Part shown: positions 1 to 64,000 of the stretch, in pieces | Layout: each line of letters opens with the position of its first letter | Numbering within the stretch: the stretch's first letter is position 1 | Assembly (NCBI RefSeq): GCF_006740685.1 | Contig: NZ_CP035425.1 | Location: 1,155,687-1,219,686, forward strand | From: Candidatus Nitrosopumilus sp. SW | Lineage (GTDB): Archaea > Thermoproteota > Nitrososphaeria > Nitrososphaerales > Nitrosopumilaceae | Length of the DNA stretch: 64,000 nucleotides | Direction of reading: 5' to 3' | The notes under the pieces: model-generated | The model's input: the letters and a program-made list of their open reading frames with translations, nothing else | Told to the model about the DNA's origin: nothing | The model's database searches: none | Made by a program: the position numbers and the translations under genes

Positions 1-522
1 ACAGTTGTCTATTGCAATTTCTGTTTGATCAGGTTGTGCAATATCTACATAGACCACATCCACTTTTCCAAATACTGAAAAATACTCTTTTGGTCTTCGT
101 GCATCTTGTAGGATTGGCATAATGTTTTTTCTATATGCTGCAACCCTGTCTAAAAAATCCCTTGCAACTCTACTCGCATGCTCTACGGCAAACACAATTC
201 CACTAGGACCCACAATGTCTGAAATGTGACTTACAGTTGTTCCAGTTGATGCCCCTAGATACAACACTTTAGTTTTATTTTCAAAAGGAAAATATTCTAA
301 CTCATTCATTATTGCAGCTGCTAATTTACTTCTAAACGGATCCCATAATCTGTATTCTATTCCCTTTTTGATGATTAGTTTTTCTTTATACACTTGATTC
401 CCTGGAACTAAATTTTCAGTAGCTAATTTTTGCTGGCCTTCAGATTTTATCCAGAAAAATGATGGATTATCTTCTTCCAAACTGTTTTCTCTTTTTATTT
501 TTATTTGAACTTGGTCTGTCAT
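1..522 (-). CDS. flpA: Fibrillarin-like rRNA/tRNA 2'-O-methyltransferase, C-terminus cut by window edge
   Basis: This is the catalytic subunit of box C/D sRNPs, which transfers methyl from S-adenosylmethionine to ribose 2'-OH of rRNA guided by C/D sRNAs with Nop5 and L7Ae. Visible motifs are the SAM-binding YLGASTGTTVSHISDI stretch, FAVEHASR, DARRPKEY and the acidic VDVVYVDIAQPDQ strand. The 3' end lies beyond base 1. The ATG at 522-520 gives MTDQVQIKIKRENSLEED, followed by the usual start of the family fold. This start lies inside the 3' end of nop5, overlapping it by about 56 bases. The same frame stays open upstream through the whole 21-bp repeat array, with an in-frame ATG in every repeat unit and another at 768, so an acidic N-terminal extension of up to about 82 residues is possible. 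The family call is firm; the start is not. Confidence 0.9.
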   Translation of the reverse strand, partial: MTDQVQIKIKRENSLEEDNPSFFWIKSEGQQKLATENLVPGNQVYKEKLIIKKGIEYRLWDPFRSKLAAAIMNELEYFPFENKTKVLYLGASTGTTVSHISDIVGPSGIVFAVEHASRVARDFLDRVAAYRKNIMPILQDARRPKEYFSVFGKVDVVYVDIAQPDQTEIAIDNC

Positions 523-1921
523 CTCTACGTCCGCCTCTGTCATCTCTACGTCCGCCTCTGTCATCTCTACGTCCGCCTCTGTCATCTCTACGTCCGCCTC
601 TGTCATCTCTACGTCCGCCTCTGTCATCTCTACGTCCGCCTCTGTCATCTCTACGTCCGCCTCTGTCATCTCTACGTCCGCCTCTGTCATCTCTACGTCC
701 GCCTCTGTCATCTCTACGTCCGCCTCTGTCATCTCTACGTCCGCCTCTGTCTCTAAAATTACCTCCATCTCGTCTAAATGATTCTGGTCTTCTGATGTCT
801 TTTTCAGTTGGATTTTCGTATTTCTTACCAATTTCGTCTACTCTGACATTGAGCTTTTCAAGTAATGTGTTGTTTAGTCCCTCGCCGTAGACATCGACTC
901 TGGCAGCAATTACTGCTTTTGCAGCAATTGCACGTGCAATCTTTCCTCTTTGCCATCTAGGTGCAGCATGGACCATTGCATGTTGGAATAGTAATCCGTG
1001 TTTTGGTGGTTGAGAACCTGTTTTCAATGATCTAAACAATGCTTTTTCTGCACCAAGAACTTGAATTGTACTTGCTGGAAGTGAAGCTAATCTCTTAAGA
1101 CTACCTGCTCTTCCTAAAATTCTAGCACCTACTGCAGTTCCAAGTATTGCAGAAAGATTTGGTGCAATTGTTTCCATTTCAGATTCAACATGCTCTTCAA
1201 GTTTTTTACGTAAATCATGAAAATCTAGAATTTGTTTTGCAATTGATTGGACAATTGCAAGATTCACATCGGAGATATCTCCCCCTCTACTTTTTGTAGA
1301 AATCAATGATAACATCTCAACTTTTGATTCTGGAAATCCTGCGTCTTCAAAAACTTGTTTTGTCAATGACTCTCGTTTTCCAGCCATAACAATTTGAGCA
1401 TATCCGTTAATGCTATCAATAACATTGTCTAATTCTGGAAAATGCAATCCATACCATTCTCTTAATCTTGAACTCAGTGCATTTGCAATTTTATCAATCT
1501 CATCTAGCGAATTAATTGCTTGAATAATGTGAAGATCTGGACTTTCTGAAACTTCGGTAACTTTTGAAGATGATAATCCTAATGCAAAATCTCTTAATTT
1601 TCCTAATGCGTCTTGAGGATTTGATGCAAAACCTGAATCAACAATGATTTGTGGTTTTGATGCTTGAATTCTTTCTAATTCTGAATCCTCCATTATTTGA
1701 GAATCTATGTTATTTTTTTTCAAAATTGCAAGTAATGACTCATCACTTACTGAAACACCTCTTTGAATTGAAATTAGATAATTGATAAGCTCATTTAGTT
1801 TTGATTCCTTGTTTTTTACTAACAAGTATTCTTTAACAGGATTTGAAAATGAAAATGCTTTTTCTAGTTTTTCATCATCAAAAACTGAGATTCCCAATTC
1901 TGTTAAAATTACAGAATACAT
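467..1921 (-). CDS. nop5: Nop5 (Nop56/58-like) box C/D sRNP scaffold with RGG-like repeat tail
   Basis: Nop5 bridges L7Ae-bound C/D sRNA to fibrillarin. The Nop domain is recognisable at about residues 255-345, including the sequences ILGTAVGARILGRAG and GLLFQHAMVHAAPRWQRGK. The N-terminal fibrillarin-binding part and the central coiled coil precede it. The protein is 484 aa, longer than most archaeal Nop5, because residues 393-469 are eleven identical GGRRDDR heptads followed by a basic end (KNKKRKQFGRR). Eukaryotic Nop56/58 carry Lys-rich tails, and eukaryotic fibrillarin carries an Arg-Gly-rich domain; here the Arg-Gly-type tail is on Nop5 instead. The gene is immediately upstream of, and overlaps, the fibrillarin gene, so the two are probably co-transcribed and translationally coupled. 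Confidence 0.95.
   Translation of the reverse strand: MYSVILTELGISVFDDEKLEKAFSFSNPVKEYLLVKNKESKLNELINYLISIQRGVSVSDESLLAILKKNNIDSQIMEDSELERIQASKPQIIVDSGFASNPQDALGKLRDFALGLSSSKVTEVSESPDLHIIQAINSLDEIDKIANALSSRLREWYGLHFPELDNVIDSINGYAQIVMAGKRESLTKQVFEDAGFPESKVEMLSLISTKSRGGDISDVNLAIVQSIAKQILDFHDLRKKLEEHVESEMETIAPNLSAILGTAVGARILGRAGSLKRLASLPASTIQVLGAEKALFRSLKTGSQPPKHGLLFQHAMVHAAPRWQRGKIARAIAAKAVIAARVDVYGEGLNNTLLEKLNVRVDEIGKKYENPTEKDIRRPESFRRDGGNFRDRGGRRDDRGGRRDDRGGRRDDRGGRRDDRGGRRDDRGGRRDDRGGRRDDRGGRRDDRGGRRDDRGGRRDDRGGRRDDRPSSNKNKKRKQFGRR
521..751. repeat. Perfect tandem repeat, 11 copies of 21 bp, inside nop5 3' end
   Basis: Eleven units of 21 bases follow each other without a visible mismatch. 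On the minus strand each unit reads GGRRDDR in the Nop5 frame. In the fibrillarin frame it reads EADVEMT. The third minus-strand frame contains a TAG stop. The unit length is a multiple of three, so copy-number changes keep both frames. Identity at the base level, including third positions, indicates recent expansion or homogenisation by slippage or recombination. Confidence 0.98.
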
Positions 1922-1940
1922 GTCTAGTTCAATCTAAATC

Positions 1941-1955
1941 ACCTTTAAAAAAGGT
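1941..1955 (-). promoter_or_regulatory. Probable nop5 promoter element (A/T box within an inverted repeat)
   Basis: ACCTTT and AAAGGT face each other across three A residues, 20-34 bases before the nop5 ATG. On the minus strand this gives a TTTTTTAAA-like box at the distance expected for a leaderless archaeal transcript. Whether the symmetry matters is unknown. Confidence 0.35.
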
Positions 1956-1975
1956 ACTAGAATCACAAATCAACT

Positions 1976-1983
1976 GTTATATT
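1976..1983 (+). promoter_or_regulatory. TATA-like box for pyrD
   Basis: GTTATATT is centred about 27 bases before the GTG start of pyrD. This is the spacing of box A to a leaderless transcript start in archaea. Confidence 0.4.
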
Positions 1984-2006
1984 CGAAACTACCTTCATTA
2001 ATCAAA

Positions 2007-2918
2007 GTGGAGCCCAATCTTGCAACTTCCATAGGTCCAATCTCATTAGACAGACCTGTCATGCTGGCCTCTGGAATTTTAGGGATTTCACTGGATGTTT
2101 TTAATCGTCTTTATCGCTCAGGAGCAGGAGCTGTTGTTACAAAATCTCTTAGCACAGAACCTTGGGAAGGATATCCAAATCCTACCATCTTTAGTGTGAA
2201 AGGTGGCGGTTGGATTAACGCTGTAGGACTATCAAACCCAGGCGCAGAATATTTTGCAAAAATGATTGAACCTAACAAAGATGTACCAATTATTGTAAGT
2301 CTTGTAGGTTCAATTCCTGAAGATTTTGAAAAGATGATAAAACAATTTGAAAATTGCAAAGTCACAGCATATGAGCTGAATCTGTCCTGTCCTCATGTTG
2401 CAAAAGTTGGATTGGAAGTAGGTGATGATCCAGAACTAGTAAAAAAAATTGTTAGAACTGTTAAAAATTCAACAAATGTACCTGTTATTGCCAAAGTTGG
2501 TTTGGGAACTACTCATTATCTTAACACTGTAGGCACTGCTATTGAATCTGGAATTGATGCAATCACTGCAATTAATACAGTTAGATCAATGGCAATAGAT
2601 GTTCAAACACAACGTCCTATTCTCAGCAACAAATTTGGAGGTTTATCTGGAACTCCAATCAAACCAATTGCATTAAGATGCGTCTATGAAATTTCTTCTA
2701 AATATGATATTCCAATTATTGGTTGTGGTGGTATCTCTGATTGGGAAGATGCTGTCGAATTTTTCTTGGCAGGAGCTTCAGCTGTACAACTTGGTAGTGC
2801 AATTGGTGACAATTGGATAGATGTGTTTAATGAAATCAATACTGGAATATCACAATACATGAAGAAAAAAAATTATTCAAAAATTGAGGAGATGGTTGGA
2901 CTTGCAAAGAAATCATAA
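2007..2918 (+). CDS. pyrD: Dihydroorotate dehydrogenase, class 1 catalytic subunit
   Basis: This FMN enzyme oxidises dihydroorotate to orotate in pyrimidine synthesis. The 303-aa protein has the class 1 active-site segment ELNLSCPHV, in which Cys is the general base, and a C-terminal FMN-phosphate region (GCGGISDWEDAVEFFLAG, then VQLGSAIG). The start is GTG, giving MEPNLATSIGPISLDRPV. The gene is followed, with overlap, by a PyrK-like subunit, so the enzyme is probably the class 1B heterotetramer that passes electrons to NAD rather than fumarate. Cytoplasmic. The family call is secure; the 1B subtype rests on the neighbour. Confidence 0.95.
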   Translation: MEPNLATSIGPISLDRPVMLASGILGISLDVFNRLYRSGAGAVVTKSLSTEPWEGYPNPTIFSVKGGGWINAVGLSNPGAEYFAKMIEPNKDVPIIVSLVGSIPEDFEKMIKQFENCKVTAYELNLSCPHVAKVGLEVGDDPELVKKIVRTVKNSTNVPVIAKVGLGTTHYLNTVGTAIESGIDAITAINTVRSMAIDVQTQRPILSNKFGGLSGTPIKPIALRCVYEISSKYDIPIIGCGGISDWEDAVEFFLAGASAVQLGSAIGDNWIDVFNEINTGISQYMKKKNYSKIEEMVGLAKKS

Positions 2919-3714
2919 CCATACAACAATTGTCACAGTTGAAAAAGTAATTGATGAAACTCCAACTGTTAGAACTTTGGTTTTTTCTGATGAAGTAATG
3001 TCAAATGTTCTTCCGGGACAATTTGCAATGGTTTGGATTCCAGGAATTAATGAATTGCCAATGAGTGTTATGATTTCAGATGAATCTGGAAAAGCAGCAT
3101 TTACTGTTCGAAAACATGGTCCATCTTCTACTGGTTTGTTTAATGTAAAAGTGGGAGAGCAAATTGGAATCCGTGGACCTTATGGGAATTCTTTTGATCT
3201 TAAAGAAGGAAAACTCTTGCTAGTTGGTGGTGGAACTGGTCTTGTTCCAATGATGCGACTTCTCACACATGTAAAACCTACAGATGATGTTACTGTTCTA
3301 ATTGGTGCAAAATCTAAAGATGAAGTATTTTTTGAGGATTTGGCAAACAAACTTTTGGCAAACAATGCTCACAAAGTAATCGTATCTACTGACGATGGAA
3401 GTTATGGCGAAAAAGGCTTTGTTACTGATTTAGTAGAAAGACATGTAGAACAAACTAAATTTGATGGGGTCTATGTTTGTGGACCTGAAATAATGATGTA
3501 TAAAACTGTCCAATCTGCTCATTCAAGAGGAACCTTTGTTCAGGCCAGTCTTGAGCGAATGATGAAGTGCGGCGTTGGAATCTGTGGTAGTTGTTGTGTG
3601 GGTGAGGATCTTGTATGTAAGGATGGAACCGTCTTTGATGGTCAACATCTCTCCCAAAACAAGGAATTTGGTAAATTTCACAGAAACAAGGCTGGAATTT
3701 TAGAAAATTATTAG
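2884..3714 (+). CDS. pyrK: Dihydroorotate dehydrogenase electron-transfer subunit (PyrK-like, FAD/2Fe-2S)
   Basis: A ferredoxin-reductase fold protein that passes electrons from PyrD to NAD. It has an FAD-binding stretch near GQFAMVWIPG, a nucleotide-binding LLLVGGGTGLVPMMRLL, and a C-terminal four-Cys 2Fe-2S site KCGVGICGSCC...VC at about residues 228-247. It overlaps the end of pyrD by 35 bases if the TTG at 2884 is used; TTG at 2896 or 2902 are alternatives, and no ATG is available near the expected N-terminus. The overlap argues for translational coupling. Related reductase subunits (sulfhydrogenase gamma, glutamate synthase small partner) share this fold, but the pyrD neighbour favours PyrK. 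Confidence 0.88.
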   Translation: MRRWLDLQRNHNHTTIVTVEKVIDETPTVRTLVFSDEVMSNVLPGQFAMVWIPGINELPMSVMISDESGKAAFTVRKHGPSSTGLFNVKVGEQIGIRGPYGNSFDLKEGKLLLVGGGTGLVPMMRLLTHVKPTDDVTVLIGAKSKDEVFFEDLANKLLANNAHKVIVSTDDGSYGEKGFVTDLVERHVEQTKFDGVYVCGPEIMMYKTVQSAHSRGTFVQASLERMMKCGVGICGSCCVGEDLVCKDGTVFDGQHLSQNKEFGKFHRNKAGILENY

Positions 3715-3756
3715 ATTTGACCAGCAAGGTTTAAAATAAATCACAAAATTAATTTC

Positions 3757-5490
3757 GTGAAGAGAATGGGAACTCCAAAGATCGTTTTAACTGCTGATCG
3801 TACATTAATGTCTCCGTATAGAGGACTGTCTCTTGCGACATTTTTTGGATGTGCTCCTGCTATTGATCCTCATAGAGACCCAAAGAGCTTTTGGTACAAG
3901 ATTCTTGGAAAACAAGTAACTCCAAAGATTCTGTTTGATTTTATCTGTAATTATATTCCACATACAAATGGTGTTGCAAACTATGCTCCATATGGTTTGA
4001 GAAAACTTGAAGCCGGTTTATTGAGAGATGGATTTAGCAGACAAGATGTTGTTGTTGCACATCCAGACCATATTGAAAAATTCATTGGACCTGAAACACT
4101 AGTTGTTGGAACATATGAGATGGACCCACTTGGAATGGGACCAGTAACTATGACCTTTACTTATGGTAGAAAACAAACATCATACGATGAATATTACAAT
4201 ACTGAACTACACCATAGAATTAAAGCTGCAAAAGCTAAAACCGGTAGTAAAGCCAAAGTTATCTCTGGTGCATCTGGAACATGGCAATACAACTATGATC
4301 CAGAAAAAATTGAAGAATTTGGAATTTATGCAATATTAGAAGGTGAGCTTGGTGGCATTGCCCCAGAAATTGATGGACATGCAGGACGATTCTTTAACTA
4401 TTTGATTAACGGCGATTTTGAAAACATGGATCCTTTTAGAAAGAGAAGTGATTTCAAAGTAAACATAAAAGAATTTGAGAGAAATGGCAAAAAGATTCAT
4501 GGAAGATTTGTCAATTTCTGGGATAGGCCTGACCTCGAAGAAATTCCAGACATTGTAGAACCAAGTATGCATGGTATGATTGAAGTCATGAGAGGTTGTG
4601 GAAGAGGATGTAAGTTTTGTGATGTAACCTTAAGATCATTGCGATATTATTCTCCAGAAAAAGTCAAAAAAGAAATTGAAGTTAACATAAAGAAAGGCGG
4701 TTCCAAATCTGCATGGGTTCACAGTGATGATATTTTCGTTTATGGCATGGATCCTAGAACTGCAAAAGGAATGGAACCAAATAGAGAAGCACTAGAAGAA
4801 TTATTCACTGCAATCATGTCTACTGGAGTTGAACATACAAATCCAACCCATGGTACATTGGCCGGTGCAATTGCTGATGAGAAATTAATTCCAAATCTTT
4901 CTAAAATTATGAAAGCAGGACCTGATAACATGATTGGTGTTCAAGCTGGATTTGAGACTGGAAGTTTGAGACTAATTGGAAAATATGCTGATAGAAAACT
5001 TGCACCATATTCCCCTGATGAATGGCATTGGGTTGTAAAAGAGGGTGTAAAGACCTTGAACCAAGATTACTGGATCCCAGCATTTACTTTGATTATGGGT
5101 CTTGATAATGATGAACAACCAGAAGATTCATGGGAAACAATCCGTTTAATCAGTGAATTAGAACGTGAACAACCTGAATCAATGTTCACAACAACAGCTT
5201 TGACATTTGTTCCAATTGGATTGTTGGAAAAATCTGATTTCTTTAACATTGGAAATGAAATGACTCCTGCACAACTAGGTGTTCTTTACAAGACATGGCA
5301 ACACAACTTCAAATATGGTATTCAAAAATTCATGACTCGAACTGGTTCTAAAGGTCCTCAGAGATACTTTTTCAATGCAATTGCACGTTCTCTTGGTGGT
5401 GTCCCATTGGGTGCTATGGAGAGATATGCACGCAAGAAGGGCCGTGAACACGAACATGTCATTGAGACTGTAAAGGCAAAATACCGATAA
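3757..5490 (+). CDS. Radical SAM protein with N-terminal B12-binding-like domain
   Basis: The 577-aa protein has a radical SAM CxxxCxxC motif at Cys281, Cys285 and Cys288 (GCGRGCKFCDVT). Before it lies a roughly 250-residue N-terminal region that resembles the cobalamin-binding domains of B12-type radical SAM enzymes. I do not see the DxHxxG cobalamin motif, so B12 binding is uncertain. The gene uses a GTG start preceded by an AT-rich GTTTAAAATAA box at 3729-3739. The neighbours (pyrDK upstream, S30e and radA downstream) do not identify a substrate. The function is not assigned. Confidence 0.8.
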   Translation: MKRMGTPKIVLTADRTLMSPYRGLSLATFFGCAPAIDPHRDPKSFWYKILGKQVTPKILFDFICNYIPHTNGVANYAPYGLRKLEAGLLRDGFSRQDVVVAHPDHIEKFIGPETLVVGTYEMDPLGMGPVTMTFTYGRKQTSYDEYYNTELHHRIKAAKAKTGSKAKVISGASGTWQYNYDPEKIEEFGIYAILEGELGGIAPEIDGHAGRFFNYLINGDFENMDPFRKRSDFKVNIKEFERNGKKIHGRFVNFWDRPDLEEIPDIVEPSMHGMIEVMRGCGRGCKFCDVTLRSLRYYSPEKVKKEIEVNIKKGGSKSAWVHSDDIFVYGMDPRTAKGMEPNREALEELFTAIMSTGVEHTNPTHGTLAGAIADEKLIPNLSKIMKAGPDNMIGVQAGFETGSLRLIGKYADRKLAPYSPDEWHWVVKEGVKTLNQDYWIPAFTLIMGLDNDEQPEDSWETIRLISELEREQPESMFTTTALTFVPIGLLEKSDFFNIGNEMTPAQLGVLYKTWQHNFKYGIQKFMTRTGSKGPQRYFFNAIARSLGGVPLGAMERYARKKGREHEHVIETVKAKYR

Positions 5491-5500
5491 AATTCCAAAT

Positions 5501-5509
5501 ACATAAATT
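5501..5509 (+). promoter_or_regulatory. TATA-like box for the S30e gene
   Basis: ACATAAATT lies about 26 bases before the ATG of the S30e gene, consistent with a short-leader or leaderless transcript. Confidence 0.3.
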
Positions 5510-5530
5510 CGTTAATTTGTGATGTAGATT

Positions 5531-5713
5531 ATGGCAACTCACGGTTCGCTTACCAAAGCAGGAAAAGTAAGAGGACAAACTCCAAAGGTAGAAGGTCGTA
5601 AAATTGTAGGTACCAACTCTAGTCTTAGGAATAAAAGTAATTTCAAAAAGAGATTTGTCTTAGGTAGATTCCCAGGTCAGAACAAACCTGGACAAAGAAG
5701 AAAGAGACGATAG
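5531..5713 (+). CDS. rps30e: Small ribosomal subunit protein eS30 (S30e)
   Basis: A 60-aa, strongly basic protein of the 30S subunit, with homologues only in archaea and eukaryotes. It shows the family's HGSLTKAGKVR start, the central GRKIVGTNSSLRNKSNFKKR and the basic GQNKPGQRRKRR end. Length matches the stand-alone archaeal form, without the ubiquitin-like fusion known in animals. Confidence 0.95.
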   Translation: MATHGSLTKAGKVRGQTPKVEGRKIVGTNSSLRNKSNFKKRFVLGRFPGQNKPGQRRKRR

Positions 5714-5764
5714 TCAACTTTCTCTGAAATTTTATCACTCTGCGATCATTTTCTAAAACAATAT

Positions 5765-5774
5765 CCTTATAAAG
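5765..5774 (+). promoter_or_regulatory. TATA box of radA
   Basis: CCTTATAAAG is centred 27 bases before the radA ATG at 5797. This predicts a leaderless or nearly leaderless transcript. Confidence 0.5.
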
Positions 5775-5778
5775 TACT

Positions 5779-5801
5779 GGTACCGTACCATACGGTATGG
5801 T
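5779..5801 (+). promoter_or_regulatory. Overlapping palindromes covering the radA start
   Basis: Two perfect inverted repeats overlap: GGTAC-C-GTACC (5779-5789) and ACCATAC-G-GTATGGT (5787-5801). The second contains the radA ATG. Lying between the TATA box and the start codon, they could be an operator that blocks transcript initiation, or a hairpin at the mRNA 5' end. Confidence 0.5.
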
Positions 5802-6981
5802 AGAAGATTTAAGATTAGATAGTTTAGAGGGCGTAGGTCCTGTAACAACTAGAAAATTATCCGATGCAGGTGTCCACAACGTCATGGACCTCATCGTCAG
5901 AGGTCCTGTAGAAATTGCAGAAATAACTGGAATGGAAAAGGACACTGCTGAAAAAATTGTCAATAAAGCACGTCAACATCTAGTTGATGGTGGATTAATT
6001 GCCAAACACTTTACAAGTGCAACTGAAATTTACAAACACCGTCAAAGTATTGGTAAAATTACAACTGGCACAAACTGTCTTGACACACTGTTTGATGGTG
6101 GTATTGAGACACAAGCCTTGACAGAAGTTTATGGGGAATTTGGTTGTGGTAAAACACAATTTGCTCATACAATGTCAGTAATGGTTCAAAAACCAAAAGA
6201 AGAAGGTGGCCTTGAAGGCAGTGTTTTGTACATTGATACTGAAAACACTTTCAGACCTGAAAGAATTGTATCAATCGCTCAAGCTCATGAGATGGATCCA
6301 GAAAAAGTTCTAGACCGTATCATTGTTGCTCGTGCATACAACAGTGCACATCAAACATTGATTCTAGAAGAAGCTGGACCAATTATTGAAGAAAACAATA
6401 TCAAACTAATTGTTGCAGACTCTGCAGTTGGATTGTTCCGTTCTGAATATTTGGGAAGAGGAACTCTATCTAACAGACAACAAAAACTAAATCACTTTGT
6501 TCATCTGTTATCTAGAATTGCAGAAACTTACAACTGTGCTGCAATTGCAACAAACCAAGTCATGGCATCTCCTGATGTCTTCTTTGGAGACCCAACTAGA
6601 CCAATTGGTGGTAATGTAGTTGCACATACTAGTACCTACAGAATCTACTTTAAGAAATCTGGCAAGAAAAGAATTGCCAGAATGGTAGACAGTCCTCATC
6701 ACCCTGAGGAAGAAGTAATCTTTGCTCTAGGCGAAGCAGGTGTCATCGACCCTGAAGATGCTGAGAAAAAGACCAAAAAGACTACCAAAAAAGCAACCAC
6801 AAAAAAGACAAAAGAGCCTGAGGTGGAAGCAACAGTAGAATCTCCTGAAGAACCTACAGAAACTTCTGAGGTCGAGGCAACTTCTGAAACATCAAAAGTT
6901 GAAACTGCATCTGAGGTAGAACCTGTGGAAGCACCTCCAGTAGATGCTGAAGTAGATAATTCAGAACCTGTAGAAGAGTAA
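5797..6981 (+). CDS. radA: DNA repair and recombination protein RadA with long charged C-terminal tail
   Basis: The archaeal RecA/Rad51 recombinase, which forms filaments on single-stranded DNA and drives strand exchange. The N-terminal helix-hairpin-helix region is at residues 1-65, Walker A GEFGCGKT at 113-120, Walker B LIVADS at 204-209, and GDPTRPIGGNVVAH at 264-277. The core ends near residue 320, where archaeal RadA normally stops. About 70 further residues follow: a Lys/Thr-rich stretch (324-340), then an acidic Glu/Pro/Thr/Val tail to residue 394. The ATG is inside a perfect palindrome. RadA function is certain; the role of the tail is unknown. Confidence 0.97.
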   Translation: MVEDLRLDSLEGVGPVTTRKLSDAGVHNVMDLIVRGPVEIAEITGMEKDTAEKIVNKARQHLVDGGLIAKHFTSATEIYKHRQSIGKITTGTNCLDTLFDGGIETQALTEVYGEFGCGKTQFAHTMSVMVQKPKEEGGLEGSVLYIDTENTFRPERIVSIAQAHEMDPEKVLDRIIVARAYNSAHQTLILEEAGPIIEENNIKLIVADSAVGLFRSEYLGRGTLSNRQQKLNHFVHLLSRIAETYNCAAIATNQVMASPDVFFGDPTRPIGGNVVAHTSTYRIYFKKSGKKRIARMVDSPHHPEEEVIFALGEAGVIDPEDAEKKTKKTTKKATTKKTKEPEVEATVESPEEPTETSEVEATSETSKVETASEVEPVEAPPVDAEVDNSEPVEE

Positions 6982-7013
6982 TCTTACTCTTTTTCTCTTT
7001 TCATTTTTTCAAT
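6982..7013 (+). terminator. Pyrimidine-rich tract after radA
   Basis: Directly after the radA stop the plus strand is TCTTACTCTTTTTCTCTTTT followed by more T. T-rich tracts of this kind terminate archaeal transcription without a hairpin. Based on composition only. Confidence 0.35.
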
Positions 7014-7017
7014 ATTG

Positions 7018-7028
7018 CTTAAATTATA
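7018..7028 (+). promoter_or_regulatory. TATA-like box of rlmN
   Basis: CTTAAATTATA lies about 32 bases before the ATG of rlmN, an acceptable box A distance with a very short leader. Confidence 0.4.
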
Positions 7029-7036
7029 ATATCATT

Positions 7037-7055
7037 TGATTAACTACGTTAATCA
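7037..7055 (+). promoter_or_regulatory. Perfect palindrome at the rlmN start
   Basis: TGATTAAC-TAC-GTTAATCA has 8-bp arms and a 3-base spacer. Its last base is the A of the rlmN ATG. It sits between the TATA-like box and the gene, the usual place for an archaeal repressor site. Confidence 0.45.
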
Positions 7056-8116
7056 TGACAGATCTTTATCGGCTACTTCCTGAAGAAATGGAGAAACTTG
7101 TAATTGATATGGGATATGATAGATACCGTGCAGATCAAATTCTACTTCCATTGTATTACAAATTCCCAAAACACATCAATGACATTCCTCAACTTCCAAA
7201 GAAATTAAGAGAAGAATTAACAGATGCGGGATACACTATTGGTTCGGCAAAAGAAACTCATCGCATTGTAAGTGAAGATGGCGATACTACTAAACTATTA
7301 TTACAACTATCAAATAATTCTTCAGTTGAAACTGTTCTAATGCAATATGAGCCAACGAAAATTGGTGGTCATCCAAGATCAACCATTTGTGTTTCAACAC
7401 AAATCGGATGTGCTATGGGTTGTGTATTTTGCGCAACTGGACAAATGGGATTTGAAACAAACCTAAAAGCAGAACATATTGTATCTCAAGTGATTCATTT
7501 TGCTGAAATTTTAGAGCAACGTGGAGAACATGTTACAAACTTGGTCTTTATGGGAATGGGTGAACCAATGGCAAATTATGATGAGATGATTCGTGCTGTA
7601 AAAATTTTAACACATGATAGAGGTTTTGGATTAGGACAAAGACATATCACAATTTCTACTATAGGTATCTCATCTGGAATTGAAAAATTAGCTGAAGAAA
7701 ATTTGCAGATTGGTCTTGCTATATCTTTACATGCTCCAAATAACGAATTGAGGAAAAAACTCGTTCCAACTGCAGGACCTAATTCAGTTGAAGATATTAT
7801 AGAATCTGGGAGAAATTATTTCAAGAAAACTGGACGTCGTGTCACTTTTGAATATGCACTGATGGAGGGCATTAATGACTCTCCAGAAACTGCAACTGAG
7901 CTGGCTAAACTTTTGAAAGGAAATGGATCTCATGTCAATATCATCCCAATCAATCCTACTGCAGGTGATTTTAAGCGACCATCTGAGAAAAATGTCTTAG
8001 AATTTGAGCGAATTTTATTAAAATCTGGTGTAAATTGTACTGTTCGTGTGGAAAAAGGCACTGAGATCTCAGCTGCATGTGGGCAACTTCGAACTGATAT
8101 TGTCGGCAAATCCTAG
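7055..8116 (+). CDS. rlmN: RlmN-like 23S rRNA/tRNA adenine C2-methyltransferase (radical SAM)
   Basis: RlmN family enzymes methylate C2 of A2503 in 23S rRNA, and in bacteria some tRNAs, by a two-Cys radical SAM mechanism. The 353-aa protein has CAMGCVFC (Cys119, 123, 126) for the 4Fe-4S cluster. The family's C-terminal signature, here VRVEKGTEISAACGQL, provides Cys342, the methyl-carrying cysteine. Length is close to bacterial RlmN. The family is mainly bacterial, so its presence in an archaeon suggests an ancient transfer. The palindrome overlapping the ATG suggests regulation. The substrate in archaea is inferred. Confidence 0.9.
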   Translation: MTDLYRLLPEEMEKLVIDMGYDRYRADQILLPLYYKFPKHINDIPQLPKKLREELTDAGYTIGSAKETHRIVSEDGDTTKLLLQLSNNSSVETVLMQYEPTKIGGHPRSTICVSTQIGCAMGCVFCATGQMGFETNLKAEHIVSQVIHFAEILEQRGEHVTNLVFMGMGEPMANYDEMIRAVKILTHDRGFGLGQRHITISTIGISSGIEKLAEENLQIGLAISLHAPNNELRKKLVPTAGPNSVEDIIESGRNYFKKTGRRVTFEYALMEGINDSPETATELAKLLKGNGSHVNIIPINPTAGDFKRPSEKNVLEFERILLKSGVNCTVRVEKGTEISAACGQLRTDIVGKS

Positions 8117-8167
8117 AAGTGGTCTGTTCTAAGTCTTAAAATAGGGCTTTTCAAAGTTTTACACTAC

Positions 8168-8467
8168 ATGGCAACTAAGAAATCTTCTGGTCGTTCACAT
8201 GGATTCAAACACAAATCCAGATCAGTTATGAAGAAAAAGTCTCCTAGAGGCGTTTCATTCCTATTACGTGAATACAAAGAAGGTCAACAAGCACTTGTCA
8301 TTATTGATCCTAGACAGCACAAAGGATTGCCTCACAGAAGATACCACGGTAAAGTTGGTATGATTACCAATGTGGGAAGACGTGCTATCACACTAGATGT
8401 AAAATTAGGTGAAAAATCGAAAACCTTAATCACTAGATTGGATCACATAAAACCATTCGGTGTATAG
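8168..8467 (+). CDS. rpl21e: Large ribosomal subunit protein eL21 (L21e)
   Basis: A 99-aa basic protein of the 50S subunit, conserved in archaea and eukaryotes. The run PRQHKGLPHRRYHGKVG and the final TRLDHIKP are family hallmarks. It begins a compact cluster (L21e, Rpo4, DUF655 protein, Dim1, methyltransferase) that is widely kept in archaea. The next gene begins two bases after its stop. Confidence 0.96.
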   Translation: MATKKSSGRSHGFKHKSRSVMKKKSPRGVSFLLREYKEGQQALVIIDPRQHKGLPHRRYHGKVGMITNVGRRAITLDVKLGEKSKTLITRLDHIKPFGV

Positions 8468-8469
8468 TT

Positions 8470-8796
8470 ATGGAAGAAGTACAAAAGAAACAAGCTATTT
8501 CTCTTTCAGAAGTTAAAGAAATCTTAGGCAAAGTTGATCCTGAAGAAATGGATCAAATTCAACGTTGGACCTATGATTATGTTTCAAAATTTGTATCACT
8601 TGATCCTAAAGATGCAAAAGAGATGAAGAAAAAACTCATCAAGGAATGTGAATTAACAGAAGATGAAGCTGTTGAAATTGTCAACATTAGACCAACAAGT
8701 ATGGCAGAATTACGTTCTTTCACCTTTGGTTGGAAAAAATTAATTCTTGCTGAAACTCTAGAAAAAATGCTCAATATAATCAAGGAGCATTCTTAA
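8470..8796 (+). CDS. rpo4: RNA polymerase subunit Rpo4 (RpoF, Rpb4-like)
   Basis: Rpo4 pairs with Rpo7 to form the stalk of archaeal RNA polymerase, which helps open complex formation and binds nascent RNA. The 108-aa protein ends in the HRDC-like helical region with TEDEAVEIVNIRP, typical of the family. It lies between eL21 and the DUF655 gene, its normal archaeal neighbours, which strengthens the call despite low overall conservation. Confidence 0.92.
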   Translation: MEEVQKKQAISLSEVKEILGKVDPEEMDQIQRWTYDYVSKFVSLDPKDAKEMKKKLIKECELTEDEAVEIVNIRPTSMAELRSFTFGWKKLILAETLEKMLNIIKEHS

Positions 8797-8816
8797 TTTC
8801 TTAGGAGTATTTTATT

Positions 8817-9383
8817 TTGTATAGGGCACAACCCCCACCTAGAAAATATGAGGAATATGCATATGTTCTAGATTTTAATCCTCGTGGAAAATCATCTACT
8901 GTAAGAGGACGAGAGGGAATAATCATCACTGCAATTGGTGAAGACAGATTAACCATCTTGGAAATTCTTGGAGTTGCAAATTCTACATTTGAAGTAGGTG
9001 AGAAAATCTATATCGGAAAAGAAGGTAGAACAAAAATCCAATCTGTATTAGGTAAGATGGAATATGAAAAGATCTCTTCATCTGCTCAGACTGAATTACA
9101 AAATGTAGTTGAAAGCATTGTAACTGAAAATGAATCAAAATTTGTAGAATATCTAAACAAGGCACAACCACTAACTCCTAGAATTCACGCATTAGAGTTA
9201 ATTCCAGGAATTGGTAAAACATACATGAAAACAATGCTTGAAGAAAGAGAAAAGAAACCATTTGAGAGTTATGAAGACTTGCAAGAAAGAGTTGGATTCA
9301 AAGAACCAATCAAACACATTACAGAGCGAATCATGGATGAAATTACTGGCGAAAGTAGAATGAATCTCTTTGTAAAGAGATGA
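8817..9383 (+). CDS. DUF655 family protein (RNA/DNA-binding, helix-hairpin-helix)
   Basis: A 188-aa protein of the archaeal DUF655 family. The N-terminal half, with YEEYAYVLDFNPRGKSSTVR and GREGIIITAIGEDRL, is an OB-like beta region. The C-terminal half has a helix-hairpin-helix, ALELIPGIGKTYMKTMLEER. It starts at TTG and overlaps the next gene (Dim1) by four bases, so they are co-translated. The constant link with rRNA dimethyltransferase and Rpo4 suggests a role in RNA processing or ribosome assembly, but no activity is known to me. Confidence 0.85.
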   Translation: MYRAQPPPRKYEEYAYVLDFNPRGKSSTVRGREGIIITAIGEDRLTILEILGVANSTFEVGEKIYIGKEGRTKIQSVLGKMEYEKISSSAQTELQNVVESIVTENESKFVEYLNKAQPLTPRIHALELIPGIGKTYMKTMLEEREKKPFESYEDLQERVGFKEPIKHITERIMDEITGESRMNLFVKR

Positions 9384-10084
9384 TAAAGCGAAAACTTCTC
9401 GGACAACACTTTCTCAACTCAAAATCAATTGCAGAATCTATTGTATCTGAGGCTAAAATAACCAAAAATGATGTTGTATTTGAGATTGGAACTGGATTGG
9501 GGGTGCTTACTCCATTACTGTGCAAAAATGCAAAAAAGGTAATCTCTGTTGATGCTGATGATACTCTGATCCAAAAGGCAAGAACCGCTTTCTCAGACAT
9601 TGATAATCTTATCTTAAAATCAGGTGATGGTTTTAAGAAAAAAGATTCATTTTCTATTTTTGTGTCGAATCTGCCTTATTCTAAGAGTAAAGATGCAATT
9701 GAATGGTTAGCTCAGCGTTCATTTTCTCATGGAGTGATCATGGTCCAAAAAGAATTTGCAGAAAAACTTGTAGCAAAAACAAAAAATCGTAAAGCCATAA
9801 GCATAATTGCCACTCATGCATTTGAGATAAAAAAAATATCTGCTGTTGGAAAGAATAATTTTTCTCCTCCACCAAAAGTTGATTCTGTAATACTAAAAAT
9901 AACAAAGAAAACTGATATGGATAAAAAACTAGTTTCAACAATAAATGAGATCTTTTCATACAGACGAAAGACTGTGAAAAATATTCTAAAACAATTTGGA
10001 CAAGACTCTGAAATTGAGAAACGTATTGATGATTTAACGGGAGATGAAATAGTTAATCTTGCAAAACAAATTCTCAAAAAATGA
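9380..10084 (+). CDS. rsmA: 16S rRNA adenine dimethyltransferase (KsgA/Dim1)
   Basis: It dimethylates the two adjacent adenines in the last helix of 16S rRNA, a late quality-control step in small-subunit assembly. Motifs are LGQHFLNS at the N-terminus, the SAM loop FEIGTGLGVLTPLL, SVDADD, and the catalytic VSNLPYSKS (NLPY). At 234 aa it is shorter than bacterial KsgA (about 270), mainly in the C-terminal domain, as in some other archaeal versions. It overlaps its upstream neighbour by four bases and its downstream neighbour by 26. Confidence 0.94.
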   Translation: MIKRKLLGQHFLNSKSIAESIVSEAKITKNDVVFEIGTGLGVLTPLLCKNAKKVISVDADDTLIQKARTAFSDIDNLILKSGDGFKKKDSFSIFVSNLPYSKSKDAIEWLAQRSFSHGVIMVQKEFAEKLVAKTKNRKAISIIATHAFEIKKISAVGKNNFSPPPKVDSVILKITKKTDMDKKLVSTINEIFSYRRKTVKNILKQFGQDSEIEKRIDDLTGDEIVNLAKQILKK

Positions 10085-10595
10085 TGAATATCCTCCATCT
10101 GAGGATACTTTTTTCATTGCAAACAACATTGAAACTGAAAAAGGAAACTGTGCCTTAGATATTGGAAGTGGCTCTGGATATCTTACAAAATTACTATCTG
10201 AGAATTTTTCATTAGTTGTTGGTACTGACATTAACTGTGGTGTATTACAACACCAAAGTTCTTACAAAACACAGAATCTGATTTGTTGCAATGGTTCAGA
10301 TGCACTAAAAATAAAATTTGATTTTATTGTGTGTAATTTGCCTTACTTGGCAACTGATGAAATTTTAGATATTGCTACAGATGGTGGTGCTGAAGGATTT
10401 GAGATCCCAAAAAAAATCTTTGATTCAGCAAAAAATAATCTAAAAGAAAATGGGAAATTTGTGTTTGTCACATCTTCACTTTCAAACTATGAAAAACTCA
10501 TAGATTACGCACAAAAATTAGGCTTGAAAACACGAATCATGGCAAAAAAGAAACTTTTCTTTGAAGAGTTAATTCTTGTAGAAGCAAAAAACTGA
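10059..10595 (+). CDS. HemK/Mtq2-like class I methyltransferase
   Basis: A 178-aa SAM methyltransferase with DIGSGSGYLTKLL and the catalytic NLPYL in place of the usual NPPY. This size and the position after Dim1 fit the Mtq2/PrmC-like archaeal family, which methylates the Gln of the GGQ motif in release factor aRF1 with a Trm112 partner. The start is TTG inside the end of the Dim1 gene; no in-frame ATG precedes the conserved YPPSEDTFF. The release-factor target is inferred from the family, and another amide substrate is possible. Confidence 0.8.
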   Translation: MQNKFSKNDEYPPSEDTFFIANNIETEKGNCALDIGSGSGYLTKLLSENFSLVVGTDINCGVLQHQSSYKTQNLICCNGSDALKIKFDFIVCNLPYLATDEILDIATDGGAEGFEIPKKIFDSAKNNLKENGKFVFVTSSLSNYEKLIDYAQKLGLKTRIMAKKKLFFEELILVEAKN

Positions 10596-11627
10596 TTATT
10601 TTCTTAGCTTTTCTTTTGCATATGTGATTATTGCATCAGTCATTTGTGTTGTTGATGCATCACCGCCAATATCCCATGTTACTGCTTTTCCTTCGTTGAT
10701 TACTTGCTCTGTTGCTGCAAAAATTGCATCTCTGATATCTCTTTCACCCATATAATCTGCCATCCAAGCTCCTGATAGAACTGTTGCAGTTGGATTCACT
10801 TTGTTTTGTCCTGCAAATTGTGGTGCACTTCCATGAGCTGCCTCAAACATTGCATAATTGTCTCCAATGTTTGCTGAATAGATTAGTCCGATTGAACCTA
10901 CTAGTGCTGATGCAAGTTCAGAAATAATATCCATAAACAAATTGGTGCTAACTAATACTGAACCATTAAACTGCTCAGTTGCAATCACCATTTGTTGTGC
11001 CATATTGTCAATGTAAATTTCAGATAATTCAATTCCTGTTCCCTCAACTGATTTTTGTGCCTCATCCCAAAAAATTCCATCAGTTTGTTTTAAGATATTT
11101 CTTTTTGTAACTGCGACCATCTTTTTCATGTTGAATTTATTTGCCCAATCTACTGCTGAATCTAGTAATCGCCTACTGCCTTGTCTTGTAATTTTTCTAA
11201 TTGCAATTGCTGCATCATCTGTAATTTTTGCCTCTACTCCTGTATAGAGCCCTTCAGTTGCCTCTCTAAAACAAACACAATCCAGTTTTCTGTCTGGGGT
11301 TAATCTATCATAAGTTTTTGTTGGTCTGATATTTGCATAAAGATCAAATTTCTGCCTTAGAGTTACTGCCACACTTCTGGGTGCGCCTGGAACTGGAATT
11401 GTAGTAGTTGGGCCTTTGAAACAACAGTCTGATTCTTCTAGAATCTTCATGGTTGCATCTGGGATGTATGATGCATCTTTTCTGCCATTTTTGTCCCACT
11501 GCTCAGAGCCTGCCTCACATAGAACTAATTCTGATTGAAAATTGCATTCCTTGAGAACTCTAAGCATTGAATCCACAACTTCAGGTCCAATACCGTCTCC
11601 TTTCATCACTGCTGCTTTTTTACTCAA
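10596..11627 (-). CDS. Isocitrate/isopropylmalate dehydrogenase family enzyme
   Basis: A beta-decarboxylating NAD(P)-dependent dehydrogenase of 343 aa. It opens with MKGDGIGPEV and has the substrate loop VPGAPRSVAVTLRQKFDLYANIRP, the metal-binding D/G region near YSANIGDNYAMFEAAHGSAPQFAG, and the coenzyme loop near NPTATVLSGAWM. The short form is shared by NAD-type isocitrate dehydrogenase, isopropylmalate and homoisocitrate dehydrogenases. In ammonia-oxidising archaea an enzyme of this kind serves the oxidative branch to 2-oxoglutarate, which would feed the glutamate, lysine and arginine genes in this window. I favour isocitrate dehydrogenase but cannot exclude the others, homoisocitrate included. 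Confidence 0.82.
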   Translation of the reverse strand: MSKKAAVMKGDGIGPEVVDSMLRVLKECNFQSELVLCEAGSEQWDKNGRKDASYIPDATMKILEESDCCFKGPTTTIPVPGAPRSVAVTLRQKFDLYANIRPTKTYDRLTPDRKLDCVCFREATEGLYTGVEAKITDDAAIAIRKITRQGSRRLLDSAVDWANKFNMKKMVAVTKRNILKQTDGIFWDEAQKSVEGTGIELSEIYIDNMAQQMVIATEQFNGSVLVSTNLFMDIISELASALVGSIGLIYSANIGDNYAMFEAAHGSAPQFAGQNKVNPTATVLSGAWMADYMGERDIRDAIFAATEQVINEGKAVTWDIGGDASTTQMTDAIITYAKEKLRK

Positions 11628-11737
11628 AACTGCAAGTTTTTGAGGAGTTTATTATTTAATTCTACCTTGATTGGAAATGATTTCTACATATTATCTATAG
11701 AGATGATTTAATAGCTATTTTTGCAAAATGATTTTTA

Positions 11738-12496
11738 ATGATTATAGTCCAAATCTCTGATCTTCATATAGGTTCACAATTCCTAGAAGAAAAATTCAAT
11801 GTATTAGTTGATGAAATTAACGAGTTGAATCCTGATGTTATTGTAATTACTGGTGATTTAACAAATGAAGGATTGATGAAAGAGTATGAAAAATGCAAAT
11901 CTCTATTAGAAAAATTCAACACAAAAAAAATTATTGCAATTAGTGGAAATCATGATTACAGAAACACTGGTTATCTATTATTCAAAAAATTCTTTCCATT
12001 TCAAACTGTAAATGAATTGAGTGATGATGTTGTTTTAGTAACTGTAGGTACTGCAAGACCTGACAGAAATGAAGGTGAAGTTGGATACAGACAAAACCTT
12101 TGGCTTGAGAGAACCATGAAAAAACACAAAGATAAGATAAAAATTGTTGCAATGCATCATCATCTAATTGCAATTCCTGATACTGGATCTGATCAACTAA
12201 CTGTAGTTGATGCTGGTGATGTGTTGCGCACAGTACTTGATTCCAAAGTTGATCTTGTTTTGTGTGGACACAAACACAGACCATGGGCTTGGAACTTTAG
12301 GACATTAACTGTTGTAAATGCTGGTACTGCTACATCTGAACGCGTTCGTGGATTGTTTGAAAATACATACAACATTTTGACAATTGAAAACAAAAAAGTC
12401 CAAGTCGACCTAAAAATTGTAGGTGGCAAACGTGTACCTATTGATGAAATTGTGAATAATTACAGTCAATTTCATGATGAACTAGACAACGTTTAA
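11738..12496 (+). CDS. Calcineurin-like metallophosphoesterase
   Basis: A 252-aa protein with the five family motifs in order: QISDLHIG (DxH), ITGDLTNEG (GDxxN-like), SGNHDYR (GNHD), AMHHHL, and CGHKHRPW (GHxH). These bind two metals for phosphoester hydrolysis. It belongs to the 3',5'-cAMP phosphodiesterase CpdA-like branch in size and motif spacing, but the natural substrate cannot be told from the sequence. It is transcribed divergently from the dehydrogenase on its left and followed by tRNA-Ser. Confidence 0.88.
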   Translation: MIIVQISDLHIGSQFLEEKFNVLVDEINELNPDVIVITGDLTNEGLMKEYEKCKSLLEKFNTKKIIAISGNHDYRNTGYLLFKKFFPFQTVNELSDDVVLVTVGTARPDRNEGEVGYRQNLWLERTMKKHKDKIKIVAMHHHLIAIPDTGSDQLTVVDAGDVLRTVLDSKVDLVLCGHKHRPWAWNFRTLTVVNAGTATSERVRGLFENTYNILTIENKKVQVDLKIVGGKRVPIDEIVNNYSQFHDELDNV

Positions 12497-12552
12497 TCAA
12501 AAATTCTATCTAAAGTTTGACTTATTTACAGATTAATTCTAGCCCTCTTTGT

Positions 12553-12638
12553 GCGGGGATCGCCTAGCCTGGTAGGGCGTGGGATTGCTAATCCCATGTC
12601 CGCAAGGACACGGGGGTTCAAATCCCCTCCCCGCGCCA
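12553..12638 (+). tRNA. tRNA-Ser (GCT), CCA encoded
   Basis: The acceptor stem GCGGGGA pairs with TCCCCGC, followed by discriminator G (12635) and an encoded CCA. The anticodon arm TGGGA-TTGCTAA-TCCCA gives anticodon GCT (serine AGC/AGU). The long variable arm TGTCC-GCAA-GGACA is the class II hallmark of serine tRNAs. No intron. Confidence 0.95.
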
Positions 12639-12673
12639 TTAAAACTTAATAGACCGATTGAGGAAGTTTTTTC

Positions 12674-12835
12674 ATGGGACGAAGAAAAACTCAAAAAATT
12701 ATACGCACAGGTCCTAAAAATGCAACAACTGGAATGTGTCCTATTTGTAAAACAATTGGTAAAATTTTCATCCTAGGCTCTCCTGGTGAGGAGCGAGCAA
12801 AGTGTGAAAAATGCCGTCAAGAGTTTGAATTATAG
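12674..12835 (+). CDS. 53-aa zinc-ribbon microprotein, possibly Elf1-like
   Basis: It starts at ATG with a basic tail (MGRRKTQKIIR), then MCPICK and CEKCRQEFEL, a CxxC...CxxC zinc ribbon spaced by about 23 residues. The basic MGxRK start followed by CxxC...CxxCxxxF resembles transcription elongation factor Elf1, which is longer in eukaryotes and about 80 aa in other archaea. That identity is a suggestion only. It lies 35 bases after tRNA-Ser. Confidence 0.75.
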   Translation: MGRRKTQKIIRTGPKNATTGMCPICKTIGKIFILGSPGEERAKCEKCRQEFEL

Positions 12836-12908
12836 TCCAAAAAGCTAACCTGCCCATCAAATTATTTACCCATAACTTTTTAAGACAATTTTTTCTTGAT
12901 AGATAATC

Positions 12909-13079
12909 ATGAGTTCAGAAGCTGAAACCATCTATGAACGAGTTGCAAAACTTGAAGATGAGATTGCATTACTCAGAAGTGAAGTCGATATCCTCAAAAG
13001 AGCATTGAGAAATAAAATTGCACGTCATGAAATCTCAATGATTAAGAAAGGAAACGATATAGATTCTATTATTGATTAA
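12909..13079 (+). CDS. 56-aa coiled-coil microprotein
   Basis: A short ATG-initiated frame whose residues 5-40 show a heptad pattern (IYERVAKLEDEIALLRSEV), typical of a parallel coiled coil. A TTTTTAAG box lies about 28 bases upstream. It ends head-on against the SirB1-like gene with a four-base overlap of stops. No function recognised; codon use looks like that of its neighbours. Confidence 0.65.
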   Translation: MSSEAETIYERVAKLEDEIALLRSEVDILKRALRNKIARHEISMIKKGNDIDSIID

Positions 13080-13894
13080 TTTTTTGTCTTTATACTTCTA
13101 ATCAATTCTAAAATAAAATCTACATCTTCTGCATTTGGATTAATCTCCAAATATTTATTCAAATATTTTAATGCCTCATTATAATTTAGTAATCTTTCTT
13201 CTAGTATTCCTTTATCTCTGATATCTTCGGGTGATTCTGGTTCAATTGCTAATACCATGTTGACACAACGAAGTGCTTTTTCATAAACAAAAGACTGTAC
13301 ATATGAGTTCTTCAAGTTGCGAGTCATTCTTAGTAGAATCTGCTCAGGTTCTATCTCATCTAGAAATTCTGGTTTAAATTCTATTTCTCCTCCGTAATTT
13401 GTGTCAAGAATTTCTTGCAAGTCATCAATGTCTAACAATCGTCCATCATAGAATGGATCTAGTATCATTTCTTCATTATATTTTACCAATATGTGACTTG
13501 GGAATCCTACAATTTTGAGATCCAATCCTATGAATTTTGCAACTTCTGTATAAAGAATTGAAATTGTAATTGGAAGTCCTGTCTTTTTGTCTATTACCTC
13601 ATTTAGAAAATTATTTTTTGGATTGTAATAGTCATCATCATCTCCACTATACCCTAGATTCTCAAATAGATGTTCGTTTAACATTGAGATCAAATACGTG
13701 GGATTTTTGACATCACTGACTGACTCTTTGAGAGACATTCCCATTTTGGTGATCTTTTCTATGTATTTTTCAATGTCTAGATCTGGATATTCTAGAATCT
13801 GTGCAAATTTAAGGCATTTTTCAACTAGATTGAAATTTGGATTTTTTACAAATGAATACCATTCTGCAACAAATGGATCAAACTCTTTTTCCAA
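13076..13894 (-). CDS. SirB1-like transglutaminase-fold protein with C-terminal TPR
   Basis: The 272-aa protein has the SirB1-family core, NNFLNEVIDKKTGLPITISILY, then GFPSHILVKY with the His expected in the transglutaminase-like fold. A C-terminal pair of TPR-like helices follows (ALRCVNMVLAIEPESPEDI and NEALKYLNKYLEINPNAED). The catalytic Cys of true transglutaminases is not evident, as in most SirB1 proteins, so a scaffold role is as likely as enzymatic activity. Three bases separate it from the upstream gene, so both form an operon. Confidence 0.8.
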   Translation of the reverse strand: MEKEFDPFVAEWYSFVKNPNFNLVEKCLKFAQILEYPDLDIEKYIEKITKMGMSLKESVSDVKNPTYLISMLNEHLFENLGYSGDDDDYYNPKNNFLNEVIDKKTGLPITISILYTEVAKFIGLDLKIVGFPSHILVKYNEEMILDPFYDGRLLDIDDLQEILDTNYGGEIEFKPEFLDEIEPEQILLRMTRNLKNSYVQSFVYEKALRCVNMVLAIEPESPEDIRDKGILEERLLNYNEALKYLNKYLEINPNAEDVDFILELIRSIKTKN

Positions 13895-13897
13895 TTA

Positions 13898-15100
13898 TTA
13901 CTGACTCAACCTGTCAAGGTATAGTTGAGGATCCTTGAGTTCTCTGGTATTTGGAGGAATTTCTATGATTTTTTTGAATGTATCTGAGCCTAATTTCTCA
14001 TATACTGTTTTTGTAAAGTCCTTACCCATACTTTTTCTTACCTGATATGATGAAAAATCTGTTCCCATGAATGTGGTAAGATAATTCTGAAAGTCTTGAT
14101 CATCTTTTAGTATATTTTCAATTGCAAATCCTGCCATGCCTTCCATTGCAGTAAATGCTGCATGATGATGTTGTATTGGTGCAAGCCATCTTTTGTAAAT
14201 GTCTAATAGTTGTGGAATTGCTTCCTTGATTTTAGGATCCATCTCCACATGTGTAAATGTCATGACATCAGGTCCAATTTGCTCAATTAAGAAATGATCT
14301 GGATTCAAAAAGAAAAACAGATTTGCTCTTTTTGCAAATGGAAAGTCATCTGGTACTGTTTGCAGTTGACAGTATTCTGCTAACATGTTGACAGTCTCTG
14401 TGTCTAGTTCAAGAATAATTCCTGCCAGTTCTTCATTAATTTTATTTACTTGCATTGCAGCTTCTTTGTTCATCTTGTGTAATTTTTCTTGTGTAGAATG
14501 GATTAGTTCCTCTAGTACTGCCATCTTTATTCCTCCAACATATCCAGAGTTTACATTTTCAAATCTTGATTCGTATGGTTCTCCTTGCTTGTGTAAAATG
14601 ATTTGTGGATAACGTGACAAAATGAATCTATTAAGATAGATTGTTCCATCAAGATAATCTCCATAGGTTGTAGTAATTTTTGAAATATATTGAATTGCAT
14701 AAGTAGAATACACCAAATACTTTGCAGTATCTTGTTTCATTAATTCTGCAATCTTTGCATTGTTTTCTTTTGCAACTGCATTAAATAATTCTCTTACAAA
14801 CTCTTTTGATTCCCCATCTGCAAATACTTTTTCACCTTTGAGTCGTTTTAGGTCTTCTAGTTCTGGAAACTTGAATTCTAAATCATTTGATACTTCAATT
14901 CCAAGAAAATCCTTAATTTTTTCTCTGAATTGAGGTACTACTTCCTTTGTTATCTCCTCAATATCTTTGAACTTTACTTTCCCTTCCAAGTCCTCTTTAG
15001 CCTTAACTGCTAGGCTTGAAATTTCCTTCTCTTCATCAATTTCTACTGATAACTGACCAAAAAGTGCTTCTGCAAATTCCTCAAACTCTCCCATTTTCAA
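13898..15100 (-). CDS. Conserved protein of unknown function with EELIH motif (zincin-like?)
   Basis: A 400-aa soluble protein with no signal peptide or membrane segment. I do not recognise the family. The segment VLEELIHSTQEKLH (Glu197-Glu198-x-x-His201) resembles a zincin HExxH with the first His replaced by Glu. About 120 residues later comes HHHAAFTAMEGMAGF, where Glu320 could be a third ligand. Together these suggest a degenerate or unusual metallopeptidase fold. It is the first gene of a two-gene operon with the SirB1-like protein, and both folds relate to peptidase-like structures. Function not assigned. Confidence 0.7.
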   Translation of the reverse strand: MKMGEFEEFAEALFGQLSVEIDEEKEISSLAVKAKEDLEGKVKFKDIEEITKEVVPQFREKIKDFLGIEVSNDLEFKFPELEDLKRLKGEKVFADGESKEFVRELFNAVAKENNAKIAELMKQDTAKYLVYSTYAIQYISKITTTYGDYLDGTIYLNRFILSRYPQIILHKQGEPYESRFENVNSGYVGGIKMAVLEELIHSTQEKLHKMNKEAAMQVNKINEELAGIILELDTETVNMLAEYCQLQTVPDDFPFAKRANLFFFLNPDHFLIEQIGPDVMTFTHVEMDPKIKEAIPQLLDIYKRWLAPIQHHHAAFTAMEGMAGFAIENILKDDQDFQNYLTTFMGTDFSSYQVRKSMGKDFTKTVYEKLGSDTFKKIIEIPPNTRELKDPQLYLDRLSQ

Positions 15101-15180
15101 ATAGAATCTCGAATTACTACATTTAACATTATCTTGGTCTTACATCAAAGAAATATAGTTTACAACAATTGATTTTTCAT

Positions 15181-16047
15181 ATGTTATCATCAAGTCTTGA
15201 ATTTTTGAGATGTGTAAGATGTGGTGCAAAACTTGATCTTGATGTACTTGAATCAGAAAAGGAAATTACCGAAGGGATATTACAATGTAAAAAATGTATG
15301 TTGGAATTTCCGATCCTCCAAAAAATCCCAATACTGTGGGATGATTTTTCAGAGTATTTGTCTTCTAGAAGAATTCTTGGAGGAAAACTCTACAAATCAA
15401 TTAATTCACAAAAACTCAAGGAATTTGTAAAAAAATCCTTGAATGCAAAACACAATGACCGTAGTAATCTTGAAGAAAAGTGGACTAGAATTTATCAAAA
15501 CAGTAAAAACTCAAAATTTTATTTAACAATCAAGAAGAATCTAAATTCATTACCTTCATCAAGGTTTGTCTTGGAGCATGGTTGTTCTATTGGAATTCTA
15601 ACTAGTCATTTGGCAAATTCTAATGAATTAGTTTTTGGTGTGGATCGTTCATTTAGTGCAATAGAACACGCAAAAAAACAATTCAAAGACAACTTGGATT
15701 ATTTTGTAGCTGATTCTCTGACCCCTGTATTTGGAAAATTTCAGTTTGATTTGATTTTGGCTCTAAATGTATTAGAAATAATTGAACCAAATGTCTTACT
15801 CAAATCCATATCAAAACAAATCACAAAAGGATACTTTGTAATCTCTGATCCTTATGACTTTGACAGAGGACCTGGTTCTGTAAGAAACCCTATTGATGAA
15901 TCTAGTTTACGCACAAATTTGAGTGATTTAGGATTCAAGATTTCAAATTCTACAAAAAAACCCTCATTCATTCCATGGAATCTAAAACTAAATTCTCGTG
16001 CTACTTTAAACTACAAAGTAGATCTTATTGTTGCACAAAAATCCTAA
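15181..16047 (+). CDS. SAM methyltransferase with N-terminal Trm112-like zinc domain
   Basis: The first 60 residues hold CVRCG and CKKCM, two CxxC pairs in a Trm112-like ribbon followed by FPILQKIPIL. A class I methyltransferase domain follows, with LEHGCSIGILTSHLA as the SAM loop and VFGVDRSFSAIEHAKK as the acidic strand. Trm112 is normally a separate activator of methyltransferases, and such fusions are common for uncharacterised enzymes. I chose the ATG at 15181 over an in-frame TTG four codons earlier. Substrate unknown. Confidence 0.78.
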   Translation: MLSSSLEFLRCVRCGAKLDLDVLESEKEITEGILQCKKCMLEFPILQKIPILWDDFSEYLSSRRILGGKLYKSINSQKLKEFVKKSLNAKHNDRSNLEEKWTRIYQNSKNSKFYLTIKKNLNSLPSSRFVLEHGCSIGILTSHLANSNELVFGVDRSFSAIEHAKKQFKDNLDYFVADSLTPVFGKFQFDLILALNVLEIIEPNVLLKSISKQITKGYFVISDPYDFDRGPGSVRNPIDESSLRTNLSDLGFKISNSTKKPSFIPWNLKLNSRATLNYKVDLIVAQKS

Positions 16048-16520
16048 ATCAAATCTTTCCAAATTCCAGTAAACTCGTCACTTGGTACTACTGAGAAAAT
16101 CTTGATCTTGCCTAGTGGCTCTAGATATTGTCTTTTATCATAATAAGTAAACTCCCCTTCTGTTTCTGGATAAATTGTAATTGTATCTTGTTGTCCTGGT
16201 TCTAACAAGTCTGTCTGAACATTAAAACCGTCAATATACAATCTGTGATGTGTTGTTCCGTTGTTAATTATCGTCAGAACATATGCAAAGGATGTTCGTG
16301 AAATTAATGTTGGGTTGTTATCTCCTTTGACTCCCTTGATTGCCTTTATCTGAGTCTCTCCGTCAATTTCTTGGAATACTATTGTTTGCTCTACTTTTTC
16401 AGTCCAAAATATCTCAACATGTCTGACATTCCCTTGTCCAATGAATCCCACCATTACTGCAAGACCTACAATTCCTGCAATCAGTCCTGCAATAATCAAA
16501 ACTTTGTCATTTTGCTTCAA
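16044..16520 (-). CDS. Membrane-anchored extracellular cupredoxin-like protein
   Basis: A 158-aa protein with an N-terminal membrane helix (about residues 7-27) and an extracellular domain of about 125 residues rich in beta-strand patterns. The region LEPGQQDTITIYPETEGEFTYY resembles the late strands of cupredoxins such as cytochrome oxidase subunit II. The CxxH copper motif is missing, so copper binding is doubtful. It ends tail-to-tail, overlapping by four bases, with the methyltransferase gene. Confidence 0.6.
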   Translation of the reverse strand: MKQNDKVLIIAGLIAGIVGLAVMVGFIGQGNVRHVEIFWTEKVEQTIVFQEIDGETQIKAIKGVKGDNNPTLISRTSFAYVLTIINNGTTHHRLYIDGFNVQTDLLEPGQQDTITIYPETEGEFTYYDKRQYLEPLGKIKIFSVVPSDEFTGIWKDLI

Positions 16521-16767
16521 TCTATGTTATTATTTGATTTCTCTCCTTAAAGACATTAGAGGTTTTAGGATACTCTAAGAATTTAATAAAATTGTGAGCC
16601 GGGAGCACATTTTGTTAGATTAGTTTGATGCTCCAACATTTTATTTATAAATAAATTCAAAATTCAAAGAAATTTCTTAATTCAAATTTAAAAAATGCAT
16701 TTTATGGATATCAAATGAAAATACTAGTTTTACACAAAACTATATGCGATAGTTTGTTCTATTCTAA
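16521..16767. other. AT-rich intergenic stretch with a long-loop hairpin
   Basis: No coding frame is evident. GGAGCA (near 16603) and TGCTCC (near 16631) could pair across a loop of about 22 bases, followed by a very AT-rich run with TTTATTTATAAATAAA. This may be a promoter region or an unannotated small RNA; nothing firmer can be said. Confidence 0.3.
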
Positions 16768-17157
16768 TTGTTGACCTTTAACTATGCTGTAAAAACTAAA
16801 AAAAACATAGATGCTATTATAGAGGAAATTACCTTCAAACTTTCAGAAATAAAATTTGGTGTTCTTGGAACTTTGGATTTTAAAGAGATTTTTGCCAAGA
16901 AAGGAGTTGATTATCCACACCAATACAAATTGCTAGAAGTTTGTAACCCTCAAGCTGCAAAACAGGCCTTAGACTCTGATCCTAATATTGGATTGTTACT
17001 TCCATGTACTATTGCCATATATGAGAAAAACGGTGAAAATTTTATCAGTTTAGCAAAACCCACAGAATTGCTTTCTCTTGCATCAAATTCTGAGTTAGAA
17101 TCCATGGGAAAAGAGATTGAAGGAAAATTGATTGAAATCATTGATGCTGTGAAATAA
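16768..17157 (+). CDS. DUF302 family protein
   Basis: A 129-aa protein of the DUF302 fold. The features are FGVLGTLDFKEIFAKKG, the central YKLLEVCNPQAAKQALDSDP and LLPCTIAIYEKNGE, which match the family's conserved NP..A and PC.. positions. The start is one of two consecutive TTG codons (16768 or 16771). DUF302 proteins are small, cytoplasmic or exported, and of unsettled function, with links to sulfur and heavy-metal metabolism in bacteria. No operon partner here. Confidence 0.82.
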   Translation: MLTFNYAVKTKKNIDAIIEEITFKLSEIKFGVLGTLDFKEIFAKKGVDYPHQYKLLEVCNPQAAKQALDSDPNIGLLLPCTIAIYEKNGENFISLAKPTELLSLASNSELESMGKEIEGKLIEIIDAVK

Positions 17158-17312
17158 TGTTGAACTGACCTACAAACTGATGAATTATTTCTATGTTACA
17201 ATACCTCAAAACCCCATTCTTTATTTTTTAATCTTTGTAAATAGTCTCAAACTTTTTTGTGTTGCTTGAATGAATGTAAGACTTTAAGAGTATCATATAT
17301 TTTCATATTTTT

Positions 17313-19250
17313 GTGATACTAAGTTCTAATCTTGTTGGCAAACTAGTATTTTTGTTTGTAATAACTACATTGGTCCCAATTTTGATTTCAGGTTACATTA
17401 CATTTGAGACCTCAAAATCAACACTTGAAAAAGAAACCCTTGATAAATTAGAGACAATCTCTCAATTAAAGACCCAGAGAATTGTTGAAAATTTTGAAGT
17501 ATTAAAAGAAGATATGATTGCGGTGACAACTTATCCTGATATACAAAAACATTTCCCAATACTAAAATCCCATTTTGGTGATTGGGAACATCCTGAATAT
17601 CTTGAATCAAAAAAAATTCTCAATGAACAATTGATACAATTTGAAGATGCAAAAAGTATGGTTGTTGATATTATGTTGATAAATGAAGATGGAAAAATAG
17701 TTTACAACACAAATCCTGATCATGGTGCAAAAGAATTAGGGTTGCTATTGCCTGATCCTGATCAAAAGGCATTTTCAGAAGGACAAAAAGGAACATACAT
17801 TGCCCAAATGTTCAAAAATTACCTAGAAAATTTTGAGCCATACATGCTACTATCCACCCCAATCCATGATGACGATGGCAATTTTTTGGGTTTGATGACA
17901 TTTGAGCTAAACATGGACTTGGTATTTTCTATTGTTGCTGACTCTTCTGGACTTGGGGACACTGGTGAAAATATCATTGCTACAAAAACTGATACGGGAG
18001 TTTTATTTTTGAGTCCATTAAAAAATGAATCTGGTGCTGTACTAAATAAGGAAATTGAATTCAATTCGTCAGACGGTATTGCAATACAGCATGCCGTAAG
18101 AGGAGAGGAATTCATGGGCCAAACAAGTGATTATGCTGGAGTAGATGTGGTTGCTGTGGGAACATACATTCCAATGCTTAATTGGGGCATGGTCTCAAAA
18201 ATTGATTCTTCTGAAGCATTTTCATCTGTTGCATATCTTGAACAAATCAATTCCTTGCTTGCAATAATATTCACTGTTCTTGTTGGCATTATAGGATTTA
18301 TTGCATCCAAAAATATCGCAAATCCTATTATCAAATTAAATAAATCTGCAAAATCTGCCACATCCGGTGATTTTTCACAAAGTGTGTCTCATAGTGGTTC
18401 AGACGAACTTGCATCATTTGTAACATCTTTTAACCATCTGCTAGAAAAACTCAAAATCCATGAATCCCAACAACAAGAGTATAATACAAAACTCGAAGAA
18501 CTTATTTTCCAATTAAAACAACAAGACAAAGCAAAAAGTGAGTTTGCATCAATGATTTCACATGAACTGAAAACTCCTCTTACTCCTATTCTTGGTTGGT
18601 GTCAAATGTTAGAACAAGGAATTGGAGGGAGTCTTACTGAAAAACAAGAACATGGGTTGGCACAAATCAAAATAAATTCAGAAAAACTTCAAAAATTAAT
18701 TCAAGATATTTTGGACTTGCATAAATTAGAACTAAATCAATTTTCATTCAGCACATCAAAATTTAATGTAAAAGAATTACTCACACAAATAGCTGAAGAT
18801 TTTAGAACTGACAAAAAAGAAAATTGTCCAATTAGCGTAGATTCTGAAGAAATTGTAATGACTTCTGATGATCATCGCATTTCACAAATTGTCACTAATT
18901 TTGTTACTAATGCACTTGATTTTCTACCTGCAAAGGATCCAAAAATTGTACTATCTGCAAAGAGCGATGGTGATTATGTCCGAGTTTCTGTTAAAGATAA
19001 TGGTATTGGAATACCCGAAGAAAATCAAAAGAATTTATTTAAAAAATTCTACCAGGTGGATACTTCTCGTAAGCGAAAACATGGTGGTTCTGGTCTTGGA
19101 CTCTCAATATGTAAAGGAATTACCGAAGGCCTAGGTGGCACAATTGGTGTTTCTAGCAAGGTAGGCAAGGGCTCTGAATTTTATATCCGAATCCCAAAAC
19201 GCTTGGTTTTGAATTCAAATGAATTTTCTCGATCTCAAATAGACAATTAG
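17313..19250 (+). CDS. Membrane sensor histidine kinase (dCache-HAMP-HisKA-HATPase)
   Basis: The 645-aa protein begins with a membrane helix (residues 10-30). An extracellular double-Cache sensor (about 32-305) follows, then a second helix (312-331), a HAMP linker with coiled coil (332-408), a HisKA dimer domain with His417 in SHELKTPLTP, and a HATPase domain with NFVTNALDFLP (N box), VKDNGIGIP and GGSGLGLSICKG (G boxes). The start is GTG. No response regulator is encoded nearby, so its partner is elsewhere. Cache domains usually sense small organic ligands. Confidence 0.92.
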   Translation: MILSSNLVGKLVFLFVITTLVPILISGYITFETSKSTLEKETLDKLETISQLKTQRIVENFEVLKEDMIAVTTYPDIQKHFPILKSHFGDWEHPEYLESKKILNEQLIQFEDAKSMVVDIMLINEDGKIVYNTNPDHGAKELGLLLPDPDQKAFSEGQKGTYIAQMFKNYLENFEPYMLLSTPIHDDDGNFLGLMTFELNMDLVFSIVADSSGLGDTGENIIATKTDTGVLFLSPLKNESGAVLNKEIEFNSSDGIAIQHAVRGEEFMGQTSDYAGVDVVAVGTYIPMLNWGMVSKIDSSEAFSSVAYLEQINSLLAIIFTVLVGIIGFIASKNIANPIIKLNKSAKSATSGDFSQSVSHSGSDELASFVTSFNHLLEKLKIHESQQQEYNTKLEELIFQLKQQDKAKSEFASMISHELKTPLTPILGWCQMLEQGIGGSLTEKQEHGLAQIKINSEKLQKLIQDILDLHKLELNQFSFSTSKFNVKELLTQIAEDFRTDKKENCPISVDSEEIVMTSDDHRISQIVTNFVTNALDFLPAKDPKIVLSAKSDGDYVRVSVKDNGIGIPEENQKNLFKKFYQVDTSRKRKHGGSGLGLSICKGITEGLGGTIGVSSKVGKGSEFYIRIPKRLVLNSNEFSRSQIDN

Positions 19251-19345
19251 ATGTCTGATATTTTTAGACTAGAGGATTAAGACGAGTTTAGATCTGGTTC
19301 ATAGATGTACAACCTGTTGATGGTGACATTAAACAAATTTGTGTG

Positions 19346-19459
19346 TGCCGGGGGCGAGTTTCGAACTCGCGACCTCCAGATTATGAGTATTGCCTTAGTT
19401 GGAGAACCGCTAGAGTTTACCAAGTAACTGGCACTCTAACCAGGCTGAGCTACCCCGGC
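19346..19459 (-). tRNA. tRNA-Met (CAT), elongator-type, with noncanonical 39-base intron
   Basis: Read on the minus strand, GCCGGGG pairs with CCCCGGC and discriminator A. The T arm GCGAG-TTCGAAA-CTCGC is perfect. The anticodon arm closes as CCAGA-CTCATAA-TCTGG only if 39 bases (19389-19427 on the plus strand) are removed between positions 30 and 31. The mature tRNA then has a CAT anticodon. The intron lies in the 5' strand of the anticodon stem rather than at the canonical 37/38 site. No CCA is encoded. An Ile2 (lysidine/agmatidine-type) CAT tRNA is less likely given the acceptor sequence but cannot be excluded by eye. Confidence 0.88.
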
Positions 19460-19609
19460 ATAATATTAGCCTGAAAATATGGGAAATTAAATGATTCTTT
19501 CAAAACTTTACTTGTGTTTTTCTATTTTGGCAAGTATTTTTCCTAAAAAAATGCACTGCATGGCAATGAATACTCACTCTTTAACTTCTTTTTTACAACA
19601 TTAGCCTCA

Positions 19610-21214
19610 ATGCGAAAATCTTATCACAAAATCACTATTTTGACATCAATTCTGATTGTATCTACTATCTTGATATCTGCAAATGAATTTTCAAATATTG
19701 CATTTGCTGATGATGAAGGAATAGCACATGAATATGATTTTGTAGCAGGAATACATAATGTAGCTACTTTTCATTTTAGAAATGGTATTGAAACCGTAAA
19801 TTTCCCTGTCTTTTCAACTACTTCTGATATAGTATCCGATGGCGGAACCAGTTTTAGAATGGAAGGTGTAGTCGGTCATAATCCTCATCTTCATATGGCA
19901 TTAGATGAAGCATACAAATTCAGATTAGCAAAATTAACTGGTGGAAGTGCATTTGATTATAATCATAGATATTTTGATGTTGATGTTAACGTAATGCAAT
20001 CTGATACTATCTTAAAATCATTCACGTACAAAAATTGTGAAATTAATTCCCATTCTGTAACCACTCAAAATGATGATTATGAATCCTACCATGCATCAAA
20101 TTCTGGATTTGCAATTGTTAACTCAATAGAATTTAACTGTGGAGGTGTTTCAATTAATCAAGAAGAAAATTTTCCAAGTGTACGTCCTGGAGAAAGAACT
20201 TTTACAGATTATGGTGCATTACCATTCAAACAAGCTAATGATCTACGCACTTTTCTGACATTCGACTTTGATAACGGTGCTGAAAAGATAGAATCTGTAA
20301 TTTTTACATCAACTGGAGGATTTACTGAAGAAGATATCGGAACTCCTAGTTTTCAAATAATCACTGCAGTGTTGCCTCATCCATTAATTGATAATGCCAT
20401 TGTAAAATCTCAAAAAGTTGGTGGTCTTGCAACAAGTTTTAATGAAGACTTTGATGTAAATGTGGAATTTGTAATTCCTGAAAAATCAAATGGACTAACT
20501 ACAGTAAGTGCTCAAACAATACGTGCTCTTGAATATGATGATTGTATTGTAAGTGGATATGATATACTTACTTTACACGATAAAGAAGAAGGTTATACTG
20601 GAAAACGTGGATTTGCTACTGCAGAAATTCTTGATGTTGAATGTTCTGGATTGAGCCCTGTAAATCCAAACAATGAACCTAATCCTGTTACTGTTGATTA
20701 TAACATGGGTACTGGTCCTAGAGCCGTAACTACATTTAGCTTTGATAGTGGTACTGAAGTTGTAGAATTCCCTGAATTTTATCAGGGTAACTTGATTGCA
20801 CGAGCAAATCCTACATTTGAACTTGTAGGTGTACCTGGAGTAACTCCACTGTTATATGATGTAGTTGACAACTCTAGAAAGACTGGTGCAAAAACAACTG
20901 GGGTTTCTTCACTTGATGAGTTATTTGATGTAAAAATTGATTTGATGTACGGGGATATACTTGCTAGAGGATATGATTATTCAAGTTGTCATATAACTGA
21001 CTATGTTCTTAAAACCGAACACGATCTTGAAGAAAGTTTCTACAAAGGCTTTGCATTAACTAATGAATTCCACTTTGAATGCCTAGGATATTCTCCAATA
21101 GATCCACACCTTAACATGAATGCTGCTAAAAAAGCTGATGTTGAGTCTTCAAAAGACTATCAAGCAAAACAGCGTTCAACTTGGGGCCCAGGCTTTACAT
21201 ATGTTCCAAAGTAG
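19610..21214 (+). CDS. Secreted protein made of three related Cys-containing domains
   Basis: A 534-aa exported protein with a signal peptide (basic MRKSYHK, hydrophobic core, cleavage near AFADDEG). The mature part contains three divergent copies of a domain of about 150 residues, near 50-185, 205-365 and 385-520. Each begins with a pattern like TFHFRNGIETVNFPVF, TFDFDNGAEKIESVIF or TFSFDSGTEVVEFPEF. Each has a Cys near its middle (YKNCEI, YDDCIV, YSSCHI) and a Cys at its end (NCGG, ECSG, ECLG), suggesting one disulfide per domain. No known family recognised; probably a cell-surface protein of this lineage. Confidence 0.8.
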   Translation: MRKSYHKITILTSILIVSTILISANEFSNIAFADDEGIAHEYDFVAGIHNVATFHFRNGIETVNFPVFSTTSDIVSDGGTSFRMEGVVGHNPHLHMALDEAYKFRLAKLTGGSAFDYNHRYFDVDVNVMQSDTILKSFTYKNCEINSHSVTTQNDDYESYHASNSGFAIVNSIEFNCGGVSINQEENFPSVRPGERTFTDYGALPFKQANDLRTFLTFDFDNGAEKIESVIFTSTGGFTEEDIGTPSFQIITAVLPHPLIDNAIVKSQKVGGLATSFNEDFDVNVEFVIPEKSNGLTTVSAQTIRALEYDDCIVSGYDILTLHDKEEGYTGKRGFATAEILDVECSGLSPVNPNNEPNPVTVDYNMGTGPRAVTTFSFDSGTEVVEFPEFYQGNLIARANPTFELVGVPGVTPLLYDVVDNSRKTGAKTTGVSSLDELFDVKIDLMYGDILARGYDYSSCHITDYVLKTEHDLEESFYKGFALTNEFHFECLGYSPIDPHLNMNAAKKADVESSKDYQAKQRSTWGPGFTYVPK

Positions 21215-21225
21215 TTTTGTTTTAA

Positions 21226-22887
21226 TTATTTAATTTCTTTCCACTTTGTATTTTCATTCTTGACCCAAAGGAATTTCTTTTGAAGTGCAGATGTGTATAA
21301 TTTTTCCCATTCTACGCCTACTTCATCTGTCCATGCTTTGAAAACACGTGGGTCAATGTAATTTCTAAGTGATGTTCCAAGATTATAATCTCTGGTTTTC
21401 TCAGACAGGTCAACTTGTAATTTTAGTTTCTCAATTCTTTCTTTGTGTTTTTGTTTTTGTTTTTTGATTTGCTCATTTAGTGTCTTGATTCTCTTTTCCT
21501 TGCTCTTTTTCTGAGCGTCTGTTTTTGGTTCAGTTGATTCTACCTTTTTGAGTGTAAGTTGAGTCTTTTCCCATGCTTTTTCTTTTTCTCTACTTTTGAG
21601 AGTATCCTTCTTTTTTTGTAATGATTGCTCGAATGTTTTTGGAATGGTTCTTTTATGGTTACACATTATCGCTGCTTCAAGATTTGCCAATTTTGCGTGG
21701 TATAGTTTTTCATTATCTGACTTTCCTTTCATGTTATCATGGTCTACTAGATAGTTCTTGACTACTGTTGTTGCCAGATATGTTCTGAATACCTTTGCAG
21801 TTAGTCCCTTTACTATACCTGAATAATATGCATTAACATGTCGTGAAGTAATATCGTGGAAGATCTCATCTTTTGGTTTTTTCTTTTCTACTAATTTTTT
21901 GAGGTTTTCTTGGAATTGTTTGTCGTGTCCTTCTGCTTTTACTGTCTCTTGCCATCTCACACTGTCTTTTCCCAAGAAGTCAAACTCTATTGCATCTGCT
22001 GTAATTTTGATGTGTTCTTTTCTTAGGGTTGTTGCACCAACAGTATCTGCTTCTTCTGGATCCTTTTCGTCTCCTACCCTCATGGCAGTTCTGTAAATCA
22101 AATAACATGCAGTGGCAATTCTACTAATTTTTGGATCTGAACTTTTCATATCTTTGACAATTCTATCTTTAATCTTGTCAATCTCTTTTGCAAGTTTAAC
22201 TGCTTTTTCATATTTTGCCTTGTCCCTATCTTGTTTTAGTCCTGCAGTATCTGCAAGCCAAACATATTTTCTTTTTTGTGTAAGAAAATCCATCCAACTT
22301 GCAAGCCACATTGAATCTTTATCATGAATAATTTTTCCCCATTTTCCTTCAGGTACTTTTGCTTCTTTTCCAAGGTTTAATGTAACATCTTTAGCAGTAA
22401 CACGTGGTTTCCATCTTCCACGTAATGGATGTTCTCCTCTACCAATGAAAATTCCTGGAGGTTCTGCCATGTAATTTCCAACTTCGACTTCTTTTCCATC
22501 CATTATTGCAACTCCGTATTTTGCTTTGAGCTCTTCACGAAGTTCCTTTCTCTTTGCAGCAATTGCTTTTTTCTCTTCTTTTGTCATCATCTCTTTAAGA
22601 TCTTTTTCTTTGTCAACTAGTTTGTAAGCATCTGAAAAATCAATATCTTCATATGAAATTTTTTTAAATTTAGAATCTAGAGTTTTTGCAAAATCTGCTG
22701 TAAAGTTTTTTTGAAAAACTTTGTCTTGAGCATATGGAGTGTCTTTCTTTTTTGCCCACTGGTAAATCATCTCCTCTTGGTCTAAATTGAGATCTACTTT
22801 TTCTCCCTTGATCTTTACCTTGATTCCTTGTGCCTCATAGGCTGGTGGAAACAGGATTCCATTGTGTTGTAGTGTTTTCCATTTCAT
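21226..22887 (-). CDS. top1B: DNA topoisomerase IB (eukaryote-like)
   Basis: A 553-aa type IB topoisomerase that relaxes positive and negative supercoils through a 3'-phosphotyrosine. The core domain includes GIFIGRGEHPLRGRWKPR, the catalytic-domain YLIYRTAMRVGDEKD (catalytic Arg) and TLRKEHI. A Lys-rich coiled-coil linker (about 420-495) precedes the C-terminal LGTSLRNYIDPRVFKAW, whose Tyr is the nucleophile. The eukaryotic long N-terminal extension is absent. This enzyme in an archaeon is a hallmark of the Thaumarchaeota. Confidence 0.96.
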   Translation of the reverse strand: MKWKTLQHNGILFPPAYEAQGIKVKIKGEKVDLNLDQEEMIYQWAKKKDTPYAQDKVFQKNFTADFAKTLDSKFKKISYEDIDFSDAYKLVDKEKDLKEMMTKEEKKAIAAKRKELREELKAKYGVAIMDGKEVEVGNYMAEPPGIFIGRGEHPLRGRWKPRVTAKDVTLNLGKEAKVPEGKWGKIIHDKDSMWLASWMDFLTQKRKYVWLADTAGLKQDRDKAKYEKAVKLAKEIDKIKDRIVKDMKSSDPKISRIATACYLIYRTAMRVGDEKDPEEADTVGATTLRKEHIKITADAIEFDFLGKDSVRWQETVKAEGHDKQFQENLKKLVEKKKPKDEIFHDITSRHVNAYYSGIVKGLTAKVFRTYLATTVVKNYLVDHDNMKGKSDNEKLYHAKLANLEAAIMCNHKRTIPKTFEQSLQKKKDTLKSREKEKAWEKTQLTLKKVESTEPKTDAQKKSKEKRIKTLNEQIKKQKQKHKERIEKLKLQVDLSEKTRDYNLGTSLRNYIDPRVFKAWTDEVGVEWEKLYTSALQKKFLWVKNENTKWKEIK

Positions 22888-22964
22888 TCTTTTTTCACCT
22901 TAAAATTGCGGACTTTGACAAAAATTGAACTCTATGTGTATATCAAGTTAACGTAGGAGTGATG

Positions 22965-23795
22965 TTATCCTGGAAAGAGCTCTTTACTCATGTATTTCTC
23001 AAATTCTAGGTCTGTTTTCATCTTTTTTGCCTCCATGAACATTACAGCATCTGTTCCAACGACATATCTTGGAAGCATCTCCTTATCATGAATTGCCTTG
23101 ACAATCACTTCTGCTACTTGTGATGGTGCAGTTCCCATCTGAACCATCATCTTTAGTCCTGCTAGAATATGGTCTGTTAATTCCTTGTATTTTGGATCCG
23201 TCTTTGAATCTGGAACTCTCATTGATTCAAAAAAGTTTGTCTTTATCACTCCTGGCTCAATTAGAGTGGTCTTGATTCCAAACTGACCTAATTCATATCG
23301 TAAACATTCTCCCAACCCCTCTAATGCAAACTTTGAACTAATGTATGCTGGAGATCCTGGAAGTCCCATTCTTCCCACAACAGAACTAATGTTGATGATA
23401 TTTCCTGAATTCTGATTTCTCATAATTGGTGCAACTTCTTGAATAATTCTCACAATGCTGAAGAAATTAGTTTCAAATTGTTTTCTAAAATCATCAACTG
23501 TTACATCTTCAGTACATCCAAACTGACCATATCCTGCATTATTTACTAAAACATCTAATCTTCCTGCAGAGTCTATTACTTTTTTAATTGCCGATACTAT
23601 TGATTCTTCTTTATCAACATCAAGCTCTATTACTTCAATTGGTAGATTGTCTTTTTTTGCAGCATTTTCTAATTCTCCTGCTTTTGATAAATCTCGCATA
23701 CTGGCAAATGTGTGATATCCATCTTTTGCAAGTGCTAATGCTGTCTCTAATCCTATTCCAGAAGAACTTCCAGTTACAAGAGCTACTTTTTCCAT
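22965..23795 (-). CDS. Short-chain dehydrogenase/reductase
   Basis: A classical SDR of 276 aa: TGSSSGIGLE for the nucleotide phosphate, NNAGYG, the catalytic Ser in NISSVVG, and YISSK (YxxxK). The C-terminal half matches SDRs annotated as oxidoreductases on lipid or steroid-like substrates, but substrate cannot be deduced. Single gene between Topo IB and the helicase, all on the minus strand, with separate spacing. Confidence 0.88.
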   Translation of the reverse strand: MEKVALVTGSSSGIGLETALALAKDGYHTFASMRDLSKAGELENAAKKDNLPIEVIELDVDKEESIVSAIKKVIDSAGRLDVLVNNAGYGQFGCTEDVTVDDFRKQFETNFFSIVRIIQEVAPIMRNQNSGNIINISSVVGRMGLPGSPAYISSKFALEGLGECLRYELGQFGIKTTLIEPGVIKTNFFESMRVPDSKTDPKYKELTDHILAGLKMMVQMGTAPSQVAEVIVKAIHDKEMLPRYVVGTDAVMFMEAKKMKTDLEFEKYMSKELFPG

Positions 23796-23833
23796 AATGA
23801 TTCTAATTTTTTGTTATATTTATCCCATTTTGA

Positions 23834-26344
23834 TTATACTAACGGTCTGTCTCCTTCTGTAGGATCAACTAGTTGTGTTTTTTCACCATTATTGATCCTC
23901 TCTAAAATCTCTAATGCTGAATACTTGTGCAAATACTCGTTGTTATTTCCACATCTGTATGAAAATGTGCATCTTGGACATCCAGCTTCATTTTTGCATG
24001 GACATTCTTTTACGATGAACATGCTTCTCTCAAGGGCTTGCTCAAATCTGTCATATAGTGCCTTACTTGCACCACTTCCACCAATGGCTCCATCGTAGAT
24101 GAAAATCAAGCCTGATGTGCCCAGTGATATTCCTCCCAAATCTTGAGACACTCCTCCTGTTATCATGTTACTTCCTTCAATTACAACATGCTCTGTTGCA
24201 TGATATCCACTGGCTTCAGTATATTCTTCATCCTCAGACTCTCCCATTACTTTGAGAGGTCTTGGTGCATGAAAGACAATGCCCTTTGTAACAAAATCAT
24301 ATTCTAGTGGTGTGTCCAGTAGAACTTTCTCTCCTTGTGTAACTTCTTGCCCGAGTTCAATGTTGACGTATCCGTATACTTTTTTCTCAATATGTAATTT
24401 ACAAAATGCAATTTCGACTCCATTTGCTACTCTTCTCTCAAACACTGTCTCAATTGTAGGCCACTCTTCAGTAAGTGATTTTGTATAATATGGATAGTCT
24501 CTTGGAATTTTCTCAATCTTTGCATAATTTTTTTCTGGATAATCAAACTCTTTTACCTTGTAACGAATTCCTGCAAGAAAATAGATTGCATCTTTGTGTA
24601 ATTCCTCTAATGCAATTGGTAATATTCTATCTCCGACTTTTTTTCCATTTAAGAAAATATCAATTGATTTTCCTATTCCTCTAATGCTGTATTCGTTTAG
24701 AAGAGAATTGATTTTATCAAAATTAGGAATTATTCTGTTGTTGAATTCTTTTAGATTCTCTTTGATGATGTGATGTTCAATTACATCCTGGTGCTCTTTG
24801 AGTTCATGTTTTGAGATTGGTCTATCGCATGCCATTGCTAATACTTGGAATTCCTCAACAAATGGATTTTTGGGATCGATGTATGTTTTTTCAGTATCTT
24901 CAAAATAATCATCTGGATGATTCTTGTAATATTGTGAGATTGGGTCATTTCCTAAAGCCAAAAATGCATACCCTCGTTGCCCTTTTCTTGCTGCCCTTCC
25001 AATTCTCTGAATTAGTCGATTTACTGGGATGGTCGATGAAATCACACAATCAACATTTCCTACATCTATGCCTAATTCAAGCGTGGGAGTACATGAAATT
25101 GCATCAAGAATATCCTCTTTGAACTGCTTTTCAACAAATGTACGATAATTTGCCATTAATCCTGCTCTGTGAACTTTGATGTTGACCTTTTGCTTTTTTG
25201 CCTGAATTGCTAAAAGTTCAGAATTGAGATGTGAATTGTTAAAGACCATAGTCTTGTGTTTTTTCTCAGTAAGTTTCTTTGTGAGTTCTACCATCAAAGC
25301 CCTTTGAGTTCGAAGTGATGGAAATAACATCGCAAAGTCTGTCTGCCCTTTTTTTCCTGAACCTTGAATTTTCTGCATCTTTTCTCCAAACAATTTCTCA
25401 CAAAATTCTTTGGCATCCTCAAGTGTAGCAGATGCTGCAACAAATTGTAATTTGTTTGTGCAAATTCTTTTGAGTCTCTTTATGATATAATGAACATTAG
25501 AACCAAAAATTCCTGAGTATACATGAGCCTCATCTGTGACTAGAATTTTTGTAGATGCCAAAATTGATGAGAATTTTGTTTGGTGCCACATATGGTAATG
25601 TAGCACATCAAAGTTTGTTACAAGAATTTGTGGTGGATTTTCAATAATCTCTCTTCTGTCATTTTGTTTTGTGTCTCCATCAAAGACCTCCACTCTGACT
25701 CCAATTTTCTGTGCAAACTTTTTGATTTTGGGGAACTGGTCTCGTGCAAGTGCTTTTGTTGGATAAACAAAAATTGCAAAAACATTTCCCTCATTGGAAT
25801 CTTTTTTTATTCTTTGAATTACTGGAATCAAAAATGCTTCTGTTTTTCCTGAGGCAGTTGGAGCCTCAATTACTACATTTTCGCCATATGTAATTTCAGT
25901 TATTGCCTCTTCTTGGAATTTGTAAAATTGCTCAATTCCTAATTCATTTAGATGCTCTGTGATTGATTCATCTAGTCCCAAATCATCAATTTTACAGCCC
26001 ATTTTAGGCTCAGGATTACTCAAAACCTTGTATTGTGAAACATAGTCTTTTTTTGAAAATAATATCTCTTCAGTTATTTTGTCTGGCTTGTTTTTACCAA
26101 TCATACTTTTAATTTCACTTTCATCCCTGACAATCCCTTCATCTTTGAGTCCTTCAGATAGTCCCTTTTCTGTGACCAATCCCTTGTCATATCTTGAAAG
26201 AAACTCCAAAAACACCTCATCAACATTTTTTGAGAATTCTAACAGATCCTCAATTCCACAATTACTACATGATACATGCATTTTTTTATTGAAAGTCTTT
26301 TGAATCTCAATTCTGGACTTGCATTTTGGACATGATAACTTCAA
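23834..26344 (-). CDS. MrfA/Hrq1-like DEAH helicase with C-terminal four-Cys domain
   Basis: An 836-aa superfamily 2 helicase. An N-terminal zinc ribbon (CPKCKS...CSNCG) is followed by Walker A APTASGKTEAF, the DEAH box (VTDEAHVYSG), SAT (VAASATLED) and the second RecA domain with QRIGRAARKGQRG. A DUF1998-type C-terminal region ends in CPCKNEAGCPRC...C. This layout is that of bacterial MrfA and fungal Hrq1, 3'-5' DNA helicases in crosslink repair. The extra N-terminal ribbon is not standard for MrfA. The role in repair is inferred. Confidence 0.88.
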   Translation of the reverse strand: MKLSCPKCKSRIEIQKTFNKKMHVSCSNCGIEDLLEFSKNVDEVFLEFLSRYDKGLVTEKGLSEGLKDEGIVRDESEIKSMIGKNKPDKITEEILFSKKDYVSQYKVLSNPEPKMGCKIDDLGLDESITEHLNELGIEQFYKFQEEAITEITYGENVVIEAPTASGKTEAFLIPVIQRIKKDSNEGNVFAIFVYPTKALARDQFPKIKKFAQKIGVRVEVFDGDTKQNDRREIIENPPQILVTNFDVLHYHMWHQTKFSSILASTKILVTDEAHVYSGIFGSNVHYIIKRLKRICTNKLQFVAASATLEDAKEFCEKLFGEKMQKIQGSGKKGQTDFAMLFPSLRTQRALMVELTKKLTEKKHKTMVFNNSHLNSELLAIQAKKQKVNIKVHRAGLMANYRTFVEKQFKEDILDAISCTPTLELGIDVGNVDCVISSTIPVNRLIQRIGRAARKGQRGYAFLALGNDPISQYYKNHPDDYFEDTEKTYIDPKNPFVEEFQVLAMACDRPISKHELKEHQDVIEHHIIKENLKEFNNRIIPNFDKINSLLNEYSIRGIGKSIDIFLNGKKVGDRILPIALEELHKDAIYFLAGIRYKVKEFDYPEKNYAKIEKIPRDYPYYTKSLTEEWPTIETVFERRVANGVEIAFCKLHIEKKVYGYVNIELGQEVTQGEKVLLDTPLEYDFVTKGIVFHAPRPLKVMGESEDEEYTEASGYHATEHVVIEGSNMITGGVSQDLGGISLGTSGLIFIYDGAIGGSGASKALYDRFEQALERSMFIVKECPCKNEAGCPRCTFSYRCGNNNEYLHKYSALEILERINNGEKTQLVDPTEGDRPLV

Positions 26345-26438
26345 GATCTATTTGCTAAGAAACGATTAGTGATTTATTGTTACTTCATAGTATTTACCCA
26401 TGACATTATTATGCTAGGAACTAGTCTTGAATTTAAAA

Positions 26439-27215
26439 ATGAAAAAAATCGAGATTAACAAAATTTACAATCAAAACTGTGTTGATGGGATGAACTCTAT
26501 TCCTAAAAACAAAATTGATTTGGTTATCACCGATCCTCCTTTTGCCATAAATTTCAAGGCAAAAAAGGCAAATTATAACAGAACCTCATCACATGTCCTC
26601 TCTGGATATAATGAAATCAAACCTGAGGACTATTATGATTTTACATTTTCGTGGATGAGTGAAGTTTTTCGAATCTTAAAGGACTCTGGAAGCATGTATG
26701 TCTTTTCTGGATGGAATAACCTCAAAGATATTTTGAGAGCATTAGATGATGTTGGGTTTACTACCATTAATCACATCATTTGGAAGTATCAGTTTGGTGT
26801 AGTTACAAAAAAGAAATTTGTCACATCTCACTATCATTGTCTTTATGTCTGCAAAGATGACAAAAAACGAAAGTTCTTTCCCTTTTCTAGGTTCAAAAAA
26901 GAGGACAAAACTAAGGATGGCCGCAGTCTTCACTACAAAGACAAAGAAGACGTTTGGGACATCAAAAGAGAATACTGGACTGGTGATGAAAAAACCCCAA
27001 CCAAACTTCCTTCTGAATTAATCCAAAAACTCTTGGAATACTCTAGTGAAAAAAAAGACATTGTGCTTGATCCTTTTCTTGGTTCCGGACAGGTTGCAGT
27101 TGTAAGCAAATCTCTTGGTAGGAGATATCTTGGATTTGAAATTGTTCCTGATTACTACAAGTTTGCAAAAAAGCGACTTGACAAAGATCTGTATCGAATT
27201 AAAAAATCAAAATAA
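26439..27215 (+). CDS. Orphan DNA methyltransferase, beta class (probably adenine-N6)
   Basis: The motif order is catalytic motif IV first (VITDPPFAI), then a target-recognition region, then the SAM motif I near the C-terminus (LDPFLGSGQVAVVS and GRRYLGFEI). This order defines beta-class enzymes such as M.HinfI and CcrM. DPPF favours N6-adenine. The ATG at 26439 fits better than an in-frame TTG at 26427. No restriction endonuclease is nearby, so this is a solitary modification enzyme. It is divergent from the MrfA-like helicase, 94 bases apart. Confidence 0.88.
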   Translation: MKKIEINKIYNQNCVDGMNSIPKNKIDLVITDPPFAINFKAKKANYNRTSSHVLSGYNEIKPEDYYDFTFSWMSEVFRILKDSGSMYVFSGWNNLKDILRALDDVGFTTINHIIWKYQFGVVTKKKFVTSHYHCLYVCKDDKKRKFFPFSRFKKEDKTKDGRSLHYKDKEDVWDIKREYWTGDEKTPTKLPSELIQKLLEYSSEKKDIVLDPFLGSGQVAVVSKSLGRRYLGFEIVPDYYKFAKKRLDKDLYRIKKSK

Positions 27216-27563
27216 TCATTGATTGTTTTCTGGCTCGTCTATTTTCCTTTGGCCAATTTTATCTGAAATAATTTTTCTTAATTCATCATCTGTTTTTCCA
27301 TCAACTTTGACTCCTATTGATTTTGCAATGGTCTCTAGTTTTTGTCTCTCTGATTCCACTGGTCCTGAAATCTTTGGTGCTTCTTCTGTGACTTCTTTCA
27401 TGCTTTGTTGAATGTCATTTTTTGCCTTGTTGTATTCATTTACTGCTTTTCCAAGTTTCCGTGCTGCCCCTGGAAGTTTACCTGTTCCTAAAATCAAAAC
27501 TAGCGCAACAAAAATTATGATTATCCATTCACTACCTCCTACATTTAGTGAATAATCTATCAT
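27216..27563 (-). CDS. tatA: Twin-arginine translocase subunit TatA
   Basis: A 115-aa protein: a single membrane helix (residues 12-25, WIIIIFVALVLILGTGKLP), then the hinge and an amphipathic helix AARKLGKAVNEYNKAK, then a soluble tail of about 60 residues. The FGxxKLP-like hinge is seen as GTGKLP. TatA oligomerises to let folded proteins through the membrane. TatC is not in this window. The TatA call is clear; the TatB-like alternative is less likely in archaea. Confidence 0.92.
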   Translation of the reverse strand: MIDYSLNVGGSEWIIIIFVALVLILGTGKLPGAARKLGKAVNEYNKAKNDIQQSMKEVTEEAPKISGPVESERQKLETIAKSIGVKVDGKTDDELRKIISDKIGQRKIDEPENNQ

Positions 27564-27687
27564 GATCTCATGTGTCGTGTTTTGAAATTAAACGTAATGT
27601 TTGAAATTATGCCTAGTGAGTCCATTCATGAATATCACGAATGAGAAGTAGTTATTGATTTAAATAAATTCAAGATAGTTTACCAAT

Positions 27688-28002
27688 ATGAAGAAAATTG
27701 AAACAATAGTTCCATCTGGAAAGAAAGATGAAGTTATTGCTGCTATCAAAAAAGTTGGTGTAGGTGGTGTAACTGTTCATCAAGTTCAAGGCCAAGGTGC
27801 ACAAGATCCTCCTCTAGTTGGAGAGTTCTTTAGCAGAGACATGATAATCTGTGTAGCTGACGATCCTAAAGTAGATGAAATCATCAACGCAATCGCAAAT
27901 GTTGCATGTACTGGAACCAAAGGTGACGGTAAAGTCTTTGTAACTGAAGTTGTTGATGCATTAGATATCTGCACAAAAAAACGTGGAACAATGGATATCT
28001 AA
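27688..28002 (+). CDS. glnB: PII-family signal protein with shortened T-loop
   Basis: A 104-aa PII-fold protein. It has the N-terminal MKKIETIVPSGKKDEVIAAIKKVG and the B-loop CTGTKGDGKVFV, which binds ATP/ADP in PII trimers. The T-loop, normally about 20 residues with a conserved Tyr51 in the uridylylation site, is about eight residues shorter and lacks that Tyr. Classical covalent control is therefore unlikely. There is no amt transporter next to it. It probably signals energy or 2-oxoglutarate state to an unknown target. Confidence 0.87.
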   Translation: MKKIETIVPSGKKDEVIAAIKKVGVGGVTVHQVQGQGAQDPPLVGEFFSRDMIICVADDPKVDEIINAIANVACTGTKGDGKVFVTEVVDALDICTKKRGTMDI

Positions 28003-29153
28003 TACAATACTCTTTGCGGCTCTAGTTTCTTTCTAGTAATAATTGCAAGTAGTGCCACTCCAATTCCTATTACACAAAATATCAGATATGGTGTATTGTC
28101 TCCTAAAGATTGTGTTATTGGACCTCCAAGAGTAGGTCCTATTGCCCAACCCATTCCAAAAACTGTTTCATATGCGCCAATAATTTTACCTGAAATTCCT
28201 TTTTTCGTCTTGCTTAGAATTATCTCTAATGTTAATGGGAAAAATATACTAAAACCAAATCCCATCAAAACCAATGCGATTCCAAAAGTAATGATTGAAT
28301 CAGCTACTACTGAAATTGCTAGTCCTGCTGAAACTGCAAAAACTGCTGCAATTAAGGTCTGACTTGTTTTTCTTGCAAATTTTCCTGCAAGTGCCAATGA
28401 TACCACCCGTGAAATTCCAAAAACAAAAAACAATAACAAAATGTCTGTATCTGTCATCCCGTTGTCATTTAGAAATGCTGGATAAATTGTCAGAATTATT
28501 CCAAAAGAGGATGTACAAAAAAGCAATAAAATTATGACTTCAGGAAACCTCTTCATTTCTTTGATTGATGAAAATGAGAAATGTTCATGATGATTTCTTA
28601 CACTCTTTCTTGAAACAAGAATTGATGAAATTAGTGCTGTGGCCAGAATGAATGATGTGATTTGAAATAGTATTCTATAACTGGTATCGAGGTTTTCCAA
28701 AAACACTGTGCCTAGTAACGGCCCTACCATGAACCCAATTACAAAAAACATTGTAAACCATGAGATGTTTTTTACTCTGCTTTTCTCTGTACTTTCATTT
28801 GATATGATGGATTCACATGGTGGCCAGAAAAATGCATGTGCCACACCTGTCATAATCCTGAATCCCATTATTTCTGGAACTGATTGTGCAATTGATAGAA
28901 GGTAAATTGATGCAGAATTAATTGCAGTTCCCAAAGCCAAAAGATATCCGTTGTTAAATCTGTCAAGAAGAATACCTACAAACAACGGAATGAACATGTA
29001 AGGAATGAAATTAGCTAATCCGATTAATCCTAGTTCTGAATATGTTGCACCTATGACATTTTTTGCAAATACTGGAAGAATTGGTCCATGCAATCCATAA
29101 GAAATTCCAATGATTAGACCTGTGATGTTAACTAGAATCAGAACTTTGTTCAT
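27999..29153 (-). CDS. MFS transporter
   Basis: A 384-aa integral membrane protein with about 12 hydrophobic segments and the MFS loop FVGILLDRFNNGYLL between helices 2 and 3. The second half repeats the pattern after a cytoplasmic loop at about residue 185-200. The substrate is not identifiable; the family includes efflux of drugs and sugars. Its start overlaps the stop of the UbiE-like methyltransferase by four bases (ATGA), so they are co-translated. It ends against the PII gene. Confidence 0.85.
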   Translation of the reverse strand: MNKVLILVNITGLIIGISYGLHGPILPVFAKNVIGATYSELGLIGLANFIPYMFIPLFVGILLDRFNNGYLLALGTAINSASIYLLSIAQSVPEIMGFRIMTGVAHAFFWPPCESIISNESTEKSRVKNISWFTMFFVIGFMVGPLLGTVFLENLDTSYRILFQITSFILATALISSILVSRKSVRNHHEHFSFSSIKEMKRFPEVIILLLFCTSSFGIILTIYPAFLNDNGMTDTDILLLFFVFGISRVVSLALAGKFARKTSQTLIAAVFAVSAGLAISVVADSIITFGIALVLMGFGFSIFFPLTLEIILSKTKKGISGKIIGAYETVFGMGWAIGPTLGGPITQSLGDNTPYLIFCVIGIGVALLAIITRKKLEPQRVLY

Positions 29154-29842
29154 TTGTATGCTGCAACCATTATTGCTCCACCCATAAGATCTTTCTCAAA
29201 TTCTACTCTTGAGAATTTCTCTAACAACAAACCTTCTAGCTTTTTGTTTTGTGGCCATCTCTTGAAAGTTCCATAGAGTGTTCCAAACTTTAATCCCAGT
29301 TTACCTCCTGCAGTAAATGCAAGAATTGGTAGGATGCATCTGAGATAAAATGCAACTCCTGCTCTGATGAATGAACTATCCGGTTTTCCCAAATCTACTA
29401 TCACAAATCTCCCCTCTTTTTTCAAGACTCTGTGAATTTCCGAGATTGCAATTCTGAGATTTATTGCATCTCTTAGGGAATAACCACACAACACTGCATC
29501 AAACTCTTCATCTCTAAATGGAATGTGTTCAAAAACACCATTTGCCATGTCTGGAGTTTTTTCAAAATGTGAACCTGTATTCTTTAGCATTGGAACTAGG
29601 GGATCATAAAGTGTCACTGAAATTTTTCCATCAGTTAGTTTCAATGCCGTCTTTGACATGTTACCAAATCCTGAACCTGCATCAAGTATTTTATTTCCTG
29701 GAAGAACTCTGTTTGAAATTCCGCGATTACGGTGCTCAACATCTTTTCCTAATGATATGATTGAATTTACTTTGTCATAAACTGGAATAATTTCACGAAG
29801 TACTTCAATTACTTCTCCCCAATAATTACTTCCTAAACCCAT
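29150..29842 (-). CDS. UbiE/MenG-like quinone methyltransferase
   Basis: A 230-aa class I methyltransferase. Its SAM loop is ILDAGSGFGNMSKTAL and the post-core segment GYSLRDAINLRIAISEIHRVLK matches the UbiE/MenG signature (the R-D-x-x-D/N region followed by a helix and EI.RVLK). UbiE-type enzymes C-methylate ubiquinone or menaquinone precursors. Ammonia-oxidising archaea use menaquinone-type lipids, so a role there is plausible. It is the first gene of a pair with an MFS transporter. Confidence 0.8.
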   Translation of the reverse strand: MGLGSNYWGEVIEVLREIIPVYDKVNSIISLGKDVEHRNRGISNRVLPGNKILDAGSGFGNMSKTALKLTDGKISVTLYDPLVPMLKNTGSHFEKTPDMANGVFEHIPFRDEEFDAVLCGYSLRDAINLRIAISEIHRVLKKEGRFVIVDLGKPDSSFIRAGVAFYLRCILPILAFTAGGKLGLKFGTLYGTFKRWPQNKKLEGLLLEKFSRVEFEKDLMGGAIMVAAYK

Positions 29843-29890
29843 TATCTATCGTCTCATACACTGAAATGAATATCTTTCAAATCTAAAATT

Positions 29891-30613
29891 CTAAGGAACA
29901 AACTTTGATGCGTTTTGAGAATATTTTTCCAAGTCTGCTTCAGATACTTTTTCAAAGATTTTGGATTCAGTTGAAATTTTTGCCATCTTGATGTCACTGA
30001 TTCCTTCTTTTTTCTCTGCCTTTAGATTAATTGCTGCAATTGCCAATGCTGCTGCATCTTCTAAACTCAAATCATCTCTATAATTTTTCTCCAAGAATGC
30101 ATTTACATCATCTGAACCTGCTCCAATAGCAATTGCTGCAAATTGAACATAAGTTCCGCTAGGATCAGTTACATAGATTGATTCACCTTTTTGGTCAACA
30201 CCTGCAATAATCATCGAAACACCATTTGGACGAACTCCTCCATACTGAGTAAATTGATGAGCTTGGTCTGCTAGATGTTTTGCAACAGTGGCAACCTCTA
30301 CTGATTCATCATAGGTCATTCTATTTCCTTGTGAGAAGAATCTTGCATTGTCAACTTGAACACGTGCATCTGGAATGTATCCTGCTGCAGCAACACCAAT
30401 GTGATAATCTACTTGGAAAATTTTCTGTGTAACATCTGTACTTTGTAATGTACGAGGTTTTTCCTCAACTGCCATGATGACTCCTTCTTTACTAAGCACA
30501 CCAATTGCTAAAGTTCCTCTTTTTACAGTCTCAATAGCATATTCGACTTGGTAAATTCTACCGTCTGGAGAATACATGGTAGGGGTCATATCGTAACCAC
30601 GTGATGCCATCAT
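29891..30613 (-). CDS. psmA: Proteasome alpha subunit
   Basis: PsmA forms the outer, non-catalytic rings of the 20S proteasome and controls the gate. The 240-aa protein has the gating N-terminus with YDMTPTMYSPDGRIYQVEYA, the family signature, and the GVLSKEGVIMAVE strand. The C-terminal residues form the usual helix. It is preceded by a TTAAATT-like box on the minus strand and is divergent from the HTH gene. Confidence 0.97.
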   Translation of the reverse strand: MMASRGYDMTPTMYSPDGRIYQVEYAIETVKRGTLAIGVLSKEGVIMAVEEKPRTLQSTDVTQKIFQVDYHIGVAAAGYIPDARVQVDNARFFSQGNRMTYDESVEVATVAKHLADQAHQFTQYGGVRPNGVSMIIAGVDQKGESIYVTDPSGTYVQFAAIAIGAGSDDVNAFLEKNYRDDLSLEDAAALAIAAINLKAEKKEGISDIKMAKISTESKIFEKVSEADLEKYSQNASKFVP

Positions 30614-30724
30614 GTTATCACGAGTTCATCCTCAGTCAATTTAAGGGTAATTGTCAAGCCTGAATGTGGAAAAGATCTGGAAATAGGGTTTTAAGCAAAA
30701 TGTGCATATTTTACTTTAAGAAAT

Positions 30725-31108
30725 ATGGCAAATCAATTATTAGAATTCAAAGAAATTCTTAGATCTAGAAAAGTCTCAGAACAAAGAAAACCCGATAAAC
30801 AAACTAGAAAATTACTCTTTTACTTGTTTACAAGTACTAGAGGGGGATTTACCAGACTACGAATCATCATGAGTCTTCTAGACAAACCTTACAACACTCA
30901 TCAACTCTCACAAGAACTTGAACTTGATTACAAAGCCATACAACATCATATGAAAGTCCTTGAGAAAAACAATATGGTGTCAAAAATTGGTGAGAAATAT
31001 GGCGCAATATTTCACTTGTCAAACTTTCTTGAAATCAATATCTCTGCTCTCGATGAGGCAATCGATAAACTAGATAGAAAGATGAATTACAAGAAAGTCT
31101 ATCTTTGA
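30725..31108 (+). CDS. Winged-helix DNA-binding protein (ArsR-like)
   Basis: A 127-aa protein whose residues 25-100 form a winged helix: RGGFTRLRIIMSLLDKPYNT, then HQLSQELELDYKAIQHHMKVL as recognition helix, and the wing KIGEKYGAIFHLS. ArsR-type spacing, but no metal-binding Cys pair, so the inducer is not a classical metal site. It lies between PsmA (divergent) and glutamate dehydrogenase. The target is unknown. Confidence 0.82.
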   Translation: MANQLLEFKEILRSRKVSEQRKPDKQTRKLLFYLFTSTRGGFTRLRIIMSLLDKPYNTHQLSQELELDYKAIQHHMKVLEKNNMVSKIGEKYGAIFHLSNFLEINISALDEAIDKLDRKMNYKKVYL

Positions 31109-31148
31109 TTCACATGTTATGAAATGCGATCAGAAATTTTTAACCAAA

Positions 31149-31158
31149 CTTATATAAT
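31149..31158 (+). promoter_or_regulatory. TATA box of gdhA
   Basis: CTTATATAAT is centred about 29 bases before the TTG start, with GATCGATC at 31172-31179 close to the expected transcript start. It predicts a leaderless or very short leader. Confidence 0.5.
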
Positions 31159-31182
31159 TGGAATATTCCTAGATCGATCGTC

Positions 31183-32457
31183 TTGGTAAAATCTGACCCA
31201 TTTGCAAATGCAACAAAACAGGTCAACGATGCATGTGATATTCTTGGAATTAAAGACAAAGGTATACGGGATTATCTTGCAATACCAAACAGGATTCTTA
31301 GAGTAAAAATTCCTGTTACTATGGATGACGGAAAAGTTAGAGTGTTCATCGGTTTTAGAAGTCAACACAATAACGATAGAGGTCCATACAAAGGTGGTAT
31401 CAGATACTTTAATCCAGAAGGTGGAGTTGAATACATGGAACGTGAAGTGATGGCACTTTCATCTTGGATGACTTGGAAATGTGCAATTGTTGATGTTCCA
31501 TTAGGCGGTGGTAAAGGTGGAATTTACGTTAATCCAAAAACTGAAAAATTAAGTGAAAATGAATTAGAAAGACTTACTCGTGGATTTGCATATAAAATTT
31601 CAGAAGTAATAGGTCCTGAAAAAGACATTCCAGCTCCTGATGTTTACACAACAGGAAAAGAGATGACGCAAATCATGGATACATTTAGCAAACTAAACGG
31701 CAACAAATACTCTCCAGGTGTTATTACTGGAAAACCAATCTCGATGGGTGGTTCTCTAGCAAGAAATGTAGCAACTGGTTTGGGAGCTGCATACACAGTT
31801 AGAGAAGCTGCAAAGACATTGAAACTTAATCTTAAAGGTGCTAAAGTTGTCTTACAAGGATTTGGTAATGCATCAACGTTTGCAGGTGAATATCTTGAGA
31901 AGATGGGTGCAAAAGTAATTGCAGTAAGTGATTCTAAAGGTTCTATTTCAATTCCAAAAAGTGCCAAAGTTAGTAAAATCTTGGAACACAAACAAAAGAA
32001 AGGAAGTGTTCTCGGATTCCCTGGCAGCAAAGAAATCACTACTGAAGAACTACTTACAATGAAATGTGATGTTCTAGTTCCTGGTGCACTTGAAAATCAA
32101 ATTACAGCTAAAATCGCTAAAAACCTAAAATGTAAAATTATTGCAGAAGCTGCAAACGGTCCAACATTGCCTGAAGCAGACCCAATAATTGAACAAAAGA
32201 AGATTCTAGTTATTCCTGATATCTTGGCAAACTCTGGTGGTGTGTGTATTTCATACCTTGAATGGGTTCAAAATAACATGGGTTACTATTGGACTTTTGA
32301 TGAGGTTGCAAACAAGATGGAGAAAAACATCACTCAGGGATTCAAAGATGCCTATGCATTATCCAAAAAACACAAAATCGATATGAGAAAGGCAACCATG
32401 GTTTTGGCTGTGGAAAGAGTACTTGAAGCCTTTAACCAAAAAGGTATCTGGCCTTAG
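31183..32457 (+). CDS. gdhA: Glutamate dehydrogenase
   Basis: A 424-aa Glu/Leu/Phe/Val dehydrogenase that interconverts 2-oxoglutarate plus ammonia and glutamate. The N-terminal domain has GPYKGGIRYF and VPLGGGKGGI with the catalytic Lys; the nucleotide-binding domain has LQGFGNASTFAGEYL. The C-terminal half includes PDILANSGGV. The start is TTG (MVKSDPFANA), 25 bases after a strong TATA-like box. In an ammonia oxidiser this is the main entry of ammonium into organic nitrogen, and supplies glutamate to the lysine/arginine block downstream. Confidence 0.95.
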   Translation: MVKSDPFANATKQVNDACDILGIKDKGIRDYLAIPNRILRVKIPVTMDDGKVRVFIGFRSQHNNDRGPYKGGIRYFNPEGGVEYMEREVMALSSWMTWKCAIVDVPLGGGKGGIYVNPKTEKLSENELERLTRGFAYKISEVIGPEKDIPAPDVYTTGKEMTQIMDTFSKLNGNKYSPGVITGKPISMGGSLARNVATGLGAAYTVREAAKTLKLNLKGAKVVLQGFGNASTFAGEYLEKMGAKVIAVSDSKGSISIPKSAKVSKILEHKQKKGSVLGFPGSKEITTEELLTMKCDVLVPGALENQITAKIAKNLKCKIIAEAANGPTLPEADPIIEQKKILVIPDILANSGGVCISYLEWVQNNMGYYWTFDEVANKMEKNITQGFKDAYALSKKHKIDMRKATMVLAVERVLEAFNQKGIWP

Positions 32458-32831
32458 GCAAAATAAGACTCGTAACAAACTAGTTGTTCAATAAACATTA
32501 TCTTTCCTTTTGTAATTTGTCGTAATTTCTTTTTGTAAACAAGATCTACTTTGGTTCTTCTTTGCAACAACTGAATTGTTTTTCCAGTAAGGTATCTTCC
32601 TTTTTTGTCTCTGTCAAACAAAAGAATAATTTTTTTGTATTTAGCAGCTGAATCTGCAAAGTTGTTAATTCCTCCAAACTTGTGAAATTCTAAAATTTTT
32701 CCTTGGAATCCTAATTTTCTTAATGCATTAAAATCCCTTTTTCCCTCAACTACTACCACTGCTTCTCTTAGAGAATTTAGTTGAAAAATAAAATTTTGTA
32801 ATTCTGAAATCTCTTGATGTGTTACAAACAT
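32454..32831 (-). CDS. Small Toprim-domain protein (RNase M5-like/UPF0292)
   Basis: A 125-aa single Toprim domain. The catalytic Glu strand VVVVEGKRDFNALRKLG and the DxD strand KKIILLFDRDKKG are both present. Archaeal UPF0292 and bacterial RNase M5 share this minimal form. Toprim domains cut or join nucleic acids with magnesium. The substrate is unknown. It overlaps the end of gdhA by four bases on the opposite strand. Confidence 0.85.
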   Translation of the reverse strand: MFVTHQEISELQNFIFQLNSLREAVVVVEGKRDFNALRKLGFQGKILEFHKFGGINNFADSAAKYKKIILLFDRDKKGRYLTGKTIQLLQRRTKVDLVYKKKLRQITKGKIMFIEQLVCYESYFA

Positions 32832-32879
32832 GCATCTTAATTCATTTTAACATATTAAGCACTTTTGTATATCTAAAAC

Positions 32880-33563
32880 ATGTCTGATGTATTACTTGTA
32901 CAAAATACTCGAATTGAAGGCTCTGGTTACCTTGGAGAACTTCTAAAAGAAGATGGATATAATATTACATCAATTAACGCAAAACATGAAAAAATTCCTG
33001 ACAAGGATTTTTCCCTTGTTGTAATTTTGGGTGCTCCTGAAAGTGCAAATGATGATTTACCCTATCTTAGAGAAGAACAACAACTAATCAGAAATTCTGT
33101 TAAAAAAAATATTCCTGTATTGGGAATATGTTTGGGTTCTCAACTTATTGCAAAAACTTTTGGTGGTAAAGTTTACTCTGGTCCAAAAAAAGAGATTGGA
33201 TTTTATAATGATCTCAAAACCTCAAATGACTCTGGATTATTCTCTGGTTTTCAAAACCCATTTACTGTATTTCATTGGCATGGTGATACCTTTGATTTGC
33301 CTGATGGTGCCATCCCTCTAGCCTCATCTGAGCACTATCAGAACCAAGCATTTCAATACAAAAGTGCAGTAGGACTACAATTTCATTTGGAAGTAAATGA
33401 AGCAATGGTAAATCTGTGGCTTGATAATACTGAGGAAAAACTCCAAAAAATCCCTTACATCGATCCAAAAAAAATCCGTTCTGATATTGATCAAAATATT
33501 TCAATTGTAAAATCGAATATGAAGAATTTTTACAATAATTTCAAATCAGAATTTCAACTTTGA
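32880..33563 (+). CDS. Class I glutamine amidotransferase-like protein
   Basis: A 227-aa GATase1 domain. The nucleophile elbow is LGICLGSQLIA, with Cys in G-x-C-x-G, and the catalytic His lies in VGLQFHLEVN followed by a Glu. It resembles GMP synthase-type amidotransferases and putative glutamine amidotransferases of the YfeJ/GuaA-like group, which act on unknown acceptors. No synthetase partner is adjacent, since the next gene is the ADP-forming CoA synthetase. Confidence 0.85.
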   Translation: MSDVLLVQNTRIEGSGYLGELLKEDGYNITSINAKHEKIPDKDFSLVVILGAPESANDDLPYLREEQQLIRNSVKKNIPVLGICLGSQLIAKTFGGKVYSGPKKEIGFYNDLKTSNDSGLFSGFQNPFTVFHWHGDTFDLPDGAIPLASSEHYQNQAFQYKSAVGLQFHLEVNEAMVNLWLDNTEEKLQKIPYIDPKKIRSDIDQNISIVKSNMKNFYNNFKSEFQL

Positions 33564-35723
<2,160 letters not shown>

Positions 35724-35750
35724 ATAACATTTAAGTCTCACATGACTTGA

Positions 35751-36521
<771 letters not shown>

Positions 36522-36565
36522 CTATTTCCTATCTCTTTCTTATTTTATTAGTTATTTTTTCAATT
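36522..36565 (+). terminator. Pyrimidine/T-rich tract between convergent genes
   Basis: CTATTTCCTATCTCTTTCTT and further T runs follow the crotonase stop before the convergent cupredoxin gene ends. A T-rich plus strand supports termination of the carbon-fixation unit. Composition only. Confidence 0.3.
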
Positions 36566-37090
36566 CTAGGATACTGTAACTAATCCAACTCTCCATGGAT
36601 GGAATGAACAATAGTATTTGTAAACTCCTTCTTCTTCAAATGTAAACTCAAATCTGTCCCCTGTATTTAGTGGTGGACTGTTAAACATTTGTATCACCTT
36701 TCCACTTACATCTATACTTTGGATGTTATGTGGTACTGAATCATCATTTATCCATGTAACTGTGGTTCCTACTGGAATTTCTAAATTCAATGGTGAATAG
36801 AAACCTGCACCTGTGACGTCAAAGTTTCCATTTGGAATGACCACTTGTGAATTAACTGCTTTTGGAACAGGTTCTTCTATGTTGTCTATTACAATGACTT
36901 TGTTTTCAATCAAGAATTTTATCATGTTGAGAAATTCGCCTTCAGAAACAATTCCTTCACCATACCACAATGCTGTATTTTTCACCCATTCTGGTACTGC
37001 TTGTGCATTTGCTACATTAATTGAAAGTGAAACTATTGAAACTGCAAAAACTAAAACCAATACGGCCATTGTTTTTGAACTGCGTTTCAT
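36566..37090 (-). CDS. Secreted cupredoxin (plastocyanin-like) with N-terminal helical domain
   Basis: The 174-aa protein has a signal peptide (cut near ANAQAVP) and a short helical module, VPEWVKNTALWYGEGIVSE, common in exported thaumarchaeal proteins. A cupredoxin domain follows (about 85-174). Copper ligands visible are His in VPHNIQS and CSFH (Cys plus His). The axial Met expected a few residues after CxxH is absent (CSFHPWRVG). Ammonia oxidisers use many such copper proteins for extracellular electron transfer. Divergent from the HTH gene. Confidence 0.88.
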   Translation of the reverse strand: MKRSSKTMAVLVLVFAVSIVSLSINVANAQAVPEWVKNTALWYGEGIVSEGEFLNMIKFLIENKVIVIDNIEEPVPKAVNSQVVIPNGNFDVTGAGFYSPLNLEIPVGTTVTWINDDSVPHNIQSIDVSGKVIQMFNSPPLNTGDRFEFTFEEEGVYKYYCSFHPWRVGLVTVS

Positions 37091-37128
37091 ACAAAACCAT
37101 TGAAATCCTGTAATTTATAATATTTGAG

Positions 37129-37147
37129 TGCAATGCAATGCAATGCA
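37129..37147. repeat. Short direct repeat (TGCAA x3 plus TGCA) in a divergent promoter region
   Basis: TGCAATGCAATGCAATGCA lies between the divergent cupredoxin and winged-helix genes, 38 bases upstream of the cupredoxin start. It may be a regulator-binding site serving one or both genes. Confidence 0.45.
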
Positions 37148-37176
37148 TACTTGATTATTAAATCTGATAATCACAC

Positions 37177-37527
37177 ATGATAATTATGCAAGAATTAGTC
37201 CAAACAAGAAAAATAATGGATGATGAAAGAAAGCAAATAATTTTAGAAGTCCTAGCTGACAAATATTGCAAACAAATCCTCCATGATACACTAGAAAAAC
37301 CAAAATCTGCAATGGAATTATCTAGTGATAAAAAAATCCCTATCAGTACAGTATACCGAAGATTACAAACTCTATATGATGCAAAATTACTTGCAATCTC
37401 CGGTTCGATAAATGAAGATGGAAAGAAATACTTCCTTTACAAGAGTAAGGTAAAATCCATATCTCTAAAATGCAATTTGGAGGAAACATCCATCGAAATC
37501 GTTCCTAACTCGTCTAGTACGAGTTAA
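37177..37527 (+). CDS. Winged-helix DNA-binding protein
   Basis: A 116-aa protein. Residues 20-95 read as a winged helix with EVLADKYCKQILHDTLEKPK, then ISTVYRRLQTLYDAKLLAI as the recognition and following helices. ATG codons at 37177 and 37186 are both possible. Divergent from the cupredoxin gene with a TGCAA repeat between them, so it may regulate that gene. Ligand unknown. Confidence 0.8.
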   Translation: MIIMQELVQTRKIMDDERKQIILEVLADKYCKQILHDTLEKPKSAMELSSDKKIPISTVYRRLQTLYDAKLLAISGSINEDGKKYFLYKSKVKSISLKCNLEETSIEIVPNSSSTS

Positions 37528-37556
37528 CTATCATTTTATAATTGGGGATCTGAGAC

Positions 37557-38156
37557 ATGTTGAAAGAGAAATTGGGTTCAAACAGACAGGTCCACAACCA
37601 AAAGAAAGAATCAACACGTAGTATTACCTATAGGCTTCCAGAAAAACTAGTCAATGAACTAGAAACTGAAGCTACAATGAAAAGCATATCTCAGAATGTT
37701 CTTGTAAAACAGATTCTGGAAAAATATGTTCAGTGGGATAGATTCTCAAACAAAATTGGAATGATTCCTGTTCCAAAAGGAATCTTGGAATCTTTGGGCA
37801 GTGAACTTGATGGAAAAGACATTGATGAAATTATTACATTGATTTTTCCAATGATCAAAGACACTGTTTTGTTTATCAAAGGAGGTTATGATTTGAAACG
37901 ATGTATTGAAACCCTGGAGGATTACATGAGGGCATCTGGAATGAACTCTGATCATAGAATTGAAGGTGACATGCATAGCTTTTTGATTCAACATGAACTT
38001 GGAATGAAATGGTCTGTTTTTACAGAACAATTACTAACACAAGTCTTTCGTAGTTTCTTACCTGATAAAGAATTAAAATTCCAAACCACTGATTCTACTG
38101 TAATTCTTACTGTTCAACTGGGCTCTGATTTTAATGAACATGATTATCATGATTGA
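37557..38156 (+). CDS. Ribbon-helix-helix DNA-binding protein with unknown C-terminal domain
   Basis: The N-terminal segment RSITYRLPEKLVNELETEA is a ribbon-helix-helix DNA-binding module. The following 140 residues form an unrecognised domain that contains LIQHELGMKWSVFTEQLL. No homologous family comes to mind; the protein probably dimerises and binds DNA. It follows the winged-helix gene by 29 bases and overlaps in part with the frame of the next gene. Confidence 0.7.
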   Translation: MLKEKLGSNRQVHNQKKESTRSITYRLPEKLVNELETEATMKSISQNVLVKQILEKYVQWDRFSNKIGMIPVPKGILESLGSELDGKDIDEIITLIFPMIKDTVLFIKGGYDLKRCIETLEDYMRASGMNSDHRIEGDMHSFLIQHELGMKWSVFTEQLLTQVFRSFLPDKELKFQTTDSTVILTVQLGSDFNEHDYHD

Positions 38157-38200
38157 AATTCAGTAAATCCTTTGAAATATCATATGACATTATCTCTTGC

Positions 38201-38599
38201 ATGAGTTCTGACACTGTTCAACAAAAAACCCTTGTCAAAGAAATCATGAGCAACTCCGTTATCTCTGTAGATTCCTCTGTTACTGCAACTGATGCTGCAA
38301 AAATGATGGAGAATTCTAATGTTGGCGCAATTGCTGTTTTAGAGAATGGATCTCCTGTTGGGATCGTAACTGATAGGGATTTTGCAATTAAAATCACTGC
38401 TCATTCATATCCTATTGATACTCCTATCCGAAGAATAATGTCGACCCCTCTAATTTCAATTGATCCTGATTCTGATCTTTTTACTGCTTCAGATTTGATG
38501 TCTACAAGAAATATTCGAAAATTACCTGTAATTGATGATGACCGAATTATTGGCATAATTACCTCTACTGATCTGGTCAAACATTTTGCAAGTCTCTAA
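38201..38599 (+). CDS. Two-CBS-domain protein
   Basis: A protein of about 132 aa made of two CBS repeats (VKEIMSNSVISVDSSVTATD and IRRIMSTPLISIDPDSDL), each followed by an IVTDRDF/IITSTDL segment. Paired CBS domains bind AMP, ATP or SAM and regulate partner proteins. I start it at ATG 38201, because an upstream in-frame ATG at 38153 adds residues with no CBS-like sequence and overlaps the previous gene. Partner unknown. Confidence 0.88.
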   Translation: MSSDTVQQKTLVKEIMSNSVISVDSSVTATDAAKMMENSNVGAIAVLENGSPVGIVTDRDFAIKITAHSYPIDTPIRRIMSTPLISIDPDSDLFTASDLMSTRNIRKLPVIDDDRIIGIITSTDLVKHFASL

Positions 38600-38654
38600 A
38601 ATTTGATAAAAAACGACTGATTTCTTGGATTACTAGTGTGTTGGGTTGGAAAAG

Positions 38655-38666
38655 CTTATTATATTT
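38655..38666 (+). promoter_or_regulatory. TATA box of the A-type Fe-S carrier gene
   Basis: CTTATTATATTT is centred about 28 bases before the ATG at 38689, predicting a leaderless transcript. Confidence 0.45.
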
Positions 38667-38688
38667 TGAGCCGACTTTTTTGTTCATT

Positions 38689-39039
38689 ATGGCAACTGAA
38701 CAAACACAAAAGATGATCACAGTTACTACAAAAGCAGCTGAGAAAATCAAAGAATTCATGAAAGAAGAAGCAGAATCCCCTGAATACCTTAGAGTATATG
38801 TTCAAGGTGGAGGCTGTTCTGGTTTGTCTTATGGAATGGGCTTTGAAAAAGCACCAGAAGAAGATGATCTAGTCATGGAAGAAAATGGTGTAAAACTTTT
38901 AGTTGACAGTTACAGCGTTGACCATCTACAAGGTGCAAACGTTGACTATATTGAAAGCCTAATGGGTTCTGGATTTAAGATTAACAATCCAAATGTTACA
39001 AAATCCTGTTCATGTGGTCATTCATTTAGTACTGAATAA
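38689..39039 (+). CDS. A-type iron-sulfur carrier (HesB/IscA/ErpA-like)
   Basis: A protein of about 116 aa. The three ligand cysteines of A-type carriers are in GGGCSGLSYG and CSCGHSF (C-x-C). These hold or donate a 2Fe-2S or 4Fe-4S cluster to target proteins. I start at ATG 38689 rather than the TTG 51 bases upstream, because the TATA-like box lies inside that extra region. Client enzymes may include the radical SAM proteins in this window. Confidence 0.92.
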   Translation: MATEQTQKMITVTTKAAEKIKEFMKEEAESPEYLRVYVQGGGCSGLSYGMGFEKAPEEDDLVMEENGVKLLVDSYSVDHLQGANVDYIESLMGSGFKINNPNVTKSCSCGHSFSTE

Positions 39040-39173
39040 ACACACCATCATTTTTCATTTTTACATCCTCTAGCGTTTGCATTGCAGGCATTTTTTCAAA
39101 AATTCTGGTTTTTTAGTGCAGATTTTTGCGATACCCTCATATATCGAATACAGAGAGTCAAAACATGATAATT

Positions 39174-39181
39174 AAGGAGAT
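39174..39181 (+). promoter_or_regulatory. Shine-Dalgarno-like sequence before dnaG
   Basis: AAGGAGAT lies ten bases before the ATG of the primase gene. Such sites are uncommon here, where most genes appear leaderless, so it implies a leadered transcript for dnaG. Confidence 0.4.
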
Positions 39182-39190
39182 GAATAATTT

Positions 39191-40333
39191 ATGCCTCAAT
39201 CAGGAATTGTCAAATATCATGTTAAACTTTCCTATGAAGTTGATGGGCTCGTTGAAAGAGCAGATATAATCGGAGCCATCTTTGGCCAAACAGAAGGACT
39301 GTTGGGCCCTGAGATGAATCTGAATGAACTGCAACGAGTTTCAAAAGTAGGTCGCATTGAAGTAAGTGCTAGAACTACTGCAAACACCACTGCTGGTGAT
39401 GCATTAATCCCTATGAGTACTGATATTGATACTTGTGCATTAATTGCAGCTGGAATTGAAAGCATTGACAAAGTCGGTCCTTTTGATTGTAAATTTACTT
39501 TAGAAGCAATTGATGATGTACGTGCTGCAAAGAAAGATGACATTGTGAGACGTGCAAAAGAAATCAAGCAAAAATGGGCAACTAAAACTGTTAGTGAAGG
39601 AGAAAGTATGCTAAATGACGTCCATCAAGGTGATTCTAAAAAATTATCCACATATGGACCATCAAAACTAACATGCAGTTCTGGTCTGGCTGATTCAAAC
39701 TGGGTAATTCTAGTTGAAGGAAGAGCTGATGTAATCAATCTTCTCAGAGCTGGATATGATAATGCTCTTGCAATTGAAGGTGCAAAAATTGATGAGTCTA
39801 TCAAAGAATTATGTAGTTCTAAAGATACTGTTGTAGCTTTCTTAGATGGTGATAGAGCAGGCGGATTTATTCTCAAAGAACTAAAATCTGTTGTTCCAAT
39901 TGACTACGAACTAAGAGCTGACAATGATGTTGAAGTTGAAGAATTAACTCCACAAAGAATCGATGAGATTCTTAGTCCTGTTGCTGAAGAAATCAAAAGT
40001 GGAAAACCTGCACCTTCACTGAAAAGTGCAGATGATAAACCCCTTGCAGAAATGGCAGCAAAAGTTTTTCCAACTCTAAATGAAACTCTTGAAGCAGTTG
40101 CATTAGACGGTGACAATAATGAAATCTTTAAGGTTCCAATTAGTGAGGTTGTCAGTAAACTCTCAACACAATCTGGAATCAAGTATCTTCTATTAGATGG
40201 AATCATCACTCAGAGACTCTTAGAGGGTGCCAAAAACGCAGGAATTGAATGTGTAGTTGGACACAGAGTAGCAAAACTATCAAACTCTGATGGTATGACT
40301 CTCAAAACATTCGGTGACCTCGGCGTAGCATAG
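39191..40333 (+). CDS. dnaG: Archaeal DnaG-like primase/exosome-associated protein
   Basis: The 380-aa protein has an N-terminal archaeal DnaG region, a Toprim domain with WVILVEGRADVINLLRAG and VVAFLDGDRAGGF, and a C-terminal domain. Archaeal DnaG copurifies with the RNA exosome and can make short primers in vitro. It starts with ATG after an SD-like AAGGAGAT. RibK begins eight bases after its stop, so the two are probably in one unit. Confidence 0.92.
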   Translation: MPQSGIVKYHVKLSYEVDGLVERADIIGAIFGQTEGLLGPEMNLNELQRVSKVGRIEVSARTTANTTAGDALIPMSTDIDTCALIAAGIESIDKVGPFDCKFTLEAIDDVRAAKKDDIVRRAKEIKQKWATKTVSEGESMLNDVHQGDSKKLSTYGPSKLTCSSGLADSNWVILVEGRADVINLLRAGYDNALAIEGAKIDESIKELCSSKDTVVAFLDGDRAGGFILKELKSVVPIDYELRADNDVEVEELTPQRIDEILSPVAEEIKSGKPAPSLKSADDKPLAEMAAKVFPTLNETLEAVALDGDNNEIFKVPISEVVSKLSTQSGIKYLLLDGIITQRLLEGAKNAGIECVVGHRVAKLSNSDGMTLKTFGDLGVA

Positions 40334-40341
40334 GATCTTAG

Positions 40342-41025
40342 ATGCCTGAACTAAAAATTCAGCATATCCTAACTTTATCTTATCTTCTTTCTAAAGGTGC
40401 TAAACACAACTATGTTTCAATAACCACTTCTTCTTTGGGAAAGAACATCGAAAAATCACAGCAAGCTGCATCAAAACATCTACTTGAACTAGAACAAAAT
40501 CAATTCATTGACCGAATAATGAGTGGAAGAAACGTCTCTGTAAAAATTACTCCAAAGGGATTTTCTGAAATGGTAAAACTATCTACAACACTACAAAAAA
40601 GCTTGAACTCTTTTCCATCTCATGTTGAACTAAAAGGGACTTTGGTATCTGGAATGGGCGAAGGAGCATATTACATGGGGCTAAAGGGATACACAAAACA
40701 ATTCAAATCAAAAATTGGTTATGTTCCCTTCCCAGGAACTCTTAATGTAAGATTAGATCAAAAAATTCATCAAGAAGCAGTCAAACAATTTGAAACTCTG
40801 GATGGAATCAAAATTAAGAGCTTTTCTGATGGAAAGAGAACTTATGGTTGGGTCAAGTGTTTCCCTGCAAAACTAAACAATTCAATTAATTGCGATATGA
40901 TTTTACTTGAACGTACTCACCATGATAACTCTGTTGTTGAGTTAATTTCAAAAACTTGCATGAGAAAAACTGCAAAACTAAAAGACGGTTCTAAAATAAC
41001 CATCAAGATACCTATTTCCTCATAA
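40342..41025 (+). CDS. ribK: CTP-dependent riboflavin kinase with N-terminal HTH
   Basis: Residues 90-222 carry the archaeal RibK fold, GMGEGAYYMGLKGYTKQF and VPFPGTLNVRLD. This enzyme makes FMN using CTP, unlike the ATP-dependent bacterial type. Residues 1-85 are a winged-helix region (KNIEKSQQAASKHLLELEQNQF), and fusions of this kind (RbkR) act as riboflavin-sensing transcription factors in other archaea. The gene may therefore be both kinase and regulator. FAD synthase is on the opposite strand nearby. Confidence 0.92.
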   Translation: MPELKIQHILTLSYLLSKGAKHNYVSITTSSLGKNIEKSQQAASKHLLELEQNQFIDRIMSGRNVSVKITPKGFSEMVKLSTTLQKSLNSFPSHVELKGTLVSGMGEGAYYMGLKGYTKQFKSKIGYVPFPGTLNVRLDQKIHQEAVKQFETLDGIKIKSFSDGKRTYGWVKCFPAKLNNSINCDMILLERTHHDNSVVELISKTCMRKTAKLKDGSKITIKIPISS

Positions 41026-41064
41026 CCAAAAATTGATTAACAGTAAGATTGTTAGAATTATTAC

Positions 41065-41499
41065 TTGATTAAACAAATTACAGTTGCTATAATCACCCCA
41101 ACTCATGACAAAAAGTCTTTTGACTTGGGGTTGGAATTGGCACAAAAATTAGGATGTCCTCTTTCTGTGATTGAATGCTTTTACCAAAAACCTCCGACAT
41201 TTCATTTCTTTGAGACAAAAACTGATAAAATTGACTTACAGAAAAGAAAGGATCAAATAAAAAATGAACTATCAAAATGGGAAAAAATTGCTGCAAAGAA
41301 AAATGTCCCAATTAAAACTAAATTTGCATTGACTGACTCTATTGCTCATTGGGTAATTGACTATGTTTCTGAAAATAAAGTTGATATGCTTATTGTAGAC
41401 TATCCGAAACTATCCATGACTGAATCTACTCTGTATGATGATATTATCAACACAATTCATCACAAAGCAAAATGTCACGTTTTAACAACTAAACAATGA
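41065..41499 (+). CDS. Universal stress protein family
   Basis: A 144-aa UspA-like protein beginning ITVAIITPTHDKKSFDLGLEL, with the typical alternating strands and helices. The ATP-binding GxxGxxxx glycine loop near the C-terminus is not visible, so it may be a non-nucleotide-binding member. It starts with TTG. It ends against the FAD synthase gene, with only a one-base gap. Confidence 0.7.
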   Translation: MIKQITVAIITPTHDKKSFDLGLELAQKLGCPLSVIECFYQKPPTFHFFETKTDKIDLQKRKDQIKNELSKWEKIAAKKNVPIKTKFALTDSIAHWVIDYVSENKVDMLIVDYPKLSMTESTLYDDIINTIHHKAKCHVLTTKQ

Positions 41500-41500
41500 A

Positions 41501-42121
41501 TCAAATTCCGTGAATTGATTCACCATACTCTTTTTCGATTTTTGAGCTAGAACTATCTGGAATTGGAGATTGCAATCTTGCAACTTTTGCATCTAGATTG
41601 ATTTTCTTACATCCTTCTGTAATGAATTTCTCTTGATGAGCTTGGTCATATCCTAGTGCAATTATTTGTGGCCTTACATTATTTACTGTCTTGAAAATAT
41701 CATCTTCTTGCCCAATTAGACAAAGGTCTACCATGGATAGTGAATTTACCAATTCTTGTCTTTGTTCTTGGGAGTGAAGCGGTTGTCTTTTTTTCATCTT
41801 TACTGCGGTATTATCTGTAGCAACAACTACCACAAGAACATCACCTAATTCTTTTGCAGCATTGAGAGTGTAGATGTGTCCTGGATGAATAATGTCAAAA
41901 ACCCCTCCAGCTAAAACAACCTTCAAAGAATTTCGCCCTGATTCTGTGAGTGATTTTTTATCTTCTTTCACAAATTGATTTTTTACCAACTCATTAATTT
42001 CTGAATTAATTTGCTCAATAGAAAGTACAGTTTTTTCTTTGATCTTTTCAATTGGGTTAGTACCATTAATTTGAGATACGTAAATTGTAGAAAGAATTAC
42101 TCTTTGAACTGATTCCAACAT
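41501..42121 (-). CDS. ribL: FAD synthase RibL-like cytidylyltransferase with HTH
   Basis: The nucleotidyltransferase part, residues about 65-190, has AGGVFDIIHPGHIYTLNAAK with the HxGH motif, which belongs to the archaeal RibL family that joins FMN and AMP to form FAD. The first 60 residues form a helix-turn-helix-like region (SIEQINSEINELVKNQF). Close position to RibK on the opposite strand supports the flavin role. Related nucleotidyltransferases such as glycerol-3-phosphate cytidylyltransferase have similar motifs, so the substrate is inferred. Confidence 0.85.
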   Translation of the reverse strand: MLESVQRVILSTIYVSQINGTNPIEKIKEKTVLSIEQINSEINELVKNQFVKEDKKSLTESGRNSLKVVLAGGVFDIIHPGHIYTLNAAKELGDVLVVVVATDNTAVKMKKRQPLHSQEQRQELVNSLSMVDLCLIGQEDDIFKTVNNVRPQIIALGYDQAHQEKFITEGCKKINLDAKVARLQSPIPDSSSSKIEKEYGESIHGI

Positions 42122-42161
42122 TTTTCCTATTTTTCTCCCTCTCTTTAATTCATCGCTAAAA

Positions 42162-43199
42162 TTACATTTTGGGATCTAGACCTTTGGCTAACCTTAATGC
42201 ATCTACTAACCCATCTGCATATCCAATACTTAGGATGGCAACCTCGTCTTGACCGTCTTCTAAAAATTTCTCTGCATCTTTGACATACAATTCTGCATTT
42301 TCTAAAATCACTTGGTATTCTTTTTGATCCTTGTAATATGGTTCAACCTCTTCAAGTGCTTCTCTTACCATTGGAACGTATTTTTCAATCATCTGAGAAG
42401 AAATCTTTCTTGTTTTCTCTGCATTATCAAATGGCTCATCAATACATTCTCCTAAAACCTTCAATGCGTCTGATTCTGTAAAATGCAGCCTTCCTGGAAT
42501 TATCACTGTATGTGGAGGTTTTCCAAAATCTATCTTTTTTAGGCTAGAAATTTTACCTGATACTATCTTTTGGTCTTTGAATCCTACTCTTGATGCAACA
42601 ATGGCAAACGTTGATGAACTGATAACTTTTCTTCTCTGGCCTTTTTCAGTTTCTAATAATCCATTCAATGCATCCTTGGGGTCTAAAAAGAAATCTTTGT
42701 CTTGATTAAACTCTAAAAGAAGTACGGTATGATTCCCTTCTATTACATTTTTGTAAATTACATAGTATGGTGTTGTAAGTGATTTCATCTCGCTCATTAT
42801 GGTTGCAATTCTTCCAACTTTGTAAAAATGCAGACCGCACTCTCCAATCATTGAGGTTAATGATGAAGATGCATGAATAGAATATGTCTTTATTTTTTCT
42901 TTAATTGCTCTTTCACGTAACTCGATATGTGTTGTAGCAATGTATGGGTCTCCATACGATAACAAGACAACTTTCTTTTTCTTTGCATTTTCTAAAATCT
43001 CATTTCCATCTTCAACTAACCATCTTTTTGCTGGTCTGAACTCTCCTTTTGTTGCGTTTTTAATTTTAGTTAGATCTGATTTGCCAATGGGACTTGTGAA
43101 CTGTTCTAGATATACAATATCTGCTTTTGCTAAAACATCAATTGCCTCATTAGGAATTGATTTGAATCCTGAAATTCCTAAACCTACAAACCAGAGCAT
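42162..43199 (-). CDS. dphB: Diphthine synthase fused to a DUF357 domain
   Basis: DphB methylates the modified His of elongation factor 2 in diphthamide synthesis. The N-terminal part begins MLWFVGLGISGFKSIPNEA and has the SAM tetrapyrrole-methylase fold with VVLLSYGDPYIATTH and YSIHASS. It is 345 aa, about 80 more than usual. The extra C-terminal part (about 265-345) contains AELYVKDAEKFLEDGQDEV and YADGLVDALRLAKGLDP, which match the DUF357 pattern. DUF357 is normally a separate archaeal protein. The fusion may link it to DphB function. Confidence 0.9.
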   Translation of the reverse strand: MLWFVGLGISGFKSIPNEAIDVLAKADIVYLEQFTSPIGKSDLTKIKNATKGEFRPAKRWLVEDGNEILENAKKKKVVLLSYGDPYIATTHIELRERAIKEKIKTYSIHASSSLTSMIGECGLHFYKVGRIATIMSEMKSLTTPYYVIYKNVIEGNHTVLLLEFNQDKDFFLDPKDALNGLLETEKGQRRKVISSSTFAIVASRVGFKDQKIVSGKISSLKKIDFGKPPHTVIIPGRLHFTESDALKVLGECIDEPFDNAEKTRKISSQMIEKYVPMVREALEEVEPYYKDQKEYQVILENAELYVKDAEKFLEDGQDEVAILSIGYADGLVDALRLAKGLDPKM

Positions 43200-44326
43200 T
43201 ACTGCATATTTCTATCATGAAGTCTTTTTAAATGCTGTAGCATCTTCTTGAGAATTTCTATTCCTCTAAGGTACTCGTCAATTGAAACTTTTTCATCAAT
43301 AGTGTGAGCTTCGTGAGGGTCCCCTGGGCCATACGTTACAACTGGGATATTCCATTGTGTACCCAACACATTCATGTCTCCTGTACCTGTTTTTCTGATT
43401 AGCTTAGGTCTAGAATGTTCTACATCCATAACTCCCAAAGTAAATGCACGCACTAATGGAGAGTTATGTGCTGCCTCAAATGGTTCTGTTTCATCAAGAA
43501 TTGAGTAGAATGCCTCCACATCTCTTTTTTCTGCAATTTCTTTAACTAAATTTGCAATCTTTTGTTCAATAGATTTGCAGTTCATATCAACTGGAATTCT
43601 GATATCAAAAGTTGTTTCACATTCTTTTGGAGTAACATTGTGACTTGTCCCTCCTTTTACTTCTGTCATAGTTGCAGTCAATAACATTCCCTTTGTTCTA
43701 TTCTCTTGATTTTCTTCTAGTTTTTCTTTTAATTCTCTTGCAAAAATCATTGATTCTAAAATTGCATTTTTTGAGAGCCATGGTGCACTTGCATGTGAAC
43801 TATCCTCTACGCTTATCTTGAGATTTATCGCTAATCGTCCTTTGTATGCAATTGTTACTTGTTTAATTCCACTTGGTTCTCCAAAAACTGCATAATCTAC
43901 ATCCATCTCTTTTTTAACTAGATTTTTGATTCCTGTTGCATTTCCTTCCTCATCAACTGCACCAACAAAAATTATTGTTCCGTTGTTGTTTTGTATTGAT
44001 GCTGCAGCAAATAACATAGCCATTAAAGGTGCTTTTGCATCTGATGCACCTCTACCGTAAAGTGAATCTCCTTCTTTTCTTACCTTTACTTTACCTGGAA
44101 CTACATCCATGTGACCACATAACATTATTTTTGGTGAACCTGAACCTTTTCGTGCAATCATATTTCCGACTTCATCAATTTGAATATCTTCAAATCCTAA
44201 ATCGTCACATTTGTCTGCAAGAAATTCTGCCATTGGTTTTTCACTAAGAGATGGTGTGTACAATCTAAGTGCTTTCTCAAGCATTTTTGTTGCAAATCTT
44301 GGTGTAACCGTAAAGTGAGTGTCCAA
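43199..44326 (-). CDS. lysK: [LysW]-lysine/[LysW]-ornithine hydrolase (M20 peptidase)
   Basis: LysK releases lysine or ornithine from the C-terminus of the carrier protein LysW. The 375-aa M20 peptidase has MLCGHMDVVPG (HxD), GRGASDAKAPLMAML, VGAVDEEGNATG (DEE) and, near the end, HEAHTIDEKV (His ligand). It closes the hcs-lysW-lysX-lysK unit, starting three bases after lysX. Only one such gene is in the window, so it probably serves both lysine and arginine branches. The dapE/argE relatives are alternatives, but context supports LysK. Confidence 0.9.
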   Translation of the reverse strand: MDTHFTVTPRFATKMLEKALRLYTPSLSEKPMAEFLADKCDDLGFEDIQIDEVGNMIARKGSGSPKIMLCGHMDVVPGKVKVRKEGDSLYGRGASDAKAPLMAMLFAAASIQNNNGTIIFVGAVDEEGNATGIKNLVKKEMDVDYAVFGEPSGIKQVTIAYKGRLAINLKISVEDSSHASAPWLSKNAILESMIFARELKEKLEENQENRTKGMLLTATMTEVKGGTSHNVTPKECETTFDIRIPVDMNCKSIEQKIANLVKEIAEKRDVEAFYSILDETEPFEAAHNSPLVRAFTLGVMDVEHSRPKLIRKTGTGDMNVLGTQWNIPVVTYGPGDPHEAHTIDEKVSIDEYLRGIEILKKMLQHLKRLHDRNMQ

Positions 44327-44329
44327 TTC

Positions 44330-45172
44330 TTACTTGTCTATCTTAAGTGCATAATCTAACATTAGCGAAGGAATATCTACTTCACACACTCTAACTGTGT
44401 TTTTGTATTCCGTTGTATTGTTTACTTCGTGAACAACCAATCCTTTCTCTTCGCTTTCCATCAAATCTACACCTACGATATCTCCTTGAACTGCATTTTT
44501 TGCCTTAATACACATTTCTTCCATTTCTTGTGTTACCTTGCATGGTTCTGCCACTCCTCCAAGTGCCATGTTTGTCTTCCAGTGCTCAGAGTTGCGGTAA
44601 ATTGCTGCAACAATTTTGTCTCCAACCATAATTGCTCTGATGTCTCTAGGTGGTCTTTTTACAAACTCTTCTAGATAATGAACTTGATAAATTGGATACA
44701 TGTTCTCTCTACTTTCAATAATTCCTTCAGCAGAATCTTTGTCATTTAATTTTGAGATTAGTCTGCCCCAACTCCCAACTGTTGGTTTGATCACTTTTGG
44801 ATATCCTTGTAACTCTAATGCTTCTAGGGCTGCATCTTTTGAAAATGCAACTGTTGCATCTGGTGTTGGAACTCCTGCCTTCTTTAACAACATATGTGTG
44901 AATAATTTGTTTCCTGCAAAGATTCCTGTATTAAGACAATTGATTACTTTGACTCCTAATCCTTCAAGAGCTGCTGTTGAATGCAAATTTCTGTAATAGC
45001 TTACACATCTTTGTATGACTACTCCATAATCTTCAGGTTTTTTTTCTAAATCTATTGCTAATTTCTTACAATCAACCATCTGGATGTTGATGTCCTTTTT
45101 CTTACCTGCTTCTAGTAGGCCTTTTTCTTCCCAACGGATGGTATCATAAAGAATCGTAACGTCGGGACTCAC
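44330..45172 (-). CDS. lysX: [LysW]-2-aminoadipate ligase LysX (RimK-like ATP-grasp)
   Basis: LysX couples 2-aminoadipate to the LysW carrier by an ATP-driven amide bond, the committed protection step of lysine synthesis. The protein has KPTVGSWGRLISKL, YYLEEFVKRPPRDIRAIMVG-like strands and a C-terminal HEVNNTTEYKNTVRV. The EYKN and following VDIP resemble the MEFKN...VDIP of bacterial LysX rather than ArgX. I start it at GTG 45172, whose GTGA overlaps the lysW stop; a TTG at 45181 is the alternative. It is next to homocitrate synthase, which supports the lysine assignment. Confidence 0.85.
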   Translation of the reverse strand: MSPDVTILYDTIRWEEKGLLEAGKKKDINIQMVDCKKLAIDLEKKPEDYGVVIQRCVSYYRNLHSTAALEGLGVKVINCLNTGIFAGNKLFTHMLLKKAGVPTPDATVAFSKDAALEALELQGYPKVIKPTVGSWGRLISKLNDKDSAEGIIESRENMYPIYQVHYLEEFVKRPPRDIRAIMVGDKIVAAIYRNSEHWKTNMALGGVAEPCKVTQEMEEMCIKAKNAVQGDIVGVDLMESEEKGLVVHEVNNTTEYKNTVRVCEVDIPSLMLDYALKIDK

Positions 45173-45336
45173 TGTCCCCAATCCTCGCCAACCGTTTGGG
45201 CAGGCTTTAGATCGAAACCGTCTGAACCTTTTGCTAATTCAAAACTTGCGCCACATTCCGGACATGTTACAATTTCTCCTTCAAGTGCATCACTTGGTAT
45301 GGAAATTTCTGCATCACATTCTTCACATTTTGACAT
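45169..45336 (-). CDS. lysW: LysW-type amino-group carrier ending in Gln (lysine branch)
   Basis: A 55-aa acidic zinc-ribbon protein: CEECDAEISIPSDALEGE, then CPECGASFEL, then the conserved EDWG end. In characterised LysW the last residue is Glu, whose side chain carries the amino acid. Here the final codon is CAG (Gln), read directly before TGA. The zinc-ribbon core and the TVGEDWG tail are otherwise intact. It is upstream of lysX with a four-base overlap. See findings. Confidence 0.9.
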   Translation of the reverse strand: MSKCEECDAEISIPSDALEGEIVTCPECGASFELAKGSDGFDLKPAQTVGEDWGQ

Positions 45337-45357
45337 ATTCTCTTCTCCACCTCCTCT

Positions 45358-46539
45358 CTATTTATCGTTAATTATTTTTTCAAGTCTGTCTTCAAGAGGA
45401 ATTTCGATCAGATCTCCCATTCTTAGACCTTTTAATCCAGCTGCGACTGCTTTTGCACTCTCATCATCTTTTTCTAATCCTAATAGTGACATCAAATAGG
45501 CAGCTCCTGTCTTTCCTGCCAGTTCTCCAAATACAATTCTTCTTCTATTTCCTACTGCTCTAGGTGGTATGGGCTCATATGCTGCAGGATTTCTTAGTAT
45601 TGCTGCAAGATGTGTTCCTGCTTTGTGTTTGTATGCTGAGGACCCAACTATTGGCTTTGAATCATATGGTTTGATTGAAGTATATTCTTCAATCAATCTA
45701 GATAAATCCAACAACATGTCTAATCTGAAATCATTTGGTGATTTGTACAAATATGTTAAAGCAACTGCAACTTCTGCAAGTGGAGGAATTCCTGTTCTTT
45801 CACCAATTCCATCAATTGTAGTATGAATCTGATCAACTCCTGCATCACATGCAGAAAATGCGTTAGCTACTGCAAATCCAATATCATTGTGGACATGTGC
45901 ATCTAATGGAACGTCTATGGAATCTCTTACTTTTTTAACGAAATTATACATTCCAATTGGACGCAATATTCCTACAGTATCTGGTAAACTTATTCTATCG
46001 ACACCTGCTTCTTCTATTGCTTTACAAACTTTGAGTAAAAATTCTGGCTCTGCTCTACTTCCATCTTCTACTGTAAATCTAATTTTTAATCCGTGTGACT
46101 TTGCATACTCTACAGTTTCAACGGCTCGCTCAAGTGCATCTTCTCTTGAAATACGAAGTTTATCTTTAAGATGAATATCTGAAATTCCTAGATATGCTGC
46201 ACACCATTTTGCATCGCAATCTAATGAAACATCAATGTCTTCTTTGAGAGCACGTCCATGAGAAACAATGTCTGCTTTTAGTCCTTGCTTGATGATTGTC
46301 TTTGTTGCCTCTTTGTGATCACCTGATACAACTGGTGAAATTTCAATTTGGTCTACCCCAAAATAATCTAACATCCATGCAATTTGGATTCTTTGTTTAT
46401 TTGTAAATGAAACACCTGGATGTTGTTCTCCTTCTCTTAGAGTGCTGTCTAGTACTCTGATCTTCTTTGGATTCTTTTCATATGCATTGTACAGGTTTGC
46501 ATAGTGATTCGGATCTTTCATTACAGAATTCGTTGACAT
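45358..46539 (-). CDS. hcs: Homocitrate synthase
   Basis: It condenses 2-oxoglutarate and acetyl-CoA to homocitrate, the first step of lysine synthesis via 2-aminoadipate. The 393-aa protein has RVLDSTLREGEQHPGVSF at its start, the DAHVHNDIGFAVANA metal-binding region and GIGERTGIPPLAEV. The HHND and GERTG sequences group it with homocitrate/2-isopropylmalate synthases. Adjacent lysW and lysX make homocitrate synthase the better choice. It has its own TATA-like box (about 46549-46561, minus strand). Confidence 0.88.
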   Translation of the reverse strand: MSTNSVMKDPNHYANLYNAYEKNPKKIRVLDSTLREGEQHPGVSFTNKQRIQIAWMLDYFGVDQIEISPVVSGDHKEATKTIIKQGLKADIVSHGRALKEDIDVSLDCDAKWCAAYLGISDIHLKDKLRISREDALERAVETVEYAKSHGLKIRFTVEDGSRAEPEFLLKVCKAIEEAGVDRISLPDTVGILRPIGMYNFVKKVRDSIDVPLDAHVHNDIGFAVANAFSACDAGVDQIHTTIDGIGERTGIPPLAEVAVALTYLYKSPNDFRLDMLLDLSRLIEEYTSIKPYDSKPIVGSSAYKHKAGTHLAAILRNPAAYEPIPPRAVGNRRRIVFGELAGKTGAAYLMSLLGLEKDDESAKAVAAGLKGLRMGDLIEIPLEDRLEKIINDK

Positions 46540-46548
46540 AAATTGATG

Positions 46549-46561
46549 ATATAAACATATT
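46549..46561 (-). promoter_or_regulatory. TATA-like box of the hcs unit
   Basis: On the minus strand TGTTTATATCATC lies about 15-25 bases before the hcs ATG. It marks the start of a separate transcript for hcs-lysW-lysX-lysK. Confidence 0.4.
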
Positions 46562-46623
46562 CGTACTAGATTCGTTGAAAATGACTAAAAATGATCCTAA
46601 ACTAGTTTTGAATTAAAATTTTT

Positions 46624-46638
46624 AACCGAAAGTCGGTT
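46624..46638 (-). terminator. Hairpin after the Lrp-type gene
   Basis: AACCGA-AAG-TCGGTT forms a 6-bp stem immediately after the regulator's stop codon (minus strand), followed by A/T-rich sequence AAAAATTTT. It may end the argG-to-Lrp transcript before hcs. Confidence 0.4.
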
Positions 46639-47057
46639 TAGATAACTTTTCTTAAAATAATCACAGTGTTAGTATCTACTACACCTGGAATCTTTCTTAA
46701 TGCATCAATACTGTTGTTAATTTCTGCAATACTTGATGCACTCATAATTGTTGTAATGTCGTATTGACCTGTTATTTCATAAACTGTTTTTACCCCATCA
46801 AGTTTTGCAAGTTTTAATGAAACTTTTGATGTATCTGTTGCAGAATCTACTGATACTAGAACAATTGCACTAGTTGCATTTTCTTCTCCTAATTCCAAAG
46901 TAAATTTTTTGATAGTCCCATTTCCTATGAGATTCTTAACACGTCTTCGTACTGCTGATTCTGATAGTTTTAGTTTTTTCCCAATATCTACAAATGATTC
47001 CCTTGAATCTTCTTTCAGATACCCTATAATTTTTTCATCTATGTTATCCTTGTACAT
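46638..47057 (-). CDS. Lrp/AsnC-type regulator (LysM-like)
   Basis: A 139-aa protein with an N-terminal HTH (VDIGKKLKLSESAVRRRVKNL) and a C-terminal RAM domain (YEITGQYDITTIMSASSIAEI). It overlaps the aminotransferase gene by 14 bases at its start. Position inside the lysine/arginine block suggests that it senses lysine or arginine and controls the block, as LysM does in Sulfolobus. Target and ligand are inferred. Confidence 0.88.
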   Translation of the reverse strand: MYKDNIDEKIIGYLKEDSRESFVDIGKKLKLSESAVRRRVKNLIGNGTIKKFTLELGEENATSAIVLVSVDSATDTSKVSLKLAKLDGVKTVYEITGQYDITTIMSASSIAEINNSIDALRKIPGVVDTNTVIILRKVI

Positions 47058-48231
47058 CCCGTTTTTGCTCCTCTTCTGTTAGTATTATATCTAGAGCATG
47101 TAAAACTTTTGTTACATCTTCTTCAGTAATCACTAATGGGGGCAAAATTCTAAGAATATTTCTTCCAGAATACAACATAAGAACACCTTCTCTGATTAAT
47201 CCCATCAAAATATCTCTGACTTCAAACTTCATTTCTACACCTATCATGAGTCCCTTGCCACGAATTTCTCTAATCATGTTGTGTTTTTCTTTTAATTTCT
47301 CCAAGCCTTCTCTGAAAAGTTTTCCCATCTTTTCTGAATTCTCAATTAATCCGTCTTCTGTAATTGATTTTAGTGCTGCAATCCCTGCTGCACATGATAT
47401 TGGATTTCCTCCAAAAGTTGAAGAATGTTCTCCCTTGCTCATAGAAGCTAAAATGTCTGGTCTTACGAGAGTTGCACCCATTGGAACTCCTCCTGCAATT
47501 CCTTTTGCTAAACACAAAATATCTGGTGCTGTGTTCCAATGATCACAAGCCCATAATCGTCCTGTTCTACCTAAACCTGCTTGTATTTCGTCAAAGATTA
47601 ACAGAATTCCTTTTTCATCACAAAGCTTTCTTACATCTTGCAAGAAACCGTCTGGTGCAACATTAATTCCGCTTTCTCCTTGAATTGGTTCTAAAATCAC
47701 AAATGCTGTGTCCTCATCAATTACTTCGCGTAGTGATTCAATATCGCCATATGATGCAAATGAAACTTTTTCCACTAGTGGAGCAAATGCCTTTTTGTAT
47801 TTTGGATTAAATGTTAATGATAATGCGCCAAATGATTTTCCGTGATAGGATCCTTTCATTGCGACCATTCCTTTCTTGCCTGTGAATTTTCTTGCAAACT
47901 TTATTGCAGCTTCAATTGCTTCTGCACCACTATTGTTGAGATGAACTTGTGTTAATCCTTCAGGAGCTAAACCAATTAATGTTTTCAAAAATTCTTCTCT
48001 TGTTTTGTTGTAAAGTGAACTATGTACTGTTATGATTTTGTCAATTTGTTCTTTTATTGCATTGTTAACTCTTTGATTTTGGTGCCCTACTAATGCTACA
48101 CCGTATCCTCCCATACAATCAATGTACTCTTTACCATCGATATCCCAAACATGAGATCCTTTTCCTTTTTCTATTGTAACTGGAAATCTCTGATAGAGAT
48201 TGCCCATGTACTGGTCTTCACTCATGTTCAA
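47044..48231 (-). CDS. lysJ: [LysW]-aminoadipate semialdehyde/glutamate semialdehyde aminotransferase
   Basis: A class III PLP aminotransferase of 395 aa. The PLP Lys is in LCLAKGIAGGVPMGA, with LIFDEIQAGLGRTG and FGGNPISCAAG also typical of the ArgD/LysJ family. Here it would act on the semialdehyde of LysW-bound aminoadipate or glutamate. A single copy in the window suggests both branches use it. It follows LysZ with a 14-base overlap. Confidence 0.9.
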   Translation of the reverse strand: MNMSEDQYMGNLYQRFPVTIEKGKGSHVWDIDGKEYIDCMGGYGVALVGHQNQRVNNAIKEQIDKIITVHSSLYNKTREEFLKTLIGLAPEGLTQVHLNNSGAEAIEAAIKFARKFTGKKGMVAMKGSYHGKSFGALSLTFNPKYKKAFAPLVEKVSFASYGDIESLREVIDEDTAFVILEPIQGESGINVAPDGFLQDVRKLCDEKGILLIFDEIQAGLGRTGRLWACDHWNTAPDILCLAKGIAGGVPMGATLVRPDILASMSKGEHSSTFGGNPISCAAGIAALKSITEDGLIENSEKMGKLFREGLEKLKEKHNMIREIRGKGLMIGVEMKFEVRDILMGLIREGVLMLYSGRNILRILPPLVITEEDVTKVLHALDIILTEEEQKRDVQG

Positions 48232-49021
48232 TCACCGTACAATTATCATGTGCAATGGCTGATGAAATAGGATTTTCTTTTTGACCATTTGCAATTAATG
48301 CTGTTTTCACTCCCATATCTAATGCCTCAGTTGATGCTAAAATCTTCTTTTCCATTCCTGGTCCAATCTTTGGTCTAATTTCTTTTGCTTCTGCTAATGT
48401 AAGTTTTGGAACCACTTTGTCATCCATTAAGAGTCCGTCTACATTTGTTATGAATAATACTTTGTCACTTCCAACTTTTCCTGCAACATACGCTGCTGCC
48501 CTATCCCCGTCTACATTGAGAAATTCTGATTCTTCGCTAATTGCAATGGGCGAAATTACAGGTGTAAGACCTTGTTCTAGGAGTGATTTGATGAATGTAG
48601 AGTTGACTTCTCTGATTTTTCCAGTATATCCTCCATCAATTGCTTGTTTTCTGCCCTTTTCATTTACGATGAGAAGCTTCTTTTTTCTATCAGCTTCAAT
48701 AACTCTGGCATCCACACCTGATAATCCAATTGCATTAATGCCATTTTTTTGGAGCATCTGAACAATTGTTTTGTTGATTCTGCCTGACATTACCATTGTA
48801 AAAATTTCTGCAGTTTCTTTGTCAGTGTATCTACTTTTGATTCCGCTAGGAGATGTTACAAACTTTGGTTCTTTTCCAAGTTGTTCACAAACTTTGGTAA
48901 CTTCTTTACCTCCACCATGAACCAGAATTACTCCTTCTGATTCTGCAACTTTTTTGATATCTGTAATTGTTGATGGATGTAAATCGTCTACTACACTTCC
49001 ACCGATTTTGATAGTGATCAT
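48218..49021 (-). CDS. lysZ: [LysW]-aminoadipate/glutamate kinase
   Basis: A 267-aa amino acid kinase: TIKIGGSVVDDLHPS, VHGGGKEVTKVCEQLG and VDGDRAAAYVAGKVG. It phosphorylates the side-chain carboxyl of the LysW-bound amino acid. The ArgB family shares this fold; context supports the LysW-dependent version. It is overlapped at its 3' end by LysJ and lies two bases after LysY. Confidence 0.9.
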   Translation of the reverse strand: MITIKIGGSVVDDLHPSTITDIKKVAESEGVILVHGGGKEVTKVCEQLGKEPKFVTSPSGIKSRYTDKETAEIFTMVMSGRINKTIVQMLQKNGINAIGLSGVDARVIEADRKKKLLIVNEKGRKQAIDGGYTGKIREVNSTFIKSLLEQGLTPVISPIAISEESEFLNVDGDRAAAYVAGKVGSDKVLFITNVDGLLMDDKVVPKLTLAEAKEIRPKIGPGMEKKILASTEALDMGVKTALIANGQKENPISSAIAHDNCTVIEHE

Positions 49022-49023
49022 TT

Positions 49024-50070
49024 CTAAACAGGTGTTAGTGGTGTGTATCTTAATCCATCCATTTCATCAAAACCGCACATTACGTTCATGTTTTGGATGG
49101 CAGAACCTGCTGCACCTTTCATCAAGTTATCTGATGCAGATAATGCAATTAATCTATTGTTGTCTTCGTCTAAATCAAATCCTATATCACAAAAGTTTGA
49201 ACCGACCAAGAATTTTGGATCAGGGAATTTGTATAATCCTTTTTTGTCTCGAATCAATCTAACAAATTTCTCTTCACCATAAGTTTGACGATATAATTTC
49301 CACAACTCTTTTTCTTCGATGTCTTTTTTCATGAATGTGTGGTTTGTACAAAGAATTCCACGAACAACATCTACTGCATGTGGACTCATCGAAACATGAA
49401 TTTTCTTTCCTGCAATCTCACTTAGCTCTTGTTCAATCTCACCAGTGTGTCTGTGTTTTGCTGGTTTGTATGGTCTGATAACTCCTGCTCTCATTGCATG
49501 TGCAGTTCCTGAACCCGAACCTGCACCTGAAGAACCAATTTTTGAATCTACAACAATGTGGTCAGTATCAATAATGTCATTTCTAATTAATGGTGCAAGT
49601 GCTAGCATTGATGTTACTGCCATACATCCTGGACATGAAACAAGTTGTGCTTTTTTGATATCTTCTCTGTGTAATTCTGGCACACCAAAAACTGATTTAG
49701 CTAAATAATCTGGATGTGGATGTTCCCAACCATACCACTTGTCATATGCTTCTTGATCGTGCAATCTGTAATCTGCACTCAAATCGATGATTTTCACACC
49801 TCTGTCATACAATGCTTTTACAATTTCAGTGGCAGTTCCATGTGGCACTGCTGTGAAAACTAAATCACACTTGTCAGTTAATTTATCATAATCTAATTCT
49901 GAGAAAGTCAGATCGGTAAAACCCTTCAAACTTGGTTGAACTCTATGTAGATACTCCCCTACATGTTGTCTTGATGTGACCATTGTGATCTCAACATCTG
50001 GGTGATTGACCAAAAGACGGAGTGTCTCTCCACCTACATATCCTGATGCTCCTACAACACCTACTTTCAT
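49024..50070 (-). CDS. lysY: [LysW]-aminoadipyl/glutamyl phosphate reductase
   Basis: A 348-aa ArgC-like reductase. The N-terminal VGASGYVGGETLRLLVNHP binds NADPH, and the catalytic Cys is in SCPGCMAVTSMLALAPL. It converts the acyl phosphate on LysW to a semialdehyde. Downstream of argX and upstream of lysZ, within the operon order argG-lysW-argX-lysY-lysZ-lysJ. It likely serves both pathways. Confidence 0.92.
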   Translation of the reverse strand: MKVGVVGASGYVGGETLRLLVNHPDVEITMVTSRQHVGEYLHRVQPSLKGFTDLTFSELDYDKLTDKCDLVFTAVPHGTATEIVKALYDRGVKIIDLSADYRLHDQEAYDKWYGWEHPHPDYLAKSVFGVPELHREDIKKAQLVSCPGCMAVTSMLALAPLIRNDIIDTDHIVVDSKIGSSGAGSGSGTAHAMRAGVIRPYKPAKHRHTGEIEQELSEIAGKKIHVSMSPHAVDVVRGILCTNHTFMKKDIEEKELWKLYRQTYGEEKFVRLIRDKKGLYKFPDPKFLVGSNFCDIGFDLDEDNNRLIALSASDNLMKGAAGSAIQNMNVMCGFDEMDGLRYTPLTPV

Positions 50071-50098
50071 GATAAATCTCCTCGTAATGGAGTATAAT

Positions 50099-50956
50099 TT
50101 ATTTCCTAATGTAGTTTAGAGCGAATTCTACCATTTCTTTTGGTATATTTCGTTGTGCAACTCTTGCCAATCCCTTGAATTCTACTGTATTGTTGACTTC
50201 GTGAACCACCAGGCCATTCTTTTCATCTTCCATCATGTCTATTCCTAGAATTCCTCCTCCCATTGCCTTTGATGCTTTTGCTGCCATGTCTTCCATCTCT
50301 TTTGTGATCTCACATAATTCTGGATCGGCACCAAGTGCAATGTTTGTCTTAAATCCTCCTGAGGACTTTCTGTACATTGCTGCAACAGGCTCATCTCCTA
50401 CGGTGATGACTCGAATGTCTCTAGGTGGTCTTTCTACTAGTTCTTGTAGGTAGTATATTCTGTCATGTGGACTATCTGTAATGTCTCTGATTTCTGAAAT
50501 TGCATCCATTGTATCTTTATCTTTAATTGGCATTACTCCTCTTCCCCAACTACCAATTACTGGTTTGATTACTAGTGGGTATCCTACTTTCTCTAAATTC
50601 TCAGACGCACTTTCACTTGTAAATGAAAAATATGTTTTTGGTGTTGGTACTCCGGCTTTTTTCAAAAGCAATGTCATGAACATTTTGTTTCCACAAATAC
50701 TTGCAACATCAAATTTGTTTAGAACAGGAATGTCCATAAATTCAAGACTCGCAGTAAAATGCAGTCCTCTAAAATAACTTACACATCTTTCTAAAACAAC
50801 ATCTCCCAAATCAAAATCTTCTCTCTTACTATCTGTATTGACTTGAGTAATTTTTGCATCTAGCATCACTATATCATGTCCTAGTTCAGCTGCTTCTTTT
50901 TGAAGCATCTTCTCTTCCGCTCTTAGGCGATCAAACACAATACAGACTTTTGACAT
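50099..50956 (-). CDS. argX: [LysW]-glutamate ligase ArgX (LysX paralogue)
   Basis: A 285-aa RimK-like ligase and paralogue of the 44.3 kb gene. Motifs: KPVIGSWGRGVMPIKDK, YYLQELVERPPRDIRVI, and a C-terminal HEVNNTVEFKGLARV. The EFKG in place of EYKN, and the position after argG and a normal LysW, suggest the glutamate-specific member (ArgX), which starts arginine synthesis. Its ATG overlaps the lysW stop as TAATG. Assigning ArgX versus LysX is inference from context and one motif. Confidence 0.82.
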   Translation of the reverse strand: MSKVCIVFDRLRAEEKMLQKEAAELGHDIVMLDAKITQVNTDSKREDFDLGDVVLERCVSYFRGLHFTASLEFMDIPVLNKFDVASICGNKMFMTLLLKKAGVPTPKTYFSFTSESASENLEKVGYPLVIKPVIGSWGRGVMPIKDKDTMDAISEIRDITDSPHDRIYYLQELVERPPRDIRVITVGDEPVAAMYRKSSGGFKTNIALGADPELCEITKEMEDMAAKASKAMGGGILGIDMMEDEKNGLVVHEVNNTVEFKGLARVAQRNIPKEMVEFALNYIRK

Positions 50957-51123
50957 TACTCTCCCCAGTCTTCGCCTACGCTTTCTGCTTGTTTAAGCTC
51001 AACATTTGATCCGTCTTTTTTTGCGATTTCAAAGTCAGCACCACAATCAGGACAGGAGACAATTTCTCCTACTGCGGCATCATCTGGGATGTTTAGTGTT
51101 GCGTCACATTCTGGGCAGTTCAT
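50956..51123 (-). CDS. lysW: LysW amino-group carrier ending in Glu (arginine branch)
   Basis: A 55-aa acidic zinc-ribbon protein: CPECDATLNIPDDAAVGE, then CPDCGADFEI, ending VGEDWGE. The last Glu is the attachment residue used by characterised LysW. The ATG overlaps the argG stop (ATGA) and its stop overlaps the argX start, so argG, lysW and argX are translated together. It is about 60 percent identical by eye to the Gln-ending paralogue at 45.2 kb. Confidence 0.92.
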   Translation of the reverse strand: MNCPECDATLNIPDDAAVGEIVSCPDCGADFEIAKKDGSNVELKQAESVGEDWGE

Positions 51124-52319
51124 GTTTTTTCTGACCTTTTCTTTTGTAATTTATTAGCTTCTGTTGATTGCATTCCCCACAATTCTACAAATCCTTTGGC
51201 CAATCTTTGGTCAAATGTGGATTCTGTACCATATGTGGCAATTTCATGACTGTAAAGTGAATTATTTGATTTTCTTCCAACTACTCTTAGACTTCCTTTG
51301 TACAGTTTTAGCTTGACTGTGCCTGAAACTGGCTTTTGAGATGCTTCGATAAACCCATCTAAATCTGATTTTAGTGGGTCTTGCCATAATCCTGAATATG
51401 CTAGGTATGCCCATTCATCATCAATTATTGACTTGAACTTGTTTTCGTGTTTTGTATGAACCATCTTTTCTAAATCTGAATGTGCTTCAATTAAACAAGT
51501 TGCAGCTGGTGTCTCATAGACTTCACGAGATTTTATTCCAACAACTCTATCTTCAATATGATCAACAATTCCCACTCCAGCATTTCCTGCCTTTTTGTTG
51601 ATGTATTCAATTAATTTTTGGCCATCCATTGTTTTGCCATCAACCCCAACTGGAATTCCTTTTGCAAATTTAATTTCCAAGTATGTTGGTTTGTCTGGCA
51701 AATTTTTTGTTTTTACCCAAATGAATGCATCATCAGGAGGTTCATTGTATGGGTCTTCTAATACACCACCTTCAATTGCACGGCCCCACAAGTTTTGATC
51801 AATACTGAATTTTTTTGCTACGGTATCAATTTCAATTCCGTGTTTTTTTGCAAACTTTAATTCTGTAACTCTATCCAAGTTCTTGTCACGAATTGGTGCA
51901 ATGATTGGAAGATTAGAACCAGAACGCAAAGTAATGTCAAAACGTACTTGATCATTTCCTTTTCCAGAACAACCATGTGCTAGGGATGTGACTTTTTCTT
52001 TTTTTGCAATCTCTAAAACTTTTTCAGCAATTAGTGGTCTTGCAAGAGCTGTTGCTAAACAATATTTTTTTTGATAAAGTGCATTTGCTTTAATTGATGG
52101 AAAAATGTAATCTTTGACAAACTCTTTTCTTGCATCTATGTTGTAGTGTTTTTTTACTCCTAATTTTTTTGCCTTTGCTGCAATTTTTTTATTATCTTCC
52201 CCTTGTCCAACATCAACTGTAACTGTGACAACATCCATGTCATGTTCATCTTGTAGATACTTTACAACAACTGAAGTGTCTAGTCCTCCAGAAAATGCAA
52301 GAATTCCTTTTTGAGTCAT
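51120..52319 (-). CDS. argG: Argininosuccinate synthase
   Basis: ArgG joins citrulline and aspartate with ATP, the penultimate step of arginine synthesis. The 399-aa protein begins KGILAFSGGLDTSVVVKYL, the PP-loop motif SGGLDTS, and has YCLATALARPLIAEK and HGCSGKGNDQVRFD. It is the first gene of the arginine half of the block. Its overlap with lysW supports arginine as the product of the following ligase. Confidence 0.96.
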   Translation of the reverse strand: MTQKGILAFSGGLDTSVVVKYLQDEHDMDVVTVTVDVGQGEDNKKIAAKAKKLGVKKHYNIDARKEFVKDYIFPSIKANALYQKKYCLATALARPLIAEKVLEIAKKEKVTSLAHGCSGKGNDQVRFDITLRSGSNLPIIAPIRDKNLDRVTELKFAKKHGIEIDTVAKKFSIDQNLWGRAIEGGVLEDPYNEPPDDAFIWVKTKNLPDKPTYLEIKFAKGIPVGVDGKTMDGQKLIEYINKKAGNAGVGIVDHIEDRVVGIKSREVYETPAATCLIEAHSDLEKMVHTKHENKFKSIIDDEWAYLAYSGLWQDPLKSDLDGFIEASQKPVSGTVKLKLYKGSLRVVGRKSNNSLYSHEIATYGTESTFDQRLAKGFVELWGMQSTEANKLQKKRSEKT

Positions 52320-52454
52320 AAAACATCTTTTCCGTCGTATTTTGGAATTTATCTTTTGTGATAGGCTTGCAAATCAATTTTTTTCCTGAAAAATTTCTGG
52401 CTAGCTTGAGCTAAAATTCGATGATTATTTAACCGCCAAATATAACGCTGTTTT

Positions 52455-53483
52455 ATGAAAATTCGTTCGGTAATCGTTGCAGGAATAGTCGCAATTGTCG
52501 TGTTTTCCGTACTTGGAGTTGCACTTGACTCTGGTAATAGTGCAAATGAGAACAAACTCCGAATAGCATACTTTCCAAACATTGGACATGCCATACCGAT
52601 TGTGGGGATGGAAAAAGGATTCTTTGAAGATCATCTTGGTGATGATGTTAAAATTGAAACCAAAGTATTTGATAGTGGACCACAAGCAATAGAAGCTTTG
52701 TTTGCAAATTCAGTTGATCTTGCATATGTCGGACCTGGACCTGCAATTAACGGATTTTTAAATTCTGATAATCATAACATAAAGATACTTGCTGGTGCTG
52801 CAAGTGGCGGTGCCAGTTTTATTGTGCATCCAGATTCAGAAATAAATTCTGCATCTGACTTTGCAGGAAAAAAAATCGCTGCTCCTCAAATCGGTAACAC
52901 ACAAGATGTTTCATTACGTCATTTTTTGGCTGAAAACCAACTAAAGCCTGCTGAGAAAGGAGGTAGTGTTGTTGTTTACAATATTCCAAATCCTGATATT
53001 TACACATTATTTGTAAAGGGTGACATTGATGGTGCATGGGTTGCAGAACCATGGGCCACAATTTTAGAAACTGAACTTGATGGAAAACGATTATTCCATG
53101 AAGAAGAACTTTGGCCGGACAAAGAATTTGCATCTGTTCTGCTAATTGGAAATGTAAATTACGTTGACAAAAATAGTCCTATTTGGGATGACTTTATACG
53201 CGCGCATCATGAAACAGTGATTTGGATTCAGGCAAATCCAAAAGACACTAGAATTGTTTTCAATGATTTTCTAACTTCATACCTTGGACAATCTTTGTCT
53301 GATGATGTTGTAGATACTGCATTATCAAATATTTTGATAACTGCAGATCCTAAACCTGACTCTGTTTTCTCCTTTGCTGAAAAGGCTGATGCCTTGGGTT
53401 ATCTTGGAAGAAATGGATATGATTTGTCTGGAATTTTTTACAGCTTTGATACAAATTCTCTAGAGGAGACTAGTTCACAATGA
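52455..53483 (+). CDS. ABC transporter substrate-binding protein (SsuA/TauA/NMT1-like)
   Basis: A 342-aa exported binding protein. The N-terminal helix (residues 5-25) anchors or exports it, with no lipobox Cys. The mature domain has LRIAYFPNIGHAIPIVGMEKG, DLAYVGPGPAINGFL and IDGAWVAEPWATILE, which belong to the aliphatic sulfonate, taurine, nitrate or thiamine-precursor group. It is followed by an ATPase and a permease, each overlapping by four bases. Ligand not identifiable. Confidence 0.88.
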   Translation: MKIRSVIVAGIVAIVVFSVLGVALDSGNSANENKLRIAYFPNIGHAIPIVGMEKGFFEDHLGDDVKIETKVFDSGPQAIEALFANSVDLAYVGPGPAINGFLNSDNHNIKILAGAASGGASFIVHPDSEINSASDFAGKKIAAPQIGNTQDVSLRHFLAENQLKPAEKGGSVVVYNIPNPDIYTLFVKGDIDGAWVAEPWATILETELDGKRLFHEEELWPDKEFASVLLIGNVNYVDKNSPIWDDFIRAHHETVIWIQANPKDTRIVFNDFLTSYLGQSLSDDVVDTALSNILITADPKPDSVFSFAEKADALGYLGRNGYDLSGIFYSFDTNSLEETSSQ

Positions 53484-54244
53484 CCAAACTAGAGGCTAAG
53501 AATATAGTCAAATATTTCAGCCATGATTCTCATAAACTCAAAGCTCTAGGCGGCATAGACCTCAAGGTAGAGTCTGGCGACTTTGTATGTTTGATAGGAC
53601 CTTCTGGATGTGGAAAATCTACATTTTTGCGCATAGTTGCAGGCTTGGAAAAGCCTGATGATGGTCAGATACTCTTTGATGGTCATCCTGTAAATGAGAC
53701 TGGACCTGAAAGAATTATGGTCTTTCAAGAAGGTGCACTATTCCCATGGCTCACAGTACAGGATAATGTGGAGTTTGGATTAAAAATGGCAGGAATACCA
53801 AAAGAAGAACGTGCAAAGATATCTCACAGATATCTTGACATGATGCAATTAACAAAATTCACTGATTCTTACACTTACCAACTTTCAACAGGGATGAAAC
53901 AACGTGTAGCAATTGCTAGAGCTCTTGTAATGGATCCTGATGTATTGCTTATGGATGAACCATTTGCAGCACTTGATGCACAAACTCGTGATTTACTACT
54001 AGTAGAGATGCAATTAATTTGGGAGAAAACAAAAAAGACTATTCTATTTGTAACTCATAGTGTTGCAGAAGCCGCAGTACTTGGAACCAAAGTTGCAGTG
54101 TTTAGTAACCGTCCATCTGTAATCAAAAAAGAAGTTGATAATGATTTTCCAAGACCTAGAGTTACTGAAGATGAATCTTTATTGAAATTTCAACAAGACT
54201 TGTTAGCCGAACTAAGACCTGAGGTAAAGAAAAACAAAGAGTGA
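53480..54244 (+). CDS. ABC transporter ATP-binding protein (SsuB/TauB-like)
   Basis: A 254-aa ATPase with Walker A GPSGCGKST, Q-loop VFQEGALFPW, ABC signature LSTGMKQR (Thr in place of the usual Gly) and Walker B VLLMDEPFAALD. It powers the adjacent permease. The overlap with both neighbours indicates one operon of three genes. The family includes SsuB, TauB and ThiZ. Confidence 0.92.
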   Translation: MTKLEAKNIVKYFSHDSHKLKALGGIDLKVESGDFVCLIGPSGCGKSTFLRIVAGLEKPDDGQILFDGHPVNETGPERIMVFQEGALFPWLTVQDNVEFGLKMAGIPKEERAKISHRYLDMMQLTKFTDSYTYQLSTGMKQRVAIARALVMDPDVLLMDEPFAALDAQTRDLLLVEMQLIWEKTKKTILFVTHSVAEAAVLGTKVAVFSNRPSVIKKEVDNDFPRPRVTEDESLLKFQQDLLAELRPEVKKNKE

Positions 54245-55008
54245 TTATTGTGGCAAAAAATTACACTCCTCATAGAATTGCATTTTACATTGCAATCATT
54301 GTTGTTTGGCAAATAACTGCAATGACTGGACTTTGGCCAGATAATGTTTTTCCATCTCCCTATGAAGTAGCTGAAGACTTGGGTTATAGTGCAGCAGATG
54401 GAAGTTTGTTTTATGGCATTGCAACTAGTATGTGGAGATTAGCAGTTGGACTGGCTATTGCAATTGGTGGTGGTATTGTTTTAGGAATTTTTATGGCAAG
54501 AGTTGAAGTTGTCAATCAAACTGTTGGTTCTTTAGTATTGGGTTTACAATCTATTCCATCTATTGCATGGGTGCCACTTGCAATTCTTTGGTTTGGTTTA
54601 ACTGATGGTGGAATTATTTTTGTTACTGCAATTGGTGCAATTTTTGCTGTTACAATCAACACCTACACTGGCGTCAAAAACATTAATCCTCATTTCATCG
54701 AGGCTGCAAGAAACATGGGTGCAAAAGGAAGCCAACTTGTAACTGCAGTATTGATTCCTGCAGCATTCCCATACATGATTTCAGGCTTTAAACAAGGCTG
54801 GGCCTTTGCTTGGAGAGGTGTAATTGGAGCAGAAATTCTGTTTTCATTCCTAGGATTGGGCTTTTTACTCAATGCTGGTCGTTCACTAAATGATGTTTCC
54901 CAAGTTATTGCAATAATGCTTGTAATCATGGGAATTGGTCTTGCAGTTGATGGTGTTGTTTTCAAGAAATTAGAAGACAAAGTAATGTCTAGATGGGGAT
55001 TAAGATAA
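54241..55008 (+). CDS. ABC transporter permease (SsuC/TauC-like)
   Basis: A 255-aa membrane protein with about six helices. The EAA loop is EAARNMGAKGSQLVTAVLIPAAFPYMISG, seen as EAARNMGAKG followed by IPAAFP. It starts with GTG, four bases into the ATPase end. Together with the binding protein and ATPase it makes a complete importer. Confidence 0.92.
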   Translation: MIIVAKNYTPHRIAFYIAIIVVWQITAMTGLWPDNVFPSPYEVAEDLGYSAADGSLFYGIATSMWRLAVGLAIAIGGGIVLGIFMARVEVVNQTVGSLVLGLQSIPSIAWVPLAILWFGLTDGGIIFVTAIGAIFAVTINTYTGVKNINPHFIEAARNMGAKGSQLVTAVLIPAAFPYMISGFKQGWAFAWRGVIGAEILFSFLGLGFLLNAGRSLNDVSQVIAIMLVIMGIGLAVDGVVFKKLEDKVMSRWGLR

Positions 55009-55037
55009 ATCTCAAAACTGATTCTATAATTTAACAA

Positions 55038-55047
55038 TAAATATACC
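55038..55047 (+). promoter_or_regulatory. TATA-like box of the 55.1 kb stress protein gene
   Basis: TAAATATACC lies about 20 bases before the ATG at 55063, suggesting a transcript separate from the ABC operon. Confidence 0.35.
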
Positions 55048-55062
55048 TAAAAACACAACTGT

Positions 55063-55506
55063 ATGTTGGAAAAAATTTTGGTCCCATTTGATGGCTCAGG
55101 ATATTCTCAAAAAGCATTTGAGAAAGCATTAGAGATATCTGAAAAATTTGAATCAAAACTTGTAGTTGTAACTGTATTACAATCAAAAGTATCTGATTCT
55201 GCAGGGATTTCTCTTGAGAGGATGCAAGAGATTCAAGAAGAAGAGAAAGATACTGCAACTGTAATGCTAAAGAAACTTGAAGATAAAGCAAATGCAAAAA
55301 ATATTCCATTCTCAATGGAAATAATTCACAACCCTTCACCTTCTGATGGAATTGTAACTTTTGCTGACAAGAATAAAGTTGATTTGATCGTAATTGGTTC
55401 ACATGGAAGAACCGGTTTTAGAAAAATTGTGCTGGGAAGTGTAGCAAATGGAGTACTTGCGCATGCTAAGTGTCCTGTTCTAATCACCAAGGGAACAGAA
55501 GAATAA
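55063..55506 (+). CDS. Universal stress protein (UspA family, ATP-binding type)
   Basis: A 147-aa Usp starting MLEKILVPFDGSGYSQKAF. The C-terminal GSHGRTGFRKIVLGSVANGVL is the G-2x-G-9x-G(S/T) ATP-binding loop, so it belongs to the nucleotide-binding class, in contrast to the family member at 41 kb. Cytoplasmic; physiological trigger unknown. Confidence 0.93.
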   Translation: MLEKILVPFDGSGYSQKAFEKALEISEKFESKLVVVTVLQSKVSDSAGISLERMQEIQEEEKDTATVMLKKLEDKANAKNIPFSMEIIHNPSPSDGIVTFADKNKVDLIVIGSHGRTGFRKIVLGSVANGVLAHAKCPVLITKGTEE

Positions 55507-55565
55507 AAATTTGTGAGCCATCACTGATAGAACGTACTGATGCTGTTGAAATTAATTTAGAATTG

Positions 55566-55682
55566 TTACTTGTAGTTTTCTAACAATTCATCATCAAACT
55601 CTAATGCAATTCTCTTCTTTTTGAAACGGTTTTGAACTACATTTCTTACTTGATTAAACAAATTATCATTAAGGAAAACCAT
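55566..55682 (-). CDS. 38-aa microprotein, second of a tandem pair
   Basis: An ATG-initiated frame, MVFLNDNLFNQVRNVVQNRF followed by a basic KKKR and an acidic end (EFDDELLENYK). Its ATG directly follows the stop of the neighbouring microprotein, with no gap. An amphipathic helix is likely. No homologue recognised. Confidence 0.55.
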   Translation of the reverse strand: MVFLNDNLFNQVRNVVQNRFKKKRIALEFDDELLENYK

Positions 55683-55847
55683 TTAGAAAACACCTCTAAA
55701 GTCTTCCCAAGTAAGAACTTGTGTTTTAATTGATTCTGTATTTGCTGAAAGTTTTCTGCTGTCTTCTACTGGTCTGCTTTCAACCAGAATTGTCTGTGGC
55801 TCGAGTTGCCCCATCTCGTTGTGAGATATCATTAGAGTTGTACTCAT
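55683..55847 (-). CDS. 54-aa microprotein, first of a tandem pair
   Basis: An ATG-initiated frame starting MSTTLMISHNEMGQLEPQTI and ending VLTWEDFRGVF. Polar and charged, with no Cys or membrane segment. Immediately abuts the 38-aa frame, which suggests a small two-gene unit. It fills the otherwise gene-free stretch between the stress protein and the HTH gene. Confidence 0.55.
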   Translation of the reverse strand: MSTTLMISHNEMGQLEPQTILVESRPVEDSRKLSANTESIKTQVLTWEDFRGVF

Positions 55848-55988
55848 TAAAAGAGAAAACCAATTTTTGGTATTAAGGGAGGATATTTTTGTCTAGATTC
55901 TATTTTAGTCAAACCAGTTATTTTGAACAAAACTCTAGTCATCTAGTTGTTTTAATACGCATAAATAATCAAACCATTTTAGACTTGT

Positions 55989-57293
55989 ATGGGATTATCG
56001 TCTTCAAACCTTAACGGATTACGAGTTTTTTTACCCTCCTCATTACTTGATAATTCTATTGGATTTTTCGAATTTTTACGATATGAGACAAAATCACTAA
56101 GAGATGAAAATACTGTTCTTAAAGATGATTTTTTAGAATTAATTCCAAAAAGTACAAAAATAAAACAAGCATCCAAAATCAAAAAATCTGAACTTGTAAA
56201 ACAATTTGAAGAATTCTGCAAGACTCTAGATAGGACACTATTTGTTAAAAACACCAAAGATGATCTTTCTGATATAAAATGGACTCGGATAGATGACTTT
56301 TGCAAACTACTTCGATTAATTGAACGAAGTGATGAACGAAAGATTCGTTGGGCATTATACCACATATTTGCAACCGGTAAAACAAAAATCTCAAAAAAAA
56401 ATCTAGATGAATTACTAAAAAATTTCAAAATAAAAAATCTTGATAAGGCTCTTGCAAAAATTATCAAAACAGAGACTTTATCTGGTCTTGATGCAAAATA
56501 TGATGGAAAAACTTTCATCATCAACCATGACTCTGGGGACAAACTTGTTTCCCATTACCTAGCTGATGCAATAGAAGAAGCATCAAGACGTTCTCCAGGT
56601 AAATTAGAACAAGAAATATTGGATTTGATAGATGAGGGTTCTTATTCTAATCAGGAAATATCTCAAGCACTATTACTTGATGAGGGACTTGTATCAAGAA
56701 CCGTTGGAAAATTACGAGATCAAGACAAGATTATTCTTTCAAGTTTTGGCCAACGTGGTGCTAGATACTTTACAACAAATTGTGATAACTGCCCTTTTGG
56801 AACAACAAAAGCATCTTGTAGAAAAGAAGCAATATCTTACATTGCTTCTACTTTTATGCAAGATTTTGGACTGGATCTTTCTGCAAATGATTTTGAATCT
56901 GTGGAGACAAATCAGGCTCTACTAAAAATAAAAAGAATTGTCATGATGGCAAGAAAAGAAAAAAATACTAAACTTGAGCGTAATTTGGGTGAAAATTTGG
57001 ATAATTTACTCTCCAAAGTAGTCGATAAATTCACTGAAATTGAAACTCCTGACAAAAAATCTTTCAGTGTACCTGAAATCAAAATGGAAGTTACCTCAGA
57101 CATTTCAAAACTTCCTTTGCTATATCAATTAGGGCTCAAAAAAGGAGCTCGAGGTGGGATTCATCTAATGGATGAGATGCTTCATTTAGCATCAAAATCT
57201 ATCAAACAAGAAGACAGATTAAAAATTAAAAAACATGCACTAGGTGAGACAAACAAATTCCTAAAAAATATAGGACTAGATAAAAAGAATTAA
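55989..57293 (+). CDS. HTH protein with a Cys cluster, function unknown
   Basis: A 434-aa soluble protein. The N-terminal 190 residues are charged and helical. A winged-helix-like segment follows (YSNQEISQALLLDEGLVSRT, about residues 218-250), then CDNCPFGTTKASC (about residues 265-277), a compact Cys motif that could hold zinc or an Fe-S cluster. A helical C-terminal region of about 150 residues ends the protein. I do not recognise the family. It is probably a DNA-binding regulator or repair factor of this lineage. Confidence 0.7.
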   Translation: MGLSSSNLNGLRVFLPSSLLDNSIGFFEFLRYETKSLRDENTVLKDDFLELIPKSTKIKQASKIKKSELVKQFEEFCKTLDRTLFVKNTKDDLSDIKWTRIDDFCKLLRLIERSDERKIRWALYHIFATGKTKISKKNLDELLKNFKIKNLDKALAKIIKTETLSGLDAKYDGKTFIINHDSGDKLVSHYLADAIEEASRRSPGKLEQEILDLIDEGSYSNQEISQALLLDEGLVSRTVGKLRDQDKIILSSFGQRGARYFTTNCDNCPFGTTKASCRKEAISYIASTFMQDFGLDLSANDFESVETNQALLKIKRIVMMARKEKNTKLERNLGENLDNLLSKVVDKFTEIETPDKKSFSVPEIKMEVTSDISKLPLLYQLGLKKGARGGIHLMDEMLHLASKSIKQEDRLKIKKHALGETNKFLKNIGLDKKN

Positions 57294-57356
57294 ACTAGTT
57301 TTTAGATATTTTCAAAAAACCCTTGTCAATTGTAGATGAGATAATTTTTGTATGGT

Positions 57357-57379
57357 TGACTTTATTCTGAATTAAATCA
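57357..57379. promoter_or_regulatory. Imperfect palindrome, copy 1 of a recurring 23-bp element
   Basis: TGACTTTATT-CTG-AATTAAATCA has 10-base arms, eight of ten matching. It lies 71 bases before the start of the secreted coiled-coil protein gene, upstream of its TATA-like box. It closely matches the perfect copy at 59563. Confidence 0.45.
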
Positions 57380-57449
57380 GCTAGTTTGATTCTTTGTGAA
57401 CTAAGGTAAACTCATAAATGCTTTTTAATAATGATTTAAGACACATATC

Positions 57450-58757
57450 ATGAAATCAATCACATTTTTAGTATTTTTCTTAGGATTAATTTTGGTATCA
57501 AGTACTTTTACTACTCAGGGATTTGCAGATGTAATTAGTCCTCGACAACAAATGAATCTTGATTTTACCTCTGAGCAAGTAATTTGCAGTGAGGGCTTAG
57601 TCAAAATTATCAAAAAGTCCAATGGCAATGCATCTTGTGTAAAACCAGCAACTGCTGAAAAACTATCTCAAAATGGATGGGCAAATCCACTAACTGAGAA
57701 AAAACTTGATGAAATAAAGATGATCAAATCAAAGAAAGGACAACCTGCAGGTACCATTAATGAAATTGCAACCGTCAAACAATCTACAAAAATTATCAAA
57801 GGAACTACAACTGCGGGTATTTCTGGATATTCGTATATCTTTGAAGCATGTGCTGCTTCAAAAACAGTCAGATCTCCTGAAATATTTGTGACCTCTGACA
57901 GTGAAACTAAACATGTAAAACTTGCCGAGATGCTAAAAGCAAATTCTTGTTATCCTAGTTCAGTAATCATTAAAGCCGCAGATCCAAATTCTATCTCTGC
58001 TACTTTATTAAACAAAGGAGGAATTTCTGAAAAAATCTCCTCACTTGAAAACCAAATAACTGATTTGAAAGAAAGAATTACTGCTGCTAAACAAAAAATC
58101 CCAAAATCTGGTGATCAAAATCCTGAAACCCTAAGTGATATAGTGTCTCTCAAAAAAGAACTCAAGAGCCTTCAAGATCAACTTAGAAGATATTTGATGG
58201 TATTGTATCTTCCAACAAGTGCTAGAGCAACAGAACTTGATATTCCAAAATCAATAACTGGTAAGCCACTTGATGGAATGATTGTCAATCTAATTTCTGT
58301 TACAGAATCAGTTGGAAAACCTGAATCTTCTAATCCAGATTTTAAGAGATATGATGTTGTCTTTGAAGCATGTGCAGGAAATGATCCTGTTCGTCTACCT
58401 GTAATTACTATTGTTTCTGATTCTACTTCAACTACTGTAAAACTGATTGATAAAATCATACCAAATTCATGTCAAGTTGGGGTCGCAAAGATTAATGCAC
58501 TAGATTCTAATTCTATTGCACCTAAAATTAGTACAAATTCTGGAATATCTGATGATGTTACAAAATTAGAAACAAAAATAGATCAATTACAAAAAGATAT
58601 TTCTGATCTAAGGAAACTGCTCACCCAACTAACTTCCAAGAAATTGGATTCTGCAGGAGAAGAAAAAGTAACCGAAATAGCTTTAAACATTGCAGAATTA
58701 CGTGTTGAGTTGTTAGAGACTAGAGCAAAACTTCATGCATTATTACTTCTTGTATAA
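57450..58757 (+). CDS. Secreted coiled-coil protein with duplicated domain
   Basis: A 435-aa exported protein: signal peptide ending near QGFADVI, then a module with SEQVICSEGLVKIIKKSNGN and ASCVKPATAEKLSQNGWAN, a pattern seen in many exported thaumarchaeal proteins. Two related domains follow, each with YIFEACAAS/DVVFEACAGN and a later NSC, giving Cys pairs. Each is followed by a long coiled coil (ISSLENQITDLKERITAAK and VTKLETKIDQLQKDISDLR). Probably attached to or part of the cell surface. Function unknown. Confidence 0.8.
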   Translation: MKSITFLVFFLGLILVSSTFTTQGFADVISPRQQMNLDFTSEQVICSEGLVKIIKKSNGNASCVKPATAEKLSQNGWANPLTEKKLDEIKMIKSKKGQPAGTINEIATVKQSTKIIKGTTTAGISGYSYIFEACAASKTVRSPEIFVTSDSETKHVKLAEMLKANSCYPSSVIIKAADPNSISATLLNKGGISEKISSLENQITDLKERITAAKQKIPKSGDQNPETLSDIVSLKKELKSLQDQLRRYLMVLYLPTSARATELDIPKSITGKPLDGMIVNLISVTESVGKPESSNPDFKRYDVVFEACAGNDPVRLPVITIVSDSTSTTVKLIDKIIPNSCQVGVAKINALDSNSIAPKISTNSGISDDVTKLETKIDQLQKDISDLRKLLTQLTSKKLDSAGEEKVTEIALNIAELRVELLETRAKLHALLLLV

Positions 58758-58815
58758 CCACAACCTGATTCTGTAAACAAAAATAGAATTCTGTTGAGTT
58801 TTATAATCTAAGAAA

Positions 58816-58833
58816 TTAGTTTCCTGAAACTAA
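58816..58833. repeat. Perfect inverted repeat downstream of the secreted protein gene
   Basis: TTAGTTTC-CT-GAAACTAA has 8-bp arms and a 2-base centre, 59 bases after the stop. It could be part of a terminator or a protein-binding site. No T-tract follows. Confidence 0.45.
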
Positions 58834-58939
58834 ATCCCAAATGAATTCAAAAAATTCTTTTATCATGTTTCATATTTTTAAAAAAAGTAATTAATTTCCT
58901 GCCTGAATTTTCATTGACAAATGCTAAACAAATTTTTTA

Positions 58940-59041
58940 TCAATTATCGTGCATAAAATAGTCTTCTGCACACTTGTCACAACAAAAATCACTCGTAAAG
59001 TATTCAAATTCCTTACCACAGTTTTTACATGTTACATTCAT
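58940..59041 (-). CDS. 33-aa zinc-finger microprotein
   Basis: An ATG-initiated frame, MNVTCKNCGKEFEYFTSDFC, then CDKCAEDYFMHDN. CKNCG and CDKC form a CxxC...CxxC zinc site in a very small protein. Similar treble-clef fragments occur as stand-alone proteins in archaea. No partner suggested. Confidence 0.6.
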   Translation of the reverse strand: MNVTCKNCGKEFEYFTSDFCCDKCAEDYFMHDN

Positions 59042-59156
59042 TTTAATTCATATCTCCTTAATTTTTTAATAAAAGAAAAAATGGAAAAAAGATTCCAAGT
59101 TAAAGTCTCTCTCTAGATTGATGACAGCTAAATTCTAGAAAGAGGTTGAAGTACAA

Positions 59157-59462
59157 TTATCGTTTTCTTCCTTTTGCTTTTGTTGCTGATCTTTTTGTTG
59201 CAACTTTACTCTTTGGTGTGGCTTTACGTTTGATTGCCTTTCTCTTTGGGGCTGCTTTTTTTGCTACAGTGCGTTTTGTAGTTCTTTTTACACTACGTTT
59301 TTTTGGTGCACTTGCTGCTGCGGCTCTTTTTCTTGCTGCTGCTCTACGCTTTCTTAGGGCTGCTGCTTTTTCTGCTGCTTCAGCTTTTAGCTTTGCATTT
59401 CTTTTTCTAGTTATAGCTGCTTTTTTTGCAGCTGCACTTTTTTGGGCTTTGGTTTGTGCCAT
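59157..59462 (-). CDS. Lys/Ala-rich histone H1-like basic protein
   Basis: A 101-aa protein composed almost only of Ala, Lys, Arg, Thr and Ser, e.g. AEKAAALRKRRAAARKRAAA and KRTVAKKAAPKRKAIKRK. There is no globular fold; composition resembles bacterial HctA/HctB and eukaryotic H1 tails. It likely binds DNA or RNA non-specifically. An inverted repeat lies 100 bases upstream of its start. The opposite strand is also open here only because the composition lacks stops. Confidence 0.8.
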   Translation of the reverse strand: MAQTKAQKSAAAKKAAITRKRNAKLKAEAAEKAAALRKRRAAARKRAAAASAPKKRSVKRTTKRTVAKKAAPKRKAIKRKATPKSKVATKRSATKAKGRKR

Positions 59463-59562
59463 GATAAATCTTCAGAAAAATAATATGTCTTATAGTGAAA
59501 AGGTGTATAGTTTTTACGTAATGCTATAGCTATGTGACAACTTTTTCCAAACTACTATTGCA

Positions 59563-59585
59563 TGACTTTATTCAGAATAAAGTCA
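59563..59585. promoter_or_regulatory. Perfect palindrome, copy 2 of a recurring 23-bp element
   Basis: TGACTTTATT-CAG-AATAAAGTCA has 10-bp arms and a 3-base centre. It lies between the divergent H1-like gene and the zinc-ribbon microprotein gene, and closely matches the copy at 57357. Confidence 0.55.
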
Positions 59586-59655
59586 AGCAGTTATTTGATT
59601 TTTAGATGTTGTCAAAAATCTTCTTCTTTAAAGAGTTGATATAACATCAAAAATT

Positions 59656-59820
59656 ATGCGATGTCCTAATTGTGGAAATCAAGCAAGTTGGAGGGATCCT
59701 GATTGTAACAAATGTGATACTACATTACATCAAAAAACCTGTAAAGGAAAATCCCCTGAATGTAAATGTCATGATATTAACGAGAATGCCTGGAATTTGA
59801 AAAAATCTCCTCAAAACTAG
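59656..59820 (+). CDS. 54-aa Cys-rich zinc-ribbon microprotein
   Basis: An ATG-initiated frame, MRCPNCGNQASWRDPDCNKC, then CKGKSPECKCHD. CPNCG...CNKC forms one zinc site; CxxxxxxCxCH may form another. Preceded by a perfect palindrome about 70 bases upstream. Function unknown. Confidence 0.65.
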   Translation: MRCPNCGNQASWRDPDCNKCDTTLHQKTCKGKSPECKCHDINENAWNLKKSPQN

Positions 59821-59850
59821 TATAAATATAATTAAAAAAAAGTGAATGTA

Positions 59851-62013
59851 ATGAAGGTCTCTCTAATCTATAATGAGAAAAAAATCGACCCAGATGATGT
59901 TATCAATGTTTTTGGAATGACTACAAAAGAGCATTACAGTACAAAAGCTGTTGAGAGAGTTGCAAGAGCTCTTGAAAAAGGAGGTCACTCTGTAAAAGTC
60001 ATTGAAGGTGATATTCACCTTGCTGATGAATTACGTGAATTTATGCCAAAAGTAGTCTCAGGTGAAAAACCTGGGATGGTTTTCAACATGGCATATGGCA
60101 TTCAAGGACAAAACAGGTACACTCATGTTCCTGCAATGATGGAAATGCTTGGTATTCCTTACATAGGTTCTGGTCCTGCAGGTCATGCAATTGTGCAAGA
60201 TAAGGTGATGACAAAAATCGTTTTACAAAAAAATAATATTTCCACTCCTGGTTTTTGGGTATTCAAGACACCTGATGATAAATTTGATGATTTAGTTTTT
60301 CCAGTAATTGTAAAACCAAAATTAGAATCTACTTCTATGGGGATGGAGGTTGTGGATAATTGGAATGATTTACGAAAAGCAGTGGCGATACAAATTGAAA
60401 AATTTCAACAAGATATTCTAGTAGAACAGTTTGTTTCTGGACGAGAATTTGCAGTAGGATTAATTGGAAATAGTCCAAACATCGAAGTTCTTCCAATAGT
60501 TGAAATTGACTTGGGTGATCCTGACAAAATTCAAACAAATGATGATAAAAAGAAAACAGGTGGAGTTGATAAAATCTGTCCTGCAAAACTATCCAAAGAA
60601 AAAACAGAAGAAATGAAACAGATGTGTATTCAAGCATTTACGGCATTAGGTCTTAATGACTACAGCAGAGTTGATTTTAGAATGGATAAAGATGAGAATC
60701 TTTACATTTTAGAACTAAATTCTATGGCAAGTCTGGGCATGGGCGGTTCTTTGTTTTATGCTGCAAAAACAGCTGGGTATACCTATGAATCTCTAATCAA
60801 TAAAATTTTAGACGTCGCAACCATTAGATATTTTGGCTCATCACAACCAACAGAGACTGAAGCAGATCTTACTCAACCACTCCGTGTTGTTGCTCGAACT
60901 TATCTTAGAGGTCATCTGCAAAACCAAAAGGACACTTTACGAGATTTTGTTAATCTGAACACACACGTACGTAATGTCGATAATGTGAATAAATTAGGTA
61001 CAATGCTATCTCGGAGATTGAAACATTTGGGATTCAATGAGCGTTTGCACAAGCAGTTCGAAGTTGGTGACATACATTATTTTAAAAATCATGAAGAAGA
61101 AAAAAATGACGTCCTGATAATATCTCATATGGATACTCACTATGGGCCAAATGATCTTATCTCGTATTTTGAAGATGATGATAGGATTTATGGGTCTGGT
61201 ATAGCTGAAAGTAAAGGTGGTTTGATTGTAATGTTAGGAGCATTACATGCTTTACGTTTTGCAAAGAGACTCAAGAAAATCAAATGCGGAGTGTTGCTTA
61301 CAACTGATGATAGTTTGGGAGGACGTTTTAGCAAAAAAATTGTTCAACAATATTCCAAAAAATCAAAATACATTATTGGATTAAAATCTGCAAGCAAAGA
61401 TGGTGGCATAATTACAACATGTTATGGGAGAAATGATTATCAAATTAGATTTACAGCCCCTAACTCCACATCCTCAGACATTCATGGAATAATTCCAATA
61501 CTTGGAAAAAAGATTACTGCAATTGAAAAACTTTCAAAAGATGAAAAGAATTATCGTCTAAGAACCACTTCTGTTATTGCACAAGGTACTCATGGACATA
61601 CTCCAAATTATGCTACCTTGTCTATAATTTGCAGTTTCAAAACTCCTTCATTGGGAAAAACAATGGATTCTAAAATCAGAACTATTATGAAGAAAAAAGA
61701 ATCTGGTCAAAAGAACTTGGAAGTTGCAATAAACCAAATACAAACAAGACCTCCAGTCATTGAAGAGGAATCTGACAAAAAATTCTATGAGATGGTTGAA
61801 GATTTAGCTGAAAAACATGAATTAAAAATAAGACGACATGAACAGATAATGTCTTCAGATATTAGTAATGTGCCTTCAAGATTACCTGCATTAGATGGAT
61901 TTGGTCCTATTGGTCACAAATATCGCTCTACACAAGAATACATACTTCATGATAGCATAACAGAGCGTTCAGCTCTACTTGCATCTGTTTTGTATAGGTG
62001 TGGTGGAAATTGA
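59851..62013 (+). CDS. Fusion of D-Ala-D-Ala ligase-like ATP-grasp and divergent M20 peptidase-like domain
   Basis: A 720-aa fusion. Residues 1-340 are an ATP-grasp of the D-Ala-D-Ala ligase type, with GSGPAGHAIVQDK, VIVKPKLESTSMGM and the catalytic RVDFRMDKDE...ILELNSMASLGM. Residues 375-720 look like an M20 peptidase, with IISHMDTHYG (HxD), GSGIAESKGG, TTDDSLGG and a C-terminal LHDSITER. Several M20 metal ligands are replaced: the bridging Asp by Glu, and the DEE motif by DDS. Archaea have no peptidoglycan, so the ligase must act on another substrate. GTG 59842 is an alternative start. See findings. Confidence 0.82.
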   Translation: MKVSLIYNEKKIDPDDVINVFGMTTKEHYSTKAVERVARALEKGGHSVKVIEGDIHLADELREFMPKVVSGEKPGMVFNMAYGIQGQNRYTHVPAMMEMLGIPYIGSGPAGHAIVQDKVMTKIVLQKNNISTPGFWVFKTPDDKFDDLVFPVIVKPKLESTSMGMEVVDNWNDLRKAVAIQIEKFQQDILVEQFVSGREFAVGLIGNSPNIEVLPIVEIDLGDPDKIQTNDDKKKTGGVDKICPAKLSKEKTEEMKQMCIQAFTALGLNDYSRVDFRMDKDENLYILELNSMASLGMGGSLFYAAKTAGYTYESLINKILDVATIRYFGSSQPTETEADLTQPLRVVARTYLRGHLQNQKDTLRDFVNLNTHVRNVDNVNKLGTMLSRRLKHLGFNERLHKQFEVGDIHYFKNHEEEKNDVLIISHMDTHYGPNDLISYFEDDDRIYGSGIAESKGGLIVMLGALHALRFAKRLKKIKCGVLLTTDDSLGGRFSKKIVQQYSKKSKYIIGLKSASKDGGIITTCYGRNDYQIRFTAPNSTSSDIHGIIPILGKKITAIEKLSKDEKNYRLRTTSVIAQGTHGHTPNYATLSIICSFKTPSLGKTMDSKIRTIMKKKESGQKNLEVAINQIQTRPPVIEEESDKKFYEMVEDLAEKHELKIRRHEQIMSSDISNVPSRLPALDGFGPIGHKYRSTQEYILHDSITERSALLASVLYRCGGN

Positions 62014-62094
62014 GTTTAGAATATCGATTTACAACACTTGATATCTTGATTGGAATTTCAAGTTTTTTTAGTGGTTTAAAGGGGAATAATTTTA

Positions 62095-63741
62095 ATGAAA
62101 AATAACATTGGAATAATTGCAAATAGACTTGTTTATGGATTTGTTTTTGCGTTTTTATATCAAATAATTATTGGCATAGCTACATCTTTACTCTCAATCC
62201 CTTTAACTGGAAATATTCAAGATCTTATTTCTGGAGTTGAACAAATTGATTCTACACAAGGTCCATTACTTGTAGTTTGGTGGATTCTTTCTACTGTTAT
62301 CATCACTGCCATTGCACTTTTGATTATACGCTACAAAAAATTCATGTCTCCCTATAAAGGCGAAGCAAATATTGAGATTCCACCTAGAATCACTGCAATT
62401 ACTGCAATAATTATTGGTGCATCTATATCCTTCTTGTTTTTCTTATTGGATTCGGTTATAGGATTAGTTGTTCAACCAGGTTCTCAGACTGATGTATCTG
62501 CAATATATCAAGCTGCATTAATAGGCGATTTTACTCCTTTAACTGTAAGTATTATCTTTTCAATAATTGCGGGCTTTATCATAATTGGTGTTGCAAGTAA
62601 AACTTCAACTGTCAAACAAATAACTCGAGATATTGGTTTACAGGATATTGCAGGATTCAAACTGATGAAAAATGTAACTAAAACTCAAAAAACTACAATA
62701 TCTGACACCATCGGTCAACGCCCTGGAGCTTTAATTCATGTTGGTGAGAAAAAAGTCGACAAAGTTACAATTGATCTAATAGAATATGATGATACTGATA
62801 TTAACGAAATCCATGATGCAACTTCTGAACAATGTCTAGACTCAAAAAACAAACCAAATGTTTCATGGGTTAACATAGTTGGTATACATGATCCAGAAAT
62901 AATCAAAACTTTTGGTAACAACTTTGGGATTCATTCACTTCATCAAGCAAATATTATGAATACCGAACTGCGTCCATCTGTAGAGATTTCTGATGATTAT
63001 GTTATGATGATGTTCAAGATGCCTCACTATGATCCAAAAACAGGAAAACTAGAACTAGAACAAGTATCAATAATACTATCTGAACACTATCTCTTGACTT
63101 TCCAAGAGACCGCAGATGATTTTTTTGATGAAATTCGGAAAAGATTACGTAACAATTCTGGCTCTATTCGCAAAGTTCAAAGTGATTACTTGGCATATTC
63201 TCTAATTGATGCTATTGTGGATAGTTACTTTTTGGTATTAGAAAAAATTGGAGATATTACTGAGAATCTTGAAGAAGAATTAATGCAGAATCCTACTGCT
63301 GAGACTATGCAGACCATTCAAACACTCAAGCGTAGAATGATTTCATTAAGAAAAGCAATTTGGCCTGGACGAGAGATTATCAACTCTTTAGAACGTGATT
63401 CTACAATTTTGATTTCAGAAAGAACAAGACCTTATCTTCGTGATGTATATAATCACACCATTCAAGTTACTGATTCTATTGAGGGGTTAAGAGATGTAAT
63501 TGGCGGAATGCTTGATACCTATCTTTCTAGTGTAAGCAACAAAATGAATGAAGTCATGAAGACTCTTACAATTATTGCATCTATATTCATCCCAATAACA
63601 TTCATAGCTGGAATATATGGTACCAATTTCTCATATGTTCCTGAATTAGCTTGGGAGGGAAGTTATTTTGTGATGCTTGGTGTGATGGGTGTTATTTCAC
63701 TATGTATGATAGGCTATTTCAAAAAGAAACGGTGGATGTAG
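62095..63741 (+). CDS. CorA-family transporter with extra N-terminal membrane domain and GTN motif
   Basis: A 548-aa membrane protein. The first 180 residues contain about four hydrophobic helices (e.g. LVYGFVFAFLYQIIIGIATS) not present in normal CorA. Then comes the CorA cytoplasmic domain, and two C-terminal helices with FIPITFIAGIYGTNFSYVPE. The family's strictly conserved GMN filter motif is GTN here (509-511). The tail is KKKRWM. Cation transport is likely, but magnesium selectivity is uncertain. It is 81 bases after the ATP-grasp/M20 gene. Confidence 0.87.
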   Translation: MKNNIGIIANRLVYGFVFAFLYQIIIGIATSLLSIPLTGNIQDLISGVEQIDSTQGPLLVVWWILSTVIITAIALLIIRYKKFMSPYKGEANIEIPPRITAITAIIIGASISFLFFLLDSVIGLVVQPGSQTDVSAIYQAALIGDFTPLTVSIIFSIIAGFIIIGVASKTSTVKQITRDIGLQDIAGFKLMKNVTKTQKTTISDTIGQRPGALIHVGEKKVDKVTIDLIEYDDTDINEIHDATSEQCLDSKNKPNVSWVNIVGIHDPEIIKTFGNNFGIHSLHQANIMNTELRPSVEISDDYVMMMFKMPHYDPKTGKLELEQVSIILSEHYLLTFQETADDFFDEIRKRLRNNSGSIRKVQSDYLAYSLIDAIVDSYFLVLEKIGDITENLEEELMQNPTAETMQTIQTLKRRMISLRKAIWPGREIINSLERDSTILISERTRPYLRDVYNHTIQVTDSIEGLRDVIGGMLDTYLSSVSNKMNEVMKTLTIIASIFIPITFIAGIYGTNFSYVPELAWEGSYFVMLGVMGVISLCMIGYFKKKRWM

Positions 63742-63750
63742 CAAGTTCTC

Positions 63751-64000
63751 ATGACTAATGTTGTACTGCAAAGAACATATGAGATTCTAGAAGGCACCAC
63801 AAATGACAAAATTGCAAGAGGCTTTCAATTTTTCATTATATCGTTAATTGCAGTAAATGTTCTTGTTGTAATTGTCGAAACAGAAGAATCTGTATTGGAT
63901 GAGTATGGATATTTGTTTACTCCTTTTGAAATATTTTCAGTATTAGTTTTCACAGGAGAATATGCTGCAAGATTAATTGTTTGTAAACTAAATCCAAAAT
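63751..64000 (+). CDS. Voltage-gated-type ion channel, N-terminus (cut by window edge)
   Basis: The first 83 residues show two membrane helices, IARGFQFFIISLIAVNVLVV and FEIFSVLVFTGEYAARLIV, joined by ETEESVLDEYGYLFTPF. This pattern is the S1-S2 of voltage-gated potassium or cation channels (VxxETE...FTxEYxxRL). The filter lies outside the window, so ion selectivity is unknown. It starts 10 bases after the CorA variant stop, suggesting a shared unit. Confidence 0.75.
   Translation, partial: MTNVVLQRTYEILEGTTNDKIARGFQFFIISLIAVNVLVVIVETEESVLDEYGYLFTPFEIFSVLVFTGEYAARLIVCKLNPK

Follow-up and report, generated by a model that had tools for sequence, protein, structure and literature searches.

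LysW carriers encoded with a terminal glutamine, a conserved and recurrent variant in ammonia-oxidising archaea and beyond

The lysine carrier LysW of Candidatus Nitrosopumilus sp. SW is encoded with glutamine as its last residue, at the position where the characterised LysW and ArgW proteins have the glutamate whose gamma-carboxyl is charged. Judged from gene sequences and their distribution over many genomes, the Gln-ended LysW departs from a known carrier in a way that is real, conserved and recurrent, and its existence implies a maturation or charging step that has not been described. We found no published account of a Gln-ended LysW in the open-access literature, subscription journals lying outside that search. 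The reading that we favour, and that we hold to be reasonably probable, is that this protein is a working lysine carrier made as a pro-form, the Gln of which would be deamidated to Glu before the carrier is first used.

The Gln-ended carrier and its gene cluster

The gene, LysW1, lies at 45169-45336 of the window (the whole stretch of 64,000 nucleotides that was analysed), where a first reading of the DNA letters, the sequence-only reading, had correctly placed it; it is on the minus strand. Translated from 45336 to 45169 it gives a zinc-ribbon protein of 55 amino acids, MSKCEECDAEISIPSDALEGEIVTCPECGASFELAKGSDGFDLKPAQTVGEDWGQ, whose terminal codon CAG, for Gln, stands at 45174-45172 and is followed by TGA. 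The C-terminal peptide, as encoded in the window, is GSDGFDLKPAQTVGEDWGQ. In the PDB, the LysW of S. tokodaii, of T. thermophilus and of T. kodakarensis each end in EDWGE.

By every other measure that we applied to an archaeal protein of this kind, LysW1 is a LysW. It scores 88.2 bits against the NCBIfam archaeal LysW/ArgW model NF041070 (cut-off 75) and 47.2 bits against Pfam PF21344 (cut-off 27), it has the four zinc-ligand cysteines (CEEC...CPEC, that is, CxxC...CxxC) and the EDWG tail, and it sits in a cluster with the cognate ligase, kinase, reductase, aminotransferase and hydrolase. The bacterial equivalog TIGR01206 is missed, with 32.8 where 53.2 is required, and the Glu-ended paralogue misses it too, with 39.8. 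A zinc ribbon, an EDWG tail, a LysX-LysZ-LysY-LysJ-LysK cluster and a score above the NCBIfam cut-off are shared with the LysW and ArgW of Thermus, Sulfolobus, Thermococcus and Natrinema. What is missing is an encoded C-terminal Glu, since CAG is Gln, and so we file the protein as a variant. The paralogue, LysW2 (51123-50956, minus strand), has the tail ...VGEDWGE before its stop; it scores 93.0 bits against NF041070 (cut-off 75) and also passes PF21344. The translations thus bear out what had been noticed at the outset, that LysW1 keeps its zinc ribbon and EDWG tail and that the paralogue at 51 kb ends in Glu. The source genome, one contig of 1.50 Mb with a completeness of 99.5%, has exactly two LysW genes.

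LysW1 is flanked on one side by a member of the homocitrate/isopropylmalate synthase family, for the first step to alpha-aminoadipate (45358-46539; TIGR02146, 376 bits, below the cut-off of 413.55), and on the other by LysX1 and then LysK, all on the minus strand like the rest of the cluster. LysX1 (44330-45172; TIGR02144, 332 bits) is an ATP-grasp ligase with the tail-recognition motif GSWGR. It starts with a GTG that shares bases with the stop of lysW1 (GTGA), and the TTG at 45181, which is the start given in the list of open reading frames, is less likely. LysK (43199-44326; match to 5XOY with E of 7e-51) is an M20 metallo-amidohydrolase, the [LysW]-lysine hydrolase. Upstream of the synthase, and reaching to 52319, are the aminotransferase LysJ, a shared downstream enzyme (47044-48231; family models), the [LysW]-aminoadipate/[LysW]-glutamate kinase LysZ (48218-49021; family model), the reductase LysY (49024-50070), a second ATP-grasp ligase, ArgX (50099-50956; translation and family model), LysW2/ArgW with its EDWGE end (50956-51123) and the argininosuccinate synthase ArgG (51120-52319), which starts the arginine half and was named from its sequence and from its holding the same place in every related cluster. 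A search of the genome finds LysZ and LysY in single copy. An Lrp/AsnC-type regulator (46638-47057, minus strand) lies between the synthase and LysJ.

The specificity motif is NT in LysX1 and GL in ArgX; in Sulfolobus it is Asn-Thr in LysX and Gly-Phe in ArgX (PMC10433800). Thus the lysine (alpha-aminoadipate) carrier is the Gln-ended copy, and the one with Glu is the arginine (glutamate) carrier. LysW1 had already been called the lysine carrier from its neighbourhood, and the NT of the adjoining ligase agrees with that.

Conservation of the glutamine in the family

Can we be sure that the codon is real? The sequence-only reading had pointed to the CAG before TGA and proposed looking at the last residue of the orthologue elsewhere. 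We have done so, and it is Gln in 68 of the 69 high-quality genomes of the family (Nitrosopumilaceae), which confirms the codon; the pattern of Glu that would have told against it was not seen. In the sole exception, G147, both copies end in Glu. In a pattern match over 250 genomes of the family, the genomes listed mostly have one ...GGNCAGTGA (Gln) and one ...GGNGARTAR (Glu).

The Gln is not a by-product of the overlap with the start of lysX (CAGTGA) either. GAGTGA gives the same GTGA overlap, and G147, in which LysX1 is nearly identical to that of relatives partnered with Gln, retains it with Glu, so either residue is compatible with the overlap; moreover, Gln is also found before TAA and TAG stops. 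In one genome of 3.17 Mb (G005, L239:1600-1800) a very G+C-rich repeat stands upstream of lysX where lysW1 would be expected, and the gene is absent, either truly lost or missing through a fault of assembly.

Distribution of Gln and Glu ends

When the LysW genes of the class and the phylum are read together with their neighbours, both residues occur in both carriers. Most of the window's family has Gln on the lysine carrier and Glu on the arginine carrier; in one member (G018) the arginine carrier ends in Gln, and a Cenarchaeum relative (G244) has two Gln-ended copies. The lysine carrier of the Nitrosocaldus type (f2, g23) ends in Gln before TAA or TAG, and a sister genus (g31) has Glu on both carriers. 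Both carriers end in Gln in a putative Nitrososphaera type (g28), and the residues are swapped in genus g30, and likewise in G323, with Glu on the lysine carrier and Gln on the arginine carrier. The Nitrosocosmicus type (g24) has a single carrier, with Gln, and keeps both LysX and ArgX, the latter directly after argG. The remaining families of the order and the class that we examined have Glu ends throughout. Gln is therefore not confined to the lysine carrier, since there are Nitrososphaeraceae whose arginine carrier has it, the two residues being swapped in some of them.

Some genomes have no Glu-ended carrier at all. In the complete chromosomes of the Nitrosocosmicus type and the putative Nitrososphaera type, no LysW ends in anything but Gln. 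The complete chromosomes G293, G296 and G288 each have a single LysW above the family cut-off, which is Gln-ended, together with both LysX and ArgX; two further complete chromosomes (G303, G297) have two LysW, both with Gln; and in G398, G391 and G496 the only LysW ends in Gln. Relatives in culture need no supply of amino acids for growth. Since there are complete genomes with Gln-ended carriers only, the Gln form must work. In the three single-carrier chromosomes, which are of the Nitrosocosmicus type (L229, L230, L231), it is the arginine-side LysW that has been lost with both ligases kept, and the one Gln-ended carrier presumably serves the two.

Some bins call for care. Two loci labelled Nitrosopumilus (L285, L297) have Nitrosocosmicus-like lysW-lysX-lysK genes, and their bins are probably misnamed or contaminated. 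A 4.9 Mb genome (G384; L206, L207, L208) has two gene sets that differ in residue pattern; it is probably a mixed bin.

The variant also reaches beyond the ammonia oxidisers. In four other families of Thermoproteota (f29, f34, f51, f54) LysX adjoins a Gln-ended LysW, accompanied, except in f51, by further genes of the pathway. A scan of 84,980 species for GEDWGQ followed by TAR matched 66 contigs, of which 8 are chance matches and not LysW, and added Jordarchaeia, Undinarchaeota and one Thiotrichaceae bacterium. An EDWGQ-type match in G411 is not LysW, and two loci (L254, L292) were not scored as LysW solely because a contig edge cuts the gene. Taken together, these lineages dispose of the idea that Gln is confined to ammonia oxidisers. 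They also make the framing of the sequence-only reading, which dealt with one paralogue, too narrow: the arginine carrier toggles as well, some genera show the reverse pattern, and the variant extends to other archaea and a bacterium.

In three Undinarchaeota genomes and in the Thiotrichaceae genome the sole LysW is Gln-ended, and the M20 proteins of these genomes all fall below the LysK cut-off. The Thiotrichaceae locus (L289), which is gammaproteobacterial, has a LysW (Gln)-LysX-LysY-LysZ-LysJ cluster, and no LysK above the family cut-off was found in that genome.

Two residues and an unchanged ligase

Among 203 distinct LysW-ligase pairs, 119 carriers end in EDWGQ and 84 in EDWGE, with nothing else, although the set is biased in that part of it was retrieved with EDWG[QE] patterns. 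The LysW found by protein search alone agree with it, having Gln or Glu ends only. In 250 genomes, a search for GEDWG followed by a final codon in which the second base is anything but A, which leaves out the codons for Asp, Asn, Lys, His and Tyr, found no LysW; its lone match, of EDWGV type in G336, lies in another, membrane-type ORF. CAG, CAA, GAG and GAA are all in use, and in the wider set all three stops occur. The use of both CAG and CAA, and of all three stops, indicates that it is the residue that is kept and not the DNA. Mapped onto a tree built from 111 LysX/ArgX proteins, the last residue of the partner changes at least 10 times, a lower bound because the Glu-ended neighbours of the deepest Gln lineages are not in the tree.

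Is there a ligase adapted to Gln? No column of LysX/ArgX follows the Gln or Glu state of the partner, the best one scoring 3.2 out of the 6 independent pairs that well-supported branches provide; with only 6 such pairs, a weak covariation could escape. GSWGR and the other strongly conserved positions of the ligase are the same in the Gln and Glu groups.

The downstream enzymes constrain the linkage. In the genomes tested, where Gln-ended and Glu-ended carriers coexist, LysZ and LysY are each present once; that a single kinase and a single reductase act on the conjugates of both carriers argues for the same gamma-linkage on both. The restriction to Gln and Glu argues, in addition, for use of the side-chain carbonyl. 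The known LysW conjugates are gamma-linked, and in the haloarchaeon Natrinema gari J7-2 the ArgW mutant E54A, in which the terminal Glu becomes Ala, is an arginine auxotroph (PMC10433800), so the terminal side chain matters. From these comparisons, the finished linkage on the Gln-encoded carrier is probably the usual gamma-glutamyl one.

Deamidation and its alternatives

We infer a deamidation step, which would work as follows. LysW1 would be translated with its C-terminal Gln as an inert pro-form, and the Gln would be converted to Glu, once per molecule. LysX would then charge the gamma-carboxyl of that Glu with alpha-aminoadipate; LysZ, LysY and LysJ would turn the carrier-bound aminoadipate into lysine; and LysK would free the lysine, restoring the Glu end of the carrier. 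Because LysK leaves Glu after one round, no molecule would need deamidation twice. Such a step would explain three points, namely the unchanged ligase, the single LysZ and LysY, and the occurrence of Gln and Glu only. Deamidation was one of the options offered by the sequence-only reading, and with the conservation of the residue, the unchanged ligase and the shared LysZ and LysY it has become the leading one.

Which enzyme would do it? Our guess, to which we give moderate weight, is LysK, because LysK hydrolyses the gamma-glutamyl amide of LysW, and the side-chain amide of Gln is that very bond with ammonia in the place of lysine. It is the most economical candidate. The metal and catalytic residues of the LysK in the window (H72, D74, D96, E126, E127, E150 and H341) are conserved, also in a set drawn from both Gln and Glu lineages, and in most lineages a LysK with intact catalytic residues clusters with the Gln-ended LysW. 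On the other hand, LysK recognises the released lysine, as seen in the T. thermophilus structure, so that ammonia may be a poor leaving group; and the Undinarchaeota and Thiotrichaceae, with M20 proteins below the LysK cut-off, would have to rely on another amidase or on no amidase at all. As far as the sequences go, any mechanism under which Gln and Glu become equivalent fits just as well.

There is a known system with a similar logic. Pup is a small carrier that ends in Gln in some species and in Glu in others and forms an isopeptide bond through its side-chain carboxyl, and Dop both deamidates PupQ and cuts the isopeptide bond of Pup, that is, depupylates (PMC8599861). The encoded end of LysW likewise varies between Gln and Glu from species to species, with no further residue found. 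The likeness is one of logic: Pup tags proteins for degradation whereas LysW carries amino acids, and Dop has a glutamine-synthetase fold, unrelated to the M20 metal hydrolase LysK, the candidate deamidase here. We suggest, tentatively, that the Pup/Dop logic may have arisen twice from unrelated parts, with Gln pro-form carriers switched on by LysK, the very enzyme that unloads lysine or ornithine. By making Gln and Glu interchangeable, LysK would then have let the encoded residue toggle often across archaea and one bacterium.

Alternatively, LysX and ArgX could charge Gln directly by phosphorylating its amide oxygen, with the amino acid displacing ammonia, and would do so in the first round only, as LysK leaves Glu. 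Such chemistry would account for the interchange of Gln and Glu with an unchanged ligase, would make an extra enzyme unnecessary, in keeping with the lineages that lack LysK, and resembles a proposal made for Dop, in which the amide oxygen of PupQ attacks ATP (PMC8599861). We consider it unlikely, because an amide makes neither a good nucleophile nor a good acyl donor, and we know of no LysX/RimK-family ligase that charges one.

A somewhat more doubtful alternative is that the amino acid is attached to the alpha-carboxyl of the terminal residue, in the way RimK acts on ribosomal protein S6, and that the side chain is irrelevant. LysX and ArgX do belong to the same ATP-grasp family as the RimK alpha-L-glutamate ligases (TIGR00768), and the interchange of Gln and Glu would be neutral. 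However, RimK adds glutamate to an alpha-carboxyl, whereas the characterised LysX and ArgX act on the gamma-carboxyl of LysW, and the known conjugates have the gamma-linkage (PMC10433800). Other end residues would also be expected, and none was found; and the same LysZ and LysY would have to handle, in the same cell, a Glu-ended carrier whose geometry would differ if its own conjugate is gamma-linked.

Low-level misincorporation of Glu at the Gln codon could also supply enough Glu-ended carrier, the encoded Gln being merely tolerated. Archaea make Gln-tRNA by amidating Glu-tRNA, the use of the carrier is catalytic, so that a minor fraction could suffice, and no dedicated enzyme would be necessary. 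Yet elongation factors normally reject misacylated tRNA, and most of the carrier would be left inactive although Gln-only genomes persist, which makes this very improbable.

Finally, the sequencing or assembly error and the non-functional decoy raised by the sequence-only reading have practically no chance left: apart from CAG and GAG being one base apart nothing favours an error, which is ruled out by Gln in the 68 of 69 family genomes, in independent assemblies and many genera, hundreds of genomes in all, just as a decoy is ruled out by the complete genomes whose sole carriers end in Gln.

Implications

Ammonia-oxidising archaea are abundant in oceans and soils, and whole genera of them have no carrier that encodes a terminal Glu. 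Automatic annotation calls their Gln-ended proteins LysW and leaves the difference unmarked. The difference would mean either that the biosynthesis of lysine and arginine includes a maturation step which has so far escaped notice, or that LysX has an unexpected chemistry.
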